From Hydrogenophilus sp. (GTDB lineage: Bacteria > Pseudomonadota > Gammaproteobacteria > Burkholderiales > Thiobacillaceae): a stretch of DNA of 64,000 bases. Below are positions 1 to 64,000 of this stretch, in pieces (within the stretch, counting starts at the first letter, position 1; the number at the start of each line of letters is the position of its first letter). The translations under genes and the position numbers were made by a program. The stretch covers positions 24,452-88,451 of the forward strand of contig DYFK01000014.1 of NCBI GenBank assembly GCA_020725265.1, written 5' to 3'. The notes under the pieces are model-generated. The model made no database searches. It was not told where the DNA came from and saw only the letters and a list, made by a program, of their open reading frames with translations.

Positions 1-228
1 GAGGCCGGCGCCGAACTCCACGCCGCCCAGTGCGACGGCTGCCACGCCAACCGCTTCGGCGGCGACGGCGGCAAGATCTACACGCGCAAGGACCGACGCG
101 CCAACAACCCCGGCCAGCTCGCGCAGTGGCTCACCACCTGCAACGCCAACCTCGGCAACAACCTGTTTCCCGAGGACGAACTCGATCTCGGCGCCTACCT
201 GAACCAGCGTTTCTACAAGTTCAAGTGA
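1..228 (+). CDS. Cytochrome c family protein, C-terminal part (5' end outside window)
   Basis: Frame +1 is open from base 1: EAGAELHAAQCDGCHANRFGGDGGKIYTRKD...YLNQRFYKFK*; contains a CxxCH haem motif (CDGCH). Confidence 0.7.
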   Translation, partial: EAGAELHAAQCDGCHANRFGGDGGKIYTRKDRRANNPGQLAQWLTTCNANLGNNLFPEDELDLGAYLNQRFYKFK

Positions 229-265
229 CGTCTGGCGTTCCCTTTCATCTCATTCCCGGACCACC

Positions 266-610
266 ATGACCGAAACCTTCTGCGACCTCGCCAAGGGCAA
301 ATGCAAACCGTGCGAAGGCGGCATCCCGCCGCTGACCGCCGAGGAAATCGCCGGCCTGATGCCGAAACTCGCCGCCGACTGGCAAGTCGTCGACGGCAAG
401 CTGCGCCGCGATTTCAAGTTCGCCGATCACTACGTGACCATGACCTTCGTCAACGCCATCGCCTGGGTCTCGCACCAACAGGGCCATCACCCGGATCTGA
501 CGGTCGGCTACAACACCTGCCGGGTCGAATACATCACGCACGCCATTGGCGGATTGTCCGAATCCGACTTCATCTGCGCGGCCAAGATCGACGCCCTGTT
601 CGAGCTCTGA
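266..610 (+). CDS. phhB: 4a-hydroxytetrahydrobiopterin dehydratase (pterin-4a-carbinolamine dehydratase)
   Basis: Protein has the PCD family pattern (FKFADHYVTMTFVNAIAWVSHQQGHHPDLTVGYNTCRVEYITHAIGGLSESDF). Confidence 0.9.
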   Translation: MTETFCDLAKGKCKPCEGGIPPLTAEEIAGLMPKLAADWQVVDGKLRRDFKFADHYVTMTFVNAIAWVSHQQGHHPDLTVGYNTCRVEYITHAIGGLSESDFICAAKIDALFEL

Positions 611-611
611 C

Positions 612-1487
612 TTGCAGGCCCTGCCCAACGGCCGCGTCATCGCCGCGCTCGGCCGGCACTTCCTGGTCGACGGCGCCGATGGCGTGGTCGAGTGCGTCAC
701 CCGCGGCAAGAAAGGTGGCGTCGCCTGCGGCGACCGCGTCGACTACCGGCCGACCCACGCCGGCAGCGGCGTCATCGAGCGGATCGGGACGCGGACCAAC
801 CTGCTGTTCCGTTCCGACCAGTTCCGCTCCAAGCTGATCGCCGCCAACGTCGATCAAGCCCTGATCGTGGTCGCGGCGGTGCCGATGTTTCGCGAGGAAT
901 TGCTGATCCGCTGTCTGGTCGCCTGCGAATCCGCCGACATCCCGGCGCTCATCGTCGTCAACAAGACCGACCTGCCGGAAACCGCCGCGCTGACCGAGCA
1001 TCTGCGCCATTACGCCGGCCTCGGCTACCCGCTCGTCGAGCTCAGCGCGCTCGGCGATCCGGATACCCTGCGCGAACGTCTGCGCGGTCGCGTCAGCGTG
1101 CTGGTGGGCGCGTCCGGCGTCGGCAAGAGCACCCTGCTCAACCGCCTGATTCCCGACGCCAACGTCGCCACCGGCGCCATCTCGCTGGCGCTCGACGCCG
1201 GCCGCCACACCACCACGCACGCGCGCATGCACCGGCTGCCGGGCGATGGCGCCGGCGAACTGATCGATTCGCCGGGCATGCAGGAATTCGGCCTGCGCCA
1301 TCTGGACCCGGCCGGTCTGATGGCGGCGTTTCCGGAAATCCGCGCCCGCCTCGGCCAGTGCCGCTTCCACAACTGCCGCCATCTCCGGGAGCCCGGCTGC
1401 GCGGTGCTGGAAGCGGCGCGCGCCGGTGACATCGCGGCCGTCCGGCTACGCGTCTATCAGAGTCTGCTCGGCCAGCTATCCTCGTAG
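612..1487 (+). CDS. rsgA: Ribosome small subunit-dependent GTPase A
   Basis: Circularly permuted GTPase: VVNKTDLP, GASGVGKSTLLNRL, DSPGMQEFGL and a C-terminal Cys/His zinc motif. Probable TTG start at 612. Confidence 0.93.
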   Translation: MQALPNGRVIAALGRHFLVDGADGVVECVTRGKKGGVACGDRVDYRPTHAGSGVIERIGTRTNLLFRSDQFRSKLIAANVDQALIVVAAVPMFREELLIRCLVACESADIPALIVVNKTDLPETAALTEHLRHYAGLGYPLVELSALGDPDTLRERLRGRVSVLVGASGVGKSTLLNRLIPDANVATGAISLALDAGRHTTTHARMHRLPGDGAGELIDSPGMQEFGLRHLDPAGLMAAFPEIRARLGQCRFHNCRHLREPGCAVLEAARAGDIAAVRLRVYQSLLGQLSS

Positions 1488-1530
1488 CAGGCCGCGCTTC
1501 GCGGCCGAGGATGAGGACGAGGAGAACGCC

Positions 1531-2034
1531 ATGAAAGCCGCCACCCTGCTGTCGCTCTTGCTGCTGTTGCCGCCCGCCGCGCCGGCGGCGGCCCAGGCCA
1601 CCCTGGTCGATACCCCGTATGACGCGCCCCGCGTGGTGTTCGATTTCTTCCTGGACGATCCGGCCAAGATGGGCAGTGCCTTGTACTGGATCCGCTCGCT
1701 GATCCTGCCGCTGTCGACACCGCCCTATGAATACGACGCGGAAACCATCAAGGTGGTGCTGCACGGCACCGAACTGGTCACCGTGGCCAGGAAGAATGAG
1801 GCGAAATACCAGGAAGTGGTGGAGCGCATGCGCTACTACGCCAGTCTGGGCATCGAATTCAAGGTCTGCGGCCTGGCCCTGCGCGATTACGGCTACACCC
1901 TCGCGGACATGCAGGATTTCATCCAGGTGGTCCCGAGCGCGCCGGTGGAACTGGTCTACTGGCAGAATCGCGGCTATGCCCTGGTGACGCCGACCATCCT
2001 GGAAAAGAAATTCAGCATCGAACAGATCCGCTGA
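1531..2034 (+). CDS. DsrE-family-like protein with N-terminal signal peptide
   Basis: Signal peptide MKAATLLSLLLLLPPAAPAAAQA followed by a DsrE-like fold pattern with FKVCGLALRDYGYTLADM. Confidence 0.65.
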   Translation: MKAATLLSLLLLLPPAAPAAAQATLVDTPYDAPRVVFDFFLDDPAKMGSALYWIRSLILPLSTPPYEYDAETIKVVLHGTELVTVARKNEAKYQEVVERMRYYASLGIEFKVCGLALRDYGYTLADMQDFIQVVPSAPVELVYWQNRGYALVTPTILEKKFSIEQIR

Positions 2035-2042
2035 CCGCCGCG

Positions 2043-3110
2043 ATGACCGCCCCGCCCCAGGCGCCGCGCGGCCGCGCCGCCGCCTTCAATCCGGACAACC
2101 GCTACGCGCGGTCGCGGCGCGAGGATTTCGACGATGGCTGGGAACGCGACGACGAGCCGGCGCCGACCGCCGCCACGGAATGGCTGATCGACGCCAGCCG
2201 GAGCGTGATTGCCCGCAACCAGTCGCCGGACGTGCCGTTCGACCGCTCGATCAACCCCTATCGTGGCTGCGAGCATGGCTGCATCTACTGCTTCGCCCGG
2301 CCGACCCACGCCTGGCTCGACCTTTCGCCCGGCCTCGATTTCGAAACCCGCATCCATTACAAGCCGGACGCCGCCCGCCTGCTGCGCGCGGAACTGGCGC
2401 GGCCAGGCTACCGCTGCGCGCCGATCGCGCTGGGTATCAACACCGATGCCTACCAGCCCGGCGAACGCCGCTTCGGCCTGACCCGGTCGTTGCTGGAAGT
2501 CCTGCTCGAACACCGCCACCCGGTCAGCATCGTCACCAAATCGGCGCTGATCGAACGCGATCTCGACCTGCTCGCGGAACTGGCGCGCGCCAATCTGGTG
2601 GAAGTCGCCATCTCGCTGACCACCCGCGACCGACAACTGGCCCGGCGCATGGAACCGCGCGCGGCGGCGCCGGAACGGCGGCTGGAAACACTGCGCCGGC
2701 TGCGCCACGCCGGCATTCCGACCAGCGTGCTGGTGGCGCCGGTGATCCCCTTCCTCAACGACGACGAGCTGGAGGATCTGCTCGCGGCCGCGCGCGCCGC
2801 CGACGCCCTTGACGCCGGTTACGTGCTGCTGCGTCTGCCGCTGGAAGTCGCCCCGCTGTTCGAGGACTGGCTGAACCGCCATTACCCGCTCAAGGCGGAA
2901 CGGATCATGAAGCGCATGCGCGATTGCCGCGGCGGCGCGAACTACGATAGCCGCTTCGGCCTACGCATGCGCGGCGAAGGCGTCTACGCCGACCTGCTCC
3001 GCGCCCGCTTCCGGCGCGCCCACGCCCGCCTCGGCTTTCAGCCCTCCCCGCCGCTCGATTGCGAAGTCTTCCGCGTACCCGACCGGCCGGAACAGCTCGG
3101 GCTGTTCTGA
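2043..3110 (+). CDS. PA0069/Rv2578c-type radical SAM protein
   Basis: CxxxCxxC cluster motif (GCEHGCIYCFARPTHAW) and family-typical NPYRGCEHGC. Confidence 0.88.
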   Translation: MTAPPQAPRGRAAAFNPDNRYARSRREDFDDGWERDDEPAPTAATEWLIDASRSVIARNQSPDVPFDRSINPYRGCEHGCIYCFARPTHAWLDLSPGLDFETRIHYKPDAARLLRAELARPGYRCAPIALGINTDAYQPGERRFGLTRSLLEVLLEHRHPVSIVTKSALIERDLDLLAELARANLVEVAISLTTRDRQLARRMEPRAAAPERRLETLRRLRHAGIPTSVLVAPVIPFLNDDELEDLLAAARAADALDAGYVLLRLPLEVAPLFEDWLNRHYPLKAERIMKRMRDCRGGANYDSRFGLRMRGEGVYADLLRARFRRAHARLGFQPSPPLDCEVFRVPDRPEQLGLF

Positions 3111-3142
3111 GGTCGGCAACCTTCATCGGATGGCGAGAATGT

Positions 3143-3757
3143 TCAGGGCAACGCAGCAAGGATTTCGGCGATCTCCCGCTGGATCGCCTCGGCGGATTCC
3201 CGACGTGGCGTCAACCGCTCCGCCCAGGCTCGTCCCGGGTGCAGGGTATCCCAGCGCGGCCGCATTCCAGCATGGCGCCCCTTGCCTGGGTCATGGTTGC
3301 CAAAGCCATCGATCAAGGTATTCCAGACCGGGGAAAAGCGCGCGATGAGCAAGGATTCGCCAAGGGGAATCCAGATATCGTCCACCGGCAGGAATCGGCA
3401 GGAAAAATCCCCGACCGCCAGATTCGTGGCCGCCTCGATACTCTCCAGATGGTCGCGCAAGCGTTTGTACAAAGCCTGGCCGGGACTGTCACCCAACCCC
3501 ATGCCGCCTTTCCGGCTACCCGCCGGCACCGCCTTGCCCACGTAAATCGGCAGGCCCCAGCGTTGCCCGCGATTGCGCGCGGCGATTTCCCGGTAAGCGG
3601 GAAAATCCCCGGCGTAGTAGATAGCGTATACGCCGGCGCCCGTGAACGGAGACAGCGCCACGAACGGGGTCACCGGCCGGGCCAGCATGGCGTTGGCGAC
3701 GCTCTCGCCGAGATTGCGCTTGTCCAGCGGATTGAAAGGCAGGATGTCCGCGCTCAC
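3143..3757 (-). CDS. Eco29kI-like GIY-YIG type II restriction endonuclease
   Basis: GVYAIYY...GLPIYVGKAVPAGSRKGG GIY-YIG signature; ATG overlaps the stop of an adjacent m5C methyltransferase. Confidence 0.82.
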   Translation of the reverse strand: MSADILPFNPLDKRNLGESVANAMLARPVTPFVALSPFTGAGVYAIYYAGDFPAYREIAARNRGQRWGLPIYVGKAVPAGSRKGGMGLGDSPGQALYKRLRDHLESIEAATNLAVGDFSCRFLPVDDIWIPLGESLLIARFSPVWNTLIDGFGNHDPGKGRHAGMRPRWDTLHPGRAWAERLTPRRESAEAIQREIAEILAALP

Positions 3758-4965
3758 GCGACCGCCTCGCGATCGTGGCCGCGTTCGGCCTGGCCGACGG
3801 AGGTTTTCGACAACAGACGTTCGAGCACACCGCGCGCGACCACCGCGCCCAAGGCCACCGGCACGGCGTTGCCGAGCTGGCGCATGGTTTCACTCCAAGA
3901 GCCATGAAACACGAAACCATCCGGAAACGTTTGCAAACGGGCCGCTTCCCGGGCGGTGAAATATCGAACCGCGCCATCCGGGGCAACCAGCATGTTTTCC
4001 CCGCCGGGAACGCCATGATCGCCGGCTTTCAGAGTCTTGGCCGGCATGTCCAGCGGGCTGCCGGTATGTCCTGGGTAGGCGCGCGCGCCTGATTGAACTC
4101 GGTGGTTATGGATATCGCCGGCCTCGGCTGGCGGCAGGCTGGCGATCGCGTCGCGCACGGTTCGCCAGGGCCGCTCCGTGGGCGCGATCAACGAATCCCG
4201 CAAGATCGCGACGCGCCGTGACAGCGCGCCCGGCGGTTCGGGCCGGGCATGGCCGGGGACGCGATGCCGATCCCAGTATTCACCGCTGACCCATTGGTCA
4301 TGCAGCAGGGCGTCGAGCGAATGCGAAGGCCTTGGGAAATGCCATTCGAGATCGAGATCGTGGCGGAATCCGACGAAAATGACCCGCTCGCGCCTTTGCG
4401 GCACGCCGTGATCGGCGGCATTCACCAGATTCGCCACCACGTTGTAGCGCAGCACTTCTCGGGCATGGCCGGTTTTCAGCTTTTGCAGCCGCCGCGCGTG
4501 ATCCTCCCAGCTCTCGTCCGGCAACCTGGCGATCTCCGGAAACTCCAGACCCAGCATGATGTACTGGAAATAGTTGGCGAAACCGCTCCGCGTCAGCCCC
4601 TTCACGTTTTCGACGATGAAGGCTTTCGGCTTCACCCGGCCAATCACCCCGATCATGGTTGGAAACATGTCGCGATGGTCATCGTGGGCCTTGTGCTTGC
4701 CACCCAGGGAAAATGGCTGACAGGGCGGGCCTCCACTGACAATCTCGATATCTTCCGGAATCCCGGAGATGTCGAAACTCCGGACGTCGGCTTCATGGAT
4801 CGGCCAATCGGCGACCAACGGAAATCCACGACGCTGATTCTCGCGTAGCGTATCGCAGGCCCAACGGTCCCATTCCACCACGGCGAGCGGTTTGACCCCG
4901 GCCATGGACAAGCCCATGCCCAGGCCGCCCGCTCCAACGAACAGCTCAAGCGCTCGCGGCGTCAT
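3754..4965 (-). CDS. DNA (cytosine-5-)-methyltransferase
   Basis: ELFVGAGGLGMGLSMAG, SGGPPCQPFSLGGKHK (PCQ catalytic motif), FIVENVKG, GVPQRRERVIFVG, LGNAVPV. Confidence 0.95.
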   Translation of the reverse strand: MTPRALELFVGAGGLGMGLSMAGVKPLAVVEWDRWACDTLRENQRRGFPLVADWPIHEADVRSFDISGIPEDIEIVSGGPPCQPFSLGGKHKAHDDHRDMFPTMIGVIGRVKPKAFIVENVKGLTRSGFANYFQYIMLGLEFPEIARLPDESWEDHARRLQKLKTGHAREVLRYNVVANLVNAADHGVPQRRERVIFVGFRHDLDLEWHFPRPSHSLDALLHDQWVSGEYWDRHRVPGHARPEPPGALSRRVAILRDSLIAPTERPWRTVRDAIASLPPAEAGDIHNHRVQSGARAYPGHTGSPLDMPAKTLKAGDHGVPGGENMLVAPDGAVRYFTAREAARLQTFPDGFVFHGSWSETMRQLGNAVPVALGAVVARGVLERLLSKTSVGQAERGHDREAVA

Positions 4966-5371
4966 CGAGAAACTCCTGGATTTTCATCGCCAACCGCTCC
5001 CTGTCATGGAGCTCGCACTCCCAAACAATCAGATATCGCCACCCCGACTCGGCCAGGGCTCGCTGGTTCCGGGCATCCCGTGTCTGGTTCGCTTCCAGCT
5101 TTGGCCGCCAGAACTCCATTCTACTTTTCGGCCAGCGAGTCAGGGGGCAATGTCCACCGTGCCGATGCCAGAAGCAGCCATGCACGAAAATGACCTTGCG
5201 CCGAACGGGAAAAACCAGGTCCGGGCAACCAGGCAGATCGCGCCGATGCAATCGATATCGATACCCGAGTGCATGGACGAGGCGGCGTACCATCATTTCC
5301 GGTTTGGAACCCCTGGCACGGATCAACGACATGCGCGCGGAACGCTGGCGCGGGCTCAGGATATCCGTCAC
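4946..5371 (-). CDS. vsr: Very short patch repair endonuclease Vsr
   Basis: MTDILSPRQRSARMSLIRARGSKPE...DLVFPVRRKVIFVHGCFWHRHGGHC; overlaps the methyltransferase start. Confidence 0.92.
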   Translation of the reverse strand: MTDILSPRQRSARMSLIRARGSKPEMMVRRLVHALGYRYRLHRRDLPGCPDLVFPVRRKVIFVHGCFWHRHGGHCPLTRWPKSRMEFWRPKLEANQTRDARNQRALAESGWRYLIVWECELHDRERLAMKIQEFLDDAASA

Positions 5372-5430
5372 GCCACTTCCAGATCAGTGGCTCCACGGTC
5401 CGGCAACCGCTCTCAGTCCCGATGAGCCGT

Positions 5431-5457
5431 CCCGAGGGGCTGAGCCACCCCCTCGGG
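5431..5457. repeat. Perfect 9-bp inverted repeat (hairpin) between vsr and the DJ-1/PfpI gene
   Basis: CCCGAGGGG (5431-5439) / CCCCTCGGG (5449-5457), 9-nt loop, no T-tract; followed by a GCGAACGAAGTGAGCGCGGG stretch. Confidence 0.6.
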
Positions 5458-5495
5458 CGGGCGGCGAACGAAGTGAGCGCGGGGGCCGTTCCATC

Positions 5496-6050
5496 TCAGC
5501 CGCGCACCAGGCCGGCTTCGACCTGCTGGCGCTTGTCGGCGCCGGCGAGCAGTTCGATCAGGGTGAGGGCAAAATCCATCGCGGTGCCAGGTCCGCGCGA
5601 GGTAACGACGCGGCCGTCGACGACGACGGCGTCACCGAGCTTGCGCGTGCTGGCCGGCAGCCCGAGGTTGTCGAGCACGCCCGGATAGGCGGTGACGCGC
5701 TTGCCGTCGAGCAGGCCGGCGCGGGCGAGCGCCATCGGCGCGGCGCAGATGGCGGCGGTGTATTTGCCGGCCTCGGCCATGCGCCGGAGCAGGGCCTGGA
5801 TGCGCGCGTCGTCGCGCAGGTGGTCGGCGCCGGGCAGGCCGCCGGGCAGCGCGATCAGGTCGTAGTCGTGATTCATCGCCTCGTCCAGGGTCGCGTCCGG
5901 CTGCACGCGGGTGCCCCGGCTGCCCAGGATCAGGCCGGGTTGCAGACCGGCGGTGACGACCGCGAAACCGGCGCGGCGCAGCAGGTCGATCAAGGTCACG
6001 GCTTCCAGATCCTCGAATCCGTGCGCCAGGGGGATGAGTACGCTAGGCAT
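5496..6050 (-). CDS. DJ-1/PfpI (YajL-type) family protein
   Basis: MPSVLIPLAHGFEDLEAVTLIDLLRRAG...YTAAICAAPMALA...VTSRGPGTAMDFALTLIELL; nucleophile-elbow Cys in AAICAAP. Confidence 0.9.
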   Translation of the reverse strand: MPSVLIPLAHGFEDLEAVTLIDLLRRAGFAVVTAGLQPGLILGSRGTRVQPDATLDEAMNHDYDLIALPGGLPGADHLRDDARIQALLRRMAEAGKYTAAICAAPMALARAGLLDGKRVTAYPGVLDNLGLPASTRKLGDAVVVDGRVVTSRGPGTAMDFALTLIELLAGADKRQQVEAGLVRG

Positions 6051-7245
6051 GGGAATCTCCTTGTGCCAACAGCCGGGCGGTTTCGTTGACCGCGCGTTCC
6101 GCGCAGTCGCCGATCGACAGGCCATTCAGGTAGTTGCCGACCAGGGCCAGCGGGGTGCCGGCCAGCAGGTCGTCGATTTCCGCGACCAGGCCGGGGTGTT
6201 CCAGTCCCGGCGCGGGCAGGCGGTTGACCGTGGCGCGGGCCTCCAGGAAATCGTCCGGCGTCACGCCGAGCACCTCGGCGACGCGCGCGCGCTGGCCGGC
6301 GACATCGAGCCGGCCGGGCCGGAAGTGGAAAGTGAAGCCGCGCAGCGACGGGTGCGGCACCGGATCGCGGGTCACCACCGACCAGAATGCGTCGTCGCCG
6401 CCGATCAGGCCGGCGACGCGCGGCAGCGCGACCCGGTCGGCGGCGACGACGACGGCCAGCGCCTCGATGTCGATCATCGGGAAACGGGCCAGCCGGACGG
6501 CGATGTCCGGCGCCGCGTCGCGCAGCAGGTTGGCGGCGGCATCGACCGGCACCGCCAGCATCAACTGGCGGCAGGCGATCCGGTCGCCGGCGACGTCGAG
6601 CAGGTAACCGCCGGCGTCGGCCCGGATCGCCGCGACCGGGTGGTTCAGGCGCGTTTCGAAGCGGGCGCCGGTGGCCACCGCTTCCAGCAATCCCTGCAAG
6701 CCGCCCGGGAAGGTGAACTTGCGTGGCGCCGATTTCATGCGTGGCTTGCGCCGGAACAGCCAGGCGGCCGGGAAGCCGTCGGCCGGCTGCGAGAGCACGG
6801 CGGCGAAGGCCGGCGCCAGCAGGCGCCGGTAGTTGCCGCGCCCGAGCAGGCGGCCGAACCAGTCGGCGACCGTGCGCCCGGCCTTGGCGCGGCCGATGCC
6901 GAACGGCAGCGACAGGGCCGCCTCGACGAAGGATAGTCGGGCCATCGGCGACTGGACGCCGCCATCGGACTTGAGGAAGCGGTAGGAGAGTTTCTCGCGG
7001 GTCAGCAGATCGCCCAGGCGGCCGCGTCCGTCGAGGGCTTCCAGCAACGGCGCGTAGGAGTTGTAGGCGGTGTGGGCGCCCAGTTCCAGCCAGAAGTCCG
7101 CGCGCGGCCGCCAGCTGTGGATGCAGCCGCCGAGCCGGTCGGCCGCTTCCAGCACCAGCACGCGCCGGCCGGATTCGGCCAGGCGGGCGGCGCCGACCAG
7201 GCCGCTGGCGCCGGCCCCGACCACCACGCAATCCCAGGTTTCCAT
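6043..7245 (-). CDS. FAD-dependent oxidoreductase, protoporphyrinogen oxidase-like
   Basis: N-terminal dinucleotide-binding motif VVVGAGASGLVGAARLAESGRRVLVLEA, GGCIHSW; C-terminal VGNYLNGLSIGDCAERAV. Confidence 0.75.
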   Translation of the reverse strand: METWDCVVVGAGASGLVGAARLAESGRRVLVLEAADRLGGCIHSWRPRADFWLELGAHTAYNSYAPLLEALDGRGRLGDLLTREKLSYRFLKSDGGVQSPMARLSFVEAALSLPFGIGRAKAGRTVADWFGRLLGRGNYRRLLAPAFAAVLSQPADGFPAAWLFRRKPRMKSAPRKFTFPGGLQGLLEAVATGARFETRLNHPVAAIRADAGGYLLDVAGDRIACRQLMLAVPVDAAANLLRDAAPDIAVRLARFPMIDIEALAVVVAADRVALPRVAGLIGGDDAFWSVVTRDPVPHPSLRGFTFHFRPGRLDVAGQRARVAEVLGVTPDDFLEARATVNRLPAPGLEHPGLVAEIDDLLAGTPLALVGNYLNGLSIGDCAERAVNETARLLAQGDSHA

Positions 7246-7247
7246 GC

Positions 7248-7652
7248 TCAGAACTCGTTGAATCGGTGAATCAGACGCCGGTCCCGTTTGGTCGGCCGGC
7301 CGTGGATGACGCTGCCCGGATCGGTGTTCCAGTGCCGTTCGGCGGCCTGGCGCTCGCGCTCGGCCTGGCTCTCGGGCGATTCCAGGTACAGCCGCCGGGC
7401 TTCGGTGGCCGGGCCGCGCCGATCGGCGAGACCGGCGACGGTGACGGTCCAGTTCTGCCCGGCCACGTGAATGTCCAGCCGGTCGCCGACGCGCACGCCG
7501 TGCGCCGGCTTGATCCGCTCGCCGTTGAGCCGGACCTTGCCGCCCTCGACGGCATCCTGGGCAAGACCGCGGGTCTTGAAAAACCGCGCGGCCCACAGCC
7601 ATTTGTCAACGCGCAGACGGCCCGGCGCCTCGCTTGTATCGGTGTTTCGCAT
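7248..7652 (-). CDS. hslR: S4-domain RNA-binding protein, Hsp15-like
   Basis: RLRVDKWLWAARFFKTRGLAQDAVEGGKVRLNGERIKPAHGVRVGD S4 domain; basic C-terminus. Confidence 0.82.
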   Translation of the reverse strand: MRNTDTSEAPGRLRVDKWLWAARFFKTRGLAQDAVEGGKVRLNGERIKPAHGVRVGDRLDIHVAGQNWTVTVAGLADRRGPATEARRLYLESPESQAERERQAAERHWNTDPGSVIHGRPTKRDRRLIHRFNEF

Positions 7653-7708
7653 CGGCGCATCATAGCGCGTGCGGCCGCGTTCGCGGCGGCCCCACCAAGG
7701 AGAACGCC

Positions 7709-8359
7709 ATGTCCACGCCGCGCTTCCTCTACGCCCTTCCCCTGCTGTTCGCCGTCCTCGGTTGCGCCGGTCCCGGCGGCGGTCCGGCCCCGGCCGCGAC
7801 ACTGGGCCATCTGACCCTGCGCCAGCCGCTGACCATCGAGCCGAACTCGGCCACGCTGCGCGTGCAATACGGCCGCGTGGTGCCGCGCAACGGCGTCGAG
7901 GAAAGCGAGCCGTTCTGCGTGTTCGAGCTGGACACCGTCGCCGCCATCGAGCAACCGTTGCGTCCGGGCCGCTTCGACATCGTCGCCATCGGCCAGCGCG
8001 TGGAAACCTTCGCCGGCATGCCGGTTTCGCCGTTCCGGCGCGTGGCCTTCGACGACGACGGCCCCACCCACATCTACTTCAAGACCATCTTCCGCCTGCG
8101 GGACCCGGCGCCGTCCAGGCCACAGGCGGTGCGCGCGCTGACCTGCATGAGCAACCAGAACGCGCCCGGCATCGCGCCGTTCATGCGCCATCTGCGTCCC
8201 GACGAGATCCGCGCCGCGCTCGGCGGGCTGTTCATCCTGGAACTGGTTGGATACCGGGCCGGACGCGTCGACGCCCCGGCGGCGGACGCCGCGACCACGC
8301 GGTTGTCACCGCCGGCCGCTACAATGGCGCCTGCATCCATTCCTGGCACATCTTCATGA
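7709..8359 (+). CDS. Hypothetical lipoprotein
   Basis: Signal peptide with lipobox-like LFAVLGCAG; start ATG 7709. Confidence 0.65.
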   Translation: MSTPRFLYALPLLFAVLGCAGPGGGPAPAATLGHLTLRQPLTIEPNSATLRVQYGRVVPRNGVEESEPFCVFELDTVAAIEQPLRPGRFDIVAIGQRVETFAGMPVSPFRRVAFDDDGPTHIYFKTIFRLRDPAPSRPQAVRALTCMSNQNAPGIAPFMRHLRPDEIRAALGGLFILELVGYRAGRVDAPAADAATTRLSPPAATMAPASIPGTSS

Positions 8360-8892
8360 GCAACATCGACTATCTGGCCATCACCGCCTCCGGCGAGGAC
8401 AGGATCGGCCTGGTCCAACGCTTCACCAGCCGCGTCGTCGAGGCCGGCTGCAACATCGAGGAATCGCGCATGGCCGTGCTGGGCGGCCAGTTCGCCATTC
8501 TGATGCTGATTTCCGGGCCCTGGAACGCGCTCACCAAGCTGGAGGACAAACTCGGCCAGATCGGCGAGGAGCTGGCCCTGACCATCGTCCATAAACGGAC
8601 CCGGCCGGCCGAGCGCAAGACGCCGCTGATTCCTTACCGGGTCAACGTGGTGGCGATGGATCACCCCGGTATCGTCCACAACCTGGCCGATTTCTTCGCG
8701 CGACAGGGCATCAACATCGAGGAGCTGGCGACCGAGACCTATCCGGCGCCGCACACCGGCACGCCGATGTTCTCGGTCAACATCACCATCGGCGTGCCGG
8801 CCGATCTGCATCTGCCGACCCTGCGCGGCGATTTCTTCGACTACTGCGACAACCTGAACCTGGACGCGGTCATGGAACCGGCGCGCGCCTGA
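8356..8892 (+). CDS. gcvR: ACT-domain glycine cleavage system transcriptional repressor (GcvR-like)
   Basis: Two ACT domains (YLAITASGEDRIGLVQRFTSRVVEAGCNIEESRMAVLGGQFAILMLI...; VVAMDHPGIVHNLADFFARQGINIEELATETYPAPHTGTPMF). Confidence 0.8.
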   Translation: MSNIDYLAITASGEDRIGLVQRFTSRVVEAGCNIEESRMAVLGGQFAILMLISGPWNALTKLEDKLGQIGEELALTIVHKRTRPAERKTPLIPYRVNVVAMDHPGIVHNLADFFARQGINIEELATETYPAPHTGTPMFSVNITIGVPADLHLPTLRGDFFDYCDNLNLDAVMEPARA

Positions 8893-8917
8893 ACGCCCGA
8901 TTCGCCGGCCGGACGAT

Positions 8918-9190
8918 TCATTGGGCGCGTTCCCGGCAATACCGGCCGGCCGCCGTGACCAGGGTGCGCACATCCTGGGCGCTGAGGTCCGGATAATCCT
9001 CATGAACCACCCGGGTCGCCCAGTATTCGGCCGGGCTGCCGTTGAGGCCGGCGCCGGCCCGATAGAACGGTTCGACGCGTTCGACCACGGCATCGAAGAT
9101 CTCCCGCAGATGCGGGTGCCGGCGGCGTTCAGGCTGACCCGCGCGGGATTGCCCGGCATGCGACTGATATTCGGATTCCTGGGTGGTCAT
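8918..9190 (-). CDS. Conserved hypothetical protein
   Basis: ORF of about 90 aa with coherent composition between two annotated genes; start inferred at 9190. Confidence 0.5.
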   Translation of the reverse strand: MTTQESEYQSHAGQSRAGQPERRRHPHLREIFDAVVERVEPFYRAGAGLNGSPAEYWATRVVHEDYPDLSAQDVRTLVTAAGRYCRERAQ

Positions 9191-9285
9191 GCGCTGTCCT
9201 CCTGTTGGTTGAAGCGGCCTTATCGGCAAATCGGCGGCACGATTCAGGCCGTCGTGGCCTTTTTTTGATCGGAGTCAGCTTTTTC

Positions 9286-10503
9286 ATGAAATTCAGCCCA
9301 CCCCTTCGCGCGTTCCTGGTGGCGCTCGGCCTGGCCTGCGTTCTTCCGGCCCGCGCCGACGTGCCGATCCCGCCCGACTTCCCGGCCTGGCTCGACCAGG
9401 TCCGCGCGGAAGCCGCCGCGCGCGGAATTTCCCGGGCCACCATCGACGCCGCCCTGACCGGGGTCGAGCCAGTCGCCCGGGTCATCGAGCTCGACCAGCG
9501 CCAGCCGGAGTTCATCGATACGTTCTGGAACTACCTCGACCGCCGGGTCAATCCCCGGCGCCTGGCCCAAGGTGAACGGTTGCTGCGCGAACACGCGGCA
9601 TTGCTGCGCGAAATCCAGCATCGCCACGGCATTCCACCGACGCTACTGATCGCGTTCTGGGGGCTGGAGACCGATTTCGGCGGCTATCTCGGCGATATTC
9701 CGGTCCCGGCCGCGCTGGTGACACTCGCCTACGATCACCGGCGCGCCGCCTTTTTCCGCGAGGAGCTGTTCGAGGCGCTGCGCATCCTGGATGAGGGCCA
9801 CATCGCGCCGGCCGACATGAAAGGCTCCTGGGCCGGCGCCATGGGACAGATGCAGTTCATGCCGTCGACCTTCCGTCGGCACGCCATCGACGGCGACGGC
9901 GACGGCCGCAAGGACATCTGGAACTCACTGCCGGATGCCTTCCACTCCGCCGCCAACTATCTGCGCCAGGCCGGCTGGCGGCCGGGCGAGCTATGGGGCC
10001 GCGAGGTCCGGCTGCCGCCCGGTTTCGACTGGGAAGAGGCCCGGCTGGCCAACCGGAAGCCGTTGTCGGCGTGGGCGGCGATGGGCGTTCGTCGCGCCGA
10101 CGGTCAACCGCTGCCGAAAGTCGATCTCGATGGCGCCATCCTGCTACCCCAGGGCCAGGCCGGGCCGGCGTTCCTGGTGTACCGGAACTTCGATGTGATC
10201 ATGGCCTGGAACCGTTCCATCCATTACGCGCTGGCGGTTGGCCATCTGGCCGACCGGCTGGCCGGAAAACCGGCGTTCCTGCTCGGCCGCGCCGCCGACA
10301 ACCGCCGTCTCAGCCGCGAGCAACTGCTGACGATGCAACAGGAACTGAACGCGCGCGGATTCGATGCCGGCGAACCGGACGGCATTCCCGGCACGCGCAC
10401 GCGGGCGGCCATCCGTGCCTGGCAGAAGCTTTCCGGCCTGCCGGCCGACGGCCACCCCTCGGTCAGCGTGCTCGAACGCCTGACCGCGACATCGTCACCC
10501 TGA
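9286..10503 (+). CDS. Lytic murein transglycosylase (MltB family) with C-terminal peptidoglycan-binding domain
   Basis: Signal peptide; FWGLETDFGGYLGDIPV, SWAGAMGQMQFMPSTF; C-terminal PG_binding_1 (QQELNARGFDAGEPDGIPGTRTRAAIRAWQ). Confidence 0.93.
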   Translation: MKFSPPLRAFLVALGLACVLPARADVPIPPDFPAWLDQVRAEAAARGISRATIDAALTGVEPVARVIELDQRQPEFIDTFWNYLDRRVNPRRLAQGERLLREHAALLREIQHRHGIPPTLLIAFWGLETDFGGYLGDIPVPAALVTLAYDHRRAAFFREELFEALRILDEGHIAPADMKGSWAGAMGQMQFMPSTFRRHAIDGDGDGRKDIWNSLPDAFHSAANYLRQAGWRPGELWGREVRLPPGFDWEEARLANRKPLSAWAAMGVRRADGQPLPKVDLDGAILLPQGQAGPAFLVYRNFDVIMAWNRSIHYALAVGHLADRLAGKPAFLLGRAADNRRLSREQLLTMQQELNARGFDAGEPDGIPGTRTRAAIRAWQKLSGLPADGHPSVSVLERLTATSSP

Positions 10504-11949
10504 CGCCAACAGTTCCCGCCACTCCCGCTCTTCCTCGTCGAGCGCGATCTGGCTGAGCGGATTCTCCGCCAGCCACTCGGCGGGGACCGCCAGTTCGATG
10601 TTGTTGCCTCGCCAGCTCAGCGCCATTTTCGGAGGCTTGACGTCATCACGGCTGGCGCGCAACAGGACCGCGAGACGCAGGCAACGGATCAACGGCCAGT
10701 TATCGTCCTCGCGCGCCAGGCCGAGCTTGCGCAAACCACCCCGGCTGGCGCGCACCAGGGTCGCCAGGCGCGCCTGATCGCGCCGGGAAAAGCCGGGCAT
10801 GTCGGCGTTTTCCAGGATATAGGCGCCATGCTTGTGCAAACCGGAGTGGGCGATGGAAATGCCGATTTCGTGCAGACGCGCGGCCCAGGCCAGATAGCGC
10901 GCCGCCTCCGGCTGATCGAGACCGAGCTGGCCATGCAGGCGCAACGCCAGCTGCTCGACCCGGCGCGCCTGCCGGGTATCGACGTGATAGCGGCGCTGGA
11001 ACTGGGCGACGGTGACATCGCGCATGTCATGGTCATGCACGCGGCCGAGCAGATCCCATAGGATGCCTTCACGCATCGCGCCCTGGGCGACGGTCATGGA
11101 ATCCAGCCGGAACTCCTGGAACAGGGCGAGCATGACCGCCAGGCCACCGGCGATCACCGGCTGGCGATCCGGCTTCAGGCCGGCGATTTCCAGGCGCTCG
11201 ACGCGCCCGGCCTTGAGCAGGCGTTCACGCAGCCATTTCAGGCCATCGAACGTGATGGCGCCATCGGAATGGCCGTTACGCCAGCAAATCTCGCCGAGCG
11301 CGCGGGCGGTGCCGGACGAGCCCACCGCCTCCCGCCAGCCGCCCCGGCGCAGGTCGCCGGCGCCGGTCAGGATTTCCATGCGCGCGGCCAGATCGGCGGC
11401 CTTCAGGGCGGCCTTGTCGATGACGCCCTGGCCGAAGAACTGTGTGCTGAATACCACGCAGCCCATGCGCAGGCTTTCCCGCTCGCGCGGTTCGTAGCCG
11501 GTGCCGATGATGCATTCGGTGGAACCGCCACCGATGTCGATGACCAGGCGCGGCTCCGGGTCCAGCGGCAGACTGTGGGCAACGCCCAGGTAGATCAGGC
11601 GCGCCTCCTCGCGGCCGGCGACGATTTCGATGTCGAAACCGAGCGCGGCGCGCGCCTGATCGAGAAATTCCGGCGCGTTCTTGGCGACCCGCAGCGCCGA
11701 GGTACCCACCGCGCGTACCGCGCCGGCGGGCATGCCGCGCAGGCGCTCGCCGAAACGCGACAGACAGGCCAGGGCCCGGTTCCAGGACGCCGCGTCGAGG
11801 CGTTTGTCGACGGTCAGGCCGGCGGCCAGGCGCACGGACTCCTTGAGCGCGTCCAGATAGAACAACTGCTCGCCTTCGATCCGGCCAACTTGCAGATGGA
11901 ACGAGTTGGAACCGAGATCGATGGCCGCGAGGGTGGAATATTCCTGCAT
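10495..11949 (-). CDS. ppx: Exopolyphosphatase / guanosine pentaphosphate phosphohydrolase family
   Basis: AAIDLGSNSFHLQVGRIEG...VIDIGGGSTECIIG...LHEIGISIAHSGLHKHGAYILENADMPGFSRRDQ. Confidence 0.93.
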   Translation of the reverse strand: MQEYSTLAAIDLGSNSFHLQVGRIEGEQLFYLDALKESVRLAAGLTVDKRLDAASWNRALACLSRFGERLRGMPAGAVRAVGTSALRVAKNAPEFLDQARAALGFDIEIVAGREEARLIYLGVAHSLPLDPEPRLVIDIGGGSTECIIGTGYEPRERESLRMGCVVFSTQFFGQGVIDKAALKAADLAARMEILTGAGDLRRGGWREAVGSSGTARALGEICWRNGHSDGAITFDGLKWLRERLLKAGRVERLEIAGLKPDRQPVIAGGLAVMLALFQEFRLDSMTVAQGAMREGILWDLLGRVHDHDMRDVTVAQFQRRYHVDTRQARRVEQLALRLHGQLGLDQPEAARYLAWAARLHEIGISIAHSGLHKHGAYILENADMPGFSRRDQARLATLVRASRGGLRKLGLAREDDNWPLIRCLRLAVLLRASRDDVKPPKMALSWRGNNIELAVPAEWLAENPLSQIALDEEEREWRELLASG

Positions 11950-12035
11950 GACGAAGACCTGGCCGACCGGAACCGACCTTTGTAGCGAAGGGATGTGTCC
12001 GGATTATGACGGCTCCGTGACCGGTTGCCGCCGGA

Positions 12036-12065
12036 AAACGATGCGCCCCCGCGAGGAGGGCGCAT
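12036..12065 (-). terminator. Rho-independent terminator for the MCP gene
   Basis: 8-bp perfect stem ATGCGCCC (12041-12048) / GGGCGCAT (12058-12065), with CGTTTT following on the minus strand. Confidence 0.6.
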
Positions 12066-12102
12066 GTGTCGAGCCATGCCGGCACCAGCCGGCGCGATCC
12101 GG

Positions 12103-14211
12103 TCAGGCGATCCGGAAGCGGCTGGCCATGGCCTTGAGCTCGCCGGCCAGCGACTCCAGCCGACGGGCGGCCGCCGCGGTCTGGGCGACGGCGGCGCTGT
12201 TCTCCTCGGAGCCCTGGGCAATACGCTCGACCTTCTGGGCGATGTCGCGGGCGGCCACGGCCTGTTCCTTGAGCGCCAGGTTGATGTCGTCGACCGCCTG
12301 GGTGGCGCGCTCGGCGCTGGCGCGAATGCCGGTGACCGAATCGCCGGCCTTGTGCGCCAGTTGCACGCCATCGCCGACGCGCTGGACGCCGGACTGCATT
12401 TCCTGGACCGCGCGATCGGTGCCCTGCTGGATCTTGTGGATCATGTCGCCGATTTCCTGGGTCGACTTGCCGGTACGCTCGGCCAGCTTGCGGACCTCGT
12501 CCGCGACCACCGCGAAGCCTCGGCCCTGCTCGCCGGCGCGCGCCGCCTCGATGGCGGCGTTGAGCGCCAGCAGGTTGGTCTGGTCGGCGATGTCCTTGAT
12601 GACCTGGACGATGCTGGAAATCTGCTCGGAATAACCGGACAGCTCCTTGATCGTGCCGGCGGTGCTGTTGACCGCGTCGGCGATCCGGCCCATCTCGCCG
12701 GCGGCCTCGTGGATGATGCGGCCGCCCTCGGTCGATTGCGTGCTCGATTCCTGGGTCACGGCGCGTGCCTCGCGGGCGTGCTCCTCGACCTGGTCGATGG
12801 ATACCGAAAGCTCTTCCACCGAGGCGGCCATGCTCGACGCCGCTTCCGCCTGCATTTCCGTGGTCCGTGCGGAACCATTGGCGGAACTCGACAGTTCCGA
12901 TGAGGAATCGGCCAGCCCCTTGACGTTCTGCGCGATCGAGGCGATCAGTTCGTGCAGGGTGTTGCGCATGACCCCCAGCTTGGCCATCAGGTCGCCGATC
13001 TCATCCTCGCCGGCGCGCGGCATCGGCCGGGTGAGATCGCCGGAGGCGATGGCCTCGGCGGCCTGGCCGGCCTCGCGCAGCGAGCCGGTGATGTGGCCGA
13101 TGCTGGAAATCGCCTGCCAGAGCAGGCCGATCAGGCCAACCGCGAGCAGGGTCACGTAAATGATCAGGTCGCGCTGATACACCGCCTCCGCCTGTTCGAA
13201 TTCGTATTTCGCGCGGTCGGCCTGGTACTGCATGAGCTTGTCCATGGCCTCCTCGGCGGCGTGGCCTTCCTCGCGACCGGCCTTGAGGAAGGCGGCCAAC
13301 ACCGCCGGCGAGAAATCCTCGGCTTCGAGCGCGCGCACGGCGGTCAGCACCTGTTCGATCCAGACCTTGCGCTTCGCGCTGAAATCCTCGGCCAGTACCT
13401 TCTCCTCCTCGGTCAGATAGGTCGCCATGTACTTGGCCCAGATGCCATCCAGTTCGCCGGCGCGTTTCTTGACCAGATCGGTGTGCAGGCTGGTGGGGTG
13501 GTCATGCACGGTGAACAACTGGCCCTGCGGATCGTGCTGGAAACCGCGCAGCACCTCGGCGTAGTTCTCCTTGATGATCGCGTTGAAGCGGGACAGGTCG
13601 TGCATGGGCACGGCGCGATCCTCGTAGACGCTCTTGAGCGCGTTGCGGGCATCATTCAATCCATGCCAGCCAACCACAACGGCAACCACGAACAGCACCG
13701 TGGACAGCGCCACCATGGCCCAGAGCCGGTGGGCGATGCGCATGCGCCCGAACAACCGTCGCTTGAGGCCGGCCAGCCCGGTCGGCACCAGATAACCGCC
13801 ATCCATCCGGATGCCAGGATCGGCGCGCATCGCGCGATAGAGGTTTTCGGCGGCGTCGACCTCCTGGCGCGAGGGCTTGGCGCGCACCGAGGTATAGCCA
13901 TCGGAGGTCGGCGAGACGTTGGCGCGCACCCAGTAGTGGTCGCCGTTCTTGCGCCGATTCTTGACCAGACCGGTCCAGGGGCGGCCGCGCTTGAGCGTCG
14001 CCCAGAGATCGCGGAACGCCTCCGGCGGCATGTCCGGATGGCGCACGATGTTGTGCGCCTGGCCGACCAGCTCCTCGCGGGTGAAGCCGCTGGCGTCGAC
14101 GAATTCGTCATTGGCGCGGGTGATGCGTCCCTTGTGATCGATGTGGGTGATGAAGGCCGCGTCGTCGCGGATATGGTATTCCTGCCCGGTCACCGGTTGG
14201 TTGTTTCTCAT
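12103..14211 (-). CDS. Methyl-accepting chemotaxis protein with N-terminal Aer-type PAS domain
   Basis: PAS ([42 protein letters not shown]), TM segments, HAMP, MCP signal hairpin ([43 protein letters not shown]). Confidence 0.95.
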
Positions 14212-14340
14212 GGATGCGCCTCTTCCTCTTCAGATAAGGGGTACGACCTGTTCCAGGCCGACGCGCCGGTTCGATCCCAATGATCACGCTCCGGCAACGC
14301 ACGGCATCGCGACCGGTGTGACGTGGATCACTGGATCGCG

Positions 14341-14361
14341 GTATTTGCACACTACAAATAC
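14341..14361. promoter_or_regulatory. Candidate operator: perfect inverted repeat GTATTTG-N7-CAAATAC
   Basis: GTATTTG (14341-14347) CACACTA CAAATAC (14355-14361), in the AT-richer intergenic region between the MCP and the MlaE-like gene. Confidence 0.45.
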
Positions 14362-14367
14362 GATGCC

Positions 14368-14395
14368 TTTTCGGCACGATTGGCCTATCACTTTA
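14368..14395 (-). promoter_or_regulatory. Candidate sigma-28 (FliA) promoter for the MCP gene
   Basis: Minus strand TAAA (14395-14392) - 16 nt - GCCGAAAA (14375-14368); spacer is one base longer than the E. coli TAAA-N15-GCCGATAA consensus. Confidence 0.35.
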
Positions 14396-14551
14396 GGCAT
14401 ATCAACAAAAAAACGTCGGGCATGCCGAGGATTCAGCCAGACAGCAATTCGCGTACCAAATCCGGCGCGACCAGGCGTATCCGAGCCCGCCATGGCAGCG
14501 AGCAACGGCGGAGCACCGCACGCCGGATGCCAAATTGGCTAGTATTGGTCC

Positions 14552-15346
14552 ATGTCCGGACCCGTAGCCTTCCTCACCCGCCGCGGCGCCGCCGCGCTCG
14601 CCGCCTGGCGCGTCTGGCGGGATACCGCGCGCTTCGCCGGCCGCGCGGTCGCCGCGTCGCTGTCGCCGGAGCTGTACAACAGCGCCACCCGGACGGTGGT
14701 CGCCAAGCAGATCTATTTCACCGCCTGGCAAATCCTGCCGGGATTCACGTTGTTCGCGGCATTGCTGTCCTTCGTGCTGATCCAGATCGTCGTCTCCACC
14801 GCGGCCAACTACGGTTTGTCGGAATACGCGCTGGAAGTGTCGATGCGCCTGCTGGTCCTGGAATTGCTGCCGCTGATCACTGCGCTGTTCGTTGCCCTGC
14901 GTTCCAGTTCGGCGATCAACACCGAGGTGGCGCTGATGCGCATCCACAATGAGATCGACGCGCTGGAGGCGGCCGGCGTCGACACCATGCGCCTGGAGTT
15001 CGTGCCGCGCGTCATTGGTGGCGTCATCTCGGTACTGGCATTGACGGCGGTATCCGGCGCGGTGGCCCTGATGCTGGCCTATCTGGCGGTGTACGGCCCT
15101 CAATGGTGGAGCTTCCCGGATTTCACCCGGGTGATGGCCAAGGTGTTCGAGGGACCGATCATGCTCGGCCTGTTGGCGAAGACCCTGTTTTTCGGGCTGG
15201 CGGTGACCGCCATTCCGGTGGTCGAGGGCCTGGCGACACCCAGGAAGCTGTTCATGGCGCCGATTTCCGTGCTGCGCGGCATGGTCCGGCTGTTTTTCGC
15301 GCTGATGCTGATCGAGGTGGCGTCATTAGCCCTGAAATACACCTGA
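14552..15346 (+). CDS. MlaE-family ABC transporter permease
   Basis: MlaE/YrbE pattern: GLSEYALEVSMRLLVLELLPLITALFVALRSSSAINTEVALMRIHNEIDALEAAGVDTMRLEFVPRVIGGVIS. Confidence 0.9.
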   Translation: MSGPVAFLTRRGAAALAAWRVWRDTARFAGRAVAASLSPELYNSATRTVVAKQIYFTAWQILPGFTLFAALLSFVLIQIVVSTAANYGLSEYALEVSMRLLVLELLPLITALFVALRSSSAINTEVALMRIHNEIDALEAAGVDTMRLEFVPRVIGGVISVLALTAVSGAVALMLAYLAVYGPQWWSFPDFTRVMAKVFEGPIMLGLLAKTLFFGLAVTAIPVVEGLATPRKLFMAPISVLRGMVRLFFALMLIEVASLALKYT

Positions 15347-15795
15347 AATGGCTGGCCGACGCCGCCGAACGGCGCGCGTTGCTGGCATCCCGGCCGGAAG
15401 CCATGCTGGTTTCCGCGGAACTGCCGTTGCGCGCGAATCTGTCCGTGCTGGAGAACATCGCCCTGATTCCGCAATATCGCCAGAATCAGCGCTTCGATCC
15501 GGCCGCCGATCTGGCCTGGACCATGCTGCATCACGCCGGTTATGGCGACATTGCCTTCAAGCGCGACCCGGACCTCACCCACGAGGAACGCTTCGCCGCG
15601 AAACTGCTGCGCGCCGCGGCCGCCGACCCGGCCTTGCTGGTGATCGACCGTCCCGGCATGCTGCTGCCGGACACGTTTGCCCCACCCTTCGTCGCGGCGC
15701 TGCTGGAAAGGACCGCCGACCATCTGAACGCATGCTGGATCGTGGAGTACGTATGGAACAAACCCCTGTATCCGCGCCCGGACCCAAGCCGGTAA
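15325..15795 (+). CDS. Degenerate MlaF-like ABC ATPase fragment lacking the Walker A half
   Basis: MLVSAELPLRANLSVLENIALIPQYRQ resembles the MlaF Q-loop region; LTHEERFAAKLLRAAAADPALLVIDRP replaces LSGGM...LLLFDEP. No GxxGxGK[ST] in frame. No ATG in frame at the 5' end, so the start is uncertain (ATT or another non-AUG codon). Confidence 0.65.
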   Translation: MSPEIHLKWLADAAERRALLASRPEAMLVSAELPLRANLSVLENIALIPQYRQNQRFDPAADLAWTMLHHAGYGDIAFKRDPDLTHEERFAAKLLRAAAADPALLVIDRPGMLLPDTFAPPFVAALLERTADHLNACWIVEYVWNKPLYPRPDPSR

Positions 15796-16802
15796 GCGCG
15801 CCGGTGCCGCCCCGCCCGACCGGCATGGCGGCGATCCGCAACCTGGAATTCAAGGTCGGCCTGCTGCTAGCGCTGACGCTGTTCCTGATCGCCGCGTTCG
15901 CGATCTACACCCTGCACGCGCGCGGCGCCTTCCAGCGCAGCCAGACCCTGGTGCTGACCGCGCCGGACGCGGAGGGTGTCGGCGTCGGCATGAGCATGAC
16001 CTTTTCCGGCTTCCCGATCGGCCAGGTCCGGCGCATCGACCTGACCGACCAGGGCGAGGCCCGGATCGAGATCGCGGTGCCGGAAGCGGATGCCAGATGG
16101 TTGCGCGAAACCAGCGTGTTCACACTTGAAAAGCCCCTGGTCGGCGGCGCCCGCGTCAAGGCCTACAGCGCCAATCTGGATGATCCGCCGCTGCCGCCGG
16201 ACGCGGTCCGGCCCTTGCACACCGGCGACGTCAGCCAGGAAATCCCGATCCTGGTCGAGCGCGTCAAGAATATCCTCGACAACGTCGCCGCGATGACCGA
16301 CGGCGATTCCTCGATCAACCGCACCCTCGCTCATGTCGAAACGGTCGGCCGGCGCATGACCGGCGAATACGGCGTGCTCGAAGGCGTCCTCGGCGGCCCC
16401 CGACAGGCGCGAGAGGTGGTCTCCGCGCTGGAGCGAGCCAACGCCCTGCTCGGCAATCTGAACGGTGTTTCCCTCCGGGTCGACCAGCTGCTGGCCAAGA
16501 CCGACGACCGCGTGTTCGGCGCGGCGGGAACCATGGACCAGATCCAGCAGGCCATCGCCCAGGTCAACGGCCTGCTCGGCGACACCCGCGCCAGTCTGAA
16601 ACAGGCCGATGCCATCCTGGCGAATGCCGAAAAGGCCAGCGCCGATGTCGCCCGCATCACCGGCGACGTACGCGGCGCCACCGCCGACATGGCCAGCCTG
16701 CGCGCGGAGATCGACAACAGCGTGCGCAAGATCAATCACCTGATCAACGAGATCAACAAGAAATGGCCGTTCGCCCGCGACGTGGAGATCAAGACGCCAT
16801 GA
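15753..16802 (+). CDS. MCE (MlaD-like) domain protein
   Basis: TM followed by MCE domain: NLEFKVGLLLALTLFLIAAFAIYTL...GVGVGMSMTFSGFPIGQVRRIDLTDQGEARIEIAV; long coiled-coil C-terminus. Confidence 0.9.
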   Translation: MEQTPVSAPGPKPVSAPVPPRPTGMAAIRNLEFKVGLLLALTLFLIAAFAIYTLHARGAFQRSQTLVLTAPDAEGVGVGMSMTFSGFPIGQVRRIDLTDQGEARIEIAVPEADARWLRETSVFTLEKPLVGGARVKAYSANLDDPPLPPDAVRPLHTGDVSQEIPILVERVKNILDNVAAMTDGDSSINRTLAHVETVGRRMTGEYGVLEGVLGGPRQAREVVSALERANALLGNLNGVSLRVDQLLAKTDDRVFGAAGTMDQIQQAIAQVNGLLGDTRASLKQADAILANAEKASADVARITGDVRGATADMASLRAEIDNSVRKINHLINEINKKWPFARDVEIKTP

Positions 16803-17467
16803 AACTCGCCGCCAGCCTGTTGCTTGCCGCCGGCCTGCTCGCCGGATGCGGTGGCAAGCCACCACCGCCCGACTGGAAACTCAACGCGGTCGGTCTGATC
16901 GAGGACAGCCAGCGGCGCTGGCTGGAAGGCGACAGCGCCGGCGCCGAGCGCGCGCTCGCGCTGGCGCGCTCGGAAATCGCCCGCACCGGCCGCGTCGACC
17001 TGCTTGCGCGCGCGGAGCTGGCGGCCTGCGCGGCGCGTGTCGCCGGTCTCGATTTCGAACCCTGCCACGGCTACCGAAAACTGGCGGCCGACGCCGACGC
17101 GGGTGATGTCGTTTACGCGCGTTTCATCGGCGGCGCCTGGACGGGCGCGGACGCTGGCGCGCTGCCCGCGCATTACGCCGACCTGGTTCGCGCCGGCGAC
17201 GATGCCGCCGCCAATCGCGCCGCGCGCGCGATCAAGGAGCCGCTGCCGCGCCTGATCGCCATCGCCCTGCTGTTCCAGAATACGCGCGCCGAACCCGCCA
17301 GTCTGGCGAGCGCGCTCGACACCGCCTCCGAACGCGGCTGGCGCAGACCTCTGCTGGCCTGGCTCAAGGTCGAGCTGGCGCGCGCGCGCGCCGCCGGCGA
17401 TGAAGCCGCCGCCGGCCAGCTCCAACGCCGGATCGATCTCGCGCTGGAAGAACCACCGAAACGCTGA
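16799..17467 (+). CDS. Hypothetical lipoprotein encoded with the MCE cluster
   Basis: Lipobox LLAGCGG; ATG overlaps the stop of the MCE gene. Confidence 0.7.
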   Translation: MKLAASLLLAAGLLAGCGGKPPPPDWKLNAVGLIEDSQRRWLEGDSAGAERALALARSEIARTGRVDLLARAELAACAARVAGLDFEPCHGYRKLAADADAGDVVYARFIGGAWTGADAGALPAHYADLVRAGDDAAANRAARAIKEPLPRLIAIALLFQNTRAEPASLASALDTASERGWRRPLLAWLKVELARARAAGDEAAAGQLQRRIDLALEEPPKR

Positions 17468-17474
17468 GGCCGCG

Positions 17475-17513
17475 CCCGTTTACCCGAGCATTTCTCTCGG
17501 GTAAACGGGTTTT
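17475..17513 (+). terminator. Rho-independent terminator after the MCE cluster
   Basis: 14-bp perfect stem CCCGTTTACCCGAG / CTCGGGTAAACGGG, 7-nt loop, TTTT tail. Confidence 0.9.
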
Positions 17514-17551
17514 CCCCTATAATCGCGCGCCGCTGAATCCCGGAGACGACG

Positions 17552-18106
17552 ATGGACTGGCTCTACCAACCCTGGCCCTGGTATGTCGCGGGCCCGCTGA
17601 TCGGGCTCATGGTTCCGCTGATGCTGTTCATCGGCAACCGCTCCTTCGGCATTTCCAACAACCTGCGTCATCTCTGCGCGATCACGCAACCGCCTACGGT
17701 CGACGTCGATTTCTTTCGTTACAACTGGAAGGAACACACCTGGAGCCTGGTGTTCGTGATCGGCACCGCGCTCGGTGGCTTCCTGGCCGGGGTTGTCTTC
17801 GCCAATCCGGAGCCGGTCCGTATCAGTCAGGCCACCCAGGACATGCTGCTGACCTGGGGCTTCACGCAACCGGGAATGTCGCTGGTTCCTGAAGAACTGT
17901 TCCACGCCAGCGTGCGCAATTTCACGTTCCTGTTCGCCGCCGGCGTGCTGGTCGGCTTCGGCACCCGCTATGCCGGCGGCTGCACCTCCGGACATGCCAT
18001 CACCGGCCTGTCGACCCTGCAACTACCCTCGCTGCACGCGGTACTCGGCATCTTCGGAGGCGGTCTGTTCGCCTCCTGGTTCCTGGTACCCTGGATGCTG
18101 ATCTGA
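17552..18106 (+). CDS. YeeE/YedE family membrane protein (sulfur transport-like), first half
   Basis: [24 protein letters not shown] signature; multiple TM segments. Confidence 0.88.
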
Positions 18107-18119
18107 GGCGGGCCTGAGC

Positions 18120-18539
18120 ATGTCACGCTATTTCCCCTATCTCCTGGTCGGCGTGCTGTTCGGCTTCGTGCTGATCAAATCGGAAGCCGCATCCTGGTAC
18201 CGCATCCAGGAAATGTTCCATTTCCAAAGCTTCCACATGTTTGGCATCCTGTTTTCCGCGATCGCCACGGCCTTCGTCGCGATCCAGCTGATCAAGCGAC
18301 TGGATCGCCGCCGGGCGTTGGATGGCCAGGCCATCGAGATTCCGGAAAAGCCGCCCGGACGTACCAGCTACCTGTTCGGCGGTCTCATTTTCGGGCTCGG
18401 CTGGGGACTGATCGGCCTGTGTCCCGGGCCGGTGTTCGCGTTGGCCGGGACCGGTTCGCTGGGCGCACTGGTAGTGCTGGCCGGCGCCCTGCACGGCACT
18501 TGGTTGTACGGCGCCCTCAAGCAGTATTTACCCCATTAA
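18120..18539 (+). CDS. YeeE/YedE (DUF6691-like) family membrane protein, second half
   Basis: SYLFGGLIFGLGWGLIGLCPGPVFALAGTGS signature; follows the first half by 13 nt. Confidence 0.88.
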   Translation: MSRYFPYLLVGVLFGFVLIKSEAASWYRIQEMFHFQSFHMFGILFSAIATAFVAIQLIKRLDRRRALDGQAIEIPEKPPGRTSYLFGGLIFGLGWGLIGLCPGPVFALAGTGSLGALVVLAGALHGTWLYGALKQYLPH

Positions 18540-18677
18540 TAATATTTACTGGAACATCAAAGGGTTTTTTTGACACCCCCACGGTCGCGGGCTAACCTTG
18601 CGACGGTTTTTTTCCGCCATATGGACGGATTTCCCGCCATACCCGAAGTTACGAACCACTCTGCTGGAGGAGACACC

Positions 18678-19184
18678 ATGCGTTTGCTTTCCCTCGTTGT
18701 TGCCGCGACCGGCCTGTTCTCGCTGTCCGCCCAGGCGGCCCCCTTGATGTCCGCGGACTGGGCTGCTCAAGCCTGCTCGGCATGGAACCAGAATCCCGCC
18801 CTCACCGACGAACTGGCGGAAAAATGGATCAAGAACGACAAGGGCCGCGGTTACAAGATCATCCACATGTACCGTACCGATTGCGGCGAGGCGACCAAGG
18901 TCCAGCTGACCATCTCGGGCAAGGACGGCAAAGCCCTGTGCACCTACGGTGGCCCGATCAAGAACACCGGCCTGGATTACGATTCCGACTACCTGATGCA
19001 CGCCGAAACCAAGCGTTGGCACGAAATGGGCGCCGGCGAATATGGCCCGATGCGGGCAATGATGTTCGGCCGTCTCAAGTTCGAGGGTCCGAAGGGCGAA
19101 GCCATGCGGGTGATGGGGCCGTTCGAGCAGTTCTTGCTGTTGCCTGGCAAGGTCAAGGGCGACGATACCTGCCCGGCCAAGTAA
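18678..19184 (+). CDS. Secreted hypothetical protein
   Basis: Signal peptide MRLLSLVVAATGLFSLSAQA; preceded by GGAGGA ribosome-binding site; own terminator. Confidence 0.7.
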   Translation: MRLLSLVVAATGLFSLSAQAAPLMSADWAAQACSAWNQNPALTDELAEKWIKNDKGRGYKIIHMYRTDCGEATKVQLTISGKDGKALCTYGGPIKNTGLDYDSDYLMHAETKRWHEMGAGEYGPMRAMMFGRLKFEGPKGEAMRVMGPFEQFLLLPGKVKGDDTCPAK

Positions 19185-19197
19185 ATCGCGCCATGGC

Positions 19198-19230
19198 AAG
19201 CCCGCCGCGCCCGAGGCCGGCGGGCTTTTT
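19198..19230 (+). terminator. Rho-independent terminator
   Basis: GCCCGCCG ... CGGCGGGC stem followed by TTTTT. Confidence 0.85.
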
Positions 19231-19240
19231 CATGTCCGTT

Positions 19241-19573
19241 TCATTCCGACTCGCGGCGGACCATGCGTGCCGACCAGGCTTCGCCATCGGTGGCGACGCG
19301 GATCAATCGATCGATGTTCGGGTGCTTTCCGGGGTTATTCCGGGCGTCCTCGACGTGCTCTGCGAACAATTCCAGCCCCAGCTCCGCCGCGCGCGCCGTG
19401 ATCTCGCCATGGATCGATACCAGGTGCTGATATAAACGCAGCGACCCCTGGCTGCCAGGCTGGTTTTCAATGGACTCCAATCGCCCGCCAGGGCCGACGA
19501 GTTCAATACGGGCCAGATGATCGGCCACCGGTAGCGAAGCCAGGTTGTCGGCGAAAGTTTTTCTCGTAGTCAT
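19241..19573 (-). CDS. DUF2322-like family protein
   Basis: FADNLASLPVADHLARIELVG...GSLRLYQHLVSIHGEITARAAELGLELFAEHVEDARNNPGKHPNIDRLI resembles DUF2322 proteins from memory. Confidence 0.6.
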   Translation of the reverse strand: MTTRKTFADNLASLPVADHLARIELVGPGGRLESIENQPGSQGSLRLYQHLVSIHGEITARAAELGLELFAEHVEDARNNPGKHPNIDRLIRVATDGEAWSARMVRRESE

Positions 19574-19585
19574 GCCGCGTCCTCA

Positions 19586-20233
19586 TCACAACCGATAGGC
19601 GGCGACCGTCAGCACGCGCGAGGTCAGGCGCATGGCGGTCTTGACCGGTGCAGGCAACTCGGCGCCACCATGGGCGATCGCGGTTTCGGCATGCTTGATC
19701 TCGTCGGCTTTCATCTGGGCGACAATGGCCCGGCTTTTCACATCCTGAGCCGGCAGCAGATCGAGATGGCCGTCGAGATGCCCTTCGACCTGGCGTTCGG
19801 TCTCGGCCAGGAAGCCCAGATTCCACTTGTCGCCAAGTGCCCCGGCCAGGCTGCCGAGCGCGAAGGAGCCCGCGTACCAGAGCGGATTGAGCAGGCTCTT
19901 GCGGCTGCCGAGCTCCTCCAGACGCCGTTCGCACCAGGCCAGGTGTTCGGTTTCCTCCTCGGACGCCTCGCGCAACGCGCGCGCCGCCTCCGGATTGCGC
20001 GCGGTCAAGGCCTGCCCCTGATACAGAGCCTGGGCGCAGACCTCGCCGCTGTGATTGATGCGCATCAGGCCAGCGGCATGGCGTTTCTCCGACTCACTCA
20101 TGTCCACCTCCGGCAAGCCGGCGTCCGGATAGGGGCGCCGGCTTGCCGCCCGCGCGAAAACCGTGCGCAGGGCGTTGTCGATCACGGGAATGATGGCTTC
20201 CGGGCTGGGGAATCGGAATGGCGTGGCTGGCAT
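19586..20233 (-). CDS. coq7: 2-polyprenyl-3-methyl-6-methoxy-1,4-benzoquinone monooxygenase
   Basis: [58 protein letters not shown] diiron ligands. Confidence 0.93.
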
Positions 20234-20341
20234 GGTGAATCCGGTCGTTTCGTCGGGCGTTCGATTATACCGGGGCATCGGATCCGGAAAACGTGGTCAA
20301 ATCGCGGGTTTTTCCGCCATCGCGATTGACCCGCGGTTGCC

Positions 20342-21079
20342 ATGTCCAGCATCGATCTCCTCTACGCCGCCACGGTCCTGGTGCTTGCCTATTTCGTGCG
20401 CGGCATCTCCGGTTTCGGCTCCGGTCTGATCGCGGTTCCGTTGCTGGCCCTGCGCTTCCCCCTGACGGAGGTGGTTCCGTTCATGCTGGTCGCCGATTTC
20501 GCTGCTTCCGCCCTGATCGGTGGCATCACCTTCAAGCGCGTGGACTGGGTCGAAATCCGGCGACTGCTGCCGGCCACGCTGGTTGGCGTGGCGCTGGGCA
20601 CCACCCTGCTGGTCTCGATGCCGGCGTCGACGCTACTGACCATTCTGGCCGGGTTCGTGCTGATTTTCAGCCTGCGCGCGTTGTTCACGCGGGATCGGCC
20701 ATTCCAACCGGTCGCATCGGGCTGGGCATACCCGGCCGCGCTCGGCGGCGGCGCCGTCAGCGGTCTGTTCGGAACCGGCGGCCCGCCCTACGTGATCTAT
20801 CTGTCGCACCGGATCGAGGACAAGGCGTCACTGCGCGCGACACTGTCCGTACTGTTCTTTCTGGAGGGGCTGATCCGCATCGTGACCTTCCTGACCGCCG
20901 GCCTGATGCGCGAGAGCTCGGTCTGGATGCACAGCCTGATGGCGGCACCGCTGATCGTCGCCGCCCTGTACGCGGGCAGCCACATCCACGCCCGACTGAG
21001 CAATCGCCAGATGTCCCGGCTGATCGGCGCGCTGTTGCTGGTCAGCGGAATTTCGCTGTTGTTCAAGGCCTGGCACTGA
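20342..21079 (+). CDS. TauE/SafE family sulfite exporter-like permease
   Basis: VRGISGFGSGLIAVPLLALRFPLTEVVPFML; ALGGGAVSGLFGTGGPPYVIYL. Confidence 0.9.
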   Translation: MSSIDLLYAATVLVLAYFVRGISGFGSGLIAVPLLALRFPLTEVVPFMLVADFAASALIGGITFKRVDWVEIRRLLPATLVGVALGTTLLVSMPASTLLTILAGFVLIFSLRALFTRDRPFQPVASGWAYPAALGGGAVSGLFGTGGPPYVIYLSHRIEDKASLRATLSVLFFLEGLIRIVTFLTAGLMRESSVWMHSLMAAPLIVAALYAGSHIHARLSNRQMSRLIGALLLVSGISLLFKAWH

Positions 21080-21089
21080 CCCTGCCATG

Positions 21090-21122
21090 AAAAAACCGCC
21101 CGGGGCAAAGCCCACGGGCGGC
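21090..21122 (-). terminator. Rho-independent terminator of the rpsP-rimM-trmD-rplS operon
   Basis: CCGCCCG...CGGGCGG stem; A-run on the + strand gives a T-run downstream on the minus strand. Confidence 0.85.
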
Positions 21123-21142
21123 CAGTCGGCAAGCGCGGGAAC

Positions 21143-21520
21143 TCAGACCTTGGCCACGCGCTTGGAGAAGTCGAGCTTTTCCTTGATCCGGGCGGACTTG
21201 CCGGAGCGCTGGCGCAGGTAGTACAGCTTGGCGCGACGCACATCGCCGCGACGCTTGACCTCGACCGAGGCGACCAGCGGCGAATAAGTCTGGAAAGTCC
21301 GTTCGACGCCCTCGCCAGCGGAAATCTTGCGTACGGTAAAGGCGGAATTGAGGCCGCGGTTGCGCTTGGCGATGACCACGCCTTCATAGGCCTGGAGACG
21401 TTCGCGGTTGCCTTCCTTGACCTTCACCTGAACGATGACGGTATCGCCAGGGGCGAATTCCGGGAGCGTCTTGCCCAGGCGGGCGATTTCTTCCTTTTCC
21501 AACTGTTCGATCAGATTCAT
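21143..21520 (-). CDS. rplS: 50S ribosomal protein L19
   Basis: [60 protein letters not shown]. Confidence 0.97.
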
Positions 21521-21599
21521 CTTCGTTTCCTTGCGTGAATCATGGCGGTAGAGGTTTCGCCGGAAAGGCGAGACATGCCACCGTTTTAAACGGTCCGGT

Positions 21600-22373
21600 T
21601 CAGACCGGACCGGCTTCCCGATCGGATGGACCGGGCAAATCCTTCAGCAGTGCCTGTTCGAGCGGACTCAGACGGCGATCCCTTAACAAATCCGGACGCC
21701 GCGTCCGGGTTCGATCCAGCGCCTGGCCAAGACGCCAGCGCGCGATCTCGGCGTGATTGCCACCGCGTAGAACTTCCGGCACCGTCAAACCCAGATACCG
21801 CTCCGGCCGCGTGTAATGCGGGCAGTCCAGCAGGCCATCCGCGAACGAATCCTCGGCGGCGGAATTGGCATGACCAAGGGCGCCTGGCAACTGCCGGATC
21901 ACCGCGTCCAACAACACCATCGCCGGCAACTCGCCGCCCGACAGGACGTAATCGCCGATCGACACTTCCTCCAAGGCATGGCGGGCGAACAGACGCTCGT
22001 CGATACCCTCGTAACGCCCGGCAAGCAGCACCAGCGCCGGCTCGGCGGCCAATTCCTCGACCAAGGCCTGATTCAGCCGCCGCCCCTGCGGCGACAGGTA
22101 GATCATGCGCGGCGCGCCGACTCCGGATCGCCGGAGCGCGGCTCGTGCCGCCGTCAGTGCCAGATCCAGCGGCTCCACCAGCATCACCATACCCGGCCCA
22201 CCACCGAAAGGACGGTCATCCACGGTCCGGTAATTGTCCTGCGTGAAATCCCGGGGATCCCAGAAACTCAAGCCGCACAACCGCCGTTCGATCGCCCGGC
22301 CACTGACGCCAAAGCCACTCAGGGCGGCGAACATCTCCGGAAACAGGGTGACGACATGGTAACTCGGCGCCAT
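21600..22373 (-). CDS. trmD: tRNA (guanine-N1)-methyltransferase
   Basis: [56 protein letters not shown]-type motif. Confidence 0.97.
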
Positions 22374-22388
22374 GCACCGGATTTCCGC

Positions 22389-22874
22389 TCAATAATCCAG
22401 CGACCAGTCAGCCACGATCCGCCCGGCGTCCAGATCGACCGTCGACACATAGGCGCCAACAAACGGAATCAGGCGGGAGCGATCGCCCTGGACCTCCAGA
22501 ACGTCATGCGCCCCGGTCTCAAGAATTCCGGTCACCTTGCCCAGATTTTCGCCAGCCAGATTGACCACATCGAGGCCGATCAACTGGCCCCAGTAGTACT
22601 CACCCTCCTCGGGCTCGGGCAGGGCATCCCGCTCGATGGCGATTTCCATGCCACGCATCGATTCCGCCGCTTCACGATCCTCGACGCCTTCCAGGCGGAC
22701 CAGCAGTGTACGGCCGTGAACCTTGCCCTCCAGCAGACGATACGAACGCCAGGCATCACCCCGACCGAGCCGCCAGACCTCATGGTCCAGCAAGGTATCG
22801 ACGTATTCGCTGAAAGGCTGGATCTTGAGCCATCCCCGCACCGCGTATGGGGCGGCAACCCGCCCCATGACCAC
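22389..22874 (-). CDS. rimM: Ribosome maturation factor RimM
   Basis: VMGRVAAPYAVRGWLKIQPFSEY...EGEYYWGQLIGLDVVNLAGENLGKVTGILETGAHDVLEV; start uncertain (GTG 22874 or ATG 22868). Confidence 0.93.
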   Translation of the reverse strand: MVMGRVAAPYAVRGWLKIQPFSEYVDTLLDHEVWRLGRGDAWRSYRLLEGKVHGRTLLVRLEGVEDREAAESMRGMEIAIERDALPEPEEGEYYWGQLIGLDVVNLAGENLGKVTGILETGAHDVLEVQGDRSRLIPFVGAYVSTVDLDAGRIVADWSLDY

Positions 22875-22881
22875 GAGGCGC

Positions 22882-23133
22882 TCAGGCGCTGACTGCCGTG
22901 TCACCGCGGACGATGCGCGCGACGGTATCGGAAGTCCGCGCGCCAACGCCCTGCCAATAGGCCAGACGGGCCTGGTCCAGGCGCAGCTTCTCGGCATTGC
23001 CGGAAGCAACCGGGTTATAGAAGCCGATCCGTTCGATGAAACGGCCATCGCGGCGATTGCGGGAATCAGCGACGACGATGTTGAAGAAGGGGCGCTTCTT
23101 CGAACCGCCGCGGGCAAGACGAATGGTGACCAT
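22882..23133 (-). CDS. rpsP: 30S ribosomal protein S16
   Basis: [41 protein letters not shown]. Confidence 0.97.
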
Positions 23134-23312
23134 GTGTTGCTGTCCTCTGAACCTGGGTGAAGCATTGTTGAAAAACCGGGTTTCGGCCCGACCGGATGAC
23201 GCGCGCGAAACGCGACCAAAACCGCGCATCCGGAAAACCGCGCATTCTATAGTAAGCCGACAGTCAAAACCAAGTGTTTGTTTTTCCTGTCTTTCAGCGG
23301 AGGCGCGCGCGA

Positions 23313-23798
23313 TCAATCCCGGAAGTTCTGGTACTGAAGCGGAAAATCGGTGATCGATTTCCGGGTCAGGGCGATGACCTCCTGCAACACATCCCGTTTC
23401 GCGCCGGAAACCCGGACGCTTTCGCCTTGAATGCTGGCCGTCACCTTGAGCTTGGAATCCTTGATCAACCTGACAATCTTCTTGGCAAGATCGGTTTCAA
23501 TTCCGTTGCGCACGGTCGCCACACGCTTGACCTTGTTACCGGAGACCTTCTCGCTGCTTGCGACATCGAGGCAACGGATATCCACACCACGCTTGACCAG
23601 CTTGGCGTTAAGTACTTCCTGTACCTGATCGAGCTTGAAGTCGTCATCCGCGAACACGGTAAGCACCAGACCAGCCTGCTCGACCCGCGCATCCGAGCCC
23701 TTGAAGTCAAAACGGTTGGCGACTTCCTTGTTGGCCTGTTCGACAGCGTTCTTGACTTCCTGCTGATCAACCTCGGAAACGATATCGAAGGATGGCAT
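23313..23798 (-). CDS. YajQ family cyclic-di-GMP-binding protein
   Basis: [37 protein letters not shown]. Confidence 0.95.
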
Positions 23799-23893
23799 GT
23801 CACGGCTCCGTTCAAATGAGCGCGGATTATAGGGATTCCCTCCTCGCTCGTTTAGAATCGATACGTTTTCAAACTCATCCCAAAGGTTGCCGC

Positions 23894-24100
23894 ATGGCCC
23901 GAGTCACCGTCGACGATTGCATCAAGCACATCCCCAACCGCTTTGAAATGACGCTTGCCGCCGCCTATCGCGCCCGTCAGATTTCCACCGGCTCGACGCC
24001 GCGTGTCGAGGCCGACAAGGACAAGCCCGCGGTACTCGCCCTGCGCGAAATCGCGGAGGGACTCACCGGCGCCGAAATCCTCAAGAAGGCCCCGCTCTGA
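23894..24100 (+). CDS. rpoZ: DNA-directed RNA polymerase subunit omega
   Basis: [36 protein letters not shown]. Confidence 0.96.
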
Positions 24101-24123
24101 CGCCGGGCAGCGAGGGGAGCACC

Positions 24124-26274
<2,151 letters not shown>

Positions 26275-26368
26275 GTGGGCGAAGCCACATGCGTCGGGGC
26301 ATTGCGGACGCAAAAATGGCCGGCATGCCGAGCCGGCCATTTTAAACTGCTAGCACCACAACTTGTTC

Positions 26369-26445
26369 TGGGGCGATGGAAGGGAATCGAACCCTCGACA
26401 CCTGGAGCCACAATCCAGTGCTCTACCAACTGAGCTACCACCGCC
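26369..26445 (-). tRNA. tRNA-His (GTG anticodon), CCA encoded
   Basis: Minus-strand cloverleaf GGCGGTGGTAGCTCAGTTGGTAGAGCACTGGATTGTGGCTCCAGGTGTCGAGGGTTCGATTCCCTCCATCGCC-type; G-1:C73 present. Confidence 0.95.
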
Positions 26446-26452
26446 ATTATTC

Positions 26453-26529
26453 TGGCCTGCCCGACAGGGATCGAACCTGTAACCCCCAGCTTAGAAGGCT
26501 GGTGCTCTATCCAGTTGAGCTACGGGCAG
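26453..26529 (-). tRNA. tRNA-Arg (TCT anticodon), CCA encoded
   Basis: CTGCCCGTAGCTCAACTGGATAGAGCACCAGCCTTCTAAGCTGGGGGTTACAGGTTCGATCCCTGTCGGGCAGGCCA. Confidence 0.95.
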
Positions 26530-26569
26530 TATCCCGCGGGCATCGGAATCGAGCCTGGACCAGTAACGC

Positions 26570-26647
<78 letters not shown>

Positions 26648-26743
26648 AAGGGCCGAGAATATAACCGCCCGACCAGGAAAAAGCAACGAAGCCCGGCTTG
26701 GCTTTGGCTAGAATAATCGTTTCGAAAAGTGGACCCCAATGCC

Positions 26744-27592
26744 ATGAGCGCGCGCATCCTAGACGGCAAGGCCATTGCCGACGCCTTGTTACTGGACATC
26801 CGGAATCAGGTTTCCCAGGGTATCGCCCAAGGACGGCGTGTTCCCGGCCTTGCGGTCATCCTGCTCGGCGACGATCCGGCATCCAGCGTCTATGTCCGCA
26901 ACAAGCGGCGTGCCTGCGAACGCGCCGGGATCCTGTCAATCTCACACGACTTCCCCGCCGAGACCTCTGAAGCCGACCTTCTCGCCTTGATCACGCGACT
27001 GAACGAGGATCCAAGCGTCGACGGCATCCTGGTGCAGTCTCCCTTGCCAGACCACATCGACGCCAACGCGGTGATCGAGGCGATCCGTCTCGACAAGGAC
27101 GTGGATGGTTTCCATCCCTGCAACATTGGCCATCTCGCGGTACGCAAACCCCTGTTGCGCTCCTGCACGCCCTACGGCGTCATGTACCTGCTCGAGCACA
27201 CCGGTGAATCCCTGACCGGCAAACATGCGGTGGTGGTGGGCGCTTCCAACCATGTCGGGCGCCCGATGGCGCTCGAACTGCTCATGGCCGGCTGCACGGT
27301 CACCATCTGCCATTCCGCCACGGTCGACCTGCCCAGACACATCGCCGACGCCGACATCCTGGTCGCGGCGGTTGGCCGCCCGGAAATGGTCAAGGGCGAC
27401 TGGATCAAGGAAGGCGCCATCGTGATCGACATCGGCATCAACCGCCTGGATGACGGTCGCCTGGTCGGCGACATCGAATTCCAGACCGCCAGCCAACGCG
27501 CGGCCTGGATCACCCCGGTTCCCGGTGGCGTCGGCCCGATGACCGTCGCCACGCTGTTGCGCAACACTCTGGAAGCCGCTCGCGGTCATTGA
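26744..27592 (+). CDS. folD: Bifunctional methylenetetrahydrofolate dehydrogenase/cyclohydrolase
   Basis: [23 protein letters not shown]-type, [46 protein letters not shown]. Confidence 0.97.
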
Positions 27593-27621
27593 AACCGGTC
27601 GCGGCGCGCCTCGACCTTGGT

Positions 27622-28392
27622 TCAACCAGCCCAGCGCCGCAGCACGGCCAGATCGACGATTCCACGCTCACCTTCACCCCCGGAATCCAGCCGGGTGTAG
27701 GGTGCGCCAGGCTCTCCCAGATCACTGAGCACGGCCATCGCACCGGTGAAATCATGATCATGGGTGTAATCGTTGACGGTGACCACGGTACGCAAACCAG
27801 CGCCCAGCGAAGCACGGATGCCGTTCTCGGAATCCTCGAATGCGAGACATTGATCCGGCTCAAGACCCAGTTCTCGTAACGCCCACACGTAAATATCGGG
27901 GGCCGGTTTTTTCGCCGGCACGATATCGCCAGCCGCGATCACGGAAAACCACTCCACGCCATCCTCGGCCAAACTGTGCCGCAACAAGGCGGTCACATTT
28001 TCCGGTGTGGTGGTGGTCGCCACGGCCAGCGTCAGGCCAGCCGCGCGAGCCTCCCGCAACAACCGGCCGACCCCCGGCCGCAACGGAATCCCGCCTTCCG
28101 ACAACATGCGCGTGTAGTGGCGGGTTTTCGCCTTGTGCAGCGCCGCGACCAATTCCTCGAAATCTCCGGGTTTGGCGTAGTCCGGTCGGAATCGATCGAC
28201 GTAGTATTTCATCCGTTCCTTGCCGCCTGTCACAGCGAGCAACTGTCCGTACAGCGAGGCATCCCAATGCCAATCCAGGCCAAACTCCTTGAAGGCCGCG
28301 TTGAAGGCCGGACGATGGCCATCGCGCTCGGTGTCGGCCAGGGTACCGTCGACATCGAATATGAGAGCATTCAGCATTTCATTCCTTGTCAT
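27622..28392 (-). CDS. HAD-superfamily hydrolase, CbbY-like
   Basis: LIFDVDGTLADTERDGHRPAFNAAFKEFGLDWHWD; AFEDSENGIRASLGAGLRTV. Confidence 0.85.
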   Translation of the reverse strand: MTRNEMLNALIFDVDGTLADTERDGHRPAFNAAFKEFGLDWHWDASLYGQLLAVTGGKERMKYYVDRFRPDYAKPGDFEELVAALHKAKTRHYTRMLSEGGIPLRPGVGRLLREARAAGLTLAVATTTTPENVTALLRHSLAEDGVEWFSVIAAGDIVPAKKPAPDIYVWALRELGLEPDQCLAFEDSENGIRASLGAGLRTVVTVNDYTHDHDFTGAMAVLSDLGEPGAPYTRLDSGGEGERGIVDLAVLRRWAG

Positions 28393-28456
28393 GATCAATG
28401 ATTCATCCGCGTGACGCGGGGGGTAAAATCCTGATTTTATCCATGCGCCGGAGACC

Positions 28457-28915
28457 ATGATGGAAGCCATCGCCGAGCGGATTTCGGAGTTCGATGCCCT
28501 GTTTGATGGCACGCTCCACAGCCTGCTTTCCTGGGAGCAGCTCGCCGCGTTCTGGGAACGCTTGGATCCGGCCGGAGGCTGGTATCTGTATGCCGTTGGA
28601 GAAGCACTTCCCGAGGCGCCGGCCGATGCCGATCACGTTCTGGCATTTGTTCATGAAATCGACGATCTGCTGCGTAAGGAGCATCGCGAAGACTATTGCG
28701 GAATCGTCTACGCGAATGATCTGGACAATCCGAGTCTGATCAAGATTTACGACCCAAACAATCTCGGCACTTCCTGTGGCTCCGGCAAGCATCGCATCCT
28801 GCCGGGCTGGATCATGTCACGCGTGCCACCATCCGATCTGTCTCCAAGCCATCTGGTGCCACAGAACCGCAGGCGCTGGTGGCGAGCTTTCCTGAGTCTG
28901 GTCGGCGCCAAATAG
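28457..28915 (+). CDS. Conserved hypothetical protein
   Basis: ORF of 152 aa followed by a strong terminator. Confidence 0.7.
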   Translation: MMEAIAERISEFDALFDGTLHSLLSWEQLAAFWERLDPAGGWYLYAVGEALPEAPADADHVLAFVHEIDDLLRKEHREDYCGIVYANDLDNPSLIKIYDPNNLGTSCGSGKHRILPGWIMSRVPPSDLSPSHLVPQNRRRWWRAFLSLVGAK

Positions 28916-28917
28916 GA

Positions 28918-28940
28918 ACGGCCCCGTCAGGGGCCGTTTT
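28918..28940 (+). terminator. Rho-independent terminator
   Basis: ACGGCCCC-GTCA-GGGGCCGT perfect 8-bp stem then TTT. Confidence 0.85.
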
Positions 28941-28961
28941 CACTCCACCCGGATGCCGCTG

Positions 28962-31088
28962 TCAGTCGACGGACCGAGCGGCGTTCTCCTCCGCCGGCGC
29001 GGGTAGATCGAGCAGCGCCTTCATGGACAGACGCATCCGGCCCTTCTCATCGGTTTCCAGAACCTTGACCTGCACGGACTGGCCTTCCTTCAGGTAATCG
29101 CCAACCGCATTGACACGCTCGTGGGCGATCTGGGAAATATGCAGCAATCCATCCTTGCCGGGCAGCACGTTGACGATGGCGCCGAAATCCAGAATCTTCA
29201 GGACCGTGCCCCCATAAACCCGGCCGACTTCCACTTCCGCGGTAATGTCCTCGATGCGCTTTTTCGCCGCTTCACCGGATTCCGTGCTGGTGCAGGCGAT
29301 CTTGATGGCACCGCTCTCGTCGATATCGATCTGGGTACCGGTTTCCTCGGTGATCGCGCGGATGACCGCGCCGCCCTTGCCGATCACGTCACGGATCTTC
29401 TCCGGGTTGATCTTCATCGTGATGATGCGCGGGGCGAACGCGCTCATTTCCTGGCGCGGTCCGGCAACCGCCTGCTCCATCTGACCAAGAATGTGCAGGC
29501 GCGCCTCCTTGGCCTGAGCCAGCGCGATCTGCATGATCTCCTTGGTGATGCCCTGGATCTTGATGTCCATCTGCAGGGCGTTGACGCCATCACGAGTTCC
29601 CGCGACCTTGAAGTCCATATCGCCAAGGTGATCCTCGTCGCCAAGAATGTCGGTCAGTACCGCGAACCGGTTACCTTCCTTGATCAGACCCATGGCGATG
29701 CCGGCGACGTGGTCCTTCATCGGCACGCCGGCATCCATCAGCGCGAGACTGCCGCCGCATACCGAAGCCATCGAGGAAGAACCGTTGGATTCGGTGATTT
29801 CCGAAACCACGCGCACCGTGTAGCCGAATTCTTCCTTGGTCGGCAGACAGGCCGCGAGCGCCCTCTTGGCCAGCCTGCCATGTCCGATCTCACGGCGTTT
29901 CGGGCTACCCACGCGGCCAGTCTCGCCAGTCGCGAACGGCGGCATGTTGTAATGCAGCATGAAGTGATCGCTATACGAGCCGGTAAGCGCCTCGACCGAT
30001 TGTTCGTCACGTCCGGTGCCCAGCGTGGCGACGACCATGGCCTGGGTTTCGCCGCGAGTGAACAGCGCGGAACCATGCGTACGCGGCAACACACCGGTGC
30101 GGATGGTGATGGGGCGAACCGTGCGGGTGTCGCGACCATCGATACGCGGCTGGCCGGACAGAATACGGCCACGCACGACCTTGGCCTCGAGCGCGTGGAA
30201 CAGATCCTTGACCACGTTGGCCTGGGTGGTATCCATGTCCTCGCGGATCATCTCCGCGAACACACGGCCACGAATGGCGTCGACCTCGGCCATGCGCGCC
30301 TGTTTCTGCTTGATCGAGTAGGCGGCGGCGAGCGCTTCCGCGCACAGCCCGTTCATCCGGTCGAGCAGTTCCTGATTGGTTTCCGGCGGCGTCCAGTCCC
30401 AGGCATCCTTGCCGGCCTCGTCCGCCAGCTCGTTGATCACGTCGATGGCGGCCTGCATCTGTTCGTGACCGAACACGACCGCGCCGAGCATGACTTCCTC
30501 GGACAGGCGATCGGCTTCCGACTCGACCATCAACACCGCGCTTTCGGTACCGGCAACGACCAGATCGAGACGGGACGATTTCAGTTCGCCGACGGTCGGA
30601 TTGAGCACGTACTGGCCATCGATATAACCGACCCGGGCGGCGCCCACAGGGCCATCGAAGGGCAAACCGGAGATCGCCAAAGCGGCGGATGTGCCGATCA
30701 GGGCGGGAATGTCGGAATCGACCTCGGGATTCGACGACAGCACGGTGGCGATGACCTGCACCTCGTTGAAGAAACCATCCGGAAACAGCGGCCGGATCGG
30801 CCGGTCTATCAGGCGCGAAACCAGCGTTTCCTTCTCGGACGGGCGCGATTCGCGCTTGAGGAAACCACCGGGAATGCGGCCGGCTGCATAGGCCTTTTCC
30901 TGATAATCGACGGTCAGCGGAAAGAAGTCCTGTCCGGGCTTGACGTCCCTCTTGGCCACCACGGTGCACAGCACCACGGTGTCGTCCATGTTCACCAACA
31001 CCGCGCCATCGGACTGGCGGGCGACTTCACCGGTTTCAAGGGTGACTTGGTGGCGACCGTACTGAAATGTCTTCTTGACCGGATTCAC
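28962..31088 (-). CDS. pnp: Polyribonucleotide nucleotidyltransferase
   Basis: [32 protein letters not shown]...; KH ([20 protein letters not shown]) and S1 domains. Confidence 0.98.
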
Positions 31089-31146
31089 GCTGCTCTCTTC
31101 CTATCTCTTCAGGGACGTGGTGGACTGAGGAATATCGACGCGTCGT

Positions 31147-31416
31147 TTACTTGCGCAGACCAAGGCGCTGGATCAGCTGGGTATAGCTGTCGGCATTCTT
31201 GCCCTTCAGATAATCCAGCAGACGACGACGACGGCTGACCATCTTGAGCAGACCACGACGGGAGTGATGATCCTTGGCGTTGGCCTTGAAATGCCCGGTG
31301 AGGTCGTTTATGCGCGCGGTCAGCAGCGCGACCTGGACTTCCGGAGAGCCGGTATCGGCGGCGGCGCGCTGATATTCCTTGACGATCTGGGCTTTCTGAT
31401 CAGTAGTGACAGCCAT
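31147..31416 (-). CDS. rpsO: 30S ribosomal protein S15
   Basis: [52 protein letters not shown]. Confidence 0.98.
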
Positions 31417-31489
31417 TTTGGAGACTCCAACGAAAAACGCGCATTGTACTCGCGCGGAATTGATCTTCTCAAGCAGCCGATGGCGCGAC

Positions 31490-32374
31490 TCAAGTGGCAA
31501 GCAACCGTTTCGGCGCGGCTTTGCCTTCCTGATCGACCTCGGCCACGCCCAGAAAACGGCCATCAGGCGCATACAGCCGATAGCTCCGGCCGACCACCAG
31601 ACGGGGCATCCAGATAGCCTGACCATGCAGGATCTGCCAGGCCGAATCGAGATCGAGATCGAGCCTTGGCATCGATTCGACAAGAATATCCGCCGGCAAC
31701 AGACAGGTATCGCGGTCGGCTTCATCGAGTTCGATCAGATGATCGAGGGTATGCGCCCGTTCGATCGAGAACGGGCCGACAGCGAGTCGACGCAATGCCG
31801 TCAGGTGCGCACCGCAACCAAGCAGCTCGCCGAGATCGTCGGCCAACGCGCGTACGTAGAACCCTTTGCCGCAATGCACCCGCAAGACGCAGGAATTTCC
31901 CGAGCACGACAGCAATTCCAGTTCGTGGACGGTGACCCGGCGGGATTTGCGTTCGATTTCGATGCCCTTCCGGGCATATTCGTACAACGGCCGGCCTGCA
32001 TGCTTGAGCGCGGAATGCATCGGTGGTGTCTGTTCGATCTCGCCCGTGAATCCTGGCAGGGCCTGTCGCACCTCCATCTCGCCTACGCGCACGGAACGCG
32101 TCTCGATGACCTCGCCCTCCGGATCGCCACTGCTGGTGCGCACACCGAGCCGGAGTTCCGCCAGATAAATCTTGTCGGCTTCGAGCAAGAACTGGGAAAA
32201 CTTGGTCGCCTCGCCAAGACAGAGCGGCAACAGCCCGGTAGCGAATGGATCCAGGGTTCCGGTATGCCCGGCCTTCTCCGCGCGATAGAGGCGCTTGGCC
32301 TTTTGCAGCGCGGTGTTCGAAGTCAGGCCAGCGGGCTTGTCCAGCAGCAGGACACCGTCAACCTTGCGTTTCAT
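31490..32374 (-). CDS. truB: tRNA pseudouridine(55) synthase
   Basis: [55 protein letters not shown]. Confidence 0.97.
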
Positions 32375-32765
32375 CGGGGCGATTTTTCTCGTTATCGGTG
32401 CCGCCCGAACGCAGACGGTCTTCCTCGACCGCCTGATCAATCAGGTGCGACAGTCGGGCACCTCGCTCAACCGACGCATCATGATGGAAATCGAGCCTGG
32501 GCACCGTACGCATGCGCATGCGCTGGGCCAGTTCGGTGCGCAAGAACCCGGCGGCGCGCGCCAAGGCCTGGCGAGCACCTTCGTGATCATCGCCTATCAC
32601 GGTAAACCAGACCTTGGCGTGTTCCAGATCAGTGGTCACATCCACCGCGGTGAAGGAGACGCCAATGACACGCGGATCCTTCATTTCGCGCATCAGAATC
32701 TCGGCCAGTTCCTGGCGAATCTGTTCGCCGACGCGGCGCGCGCGCGGGTTATGGGGATTGGGCAT
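32358..32765 (-). CDS. rbfA: Ribosome-binding factor A
   Basis: RRVGEQIRQELAEILMREMKDPRVIGVSFTAVDVTTDLEHAKVWFTV. Confidence 0.96.
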   Translation of the reverse strand: MPNPHNPRARRVGEQIRQELAEILMREMKDPRVIGVSFTAVDVTTDLEHAKVWFTVIGDDHEGARQALARAAGFLRTELAQRMRMRTVPRLDFHHDASVERGARLSHLIDQAVEEDRLRSGGTDNEKNRPDETQG

Positions 32766-32839
32766 GGGATTCGCTGATGGTCACGGTGACCGGGACACGA
32801 ACGATTCCAGTCCGTCCCCAGCCTATCCGCATCCTGGAT

Positions 32840-35569
32840 TTACAGAGTTCTGGCCACCTCGACCACCTCGTAACATTCGAGTTGATCGCCTTCCTGGATG
32901 TCGTTGAAATTCTTCAGGTTAAGGCCGCATTCGAAGCCGGCCTTGACTTCCTTGACGTCATCCTTGAAGCGTTTCAGGGAATCCAGTTCGCCATCGTGAA
33001 CGACGACGTTCTCGCGCAGCACTCGAACCCGGGCCGACCGCTTGAGCACGCCATCGAGGACGTAGCAACCGGCCACCGCGCCGACCTTGGTGATGCGGAA
33101 CACCTGCCGGATCTCCGCGAGGCCAAGTGCGTTTTCGCGCTTTTCTGGGGAAAGCAGGCCGGACATGGCCGCCTTCACATCATCCACGGCCTCGTAGATG
33201 ATGTTGTAGTAGCGCACGTCGACCCCGGCGGTTTCGGCCAGTTTGCGCGCCTGGGCATCCGCGCGGACATTGAAGCCGAGGATGACGGCACCGGAGGCGA
33301 TCGCCAGGTTGATGTCCGATTCGGAAATCGCGCCGACCGCGGAGTGGATGATGTTGACCTTGACCTCGGCGGTGGACAGCTTTTGCAACGCGTGGGCCAG
33401 GCCTTCGTAGGAGCCCTGCATATCGGCCTTGAGGATGATGGGCAGGGATTTGACTTCGCCCTCGCCCATTTGCTCGAACATGTTTTCCAGCTTGGCTGCC
33501 TGCTGTCGCGCCAGCTTGACGTCACGGAACTTGCCCTGACGGAACAGGGCGATCTCGCGCGCCTTGCGCTCGTCCGGCAACACCAGCACATCCTCGCCAG
33601 CGGCCGGAACCTCGGACAAGCCCTGAATCTCGACCGGGATGGCGGGACCAGCCTCGGAGATCGGCTTGCCGGTCTCGTCGAGCATCGCCCGCACCTTGCC
33701 GAACGCGGTGCCGGCCAGCATGACATCCCCGCGCTTGAGCGTGCCCGACTGCACCAGAACGGTGGCCACCGGGCCACGCCCCTTGTCGAGACGGGATTCG
33801 ATCACGACGCCCTTTGCCGGACTGTCGACCGGAGCCCGCAGCTCCAGTACTTCCGCTTGCAGCAGCACCGAGTCCAGCAGATCGTCGATGCCGATGCCGG
33901 TCTTGGCGGAAACGTCGACGAACTGGGCATCTCCGCCCCATTCCTCGGGAACCACGCCCTCGTTGGAGATTTCCTGACGGATTTTTTCCGGATTGGCCTC
34001 CGGCTTGTCGATCTTGTTGACCGCGACCACGATCGGCACGTTGCCGGCCTTGGCGTGATGGATCGCCTCGCGCGTCTGCGGCATGACGCCGTCATCGGCC
34101 GCGACCACCAGAATAACGATGTCGGTAGCCTTGGCGCCACGCGCCCGCATCGCGGTAAAGGCTTCGTGACCCGGCGTATCGAGGAAGGTGACCATGCCCT
34201 TCGCCGTTTCCACGTGATACGCGCCGATGTGCTGGGTGATGCCGCCGGCCTCTCCAGCCGCCACGCGGGTACGCCGGATGTAATCGAGCAGCGAGGTCTT
34301 GCCATGGTCCACATGGCCCATGACCGTGACGACCGGCGCCCGCGGCTTCAATTCGGCTTCCTTGTGATCGCCGCTGTCGACCAGATAGGACTCGGGCGTA
34401 TCAGTGGGCGCCGGCTTGGCGATATGACCAAGCTCCTCGACCACGATCATCGCGGTCTCCTGATCGAGCACCTGGTTGATGGTGACCATGGATCCCATCT
34501 TCATCAGAGTCTTGATCACTTCCGCGGCCTTGACCGACATCTTGTGCGCCAGATCGGCGACGCTGATCGTTTCCGGAATCAGCACCTCGCGAACCACCGG
34601 CTCGACAACCACGTGCTGAGCAGGTTCGTGGTCGGACTTGTGACGCCCTCCCTTCTTGCTGCGCCAGCCGTTCCCGGTATCCACCGCGCCCCGGGTCTTG
34701 AGCCCCGGGCGCTTGTTGGTGATCGGCTCATCCTTGCCCTTTTTGGCCACCGCCTTGTCGGTCTTGGGCTTGACACTTGGCTTGACAGCGGGCCGCTGAT
34801 CGGCGGCGGGCCTGGCTTCCTCGACGGGCGCTGGCGGCGGTGGCTGACGGGCCACCTCCTCGGCGCGGCGGCGAGCGGCCTCGCGCTCCTGCTTGGCTTT
34901 CAACTCGGCTTCCTGAATCGCGCGCAGCTCCGCCTGGCGAGCGGATTCGCGCTGGCGAGCCAGACGCTCCTCATCACTCAGGATCGAGGGAATCCTGGCC
35001 GGCCGGGGTGGAGCAGGCTCAGCCGGTGGCTCCACCATCGCGGCATCAGCCTTTCCGGGCTCCGCAATCGGCTCCGGAACCGGCTCGCTGGCTGCCTCGA
35101 CAACCGGTTCGGTCGGTACGGTTTCGGGCACCTGGGTTGGCACCGGCTCGACGCGCGCCTCGATAACGGTTTCCACCACTGGCACCTCGGTTTCCGGCTC
35201 GACCACCGGTGCCGGAACCAGCGTCTCGACCGGTGCGGTGGTTTCCGGCAACTCGGCCGAAACCGGCTCGGAGGGCAGCTCCTCGCGCTTGACCAATACC
35301 CGCTTCTTGCGAACCTCGACCTGGACGGTACGGGTGCGGCCACTGCTGTCGGCGGTCTTGATCTCGCTCGATTGCTTGCGCGTCAGGGTGATCTTGGTCT
35401 TGGGCGCGGATGCGCCATGCTTGCCACGCAGATAATCCAGCAAGCGGGTTTTATCCAGATCGGACAGCGTGTCGCCAGCGCCCTTGACGGACACGCCAGC
35501 GGCCTGCAACTGCTTGACCAGCAGCGCCGGATCGACCTTGAGTTCTGTAGCAAACTGTTCAACGTTCAT
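32840..35569 (-). CDS. infB: Translation initiation factor IF-2
   Basis: [57 protein letters not shown]-terminal IF2 domain and low-complexity linker. Confidence 0.98.
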
Positions 35570-35580
35570 GCTCTTCCTCG

Positions 35581-37062
35581 TCAGGCCCTCGCCAGGATGG
35601 GCGCGCGCGCGGTCATGATCAACGACTTGGCGCGTTCCTCGTCCAACCCGGTGAGTTCAACCAGTTCATCGACCGCCAGATCGGCGAGATCCTCGGCGTT
35701 GTTGACCCCTTTGGAGCTCAACAATGACGCGGTTTCCTCATCCATCCCGGATACGCTCATCAAGTCGGCCGCCGCGCTCTCGACCGCCTCCTCCTGAACG
35801 ATGGCATCGGTGAGCAGCGCGTCGCGGGCGCGAGCGCGCAGCTCGTTGATGGTGTCCTCGTCGAACGCGTCGATTTCGAGCATCTCGGCGAGCGGCACGT
35901 AGGCAACCTCCTCCAGGCTGGTGAAGCCTTCCTCGACCAGCACCTGGGCAACGTCCTCGTCAACGTCAAGCTTGGTCATGAACATGCCGATCAGGCTCTC
36001 GGCTTCCTGCTGGTGCTTCTGCTCGGCCTCATCGACCGACAGGATGTTGATGTCCCAGCCAGTGAGTTCGGAGGCGAGGCGCACGTTCTGGCCATAACGC
36101 CCGATCGCGATCTCGACCTGATCCGGCTCCACCACCACGTCCATGGCGTGCTTGTCCTCATCCATGACGATACTGGACACCACCGCCGGCGACAGCGCGT
36201 TGATCACGAACTGCGCGGGGTCGGCCGACCACAGCACGATGTCCACACGCTCCCCGTTCAGTTCGTTGGTGACGGCGGTGACGCGGGTACCGCGCACGCC
36301 GATGCAGGTGCCCTGGGGATCGACACGAGGATCGTTGGATTTCACCGCGATCTTGGCGCGGATACCGGGGTCGCGCGCGGCCGCCTTGATCTCGACGATA
36401 CCCTCCTCGACCTCCGGCACTTCCAGGCGGAACAGCTCCATGATGAATTCCGGCGCGGTGCGCGACAGCACCAGTTGCGGGCCACGCCCACCGCGCTCGG
36501 CGCGCGCCAGATAGGCGCGCACACGGTCGCCGACACGGAGATTTTCCTTGGGGATCATCTGGTCTTTCTCCAGACGCCCTTCGATGCGGCCGGATTCAAC
36601 CACGGCACTGCCACGCTCCATGCGCTTGACGGTGCCGGAGACCAGTGCCTCGTTGCGCGCGAGGAAATCGTTGAGCACCTGTTCGCGCTCGGCATCACGG
36701 ATCTTTTGCAGGATGACCTGCTTCGCGGCCTGCGCGCCGATACGGCCGAAATCCACGGCCTCGACCGGTTCCTCGACGAATTCGCCGACCTGGATGTCGG
36801 GCTGAATCTCCTGCGCCTCGAACAACAGATACTGGCGATCCGGATGCTCAAGACCCGCCTCGTCGGGCAACACCTCCCAGCGCCGGAAAGCCTGGTACTC
36901 ACCAGTCTTGTGATCGATCTCCACACGGATCTCGGCATCTTCGGTGAAGCGCTTCTTGGTCGCATGGGCCAGTGCCGATTCCAATGCGCCAAACACCACC
37001 TCGGGCGCCACATTCTTTTCACGCGCCAAGGCGTCAGCCAGCAACAAAATTTCCCGACTCAT
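35581..37062 (-). CDS. nusA: Transcription termination/antitermination factor NusA
   Basis: [40 protein letters not shown]1, KH ([28 protein letters not shown]) and C-terminal acidic repeats. Confidence 0.98.
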
Positions 37063-37508
37063 CGTTTCCTCCGGGTCAAACCCTCTAACTCCGGCGCCAG
37101 TCGAGCTGAATCCACCTCGGTAAGGGGGATCTCGACCATCGCGCCATCCATCTCCAGTTTCAACATGCCATCCGCCAGACCACGCAACACGCCGTTGAAA
37201 CGCTTGCGACCGTCGATGGGCGCATGGAGGCGCAGATTCACCCGCTCACCGGCGAAACGCTCGAAATCAGCGGCCTTCACCAACGGCCGATCCAATCCCG
37301 GCGACGAAACCTCCAGCCGTTCGTAATCGACGTTTTCAACCATGAACAGTCGCGTCAGCTGGTTGCTCACTCGCACGCAGTCATCCACCACGATACCGCC
37401 GGGTTTGTCGATATAAAGACGCAACAGGCCCCGGCCCACGCGTTCCAGCGCGACCAGTTCGTACCCCATGCCCACCAGGGTCGGTTCGATCAATGCCTGC
37501 AGATTCAT
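37059..37508 (-). CDS. rimP: Ribosome maturation factor RimP
   Basis: [50 protein letters not shown]. Confidence 0.95.
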
Positions 37509-37632
37509 GATGAGAAATAAAAAATGGGCCGAAGCCCATCTGAAAACCTATCAAGTATACATCAATTCTTACATTCCCGGCTCCGGTCCGGAAAGGTCTG
37601 GCGGGAACCGTGGCTCCCCGCCGGACCTGCCG

Positions 37633-37965
37633 TCATCGGATCGCCAGGAGCTCGACCTCGAATACCAGAGTCGCATTGGGCGGAATGACGCCGCCGGCGC
37701 CGCGCGCGCCATAGCCCATTTCCGGCGGAATGGTCAGTTTGCGTTTGCCACCGACCTTCATGCCGGCGACCCCTTCGTCCCAACCACGGATCACGTAGCC
37801 CCGACCCAGCGGAAAATCGAACGGCTCGTTCCGGTCGACGCTGGAATCGAACTTGACACCATCGGTCAGCCAGCCGGTGTAATGGACGCTGACGACGCGT
37901 CCGGCTTGGGCCTCGTCACCATCGCCGATGACAATTTCCTCGATGACCAGATTGCTCTCGGACAT
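37633..37965 (-). CDS. FKBP-type peptidyl-prolyl cis-trans isomerase
   Basis: [62 protein letters not shown]. Confidence 0.95.
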
Positions 37966-38023
37966 GGATATCTCCTGAAAAAATAACGGCGCGGCATGCC
38001 GCGCCGTCGTAAATGAAAAAGGG

Positions 38024-38716
38024 TTATTGCAGCACGACCAGGACGACGCGGCGATTCTCGTCACGGCCCGCCCGGAGTTTGTTGTCGGCGACCGGCATCG
38101 ACTCGCCGTAGGAAATCACCGACATGCGATGCAGCGGAATGCCGGCTTCCATGTTCAGGAAGCGGCGCACATTCTCGGCCCGGCGCTCGCCCACGAGCAG
38201 GTTGTAAGCGGCCTCGCCCATGCTGTCGGTATGACCCTGGATTTCGATGAACACGTTCTTGTTTTCTTCCTTCAAGCGGTCCGCGAATTCGGTCAGCGCG
38301 GCCTTGGCGTCGTCACTCAGCGCGGTCTTGTTGCGACCAAACTTGAGGGTTTCCTCGGTCATCACGACTTCGTACACCAGCTTGCCTTCCGCCAGTTTGC
38401 CGGCGGCGATGGCCCGGTCCATGGCATCCTGGGCGGTTCGGGTCAGCTCGGCGATCGCGGCTTCGTTGCGGGCGATACGTTCCGCTTGCGCGCCAAGGTC
38501 CACGCGAATGGACTGGATCTCACCGGCCTGACCATCGACCCGCCGGTCAACCGCCTTGATCGCCGCGTCGGCCGCGTTCGCCCGCCCTTCCAGTTTGTCG
38601 ACGCGAACAACGACGGGATCGAGCTGGCTCTTGACGTACTCGTGCACGTACTCCTTGGTCGCGCAACCGGACAACATGAGCATGGACAACACCGTGATCG
38701 GCAGAATTATTTTCAT
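38024..38716 (-). CDS. OmpA-family lipoprotein
   Basis: Lipobox [10 protein letters not shown]-terminal OmpA domain [31 protein letters not shown]...[11 protein letters not shown]. Confidence 0.9.
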
Positions 38717-38826
38717 GACGCGCCTCGACGATTTGAAGAATATGGAGAACAGGATGAATGGAACTGATTATCGCAGTGTAGCTTAACGTCCCGGCGTCCA
38801 GAAACTTGAATTTCCTCGCCAACGGC

Positions 38827-40215
38827 TCATTCCGGGGGCATCAGGTAATCGATGCCGCCCTGATCGATCTGGATTTCGATCATGCCGCCATCGACGGTTT
38901 CCGGTCGGTGCCCGACCAGCTCCGGGAACATCAGCACCAACGCCACCATGATCAACTGAATACCCAGAAACGGCACCGCGCCCCAGTAGATGTCGGTGGT
39001 CCGCACCGAACGGGGCGCGACGCCACGCAAGTAGAACAGCGCGAAGCCGAATGGCGGGTGCATGAACGACGTCTGCATGTTGATGCCGAGCAACACGCCG
39101 AACCAGATCAGGTCGATGCCGAGCTTCTCCGCGACCGGCACCAGCAGCGGCACGACGATGAAGGCGATCTCGAAAAAATCCAGGAAAAAGGCCAGCAAAA
39201 ACACCAGCACGCTGACCGCGATCAGAAAACCGATGACGCCGCCGGGCAACCCGGCCAGCAGGTTTTCCACCCAGACGTCGCCCTCGAGCAGACGGAACAC
39301 CAGGGTGAAGACCGTCGAGCCGATCAGGATGAAGATGACGAAACTGGTCAGGCGCGCGGTCGAATCCATGGCCTGGCGGAGCAGCCCGAGATCGAGCCGC
39401 TTGCGCGCGAGCGCCAGCACAAGCGCGCCCACGGCGCCCATGGCACCGCCTTCGGTGGGGGTCGCGATGCCCATGAAAATCGTGCCCAGCACCAGAAAGA
39501 TCAGGATCAGCGGCGGCAGCATCACCCGCAGCGCCCGACCGACCAGCACCAGCCCCCCCGGGCCACGGGCGGCTACCGGCATGGCCGGCACGCTGGCGGG
39601 ACGGAACAGCGTCAGCAGGAAGATGAAGAGCATGTACGAACCCGCCAGCATCAGGCTCGGGGTCAGGGCGCCGCGATACATGTCGCCGACCGACACCCGC
39701 AACTGGTCGGCCAGGATGATCAGCACCAGCGATGGCGGAATGATCTGGGCAAGCGTACCCGAGGCGGCGATGACCCCGGTCGCCACGCGGGTGTCGTAGC
39801 CATGACGCAGCATGATCGGCAACGAGATCAGCCCCATCGCGATCACCGACGCCGCCACCACGCCGGTGGTCGCGGCCAGCAGGGCACCGACCAGCACCAC
39901 CGCGTAGGCAAGACCGCCACGCAGTGCCCCGAACAACTGGCCGATGGCGTCGAGCAGATCCTCGGCCATGCCACTGCGCTCCAGGATCAGGCCCATGAAA
40001 GTGAAGAACGGGATCGCCAGCAGGGTGGCATTGGACATGATGCCGAACACCCGTTCGGGCAGCGCCTGCAACTGCTCGAAACCGAGGTAGCCCATCTGCA
40101 TGCCGATCACGCCGAACAGCAGACCGTTGGCGGCGAGCGCGAAAGCGACCGGGTAGCCGAGCAGCAGGAACGCCACCAGACCGACGAACATCAGCGGCGC
40201 CATCAGCTCGAACAT
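38827..40215 (-). CDS. TRAP transporter large permease (DctM-like)
   Basis: Multi-TM; GTLAQIIPPSLVLIILADQLRVSVGDMYRGALTPSLML; PTEGGAMGAVGAL. Confidence 0.93.
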   Translation of the reverse strand: MFELMAPLMFVGLVAFLLLGYPVAFALAANGLLFGVIGMQMGYLGFEQLQALPERVFGIMSNATLLAIPFFTFMGLILERSGMAEDLLDAIGQLFGALRGGLAYAVVLVGALLAATTGVVAASVIAMGLISLPIMLRHGYDTRVATGVIAASGTLAQIIPPSLVLIILADQLRVSVGDMYRGALTPSLMLAGSYMLFIFLLTLFRPASVPAMPVAARGPGGLVLVGRALRVMLPPLILIFLVLGTIFMGIATPTEGGAMGAVGALVLALARKRLDLGLLRQAMDSTARLTSFVIFILIGSTVFTLVFRLLEGDVWVENLLAGLPGGVIGFLIAVSVLVFLLAFFLDFFEIAFIVVPLLVPVAEKLGIDLIWFGVLLGINMQTSFMHPPFGFALFYLRGVAPRSVRTTDIYWGAVPFLGIQLIMVALVLMFPELVGHRPETVDGGMIEIQIDQGGIDYLMPPE

Positions 40216-40736
40216 CGATCCTCCTCGCCGAACAAGGTATCGACGCGCCGGAGCACCTCGGCGACCCCCTGCAGGAACAACAGGCCGAAGCCGACCGGAA
40301 TCGCCAGCCGGATCGGCCAGCGCGCCAGTCCTCCTGCATCCGGCGAGGTCTCGCCGATCGCCCAGGATTCAGCGAAGGCGGCCCAACCCAGCCAGGCGAT
40401 CAGGCCGGCCATCGGTAGCAGGAACAGCAGGCCGCCGAACAGGTCGACCCAGGCGCGCGCGCGCGCGGACAGGCGGCCATGGATGACATCGACGCGGACG
40501 TGGCCGTCATGCTTGAGGGTGTAACCGGCACCGAGCAGGAAGATCAGCGCGAACAGGTACCACTGCGACTCCAGCCAGGCGTTCGAGCTGTAATCCAGAC
40601 CGTAACGGACGACGGCATTGCCGGCGGAAATCAATGTCGCCACCAGGACCAGCCATTTGACGGCCTGGCCGACCCGCTCGTTGAGCGCGTCGATGGCCGA
40701 AACCACGCGACGCGTGGCCGAAATCAAGCCAGCCAC
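40203..40736 (-). CDS. TRAP transporter small permease (DctQ-like)
   Basis: Four TM pattern; LLGAGYTLKHDGHVRVDVIHGRLSARARAWVDL. Confidence 0.9.
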   Translation of the reverse strand: MAGLISATRRVVSAIDALNERVGQAVKWLVLVATLISAGNAVVRYGLDYSSNAWLESQWYLFALIFLLGAGYTLKHDGHVRVDVIHGRLSARARAWVDLFGGLLFLLPMAGLIAWLGWAAFAESWAIGETSPDAGGLARWPIRLAIPVGFGLLFLQGVAEVLRRVDTLFGEEDRCSS

Positions 40737-40779
40737 GGCGAAAACCGGGAAGGCGCGTGCCCGGCCATGACCGCCATGT

Positions 40780-42132
40780 TCAATCGCCCGCCACGGTCAT
40801 GCGCTCGATCAGGATCGAGCCGACCCGGCGCGAGCCGCGCGTTTCCACATCGTCACCGATGGCGACGATGCCGGCGAACATGTCGCGCAAATTGCCAGCG
40901 ACCGTGATTTCCTCGACCGGGTAGGCGATTTCACCGTTCTCCACCCAGAAGCCGGCGGCACCGCGCGAGTAATCGCCGGTGACCATGTTGAGGCCGTGGC
41001 CGAGCAGCTCGGTGACCAGCAGGCCGCTGCCCATCCTTTTCAGCAAGGCCGGGAAATCCTCGCCGGTGGAGGGCACGATCAGGTTGTGGTTGCCACCGGC
41101 GTTGCCGGTGCTTTTCATGCCCAGCTTGCGCGCGCTGTAGCTGCCGAGGAAGTACCCCTGGACGACGCCATCGGCGACCACGTCGCGCTCGCGCGTGGCC
41201 ACGCCCTCGGAGTCGAACGGCGACGACGCCAATCCACGCGCCAGGAAAGGCCGCTCCTGGAGCTGGAAAAACCCGGGAAACACCTGGCTGCCCAGACTGT
41301 CGAGCAGGAACGAGGATTTCCGGTACAGATGGCCGCCGGAAATCGCGGACACGAAGCTCGCGATCAGACCGGTGGCGATCGGCGCCTCGAACAGAACCGG
41401 GCATTGCCGGGTCGACAACCGGCGACCATTCAGGCGTCGGACGGTGCGTTCGCCAGCACGCCGACCGACGCGATCCGGGCTGTCCAGATCGGCGGCGGCG
41501 CGCGCGGTGGTGTACCAATAATCGCGCTGCATGGCATCGTTGTCCTCGGCGATCACCGCGCACGACAGGCTCTGCCGGCTGGTCGGATAGCCCCCGCTGA
41601 AGCCCAGGCTGTTGGCGTAGACGAATTGCGAGGATTGGCTGGACAGCGAACCGCCCTCGGAATTGGTGATGCGCGGGTCCACCGCCAGCGCCGCCGCCTC
41701 GCAGGCGCGCGCGAGTTCGGCGGCGGCATCCACCTCGATACTCCATGGGTGGTAGAGGTCGAGATCGGGAAGGTCGCGCGCCAGCTGTTCCGGATCGGCC
41801 AGACCGGCGCAATCGTCCTCGGCGGTGTAACGGGCGATGCTGATCGCCTTGTCGACGGCGCGCGCCAGGGCATCGTCGGAAAAATCGGAAGTCGAGGCAT
41901 GGCCCCGACGCTGCCCCACGTAAACGGTAACGCCCAGGCCCTTGTCGCGGTTGTGCTCGATGGTTTCGATCTCGCCGTGACGAACCGACAGCGACAGACC
42001 GCTGCCCTCGGAAACCTCGGCCTCGGCGGCGGTGGCGCCACCGGCGCGCGCCAGATCGAGCGCCCGCGCCGCCAGATCGCGCAGGGTTTCAGGGCTGAAA
42101 CTGAAAGGATTGCTGGAGGAACGGGTGTTCAC
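40780..42132 (-). CDS. pmbA: Metalloprotease PmbA (TldE) family
   Basis: STRQCPVLFEAPIATGLIASFVSAISGGHLYRKSSFL; GLVTELLGHGLNMVTGDYSRGAAGFWVENGEIAYPVEEITVAGNL-type. Probable GTG start at 42132. Confidence 0.93.
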   Translation of the reverse strand: MNTRSSSNPFSFSPETLRDLAARALDLARAGGATAAEAEVSEGSGLSLSVRHGEIETIEHNRDKGLGVTVYVGQRRGHASTSDFSDDALARAVDKAISIARYTAEDDCAGLADPEQLARDLPDLDLYHPWSIEVDAAAELARACEAAALAVDPRITNSEGGSLSSQSSQFVYANSLGFSGGYPTSRQSLSCAVIAEDNDAMQRDYWYTTARAAADLDSPDRVGRRAGERTVRRLNGRRLSTRQCPVLFEAPIATGLIASFVSAISGGHLYRKSSFLLDSLGSQVFPGFFQLQERPFLARGLASSPFDSEGVATRERDVVADGVVQGYFLGSYSARKLGMKSTGNAGGNHNLIVPSTGEDFPALLKRMGSGLLVTELLGHGLNMVTGDYSRGAAGFWVENGEIAYPVEEITVAGNLRDMFAGIVAIGDDVETRGSRRVGSILIERMTVAGD

Positions 42133-42201
42133 GGGGTGGCCTGGAAATATCGGTAAAGCCGCTATGATAACAACCCGCTCCCGCCCATCTGTCCCATCAT
42201 C

Positions 42202-42720
42202 ATGCGAGAAAACGACTCCGACCACTCCGAGTTCGCCGTCAGCAAGACCCGGCGCAAGAAGGAGAGCGAGGCCCTGCAGGACATCGGTGTCGAACTGGTG
42301 AGGTTGCCACGCGAGCGCCTGGAAAAACTCGACTTACCCGACAACCTGCTGGCCGCGATTCTGGAAGCCCGGCGCATCACCAGCCATGGCGCCATCCGCC
42401 GACAGATGCAGTACATCGGCAAACTGATGCGCGAGGTCGAGGTCGACCCGATCTCCGAGCAGCTCGCCGCCATCCGAGGCGAATCGGCGGCCGCCAAGGC
42501 TGAATTTCATGCGCTGGAAAACTGGCGAGCGCGCTTGCTCGCCGATGACGCGGCAGTCGGCGAATGGCTGGCCGCGCACCCCGGGACCGATATCCAGACC
42601 CTGCGCCAGCTCATCCGCAACGCGCGCAAGGAAGCGACCGAAGGCAAACCGCCCCGTTCCAGCCGGGCATTGTTCAGAATGTTGCGGGATTTGGCCGAAA
42701 CCGGCGAACCGCCGCGTTGA
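42202..42720 (+). CDS. darP: Ribosome-associated protein DarP (YjgA)
   Basis: SKTRRKKESEALQDIGVELVRLPRERLEKLDLPDNLLAAILEARRITSHGAIRRQMQYIGKLMRE; divergent from pmbA. Confidence 0.93.
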   Translation: MRENDSDHSEFAVSKTRRKKESEALQDIGVELVRLPRERLEKLDLPDNLLAAILEARRITSHGAIRRQMQYIGKLMREVEVDPISEQLAAIRGESAAAKAEFHALENWRARLLADDAAVGEWLAAHPGTDIQTLRQLIRNARKEATEGKPPRSSRALFRMLRDLAETGEPPR

Positions 42721-42739
42721 CAGCGCGCCCCACAGCAAC

Positions 42740-42756
42740 CGTCGGTTTTTTTTACA
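42740..42756 (+). promoter_or_regulatory. Candidate enhancer-binding-protein site (UAS) CGT-N11-ACA
   Basis: CGTCGGTTTTTTTTACA; 14/17 identical to TGTCGATTTTTCTTACA at 48536-48552. Confidence 0.5.
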
Positions 42757-42818
42757 TCGGACTCGCGGACCCGCCCAACGATGAACGGAAGACGGCAACC
42801 GCATGGCGTTCCCGGCAT

Positions 42819-42835
42819 CGGCATGGCGCTTGCTT
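42819..42835 (+). promoter_or_regulatory. Candidate sigma-54 -24/-12 promoter
   Basis: CGGCAT-GGCGC-TTGCTT: GG (42820-42821) - N10 - GC (42832-42833). Lies inside the track ORF but upstream of an in-frame ATG at 42866. Confidence 0.5.
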
Positions 42836-42865
42836 GGTGACACCATCCCACTGTCGCCGCCAATC

Positions 42866-44407
42866 ATGCACCCGTTGCCACCGCTCCAGACCTCCCGAGT
42901 CAGCCATCCCGGCGTGCTCGCCCGTCTGCTCGACGAACTGGGTGGAAACCACCGGATCGGCGCGGCGGCCAGACTGTTCCGGATCGACCCCGGTCTCGCC
43001 TTGCTGGCCCTGCGCGCTCTGGCTTCGACCGACACTCCGCCACGCCGGCTGGCTGACCTCGACTTCGAGCAAGCCATCACCCGCCTGGACCCGACGCTGC
43101 TGAAGAACCTGGTGATCGCCCATGCCACCGGCCAGCTGACGACACCACCGATCTCGATCGAGAGCCTGGAAGCCAACTGGCGGCGCGCCCTGGCCACCGC
43201 CCACTTCGCGCGCGCGCTGGCCGCGCGCGCCGGCTATCCGGGCCTGGACGAAGCCTGGCTGGCTGGCCTGTTGTGCTGGCTGCCACGTTTCGGCGCCAAC
43301 GGCGCCGACAGCGCCGAACAACTCCAGACCGAGCTGGACGCGCTCGGTCTGGACAGTTTCCTGGCCGATGTCCTCCGCTATCTGACCGAGCCCGCGCGCC
43401 GGCTGGTCGACGCCGCGCCGCTGGTCCGGCTTGTCATCGCCGCCTACCGCCAGACCATGAACTATCCGGCCTGGATTCCGGCCATGCCCCACCCGGACAC
43501 CCTGTCGCTGGCCGCGCCCATCGACCTCGAGGCCATCCGCGACATTCATCATGCGATGAGCCGCGCCATCGACACGCAGGCCAGGGAAACCGGACTGGTG
43601 CCTACCGCCGAGATCGCTCGCGCGCTCGCCCGCCTGGCCCGACTGGAACTGCTGGCGGCGCGCCACGCCGGAGATCCGGTCGCGGCCCTCGCCGGCAGTC
43701 TGGCCGGGCACGAAGGCTTGCGCCGTATCGTGTTCCTGCGCCTGAACCGGGACAACGGCCTGCTGGAAAGCGTCGATGGCGATGCCGACCCGCGCGTGCC
43801 GCCGATCAGTCTGCGTCCGGAGGGCAGCACGACCGCCGCCGCCTGGGCGTTGCTGACCCGGGCACCGGTGGTGGTACCGCGCGAGGCCCCCGCCGACGCC
43901 GCCGTGCTCGACCTGCAACTGATCCGCCTGACCGGCGCCGAGGGTATCGCCGCGCTACCCATAGTCGGCGCCGGGGCCGACGCGGCCTCGCTTGGCGTCC
44001 TGCTGATTGCTGGCAAACGCGAAAGTCTGGCCGCGCTAGCCACCGATCCACGCCATTACCAATGCCTGGCCGAGCTGACCGCCGCCGCCATCGAAGCGGG
44101 CGACGCCCGCCCGTCCGCCGGATCCCTCGCCCAGCCGACGTCGGCGGCGCGCGCGTTGTCCACGCGCGTGCGCGATGCCGTGCATGAAATCAGCAACCCG
44201 CTCGGCATCATCAAGAACTACCTGGCCCTGGCCCGGGCCAGGCTCGGCGCCGACAACCCGATCCAGACGGAACTGCGAATCCTCGACGAGGAAACCGAAC
44301 GTTGCGCGCGCATCGTGCGGGCGATCTCGCCGGTCGACGACGAAACCGCCCCGATCGAGCCGATCGCGCTATCATCCCCTCACGCCTCCCCGGGGACATC
44401 ACCCTAG
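42866..44407 (+). CDS. HDOD-domain protein with GAF-like region and C-terminal HisKA/DHp domain, no HATPase_c domain
   Basis: HDOD-like N-terminus; VRDAVHEISNPLGIIKNYLALARARLGADNPIQTELRILDEETERCARIVRAI is an H-box DHp domain; protein ends 26 residues later. Track ORF start is 42803; the ATG at 42866 fits the promoter candidate. Confidence 0.75.
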   Translation: MHPLPPLQTSRVSHPGVLARLLDELGGNHRIGAAARLFRIDPGLALLALRALASTDTPPRRLADLDFEQAITRLDPTLLKNLVIAHATGQLTTPPISIESLEANWRRALATAHFARALAARAGYPGLDEAWLAGLLCWLPRFGANGADSAEQLQTELDALGLDSFLADVLRYLTEPARRLVDAAPLVRLVIAAYRQTMNYPAWIPAMPHPDTLSLAAPIDLEAIRDIHHAMSRAIDTQARETGLVPTAEIARALARLARLELLAARHAGDPVAALAGSLAGHEGLRRIVFLRLNRDNGLLESVDGDADPRVPPISLRPEGSTTAAAWALLTRAPVVVPREAPADAAVLDLQLIRLTGAEGIAALPIVGAGADAASLGVLLIAGKRESLAALATDPRHYQCLAELTAAAIEAGDARPSAGSLAQPTSAARALSTRVRDAVHEISNPLGIIKNYLALARARLGADNPIQTELRILDEETERCARIVRAISPVDDETAPIEPIALSSPHASPGTSP

Positions 44408-44453
44408 GGTGGACCCCAGATAGCCAAAGCATCCACGGAGCACGGCCGAACGC

Positions 44454-46649
44454 ATGAACGGCATTCCCGACAGCCAGCCAACCCCCGACCCGATCGACCT
44501 GTTGATCGTCGAGGACGAGGCGCGCTTTCTGGAAAGCACCCGCCTGCTGCTGGCCGGCACGGTCGACCGTATCGATGTCGCCGGCAGCGTCACCGAAGCA
44601 TTGAGCCTGCTCGCCACCAGGGAATACGCGCTGGCACTGATCGATCTGCGCCTGCCCGACGCCAGCGGCCACGAGATCATGGCGTTCCTGCGCACGCATC
44701 AGCCCGACTGCCGCGCGATCGTGCTGAGCGGCGATCCACGCATCGAGGCGGCGATCCAGTCGCTGCGCATGGGCGCCCACGATTACCTGCGCAAACCGTG
44801 CGAACCCGAGGAAATCGTCAAGGCAGTGCGCAACGCCGCGCGCGGCTACCGGCTGGAACGCGACCACGCGCGCATGACCCAGCGGCTGGAACAATCCGAG
44901 CACTGGCACCGACTGCTGGTCAACATCTCGCCGGACGTCATCTACACGCTCGACGCCGAAGGCCGTTTCACCTTTCTCAACGACAGCATCGCCAGCACGC
45001 TCGGCTTTCCCCGCGACGAACTGGTCGGCCATGACTACCTCACCATCGTGCCGCCCGGTGAGGCCGAGAACGCGCGCCACCGGCTCAACGAACGGCGCAC
45101 CGGCGCGCGCGCCACGCGCAATTTCGAGCTGCGCCTGAAGCGCCGGCCCGCCACCGGCGTCAAGACCGATGCGGCCAGCGCCGGCACGGCCGAGGAAGCC
45201 CAGGCGGTGGTCGAGCTCTCGTCGCTGGGCATGTACCGCCCCGGCGTCCAGGGCAAGGGCGAATTCCTGGGCAGCTACGGCATCATCCGCGACATCGGCG
45301 AACGCAAGCGCGCGGAAGCCACCATCACCTTCCAGGCCTATCACGACCTGCTCACCGGCCTGCCCAACCGCGCCCTGTTCAAGGACCGGCTCGGCCAGGC
45401 CATCGTCCAGGCCAAGCGCCACGGTCAGACCCTGGCGACCCTGTTCCTGGACATGGACCGTTTCAAGATGGTCAACGACACGCTCGGCCATCTGGTCGGC
45501 GACGCGCTGTTGCAGGCGGTCGGCCAGCGTCTGCGCGTCTGCCTGCGCGAAGGCGACACGCTTTCACGCATCGGCGGCGACGAATTCATGCTGCTGCTGC
45601 CACAGATCCGTTCGCGCGAGAACGCCGCCGCCATCGCCGACAAGATCCTGTCGGCTCTGCGCCAGCCGTTCCACATCGAAGGCAACGAGCTGTACGTCGG
45701 CATGAGCATCGGCATCGCCATCTACCCGGACGACGGCGAGGACATCGAAACCCTGGTCAAGCATGCCGACATCGCCATGTACCACGCCAAGGACAACGGC
45801 CGGAACAACTACCGATTCTTCAGCAGCGAGCTGCGCAATTCACTGACCGGCCGCCTGGTACTGGAAAACGAAATGCGCCATGCCCTCGACAACGGCGAAT
45901 TCGAGCTCTACTACCAGCCTCGCGTGGACATCGACAGCCGACACATTCGCGGCATGGAGGCGCTGGTGCGCTGGAATCACCCGACCCGCGGCCTGGTCAC
46001 GCCGGACGATTTCATCCCCATCGCCGAGGAGTGCGGCCTGATCGCGCCGATCGGCGACTGGGTGCTCGACGCCGCTTGCGGTCAAGCCCGGCGCTGGCGC
46101 GATGCCGCCCTGCCGCCGGTTACGCTGTCGATCAACCTGTCGCCGCGTCAGATCGAACATCCGCGTTTCGCCGAACGTTTCGGCGAGCAGGTCCGCCAGT
46201 ACATGGACGACGGCCATGGCATCGAAATCGAGATCACCGAGAACACCCTGATGCGCGACACCGAAGGCGCCATCGGCAAACTGCGCAAGCTGGCCGACAT
46301 GGGCGTGGAAATTTCCATCGACGACTTTGGCACCGGCTATTCCTCGCTCGCCTACCTGAAGAAGCTGCCGGTCAACACCATCAAGATCGACCGCGCCTTC
46401 ATCCGGGATCTCGATCAACCGGCCGGCTCCGGCGGTGAACCCGCGAAAGCCGGCAGCGGCCCCATCGTCGCCGGTATCACCGCCATGGCCAAAGGCCTCG
46501 ATCTCGGCGTCGTCGCCGAAGGCGTGGAAACGCGCGGCCAGCTCGACCGCATCAGCGCGCTCGGCTGCGATGCCTATCAAGGCTTCCTGTACAGCCGCGC
46601 GGTCGACGCCGAACAGGCCACGCGCATGCTCGACCGCCAGATTCATTGA
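44454..46649 (+). CDS. Response regulator with PAS, GGDEF and EAL domains
   Basis: REC (DLLIVEDEARFLESTRLLL...ALIDLRLPDASG), PAS, RIGGDEFMLLL (intact GGDEF), GMEALVRWNHP (intact EAL), DDFGTGYSSLAYL. Confidence 0.95.
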   Translation: MNGIPDSQPTPDPIDLLIVEDEARFLESTRLLLAGTVDRIDVAGSVTEALSLLATREYALALIDLRLPDASGHEIMAFLRTHQPDCRAIVLSGDPRIEAAIQSLRMGAHDYLRKPCEPEEIVKAVRNAARGYRLERDHARMTQRLEQSEHWHRLLVNISPDVIYTLDAEGRFTFLNDSIASTLGFPRDELVGHDYLTIVPPGEAENARHRLNERRTGARATRNFELRLKRRPATGVKTDAASAGTAEEAQAVVELSSLGMYRPGVQGKGEFLGSYGIIRDIGERKRAEATITFQAYHDLLTGLPNRALFKDRLGQAIVQAKRHGQTLATLFLDMDRFKMVNDTLGHLVGDALLQAVGQRLRVCLREGDTLSRIGGDEFMLLLPQIRSRENAAAIADKILSALRQPFHIEGNELYVGMSIGIAIYPDDGEDIETLVKHADIAMYHAKDNGRNNYRFFSSELRNSLTGRLVLENEMRHALDNGEFELYYQPRVDIDSRHIRGMEALVRWNHPTRGLVTPDDFIPIAEECGLIAPIGDWVLDAACGQARRWRDAALPPVTLSINLSPRQIEHPRFAERFGEQVRQYMDDGHGIEIEITENTLMRDTEGAIGKLRKLADMGVEISIDDFGTGYSSLAYLKKLPVNTIKIDRAFIRDLDQPAGSGGEPAKAGSGPIVAGITAMAKGLDLGVVAEGVETRGQLDRISALGCDAYQGFLYSRAVDAEQATRMLDRQIH

Positions 46650-46706
46650 GCGGTCTCCCGGTAATCCGGGAAAATCGGGCGTTTCACCAGTCCGCCCAGG
46701 TCCAGG

Positions 46707-48515
46707 ATGGCCCACTCCCCCGCCCGCCCGCGCGCCGATTTCATGACCGCCCGCATCACCACCAGCCAGTGGCGCGCCGCGCTGTCGCTGCTGCCCTACA
46801 TCTGGCGGTTCAAGCAGCGGGTACTGGCCGCCGTCGGCCTGCTGGTGTGCGCCAAACTGGCCAACGTCTCGGTACCGTTGGTGCTCAAGGAAATCGTCGA
46901 CCGCCTGGAACGCGCCGATCCGCTCGCGCTGGCGGCGCCGATCGGTTTCGTCGCGCTGTACGGCCTGCTGCGCTTTGGCAACACCGCCTTCACCGAGCTG
47001 CGCGACGCGCTGTTCGCGCGCGTGCTGCAACGCGCCATGCGCGGCGTCACCCACGACGTGTTCCGACATCTGCACGCGCAATCGCTGCGTTTCCATCTGG
47101 AACGCCGAACCGGCGGCCTGGCCGTGGACATCGAGCGCGGCGCCCGTTCGATCCGCTTCCTGATCAATTTCACGCTGTTCAACATCGGCCCGACACTGCT
47201 GGAAATCCTGATGGTGGCCGGCATCCTGTTCGTCAAATACGACCCCTGGTTCGGCGCCATCACGCTGATGACGCTGCTGGTCTACATCGCCTTCACCGTG
47301 CTGGTCACCAACTGGCGCCTGAAATACCGGCGCGCGATGAACGAAACCGACAGCGCCGCCAACGCCCGCGCGGTCGATAGCCTGCTCAACTACGAGACGG
47401 TCAAGTATTTCGACAACGAAAACTATGAGGCCGAACGCCTGAAGGCCGATCTGGCCCGGGCAGAGGACGCCGCCGTGCGCAGCGAAATCTCGCTGGCCTG
47501 GCTGAACGCCGGCCAGGCCTTCATCATCGCCATCGGCGTCACCGCGATGATGGCGCTGGCCGCGCGCGGCGTCGCCGACGGCAGCATGACCCTGGGCGAT
47601 CTGGTGCTGGTCAACGCCTACCTGATCCAGTTGTTCATCCCGCTCAACTTTCTGGGCACCATCTATCGGGAAATCCGCAACGCGCTGACCGACATGGAAA
47701 AGCTGTTCGACCTGTTGCGCCGGCCGCCGGAAATCGTCGACGCGCCAAACGCGACGGAACTGGCGGTCAGCGCCGGCGAGGTCCGTTTCGAGGGGGTCGG
47801 TTTCGCCTATGACACGCGCCGGCCGATTCTCGACGACGTCGACTTCGTCATCCCGCCCGGCCACAAGCTGGCGGTGGTCGGCGCCAGCGGCGCCGGCAAG
47901 TCGACGCTGTCACGACTGCTGTTCCGCTTCTACGACGTCGGCCGGGGCCGCATCCTGATCGACGGCCAGGACATCCGCCAGGTCACCCAGGCCAGCCTGC
48001 GCCGGCATCTGGGCATGGTCCCGCAGGACACCGTGCTGTTCAACGACACGCTCTACCACAACATTGCCTACGGCCGTCCCGGCGCCAGCCGCGAGGAAGT
48101 CCTGGAGGCCGCGCGCGCCGCCCACCTCGACCGCTTCGTCGCCAGTCTGCCCGATGGCTACGATACCTTGGTCGGCGAGCGCGGCCTGAAGCTCTCGGGC
48201 GGCGAAAAACAGCGTGTCGCCATCGCCCGCGCCATCCTCAAGAACCCGCCCATCCTGGTGTTCGACGAAGCCACCTCGTCGCTCGACACCGCCACCGAAC
48301 GCGCGATCGGCGAGGAACTGGCGCGTATCTCGAAGAACCGCACCACCCTGGTCATCGCCCACCGGCTGTCCACCGTGGTCGACGCCGATGAAATCCTGGT
48401 CATGGAACAAGGTCGCGTCATCGAACGTGGCGACCATGCCACGCTGCTCGCCAGGGACGGCCGTTACGCCGACATGTGGCGGTTGCAACTGCGGGACGAC
48501 AAGGAGGCTTGCTGA
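46707..48515 (+). CDS. ABC transporter, fused TM and ATPase, ATM1/HMT1-like
   Basis: VVGASGAGKSTLSRLLFRFYDVGRGRILIDGQDIRQV, LSGGEKQRVAIARAILKNPPILVFDEATSSLD. Confidence 0.93.
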   Translation: MAHSPARPRADFMTARITTSQWRAALSLLPYIWRFKQRVLAAVGLLVCAKLANVSVPLVLKEIVDRLERADPLALAAPIGFVALYGLLRFGNTAFTELRDALFARVLQRAMRGVTHDVFRHLHAQSLRFHLERRTGGLAVDIERGARSIRFLINFTLFNIGPTLLEILMVAGILFVKYDPWFGAITLMTLLVYIAFTVLVTNWRLKYRRAMNETDSAANARAVDSLLNYETVKYFDNENYEAERLKADLARAEDAAVRSEISLAWLNAGQAFIIAIGVTAMMALAARGVADGSMTLGDLVLVNAYLIQLFIPLNFLGTIYREIRNALTDMEKLFDLLRRPPEIVDAPNATELAVSAGEVRFEGVGFAYDTRRPILDDVDFVIPPGHKLAVVGASGAGKSTLSRLLFRFYDVGRGRILIDGQDIRQVTQASLRRHLGMVPQDTVLFNDTLYHNIAYGRPGASREEVLEAARAAHLDRFVASLPDGYDTLVGERGLKLSGGEKQRVAIARAILKNPPILVFDEATSSLDTATERAIGEELARISKNRTTLVIAHRLSTVVDADEILVMEQGRVIERGDHATLLARDGRYADMWRLQLRDDKEAC

Positions 48516-48535
48516 CCGGGAAAACACTACATCCA

Positions 48536-48552
48536 TGTCGATTTTTCTTACA
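48536..48552 (+). promoter_or_regulatory. Candidate enhancer-binding-protein site (UAS) TGT-N11-ACA
   Basis: TGTCGATTTTTCTTACA, upstream of the PEP-CTERM gene. Confidence 0.55.
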
Positions 48553-48604
48553 CCCCTCGCCGATACCGAGGGAACAACTTAATGGAATCAGCGCACTGAA
48601 CCGC

Positions 48605-48621
48605 CGGCACATCTATTGCTT
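48605..48621 (+). promoter_or_regulatory. Candidate sigma-54 -24/-12 promoter of the PEP-CTERM gene
   Basis: CGGCAC-ATCTA-TTGCTT: GG (48606-48607) - N10 - GC (48618-48619); 43 nt from -12 GC to the ATG. Confidence 0.65.
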
Positions 48622-48662
48622 TAGTTATATCGCCTACCGCAATCAGCGAAAGGAGAGCAATC

Positions 48663-49517
48663 ATGAAACCGAGAGTCGCGTTCTCGAGTCTGGCCGGTTT
48701 GCTGCTTCTGGCCACCTCCCCCGCCGAAGCCATCGTCGTCGAGTGGGATTACAGCATCAACAACTATTTCTCCACCGCCACCTACACCAGCGGCGGCGGC
48801 ACCACCACCAGCACCTTCCCGGCCCAAAGCCTGTCCTGGGGCGTTCCCAGTACGTCGGGAGGCGCGCAAAGCTCCCTGGTGATCGGCAACAACCCCATCA
48901 ACGGTTCGCTCGACACCTATCTCGGCGCCACGCCACCGCAATCCGCGCCCTATCTGGGGCAGACCCTGTCGCTCACGCACCACAACCACGTGATCACCAG
49001 TGGCTCCGCGTCGCTGTTGAGCGCCACGCTGGAAAGCGCGGTACTCCTGACGCCCGCCGATCCGCTCCTGGCCGGGTTCAATCTGGGACCGATCCCGTTC
49101 ACGATCTCGTTCACCGAAACCTCGAACACCGCCGGTACCTGCGCGGCCCCCAGCCCGGCGGGCAATCCCTGCAACGACATCTTCGTGCTGTCCGGCGGAC
49201 TGCTGAATTTCAGCTTTGATTTCGATGCCGGCGACGGCGACGGCCTGGTGAAGTACTTCATCAACATCTTCCCGACCTCGGGCGGCGTGCTCAGCACCTT
49301 GAACGACGACGCCTGTTTCGCTGCCGGAGCGGGATCCGGTTGCATCGGCTTCTCGACCCCGGAAAACCAGTCGACGACGCTGGCGTTCGGTTTCACCATC
49401 TCCACCAACCGCCTGATCACGGTGCCGGAACCGGGCATGCTCGGCCTGCTGGGCCTGGGTCTGCTGGCGATGGCGGCCATGCTCCAGCGCCGGTCCCGCG
49501 CATCGATGCGCGGCTGA
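48663..49517 (+). CDS. PEP-CTERM sorting domain protein, THxN-like choice-of-anchor domain
   Basis: Signal peptide; SLTHHNHVI; C-terminal VPEPGMLGLLGLGLLAMAAMLQRRSRASMRG (VPEP motif, TM, basic tail). Confidence 0.93.
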   Translation: MKPRVAFSSLAGLLLLATSPAEAIVVEWDYSINNYFSTATYTSGGGTTTSTFPAQSLSWGVPSTSGGAQSSLVIGNNPINGSLDTYLGATPPQSAPYLGQTLSLTHHNHVITSGSASLLSATLESAVLLTPADPLLAGFNLGPIPFTISFTETSNTAGTCAAPSPAGNPCNDIFVLSGGLLNFSFDFDAGDGDGLVKYFINIFPTSGGVLSTLNDDACFAAGAGSGCIGFSTPENQSTTLAFGFTISTNRLITVPEPGMLGLLGLGLLAMAAMLQRRSRASMRG

Positions 49518-49526
49518 CCCGCCATG

Positions 49527-49559
49527 CCGTTCCCGGGGCTCACGCCCCGGGAACGGTTT
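49527..49559. terminator. Strong terminator hairpin covering the stop codon of the convergent gene
   Basis: 13-bp perfect stem CCGTTCCCGGGGC / GCCCCGGGAACGG, TCAC loop, TTT tail. Confidence 0.8.
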
Positions 49560-51465
49560 CCATCGATCCGCCGACCTCCGGCCACGATTCGCGATAGGCC
49601 GCCAGCGATGCCGCGACCCTGGCCACCACCGCGTCCCAGCCCTCGCCCGCCTGCCGGCGGAACAGGCGCATGACGTCGGGATACCACGGCGAATCCGCGC
49701 GCGTCTCGAACCAGCGCCAGTCGAGCGCGCGCGGCACCGGCAGCAGCACCCAGACCGGACGACCGAGCGCGCCGGCAAGATGCGCGACCGCGGTATCGAC
49801 GGTGATCACCAGATCGAGCGCTTCGATCAGGGCGGCATCCTCGGCGAAACCGCGATCGGCTGGTTCCGGCGACCACAGCCGGACACCGTCGGCAAGCTGG
49901 TCGCTGATGTCGCCGTATTGCAGATTGACGAAGGTCACGCCCGGCACCGAAGCCAGTGGCGCCAGGGTGTCGACACCGGGCAGCGAGCGCCAGGCATCGC
50001 TGCTGTTGTCGGCGCTGCCTTTCCAGACCAGGCCGACGCGTGGGCCGGGCAGTCCATCGACCCAGGCGCGCATGCGCGCGCGTGCCGGCTCGGGTGCGCG
50101 CAAGTACGGCAGCGACGCGGGAATCCGTTCAATCCGGTCGGTCCCGAACAGGCGCGGCAGCGACATCAGCCAGCACCAGGCATCGCATGCCGGCGGCGTT
50201 TCATCGCCTTCCACCGGATGGACGCGATCGACGCCGGGTACCGTGGCCACCAGATCGAGCATGCGCGCGCGCGCGCCCAGGATCACCTCGCGCGCGCCGG
50301 CCGCCTTGGCCTGCGCCGCGTAGCGGCAGAACTGAAGCATGTCGCCATAGCCCTGCTCCGGCCAGATCAACAGGCGCTTGCCGGACAGATCGCCGCCGTC
50401 CCAGGGGGGACAGCCGACATCGGGAGGCGCGTGGGCGACCCTGGCGCGGCCGCGGCCGGGCGCGAACCGCCATTCCATGTGCCGCCAGGCGGCGGCCAAC
50501 TCGCCCTGGCGGGCCAGCAGCCAGCCCAGATTGAAGTTGGCGTTGGCGTGCTCAGGATCGATGCGCAGCGCGCGCTCGTAGGCCGCGCGCGCGTCCCCGG
50601 CCTGGCTGGTCTTGTCCAGCGTCCAGGCCAGATTGGCCCAGGCGCCGGCATGATCGGCGCGGGCATCGATGACCTGGCGGTAAAGCTTGGCGGCTTCGTC
50701 GAGCCGGTCGCGATCCTTGACCACGGTCGCCAGGTTGTACAGGCAGGGAATGCTGCCCGGATTGCGCGTCAGGCTGACGCGCAGCGCGGTTTCCGCCTCG
50801 TCCAGACCGCCGGTCTGATGCAAGGCGGTGCCGAGCCGGAACCACGCCTCGGCCGAGGCCGGATCGAGGTCGACGGCGACGCGCGCGTACGCCAGCGCCT
50901 CCTCGAAGGACTCCCGGGACTGCGCGATTTCAGCCAGCGCCAGCGGAAAACGCGCCTCGCGCGGCGCCATCCGGGCCGCGCGCAGATACAGATCGCGAGC
51001 GGCATCCGGCCGCCCCCGTCGACGGGCGAACAGCGCGCAACGTTCGAGCGTCTGGACGGAGGCCGATTCACAGGCGGCCGCGCGCGCGAACGCCGTCTCC
51101 GCCTCGTTATCGCGGCCGAGCTGCTCCAGCGCGCCGGCCAGGCGCGCCCAGGCATCGGCGAAATCCGGGCGCAGGCGCGCCGCCTCGGCGAAGGCGGGAC
51201 GCGCCGCCTCCCAGTCCTTCAGGGTCTGGCAAACACCGCCCAGGTTGTACCAGGCGTCGGCGTTGCCGGCATCGAGCGCGCACACCCGCGCGTAAGCGGC
51301 GCGCGCCTCGGGCAGCCGGCGCGCGTGGAACAGGCTGTGCGCGCGCAGGAACTGGCATTCGGCATCGTCAACGAAGGTGGCGAGCCGGTCGGCGGCCTCG
51401 ATCGGCCGGCCGGCCTGGAACAGGGCGCGGGCTTCGGCGAGCGCGCGGGAGGTGGACGGATTCAT
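49540..51465 (-). CDS. Tetratricopeptide repeat protein with C-terminal glycosyltransferase-9-like domain
   Basis: Multiple TPRs (e.g. ADAWYNLGGVCQTLKDWEAARPAFAEAARLRPDF); C-terminus GDMLQFCRYAAQAKAAGAREVILGAR...DLVITVDTAVAHLAGALGRPVWVLL. Confidence 0.88.
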   Translation of the reverse strand: MNPSTSRALAEARALFQAGRPIEAADRLATFVDDAECQFLRAHSLFHARRLPEARAAYARVCALDAGNADAWYNLGGVCQTLKDWEAARPAFAEAARLRPDFADAWARLAGALEQLGRDNEAETAFARAAACESASVQTLERCALFARRRGRPDAARDLYLRAARMAPREARFPLALAEIAQSRESFEEALAYARVAVDLDPASAEAWFRLGTALHQTGGLDEAETALRVSLTRNPGSIPCLYNLATVVKDRDRLDEAAKLYRQVIDARADHAGAWANLAWTLDKTSQAGDARAAYERALRIDPEHANANFNLGWLLARQGELAAAWRHMEWRFAPGRGRARVAHAPPDVGCPPWDGGDLSGKRLLIWPEQGYGDMLQFCRYAAQAKAAGAREVILGARARMLDLVATVPGVDRVHPVEGDETPPACDAWCWLMSLPRLFGTDRIERIPASLPYLRAPEPARARMRAWVDGLPGPRVGLVWKGSADNSSDAWRSLPGVDTLAPLASVPGVTFVNLQYGDISDQLADGVRLWSPEPADRGFAEDAALIEALDLVITVDTAVAHLAGALGRPVWVLLPVPRALDWRWFETRADSPWYPDVMRLFRRQAGEGWDAVVARVAASLAAYRESWPEVGGSMETVPGA

Positions 51466-51622
51466 GGTCGGGATCGGCGAGTCAGCACGGAAGGATCGGC
51501 CGCCGATTGTATTCCCGGCGCCGGCGTGACCGGACCTTGCCGAAATGGCCGGCGCGGCCTGTAATGTCAGGGCAAACCATGATCAGGCCGCCGGCCGCCG
51601 CCATTTCCCGAGGAATCGACTC

Positions 51623-52072
51623 ATGCCCACCGACCCGCTGCCCGACGAAGTGCTCGCCGCCCTGACGCGCGGCAACACCATCGAGGCGATCAAGCGGCTG
51701 CGCGAAGCCACCGGCCTTGGTCTGGCTGAAGCCAAAAGCCTGATCGATGCCCACCAGCGCGGCGTGGCGACCATCACGCCGACCTCCCGGCCCGCCCAGG
51801 AGCCGGGAATCGGCGCGTGGCCGACCGGCGTCGGCGAGGCCCTGCGCCGGGGCAACAAGATCGAGGCGATCCGGCTCCTGCGCGCGCAAACCGGACTCGG
51901 CCTGAAGGATGCCAAGGACGCGATCGAAGCCGGCCAACCCTTTGTCCAGGTCGGGGACGGCCACGTCACGCCGGGCGCGCAACCGAAGTCCGGCGGCAAG
52001 TTCTGGCTGCTGTTCGGGCTGGCACTGATCGTATATCTCGGTTACCGCCACTTTTCCGGCGCCGCCAATTGA
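51623..52072 (+). CDS. Membrane-anchored protein with two ribosomal L7/L12 C-terminal-domain-like repeats
   Basis: NTIEAIKRLREATGLGLAEAKSLID and NKIEAIRLLRAQTGLGLKDAKDAIE; C-terminal TM FWLLFGLALIVYLGYRHF. Confidence 0.8.
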   Translation: MPTDPLPDEVLAALTRGNTIEAIKRLREATGLGLAEAKSLIDAHQRGVATITPTSRPAQEPGIGAWPTGVGEALRRGNKIEAIRLLRAQTGLGLKDAKDAIEAGQPFVQVGDGHVTPGAQPKSGGKFWLLFGLALIVYLGYRHFSGAAN

Positions 52073-52144
52073 CCAACCCCTAAGCGGCGGCGCCTGTACC
52101 TTGGTTGCATTGCCGTCGGCTTCGACCTCGGCGACGATCACAAG

Positions 52145-52876
52145 ATGCTTTCATTCCGTCGACCAGCCGCCCTGCTCTGCCTGCTTTCCCTCTGCCCGCC
52201 GGCATGGGCCGATCCCGCGCCGCTACGCCTGGTCAGCATCGAAACCGCGCCTTGGGCCTCGCCGGGCACGAACGGCGAACCGGTCGGCTTTTTCCCGGAA
52301 CTGGCGCATGAATTGGGACGGCGCGCGGGCGTGCCGATCCGGCTCTCGTTGCAGCCATTCGCCCGCATCGGCCAGGAACTGGAATCCGGCAGCCAGGACT
52401 GCGCGATCCTGGCGACAATGAAGGAATGGCGCGGCTTCGTCCATGCCGGCGAAGTGATTCACCTGCACGAATACGGCGCTATCGTCCGCCCCGGCCTCCG
52501 TCTCCGCGAACCCGCCGATCTGCGTGGCAAGACCTTCTCGGTGCTGCGCGGCCTGGCGCTCGGCGGGACCTTCGACAGCGATCCGATGATCGGCCGGGAA
52601 TACGACACCGACTATCAGATCGGCCTGCGCAAGCTCGCCCATCACCGGGTCGATGGCGTCGCCGGCGCCTTGCAGACCATCGAATTCCTGGCCGACCGGG
52701 CCGGCCTGAGCGGCCATCTGGGAGATCGTCTGCGCCTGGGCGCGCTGCCGTTGTCGCTGCAATGCGGCAAGAAAAACCTGACCCCGGAACGCATGCGCGT
52801 TCTCAACGACCATCTGCGCGCCATGATCAGTGATGGCAGCATGCGCCGGTTACTGGCAAAGCACGGCTACCGTTGA
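52145..52876 (+). CDS. Periplasmic substrate-binding protein (SBP family 3-like)
   Basis: Signal peptide; LRLVSIETAPWASPGTNGEPVGFFPELAHELGRRAGV; DLRGKTFSVLRG. Confidence 0.85.
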   Translation: MLSFRRPAALLCLLSLCPPAWADPAPLRLVSIETAPWASPGTNGEPVGFFPELAHELGRRAGVPIRLSLQPFARIGQELESGSQDCAILATMKEWRGFVHAGEVIHLHEYGAIVRPGLRLREPADLRGKTFSVLRGLALGGTFDSDPMIGREYDTDYQIGLRKLAHHRVDGVAGALQTIEFLADRAGLSGHLGDRLRLGALPLSLQCGKKNLTPERMRVLNDHLRAMISDGSMRRLLAKHGYR

Positions 52877-52880
52877 CGCC

Positions 52881-55004
52881 ATGACCATGGGCGCGACCAC
52901 GCCGGCCAACACCGCCGGCTCGCTGAAATCGAGTCTTGGCCGGCGCCTGCTCATCTACATCCTGCTGTTCAGTTCCTGCGTCACCCTGATTCTGACCGGT
53001 CTTCAGCTCTACCTGGATTTCCGCCGTGACGTCGCCGGCATCCACAAGCGACTCGACGAAATCGAGCGCAGCCACCTGCCCTCCCTGGCCGCCAGCCTGT
53101 GGAACATGGACGAACCCCTGTTGCGCGCGCAGATGCGCGGCATCCTCAGCCTGCCCGGCATGCATGCCGTCGAGGTCCGCGAGACCGTGCCGAACGTCGC
53201 CACGCCGCTGCGCATCCGTCTGGAAACCCCGAACCGGGATCCGGCCATCACGCGCGATTTCGGCATCGTCCACGCCGGCGCCGATGGCCCGCGCGAGATC
53301 GGCCTGCTGCGCCTGGAGGCCAGTCTGGCGCCGCTTTACCGGGAATTGATCGATCGGGCCATGGTCATCCTGGCCAGCCAGGGCGTGAAAACCTTCCTGG
53401 TTTCGTTGTTCATCCTGCTGCTGGTCCATCGTCTGGTCACCCGACACCTGACCGCGCTGTCCCATCGTCTGGGCGAGAGTGATGCCGAAACCGGACCGAT
53501 CGCGCTCCATCTGGATCGCGCTCCGGCCGTCGGCGGCGGCGACGAACTGGACCACCTGGTCAGCTCGATCAATGCCATGCGCGCCCGATTGACCCAATCG
53601 CTGCACGATCTGCGCGAGGCGCACACGCGCATGGAAGCCGATGTGGCCGCGCGCGAGCGCGCGGAAGCCATGGCGGCGCATCTGGCCGTGCACGATCCGC
53701 TGACCGATCTGCCCAATCGCCACCAGTTGCTGGAACGGATGCGCCATGAGCTGGCACTCGCCAGCCGGCTGGGCACGCATGGCGCGGTGATCCTGATCGA
53801 CCTGGATCATTTCAAGGTACTCAACGACGCGCTCGGCCACGGCATTGGCGACCACCTTCTGGCCAGCGCGGCGGGCAGGCTGCGTGCCCAGGCGCGCGAC
53901 ATCGACCTGGTCGCGCGCCTGGGTGGCGACGAATTCGCCGTGCTCCTGCCCGGCCAATGGCACGGACGCGAGGAAGCCACCGCCGCCGCGCTGGATTTCG
54001 CCGAACGGCTTCGCCTCCTGCTCAGCGAGCCCTATCCGACCCAAGGGCAGTCACGCCATCTCGCCGCCAGTCTGGGCGTGGCGTTGTATCCGGGAGACGC
54101 CGGCGATTCCGAAACCCTGCTCAAGCATGCCGATACCGCGCTGCACCACGCCAAATCGGAAGGTCGGGACTGCGTCCGCTTGTTCCTGCCGTCCATGCAG
54201 ACGGCCGCCCAGGTCCGTCACCACCTCGACCACTGGTTGCGCGAAGCCTTGCACGACAACCAGTTTTCATTGGCCTTCCAACCACTGGTCGACGGCAACG
54301 GCCGGCCATTCGGCGCGGAAGTCCTGCTGCGTTGGCGGCACCCGGAACAGGGCTGGATCGCGCCGGCGGATTTCATCCCACTCGCGGAAGAGTCCGGACT
54401 GATACTCGGCATTGGCCAATGGGTGCTCGATGCCGCGCTACGCCAGGCAGCGGCCTGGGAAAACGCGGGCCTGTCGGGACCGGACTTTCATCTGGCCGTG
54501 AACGTCAGTCCACGCCAGTTCCACCATCCCGGCTTTCCCGATCGCGTTCGCGAAAGCCTGACCCGGTCCGGGGTCGCCCCGACCCGGCTGGTCATGGAAA
54601 TCACCGAAGGCGTACTGCTCCAGCACGGCTCCCGCGCGATCGTCACCATGCGTACCTTGAAGGATCTGGGCGTGCGCTTCCTGATCGACGATTTCGGCAC
54701 CGGCTATTCTTCGCTGTCCTATCTCAAGCGCCTGCCGGTGGACGGCGTCAAGATCGACCAGTCCTTCGTCGCCGACCTGGCTCACGATGCCAGTGACGCC
54801 GCCATCGTCGACGCCATTCTCGGCGTCGCGCGCGGTTTCGACCTGACCGTGGTAGCCGAAGGCGTGGAGACCACCCACCAGCTCGAAGCACTGCGCCGGC
54901 GCGGTTGCGACGGCTATCAGGGCTATCTATTCGGCCATCCGGTGCCGGCCGACGAATTCGCCCGGCGCTGGCTGGCTGGACCGGCGGACGCCGATCAGTC
55001 GTAG
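52881..55004 (+). CDS. Membrane GGDEF/EAL protein with periplasmic N-terminal region
   Basis: Two TM segments flanking a periplasmic region; RLGGDEFAVLL; EVL in place of EAL (GAEVLLRWRHP); DDFGTGYSSLSYL; starts 4 nt after the SBP gene. Confidence 0.93.
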   Translation: MTMGATTPANTAGSLKSSLGRRLLIYILLFSSCVTLILTGLQLYLDFRRDVAGIHKRLDEIERSHLPSLAASLWNMDEPLLRAQMRGILSLPGMHAVEVRETVPNVATPLRIRLETPNRDPAITRDFGIVHAGADGPREIGLLRLEASLAPLYRELIDRAMVILASQGVKTFLVSLFILLLVHRLVTRHLTALSHRLGESDAETGPIALHLDRAPAVGGGDELDHLVSSINAMRARLTQSLHDLREAHTRMEADVAARERAEAMAAHLAVHDPLTDLPNRHQLLERMRHELALASRLGTHGAVILIDLDHFKVLNDALGHGIGDHLLASAAGRLRAQARDIDLVARLGGDEFAVLLPGQWHGREEATAAALDFAERLRLLLSEPYPTQGQSRHLAASLGVALYPGDAGDSETLLKHADTALHHAKSEGRDCVRLFLPSMQTAAQVRHHLDHWLREALHDNQFSLAFQPLVDGNGRPFGAEVLLRWRHPEQGWIAPADFIPLAEESGLILGIGQWVLDAALRQAAAWENAGLSGPDFHLAVNVSPRQFHHPGFPDRVRESLTRSGVAPTRLVMEITEGVLLQHGSRAIVTMRTLKDLGVRFLIDDFGTGYSSLSYLKRLPVDGVKIDQSFVADLAHDASDAAIVDAILGVARGFDLTVVAEGVETTHQLEALRRRGCDGYQGYLFGHPVPADEFARRWLAGPADADQS

Positions 55005-56323
55005 ACCATCGGCGAAGCCGGCGCGCCACCGACCGGCGGATACAGCAGGTCGACCAGGAACAGCGAGATTTCCGGCACGTAGGTGATCAGGGCCAGGTAC
55101 AGCAGCATGACGCCGACGAACGGCAGCGCCGCCTTGGACACCGCGGTCAGCCCGAGTTTCGACAGGTGACTGGCGACGTACAGGTTGAGCCCGACCGGCG
55201 GCGTGATCATGCCGATCTCCATGTTGATGGTCATGATGATGCCGAGGTGGATAGGATCGATGCCCAGCGCCACGGCGATGGGCAGGAACAGCGGCGCCAG
55301 GATCAGGATGATCGAGCTCGGCTCCATGAACTGGCCGGCCAGCAGCAGCACCAGGTTGACCACCAGCAGGAACTGCCAGGCTTGCAGGTTCTGGTCCACC
55401 ACCCATTGCGACAGTTGCTGCGGGATCTGCTCGGAGGTGAGCAGGAAATTGAACAGGATGGCGTTGGTGATGATGTACAGCAGCATCGACGAGGTGTTGG
55501 CGGCGTGCAGCAGCACCTTGGAGACGTCGCGGAACTTCAGGGTGCGGTAGATCATGGTGGCGCAGACGAAGGCGTACACCGCCGACACCGCCGCCGCCTC
55601 GGTGGGCGTGAAGATGCCGCCGTAGATGCCGCCCATGACGATCACCACCAGCATCAGCCCCCAGAACGCGTCGAGGAAGGAGCGCCACATTTCCTTGAAC
55701 GAGGCGCGCGGGATGGTCGGAAAATTGTGCTTCTTCGAATACAGGAAGGTGACGCCCATCAGCACCATGGCCAGCAGGAAGCCCGGCACGATGCCGGCGA
55801 CGAACAGCTTGCCGGCCGACTCCGAGGTCGCCACCGCGTAGATGATCAGCACGATGGACGGCGGGATCAGGATGCCGAGCGAGCCGGAACAGGCGATGAC
55901 GCCGGTCGAAAACGACTTGGGATAGCCCTGGCTGACCATCGCCGGCAGCATCAGCGAGCCGATCGCCATCACCGTCGCCGGACTGGAGCCGGACAATGTC
56001 GCGAAGAACGCGCAGGCGACGATGGAAGCCATGGCCAGGCCACCCGGCATCCAGCCCACCAGATTGATGGCGAACTTGATGATGCGCTTGGCGACGCCGC
56101 CGTCGGTGAGAAAGGTGCCGGCCAGCACGAAGAACGGCACCGCCATGATCGAGAAGCTCTCCAGGCCGGTGAACAGGCGCTGCGAGATGATGTTCACCGT
56201 CATCATGTCGAACGACGAGAAGAACACCAGGAACACCAGCACGGTCATGCCCAGGGCGATGGAAATCGGCGTGCCGGTGATCAGCATCAGGGCAAGGATG
56301 CTCATGATGACAAAGGCGGTCAT
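54995..56323 (-). CDS. TRAP transporter large permease (DctM-like)
   Basis: GSLGILIPPSIVLIIYAVATSESAGKLFVAGIVPGFLLAMVLMG; PTEAAAVSAVYAF. Confidence 0.95.
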   Translation of the reverse strand: MTAFVIMSILALMLITGTPISIALGMTVLVFLVFFSSFDMMTVNIISQRLFTGLESFSIMAVPFFVLAGTFLTDGGVAKRIIKFAINLVGWMPGGLAMASIVACAFFATLSGSSPATVMAIGSLMLPAMVSQGYPKSFSTGVIACSGSLGILIPPSIVLIIYAVATSESAGKLFVAGIVPGFLLAMVLMGVTFLYSKKHNFPTIPRASFKEMWRSFLDAFWGLMLVVIVMGGIYGGIFTPTEAAAVSAVYAFVCATMIYRTLKFRDVSKVLLHAANTSSMLLYIITNAILFNFLLTSEQIPQQLSQWVVDQNLQAWQFLLVVNLVLLLAGQFMEPSSIILILAPLFLPIAVALGIDPIHLGIIMTINMEIGMITPPVGLNLYVASHLSKLGLTAVSKAALPFVGVMLLYLALITYVPEISLFLVDLLYPPVGGAPASPMVYD

Positions 56324-56838
56324 GGCTTGATCTCCTCGCGCAGTTCGTGCGCCGGCCCGGCGGAAACGGTCTCGCCGGTGCGCAGGAAGCCGACCAGCGC
56401 CTGGATGAAGCGATAGCACATCAGGCCGGAACCGAGCGGGATGGCGAGATAGATGATCCACATCGGCCATTCCAGGTCCGGCGAGACCTGGCCGGTACCG
56501 TGGATGAACACCACCCAGCGCCCGCCCAGGAAGGCGACGACGCCGGTGAACAGCACGCCGAGGCCGAGGCCGATGGTCACCATGACCCGGCGTCCGGCGC
56601 CTTCGAGCTTGTTGACGACGTAATCGACGCCAACGTGGATGCCGGTGCGCACGCCATAAGCGGCGCCGAACTTGGCCATCCAGATGAACAGGTAGATGGT
56701 GAGTTCGGTGGACCAGGTGAAACCGGTGCCGAACAGGTAGCGCAGAGCCACCGAGACGAAAGTGACCAGCGTTGCCGCGGCCATGAAGGAAAGGATCAGC
56801 CATTCCTCCAGGCGGTCGAGGATACGGTGAAACATCAA
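56320..56838 (-). CDS. TRAP transporter small permease (DctQ-like)
   Basis: Four TM pattern; TELTIYLFIWMAKFGAAYGVRTGIHVGVDYVV. Confidence 0.92.
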   Translation of the reverse strand: MMFHRILDRLEEWLILSFMAAATLVTFVSVALRYLFGTGFTWSTELTIYLFIWMAKFGAAYGVRTGIHVGVDYVVNKLEGAGRRVMVTIGLGLGVLFTGVVAFLGGRWVVFIHGTGQVSPDLEWPMWIIYLAIPLGSGLMCYRFIQALVGFLRTGETVSAGPAHELREEIKP

Positions 56839-56895
56839 GCTTCCCCTTGACCCCGGATCATGAAAGCCCCGGCGCGTGGCCGGGGCGACGAAAAG

Positions 56896-57957
56896 TCAGC
56901 GGGTCGCGCCCGGCCGTTCCTTCGGCGCCGGCGAGCCAGGTTGCGCGGATTTTTCCCGCTCGACCGCGGCGGCGACGTTGTAGGCGGCCTGGATGAAATC
57001 ACGACCGATCTTGTCCTCGAACTCCTTGTGCACCGGCAGCAGGGCCTTGTGCCAGACCAGGCGGTCGCGGTATGGCAGCACGTAAATCTCGGTGGTGCCG
57101 GCCCGGCGCACGGCGGCCAGCGAATCATCATTTTCCTGCTGCGCGATCCGGCGCTCGAACTCGGTGGCGTCCACCATCGCCTTGTCGAGAATGGCGCGGA
57201 TGTCGGCCGGCAGGCCATCCCAGAACTTCTTGTTGACGATGACCGCGTAGCCCAGATAACCGTGATCGGAGATGGTCAGGTGCTTCTGCACCTCATGCAT
57301 CTTCTGGGTGAACAGGTTGGACATCGGGTTCTCGGTGCCATCCACAACGCCCTGCTGCAACGCCGAGTAAACCTCGGAAAAAGCCATCACCTGCGGGTTG
57401 GCGCCCAGTGCCTTCATCTGCGCCTCCAGCACCTTGGACGACTGGATGCGCATCTTCAGACCCTTGAAATCCTCGACCCGGCGCAGCGGTCGGTTCGCGC
57501 TCATCTGCTTGAAACCATTGTCCCAGTAAGCCAGACCGATGATGCCGCGTGGCTCCAGCATGGCGAACAGGCGCTTGCCGACGTCGCCGTCCATGACCCG
57601 GTACAGGGTTTCCTTGTTGGGGAAGATGTAGGGCAGATCGAACAGTTCGAAGGCGCGCACGCCGAGCGGACCGAACTTGGACAGTGACGGCGCCAGGATC
57701 TGCACCGCGCCGAGTTGCAGCGCCTCGATTTCCTCGCGGTCCTTGTACAACTGGCTGTTCGGATAGACCTCGACCTTTACGCGACCATTGGTACGCGCCT
57801 CGGCCAGTTTCTTGAATTCGTCGGCGGCGCGGCCCTTGGGCGTATTCGGCGCGACGACATGCGAGAACTTGATGACGATCGGCTCGGTGGTCTGAGCCTG
57901 AACGCCGAACGCGGTGAACCCCAGGGCCAGCGCGGACAGAAATGCTGCGATTCTCAT
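56896..57957 (-). CDS. TRAP transporter substrate-binding protein (DctP-like)
   Basis: IVIKFSHVVAPNTPKGRAADEFKKLAEARTNGRVKVEVYPNSQLYKDREEIEALQLGAVQILAPSLSKF. Confidence 0.96.
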   Translation of the reverse strand: MRIAAFLSALALGFTAFGVQAQTTEPIVIKFSHVVAPNTPKGRAADEFKKLAEARTNGRVKVEVYPNSQLYKDREEIEALQLGAVQILAPSLSKFGPLGVRAFELFDLPYIFPNKETLYRVMDGDVGKRLFAMLEPRGIIGLAYWDNGFKQMSANRPLRRVEDFKGLKMRIQSSKVLEAQMKALGANPQVMAFSEVYSALQQGVVDGTENPMSNLFTQKMHEVQKHLTISDHGYLGYAVIVNKKFWDGLPADIRAILDKAMVDATEFERRIAQQENDDSLAAVRRAGTTEIYVLPYRDRLVWHKALLPVHKEFEDKIGRDFIQAAYNVAAAVEREKSAQPGSPAPKERPGATR

Positions 57958-58067
57958 GATTTCCCCTCACGATCACGTTGAACGGACGGCAAGCCGTCAT
58001 TCATGGTAGGCAGCCGAAATGGCTTGCACAAGGCGCGCCGACGTGGTCCCGGGCGCGCCAGCGTGGG

Positions 58068-59123
58068 TCAGGGGTAGACCAGGGACAGCCGATAGCCGGA
58101 CGCGGACAGGTTGCCGATATCGAGATCGAGCCGGATTTCCCGCTCGCCACCGGCGGCGAGGCCGGCTTCCACCAGCGTGCCCGCCGGCAGGTAGACGTCG
58201 GGCGCGAACCGCTTGCGCGCGACCGGGCGGTCATGAACATCGCTCAGGGACAGCACCAGATGCGGCCAGGACTGGGCCTGGTCGGCGCGATTGGCGATCA
58301 GCACGGTCAGGCGCACGCGCGATTTCCGTTCGGCGTCGTGCTCCAGCGAGGATGCCTCGATCGCCCTGTCGTCGAGCCCGGCCGGCAACGGCAGCCGGCA
58401 TCCCAGCCAGGCGCAGGCCGCGGTGAGCGGCGCCCGGCTGGCGGGCACGCGCGCGACCAGTTCGGCGCGCAGGAAGTAGACGAATTGCGCCAGCAGGACC
58501 ATCACCAGCAGCGCCGCCAACACGAACCGGAGCGCCTGCCAGCGGCGCGCGGGGCGGCCGCCATCCGAAATCCGGCGGGTTGGCAGTTGCGAAAGCAGAA
58601 TGGCCTCGGCCGATTCCCCCCCGGCGGCCCCGTCACCGGCGCCCGGCGCATCCTCCGACGGGGGCCGCCAACCACTCCTTTCCGGTTTCTCCCACGGCTC
58701 ATCCGCCGATTCCGGCGGCCTCGGCGGGGCGACTTGCGGACGCTCGGCAGGCGCGGACTCCCGACCGAACACCTGGAAATCGATGGTGGGCACGGACAAG
58801 GCGTCGTCGTCCGGCGCCCGCGCGGCCGCCGACCGGCCGGTATCCGGATCGGCGACCGATCCACCGTCGTCCGGCGCCCGCCCGAACAGGGCCTGCTGCC
58901 GGAGGGAGGCGACTTCGACCTCGGGCAGCGGTGGTTCCTCGATCACGCCGGCGGGGTTGCCGTCCATCTCCGGCGCTGGCGCGTCCGCGAGTTCCGGCAA
59001 CAGGGTGTCGTAGGCATTGAACACCGCGCCACAATGACCGCAACGAACCAGTCCGCGGCGGACGCCAAGTTGCTCCTGACTGACCCGGAAGGTGGTGCGA
59101 CACTCGGGACAGGTGGTCTGCAT
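58068..59123 (-). CDS. Zinc-ribbon, DUF3426-like membrane protein
   Basis: MQTTCPECRTTFRVSQEQLGVRRGLVRCGHCGAVFNAYDTL; TM; C-terminal DUF3426-like region. Confidence 0.88.
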   Translation of the reverse strand: MQTTCPECRTTFRVSQEQLGVRRGLVRCGHCGAVFNAYDTLLPELADAPAPEMDGNPAGVIEEPPLPEVEVASLRQQALFGRAPDDGGSVADPDTGRSAAARAPDDDALSVPTIDFQVFGRESAPAERPQVAPPRPPESADEPWEKPERSGWRPPSEDAPGAGDGAAGGESAEAILLSQLPTRRISDGGRPARRWQALRFVLAALLVMVLLAQFVYFLRAELVARVPASRAPLTAACAWLGCRLPLPAGLDDRAIEASSLEHDAERKSRVRLTVLIANRADQAQSWPHLVLSLSDVHDRPVARKRFAPDVYLPAGTLVEAGLAAGGEREIRLDLDIGNLSASGYRLSLVYP

Positions 59124-59128
59124 GGACG

Positions 59129-60007
59129 CTACCGCTTCCCGCCTTCCAGGCAGACCCAGCCGTCCTCTTCCGCCCAGGCATGCATGGCGAATGCGGTTCC
59201 GTACAGCGCCATCACCTCGTCGGCCTGTTCCGCCAGGATGCCGGACAGCGCGATGCGGCCGCCGGCCCGTACCCGCGCGGCCAGCAACGGCATCAGCGCC
59301 TTGAGCGGATTGGTCAGGATGTTGGCGACCAGGATGTCGAACTCGCCGGCCGGCAGCGCGTCAGTCAGGTGGAATTCGATGTCGGCGTCGTTGCGCGCGG
59401 CGTTGTCGCGCGACGCGGCCACCGCCTGCGGATCGATGTCGGCGCCGACCACCCGGCCGGCGCCGAGCTTGCGCGCGGCGATCGCCAGGATGCCGGAACC
59501 GCAACCGTAATCGAGCACCGATTCGCCGCCCCGGACGCTGGCCTCCAGCCATTTCAGGCACAGCCGCGTGGTCGGATGGCTGCCGGTGCCGAAAGCCAGG
59601 CCGGGATCGAGCACCAGTACCAGCGCGTCGGGATCGGGCGCGGCGTGCCAGGACGGCACGATCCACAAGTGCCCGGAGATCGGAATGGGATCGAACTGGG
59701 ACTGGGTCAGTCGCACCCAATCCTGTTCGGCGACCGTTTCCAGTTGTCGTTCGTGATCGGCCGGCAGGCCGAGCCGGCGCAACAGGTCATCGACATCAGT
59801 GTCGGCATCGAGCAGCGCCACCACCCAGTTGCGTTGCCAGGCCTTGGGATCGTCCAGCCCGGGTTCGCCGAACTGCGGCGCTTCCGCCTCGGTGCCGGCG
59901 TCACGATCCTCGATCGACACCGACAGCGCGCCGGCGTCCATCAGCGCGTCGGCCAGGGTTTCGGCCTCGGCCTGACCGGCCGCGAGCTTCAGGGAAAGCC
60001 AGGACAT
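59129..60007 (-). CDS. prmA: Ribosomal protein L11 methyltransferase
   Basis: LDPGLAFGTGSHPTTRLCLKWLE, VLDYGCGSGILAIAARKLGAGRVVGADIDPQAV. Confidence 0.97.
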   Translation of the reverse strand: MSWLSLKLAAGQAEAETLADALMDAGALSVSIEDRDAGTEAEAPQFGEPGLDDPKAWQRNWVVALLDADTDVDDLLRRLGLPADHERQLETVAEQDWVRLTQSQFDPIPISGHLWIVPSWHAAPDPDALVLVLDPGLAFGTGSHPTTRLCLKWLEASVRGGESVLDYGCGSGILAIAARKLGAGRVVGADIDPQAVAASRDNAARNDADIEFHLTDALPAGEFDILVANILTNPLKALMPLLAARVRAGGRIALSGILAEQADEVMALYGTAFAMHAWAEEDGWVCLEGGKR

Positions 60008-60023
60008 GTCGGCATTTCCTGGT

Positions 60024-61373
60024 TCAATGCTTGTCTAGGCCAAGCTTCTTTTCCAGGTAATGGATGCTGACACCACCTTCCAGCACCGCCTGGTCGACCA
60101 GCAGATCCTGATGCAGCGGGATGTTGGTCTTGATGCCGGCGACGATCATTTCCGACAGCGCGATGCGCATGCGCGCGATCGCCTGCTCGCGGGTGGCGCC
60201 ATAGGTGATCAGTTTGCCGATCATGGAATCGTAATGCGGCGGCACGTAGTAGTTCTGGTAGACGTGCGAATCGACGCGCACACCGGGTCCGCCGGGCGCG
60301 TGATAGAGGGTGATGCGGCCGGGCGACGGCACGAAAGTGCGTGGATCCTCGGCGTTGATCCGGCATTCCATGGCATGGCCCTGGAACCGGATGTCCTTCT
60401 GCTTGTTGGCCAGCTCCAGACCGGCGGCGACGCGGATGCTCTCCTGCACGATGTCGACGCCGGTGATCAGCTCGGTGACCGGATGCTCGACCTGCACGCG
60501 GGTGTTCATCTCGATGAAGAAGAACTCGCCGTTCTCATACAGGAATTCGAAGGTGCCGGCGCCGCGATAGCCGATCTTGCGGCAGGCCTCGGCGCAGCGC
60601 TCGCCGATCTTGTTGCGCACCTTGGCGTCCAGACCGGGCGCCGGCGCTTCCTCCAGCACCTTCTGATGGCGGCGCTGCATGGAGCAGTCGCGTTCGCCCA
60701 GATGGATGGCGTTGCCGTGCGAATCCGACAGCACCTGGATCTCGATATGGCGCGGATTGCCCAGGTACTTCTCCATGTAGACGACCGGATTGCCAAAAGC
60801 GGCGCCGGCCTCGCCCTGGGTCATCCGCACCGCCTGCGCCAGCGTCGCCTCGGTATGCACCACGCGCATGCCGCGGCCACCACCGCCGCCGGCGGCCTTG
60901 ATGATGATCGGATAACCGATGTCGCGGGCCATGCGCGCCCATTCCTCCGGATCCTCGCCGAGCGCGCCATCGGAGCCCGGCACCACCGGCACGCCGGCGG
61001 CCTTCATGGCGTCCTTGGCGGAGACCTTGTCGCCCATCAGCCGGATGGTTTCCGGACGCGGGCCGATGAACACGAAGCCGGAGTTCTCCACGCGCTCGGC
61101 GAAATCGGCGTTTTCCGAGAGAAAACCGTAGCCGGGATGGATCGCCTCGGCGTCGGTGACCTCGGCGGCGGCGATGATCGAGGGTACGTGCAGATAGCTC
61201 TTGGCCGATGGCGCCGGGCCGATGCACACCGCCTCGTCGGCCAGGCGCACGTACTTGGCCTCGGCGTCGGCCTCGGAATAGACCGCGACCGTCTTGATGC
61301 CCATCTCGCGACAGGCGCGCTGGATGCGGAGGGCGATTTCGCCTCGATTGGCGATGAGGATCTTTTCAAACAT
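60024..61373 (-). CDS. accC: Acetyl-CoA carboxylase biotin carboxylase subunit
   Basis: [36 protein letters not shown]...[13 protein letters not shown]...[15 protein letters not shown]. Confidence 0.98.
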
Positions 61374-61436
61374 CTGAAACCCCTGAGAATTAGGGATGGG
61401 CGGGGGCCGCGGAATCGGAGCCTCCGCCAGCGGCCA

Positions 61437-61889
<453 letters not shown>

Positions 61890-61893
61890 GAAT

Positions 61894-62403
61894 TCATTCC
61901 TCCAGTGCGTGCAGGGCATAGCCCAGGGCGAACAGGTAACCCATCGCCCCCAGCCCGGAAATCACGCCCACCGCCTTGTCGGAGAAGTACGAGTGCTGGC
62001 GGAACGGTTCGCGGGCATGGACGTTGGACAGATGCACCTCGATGAACGGGATGGCCACCGCCGCCAGGGCATCGCGCAGGGCAACGCTGGTATGGGTGAA
62101 GGCGGCGGGGTTGATGATGATGAAACCGACGTTTTCCTCGCGCGCGGCATGGATGCGTTCGATCAGGACATGCTCGGCATTGCTCTGGAAACAGGTGACG
62201 GCGACGCCAACCGCGCCGCCCTGTTCGACCAGCGCGGCGTCGATCTCGGCCAGGGTCTGGTTGCCGTAATGCGCGGGCTCGCGGGTGCCCAGCAAATTCA
62301 GGTTGGGGCCGTGCAGGACCAGGATGGACGCTTTCGGGGCGACCGCCTCGACGTGGGTGGCGGCATCGTTGGTCGGCTTTTTCGGCGAACGCTTGCGGGG
62401 CAT
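61894..62403 (-). CDS. aroQ: Type II 3-dehydroquinate dehydratase
   Basis: [69 protein letters not shown]. Confidence 0.97.
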
Positions 62404-62527
62404 CGATCGGGAGCGAGCCGGTTAGGGAAACGGCCGCGATTGTGCCGGAAATCACTCCGATCCGTCCAGATGGCGACCGGATCGCGACATGTTGACGTTT
62501 TCGGAGAATTTCCGCGAAACCCCGGTT

Positions 62528-63313
62528 TCAAGCCATCGGCGCGTTGTTTTCGGGGTTTCTTCGTGGCCATTCGCCTTTCGGAGCGTGTTTCATGTGCAGC
62601 TTCCAGAGCACGCCCGGCAGGGTGTCGCCGAACGAAATCGCCTTGCGCGGCAGCGCCAGCGGATCGTCGCCCGGCAAACTGGTCGCGCGCACGCAGGTGG
62701 TGGCGCTCCGGTAGCCGGCCTCGGCGACCGCGTCGCGCGCGCGCAGATCGTAGCTGCCGTAGGGATAGCAGAAATGCTCGACCGGTTCGCCGAGCAGATC
62801 TTCCAGCACGCGTTTCGAGCGGGTCACCTCGTCGCGCACGCGGGCGTCGTCCTGTTCCGCCAGCTTGACGTGGCTGGCGCCATGCGAGCCGAAGTCGACG
62901 CCGGCGCGGCGCAGTTCGCGGATGCGCCCGGCATCCATCAGCCGGGGCGTGGCGCGGCCGTCGGCGGCGAACCAGCTCGACGGCTGGCCGATCAGGTCGG
63001 CGATCAGGTAGACCATGGCCTTGAAACCATGGCGATGCAGTTCCGGCCAGGCGTATTCGTGGAAATTCTCGTAGCCGTCGTCGAAGGTCAGCGCCACCGC
63101 GCGCGCCGGCACCGGCCGACGCCCGGCCAGGCAGTCGAGCACCTCGTCCATGCCCAGGACGTGATAGCGGAACCGGCGCAGCCAGGCCATCTGCGCGGCG
63201 AAACGGCGGTAATGGCAGTACGTGGAGCGGTGCTCGCGCATCGGCGCGAAATCGCCGACCTGGTGGTACATCAGGATGTTGATGCCGCCGACACGGCGGG
63301 TGGTCGGATTCAC
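62528..63313 (-). CDS. Polysaccharide deacetylase (NodB domain)
   Basis: INILMYHQVGDF; ALTFDDGYENFHEYAWPELHRHGFKAMVYL; DFGSHGASH. Confidence 0.93.
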   Translation of the reverse strand: MNPTTRRVGGINILMYHQVGDFAPMREHRSTYCHYRRFAAQMAWLRRFRYHVLGMDEVLDCLAGRRPVPARAVALTFDDGYENFHEYAWPELHRHGFKAMVYLIADLIGQPSSWFAADGRATPRLMDAGRIRELRRAGVDFGSHGASHVKLAEQDDARVRDEVTRSKRVLEDLLGEPVEHFCYPYGSYDLRARDAVAEAGYRSATTCVRATSLPGDDPLALPRKAISFGDTLPGVLWKLHMKHAPKGEWPRRNPENNAPMA

Positions 63314-63317
63314 GCGC

Positions 63318-63950
63318 TCAGCTCCCCAGCAGTTGCCGATACAGTTCCCGATAGCGGGCGATGATCGCCGCCTCGCCGAAATCGCGCGTCACCCGTTCCC
63401 GGCCGGCGCGCGCCAATGCCGCCGCCAGCGCCGGGTCGCGCAGCACGGTGTCGATGCCGGCGGCGAGCGCGCCAGCGTCGTCGCAGGGCACCACCCAGGC
63501 GTCCTCGCCATGGCGGGCGATCTCGCGGGCGCCGCGAAAGGCGCTGGCGACCAACGGCTTGCCGTGGCTCCAGGCTTCCAGGATGACGTTGCCCAGGGTC
63601 TCGGCGTCGCGCGACGGGAACACGACCAGATCGGCGAGCTGGAACCAGGGCGCCGGCTCTGATTGCCAGCCCAGCCAGACCACGCGGTCGTCGACCCCGA
63701 GCTGGCGCGCCTGTTCGCGCAGCGGACCGAGCAGCGGACCGTCGCCGAGCATCAGCAGGCGCGGCCGGCGCCCAGCCACTTCGGCCGGCAGCCGGGCGAG
63801 CGCGTCGAGCAGGTAGCGCTGGCCCTTGACCTCGATCAGGCGGCCGGCGGTGACCATCAGCCAATCCTCGGGCCGGGCGTCGATCCGGCGGCGCAGTTCG
63901 TCCAACCGGCCGGCGTCGACGATCGGCGCCGGATCGGCGAAGTTGTAGCA
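63318..63950 (-). pseudogene. Glycosyltransferase family 4-like, C-terminal part only; N-terminal domain missing at an apparent junction near 63950
   Basis: GRLIEVKGQRYLLDALARLP...LLMLGDGPLLGPLREQARQLGVDDRVVWLGWQ...VFPSRDAETLGNVILEAWSHGKPLVAS is a GT4 C-terminal domain; no N-terminal Rossmann domain upstream. Whether it is a true pseudogene cannot be settled from the window. Confidence 0.6.
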
Positions 63951-64000
63951 GGCCGTTGAAAAAGCCATGATCAACACCCCCAACCCATTTCTGAACGGTC

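Follow-up and report, generated by a model that had tools for sequence, protein, structure and literature searches.

A conserved P-loop-less relative of ABC ATPases with a predicted AUU start, a probable non-catalytic subunit of an MlaE-MCE transporter in Burkholderiales

In a 64-kb window of Hydrogenophilus sp. (the whole stretch of contig DYFK01000014.1 analyzed here), we found that the short open reading frame at 15325-15795 is a conserved gene, and neither a gene fragment nor an assembly error. It lies between the genes for an MlaE-family permease, which we call MlaE2, and an MCE-domain protein (Table 1). Computation established a conserved coding gene, the absence or replacement of its ATPase motifs, an ATT at the start, an association with MlaE2 and a conservation of permease loops that tracks the presence of the gene. 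Taken together, these results suggest that the short protein is probably a dedicated, AUU-started, non-catalytic subunit that caps the MlaE dimer of an MlaE-MCE-lipoprotein transporter, one that would need no ATP hydrolysis by the products of its own operon. We found no prior description of this gene in the open-licence literature and family databases.

Table 1. Features of the MlaE2 cluster, in window coordinates
Feature	Coordinates	Strand	Remarks
MlaE-family permease (MlaE2)	14552..15346	+	PF02405, E=9.4e-39
MlaE2 codons 118-153, cytosolic coupling loop	14903..15010	+	corresponds to the NBD-docking element TM2-TM3 of E. coli MlaE (PMC7790496)
MlaE2 codons 225-248, second loop	15224..15295	+	cytosolic placement taken from MlaE topology
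Shine-Dalgarno GAGGTG (predicted)	15314..15319	+	within mlaE codons Glu-Val, 5 nt before ATT
ATT (AUU) start codon (predicted)	15325..15327	+	overlaps mlaE 3' end
Short gene, P-loop-less pseudo-NBD, 156 aa	15325..15795	+	conserved
MCE-domain protein, long C-terminal region (helical by family resemblance)	15753..16802	+	PF02470, E=3e-7; TIGR00996, E=1.3e-11
Helical lipoprotein, lipobox LAGC	16799..17467	+	without Pfam or NCBIfam family

The cluster consists of MlaE2, the short gene, the MCE gene and the lipoprotein gene only, and within it we found no functional ATPase, STAS protein MlaB or MlaC of the MlaFEDCB pathway. A preliminary description made from the sequence had judged that the permease and MCE genes look intact, and their Pfam matches agree. 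The short gene shares 22 nt with the end of mlaE and 43 nt with the MCE ORF, the latter as first described, and its frame is open for 156 codons, or 280 from stop to stop, since it continues within mlaE. A scan of the cluster against Rfam gave no match, and promoter and terminator scans returned nothing exceeding shuffles. Relatives of the lipoprotein are present in about 60 loci and are kept whether or not the system has the short gene. An AlphaFold2 model built on an alignment with 23 relatives is all helices (pLDDT 91), and a comparison with the PDB gave no significant match (best E 0.16). It does not resemble the PqiC-type lipoprotein found in Mpc. Directly downstream of the cluster, at 17552-18539, are two small membrane proteins that by eye appear to be a putative split YeeE/YedE-type transporter; the same putative pair comes after mlaE in another genome (G004, L161).

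Profile comparisons indicate that the homology of the short protein to the part of ABC ATPases (NBDs) following the P-loop is real. Against PDB sequences, the family profile matched a 244-aa ATPase at residues 73-172 (E = 4e-8); its matches to ArtP, LolD and LptB, over residues ~70-200, had E 4e-8 to 1e-5, and 6 of 35 members matched PF00005 at E<=0.1 (best 1.5e-4). AlphaFold2 run on the alignment returned a confident partial NBD (pLDDT 93.1, pTM 0.88) in which the first strands and the P-loop helix are missing, and the Foldseek matches of this predicted fold are ABC NBDs, including MlaF (6xgy and 6xbd), at TMq 0.55-0.75. The gene begins after the P-loop helix of the NBD. It had been said to start near the Q-loop; this needs correcting, as it starts about 25 residues before it, at the conserved ATT. 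The P-loop (G-x4-GK[S/T]), LSGG and DEP occur in none of the 35 aligned members. In the frame 15325-15795 itself, the lack of a P-loop and the presence of LTHEER and VIDRP where the signature and Walker B are expected are as first described, and across the family the signature LSGGQ, Walker B DE, Q-loop and H-loop are replaced by LxxEERF, (D/E)RP, VS-xx-PLRANL and DYxWN. The substitutes invariant among the 35 include PLRANL, RDP, R109-P110, LP, I-x-x-Y-x-W and LY. The groove of an NBD near the Q-loop receives the coupling helix of the permease, and the best conserved segment of the short protein, PLRANLxVLEN, aligns with the Q-loop and this groove (placement by alignment). The name MlaF-like, given to the ORF at first, holds for its position only. 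The best match among the ABC ATPases of its own genome is LolD-like (30.8 bits, versus 8.9 bits for MlaF), and in a tree of ABC ATPases, a test limited by the long branch of the short proteins, the MlaF proteins form one group with the short proteins outside. Placement of the family beside MlaF was dropped, as the tree showed no affinity between them.

Relatives were gathered by permease searches, which yielded syntenic loci within the genus, the family and the order, and most of these loci have a homologous short ORF downstream of mlaE. Most genomes compared are metagenome-assembled; one locus (L066) belongs to Parasulfuritortus cantonensis LSR1, a named strain and not a metagenome-assembled genome. 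The first set held 40 distinct members at 44-66% identity, and more distant members from other families were found at 40-48%, showing that the short form, which the preliminary description had proposed looking for in relatives, is conserved. In all, about 60 relatives from several families of Burkholderiales have the same MlaE and MCE genes on either side of them or, where loci were rearranged, close by. An alignment of 35 members has 25 invariant columns and a mean column identity of 53%. The selection suspected at the outset is supported by this conservation across families and by dN/dS values of 0.13-0.43 for the short gene (12 pairs), compared with 0.03-0.33 for mlaE and 0.02-0.38 for mce. 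Close relatives with a full-length ATPase here had been named as the sign of a recent deletion or an assembly error. None of the loci examined had one in the interval from mlaE to MCE, and both of those origins were rejected, the short form being common to several families. That the gene is a decaying pseudogene or an artefact of assembly is thus most improbable: although all ATPase motifs are missing, the gene is lost in part of the family and one match (L146) contains an internal TAG, the dN/dS values, the invariant columns, the well-predicted fold and a start signal that has been kept all speak against it. The TAG of L146 (genome G026) is the only one in that match and lies near its end, giving a slightly shorter protein that ends ...NRPLYD. 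In another locus (L150; G011 contig 2:317500-328500), mlaE is about 6 kb from the block of short gene, MCE and lipoprotein; between them lie a CusA-like RND efflux gene and the genes around it, as if an island had split the cluster.

Comparison of these loci places the start of the short gene at the conserved ATT at 15325, with its own Shine-Dalgarno. The preliminary description reported no in-frame ATG; the first one is at 15403, well inside the conserved protein sequence, and the missing 5' ATG is explained by the use of a conserved AUU start. In the first set, 31 of the 40 members are without a 5' ATG and share the ATT inside mlaE, while the other 9 have an ATG. In the wider set, ATT is found at this position in 46 of the 60 loci with the gene, and the remaining 14 have an in-frame ATG (two of the 46, the L031/L053 type, keep the ATT with the gene in another phase and with its own ATG). 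GAGGT is present in 45 of these 46 ATT loci. Among loci without the gene next to mlaE, ATT occurs in 4 of 46; two of the four are from genomes of the same genus, and one of the four is G017, where the gene has moved away.

Within mlaE, the ATT spans two codons of the type xxA/TTR, usually TCA TTA and often the sole such codons in the gene, against a background of 1.8-3.0% of Leu codons elsewhere in these genes. A mere codon effect of mlaE was ruled out by this background, by the near-complete loss of ATT from loci starting at an ATG, and by the survival of ATT through codon changes, with mlaE encoding Leu-Leu (CTA TTA) in L226 and L227 and Ala-Leu (GCA TTA) in L034. The CTG at the mlaE stop (CTGA) was also rejected as a start, since several loci have ATA, GTA or CTA there with the ATT kept, and the spacing of the Shine-Dalgarno suits ATT. 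In G017 and G011 the gene, together with MCE and lipoprotein genes, is detached from mlaE, yet the ATT is kept with a new AGGAG 8 nt upstream; in G008, where the gene is also detached, an ATG stands in place of the ATT. These findings bear on whether a -1 ribosomal frameshift from mlaE, instead of AUU initiation, might produce an MlaE-NBD fusion. The 22-nt overlap is in the -1 phase and the frame is open further upstream, as such an event would require, but there is no X-XXY-YYZ slippery heptamer in the overlap, the invariant unit is the Shine-Dalgarno with ATT, this unit is kept in G017 and G011 with the gene away from mlaE, and ATG is used in 14 loci. We therefore give frameshifting next to no weight. 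At the end of mlaE in L078 and L079, which have no short gene, the ATT and an upstream GAGGTC are kept in frame with the MCE ORF, and possibly the former AUU start now serves MCE.

The AUU start of infC is known to be sensitive to IF3. Like infC and pcnB of E. coli and cvfC1 of Staphylococcus aureus, the short gene appears to combine a conserved AUU with a strong Shine-Dalgarno (for cvfC1, see PMC13009471, which cites Binns and Masters 2002 for pcnB as an AUU-initiated gene). The short gene differs from these three in that its AUU lies inside an upstream gene, that it would encode a transporter subunit and that lineages swap AUU and AUG. In S. aureus, AUU and AUA starts reduce protein yield (PMC13009471). 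A rare AUU start and the overlap with mlaE suggest low, tuned expression, such as might be expected of a translated regulator or assembly factor that protects MlaE at insertion or limits MlaE2 activity and is not a permanent subunit. The gene order, the near-constant linkage and the co-conservation of both MlaE loops suit a structural subunit at least equally, and we regard a regulator as distinctly unlikely.

In E. coli, the contact between MlaE and MlaF is made by the coupling helix between TM2 and TM3 (PMC7790496). For MlaE2 pairs with backbone identity 0.55-0.65, the corresponding loop and the second loop (118-153 and 225-248) taken together have an identity of 0.67 with the short gene and 0.34 without it, and the second loop alone 0.71 versus 0.33; the contrast is present in every identity bin, these pairwise comparisons being phylogenetically non-independent. 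With the short gene, both loops are more strongly kept than the remainder of the permease; without it they have decayed. Canonical MlaE loops (0.79 identity at backbone 0.65-0.8) resemble those of MlaE2 with the gene. Seven residues (E134, E149, P237, V240, G243, M244 and F248) are identical in all 58 MlaE2 proteins with the gene, compared with 0.32-0.76 in MlaE2 without it and 0-0.09 in canonical MlaE. Deletions of at least 2 residues in the coupling loop were found in 7 of 34 gene-less MlaE2 proteins and in 0 of 58 with the gene. The simplest reading of these patterns is that the short protein occupies MlaF's place on the permease and that MlaE2 without it binds no NBD. Loop conservation of this kind argues for a contact, and not for the identity of a sole partner; physical docking and the role as a cap are what we infer from it.

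MlaE2 was detected in 65 of 399 sampled genomes of the order (E<=1e-25) and the short gene in 32 of the 399, all 32 of which also have MlaE2, leaving 33 genomes with MlaE2 and no short gene. In a class-wide search of 369 genomes the short gene was found in its own genome only, so the family seems confined to this order. In the gene-less loci that were read, MCE comes after MlaE2 with no ATPase in the interval. A complete mlaF elsewhere in the genome, another check proposed at the outset, was found in 23 of 23 genomes tested, each having 1-4 MlaF homologues. In addition to the cluster described here, the Hydrogenophilus genome has two further MlaE clusters, each with a full ATPase: a canonical mlaF-mlaE-mlaD cluster on contig 20 and, on contig 29 (L119; G000 contig 29:19000-28000), a permease with a long N-terminal extension, a Walker A ATPase, MCE and lipoprotein, an arrangement that resembles Brucella Mpc. 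An orphan full-length MlaF paralogue with no adjoining permease is found on contig 8 (G000 contig 8:72297-73082; L192:3199-4119). It is 66% identical to canonical MlaF, has an intact Walker A and occurs in several relatives too, in one of which (G024) it lies near sucCD.

The MlaE2 transporter might thus borrow a full-length ATPase in trans, either canonical MlaF or the orphan paralogue, with the short protein as an adaptor or as half-dead partner in a heterodimer. The MlaF homologues in all 23 genomes, the orphan without a permease beside it and the precedent of the shared mycobacterial MceG (PMC9882608) are in keeping with this. By match count, however, many genomes with the short gene lack the orphan (G011, G026, G059, G065 and the genus-g46 genomes), and a role for it as a universal partner is not supported. 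MlaE2 loops also hold invariant residues that canonical MlaE is without, and no NBD is expected on gene-less MlaE2 because the docking loops there are decayed or partly deleted. Of the two readings offered by the preliminary description, a borrowed ATPase and an ATP-independent or regulatory subunit, the second is better supported. The first is disfavoured, although MlaF is present elsewhere, because the loops of MlaE2 appear adapted to the short protein and are decayed where it is missing, and we consider it rather unlikely.

A non-catalytic cap thus remains our preferred explanation. An ABC ATPase (NBD) ancestor would have lost its P-loop half and all ATPase motifs, keeping the part that grips the permease. 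The short protein would be made from an AUU within the 3' end of mlaE, preceded by a dedicated Shine-Dalgarno, and would bind the MlaE dimer at its cytosolic loops. There it would serve as a structural cap, keeping the permease together or determining its conformation. Lipid could then move between the permease and the MCE needle, in either direction, with no ATP hydrolysed by the products of the permease's own operon, by analogy with PqiA-PqiB and LetA-LetB, which work without an ATPase; independence of the whole transporter from ATP is what this arrangement suggests. The cap would subsequently have been lost in one large branch, where the docking loops decayed. In a tree of MlaE2 rooted on canonical MlaE, short-gene lineages are basal and gene-less ones form one nested group; one member of that group, L137, has both the gene and intact loops. 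It is likely from this tree that loss of the P-loop preceded the diversification of MlaE2 and that the remnant disappeared later in part of the family, an order that is only tentative because the root is a very long outgroup branch. Loss of the short gene in about half of the sampled genomes most likely came later. We lean, by a modest degree, towards a stepwise conversion of a type VIII ABC lipid permease to an ATP-independent MCE transporter, in which an NBD became a docked, AUU-started cap and the loss of the cap and decay of the loops left an NBD-free MlaE.

ATP hydrolysis by MlaF is essential for E. coli Mla (PMC7367683), yet PqiA and LetA serve MCE tunnels without an ATPase. With the same MlaE-MCE pair occurring with a dead P-loop-less NBD or with none, the MlaE2 family may allow a direct look at what the ATPase contributes and lets one ask what drives ATP-free MCE transport. 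It also offers a natural way to tell which MlaE surfaces serve solely to hold an NBD, and the short gene suggests a stepwise route from an ATP-driven lipid transporter to one not using ATP. A conserved AUU start exchanged with AUG between lineages would be a rare example of a non-canonical start open to comparative study, and AUU-started genes of this sort are likely missed or mis-started by gene finders.

Several known systems share parts of this plan. The mycobacterial Mce-YrbE-MceG systems likewise have a permease and MCE operon without a full ATPase of its own. MceG, unlike the short protein, is a full ATPase shared in trans, and no P-loop-less NBD-derived gene is described in that account of mycobacterial Mce (PMC9882608). 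Brucella Mpc (MpcEFDA) has a comparable set of genes for permease, ATPase, MCE needle and lipoprotein, making a trans-envelope bridge; in contrast to the cluster here, its ATPase is complete and MlaF-like, its permease carries a STAS domain and its lipoprotein is PqiC-like (PMC12436622). PqiABC and LetAB (YebST) also pair a membrane protein with an MCE bridge and lack an ATPase, but PqiA and LetA, unlike MlaE2, are not MlaE-type ABC permeases and have no NBD-derived protein. In E. coli, MlaF mutated in Walker A or B is non-functional (PMC7367683), so a P-loop-less subunit would be unable to do MlaF's job. Compared with MlaFEDB, the cluster described here has no ATPase motifs and no STAS domain or MlaB, and it has a helical lipoprotein in place of MlaC and MlaA. 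What it shares with MlaFEDB and the MlaEFD core, a type VIII ABC transporter, is the clustering of an MlaE permease, an MCE gene and an NBD-derived gene, and a coupling loop that is kept wherever the NBD-derived gene occurs.
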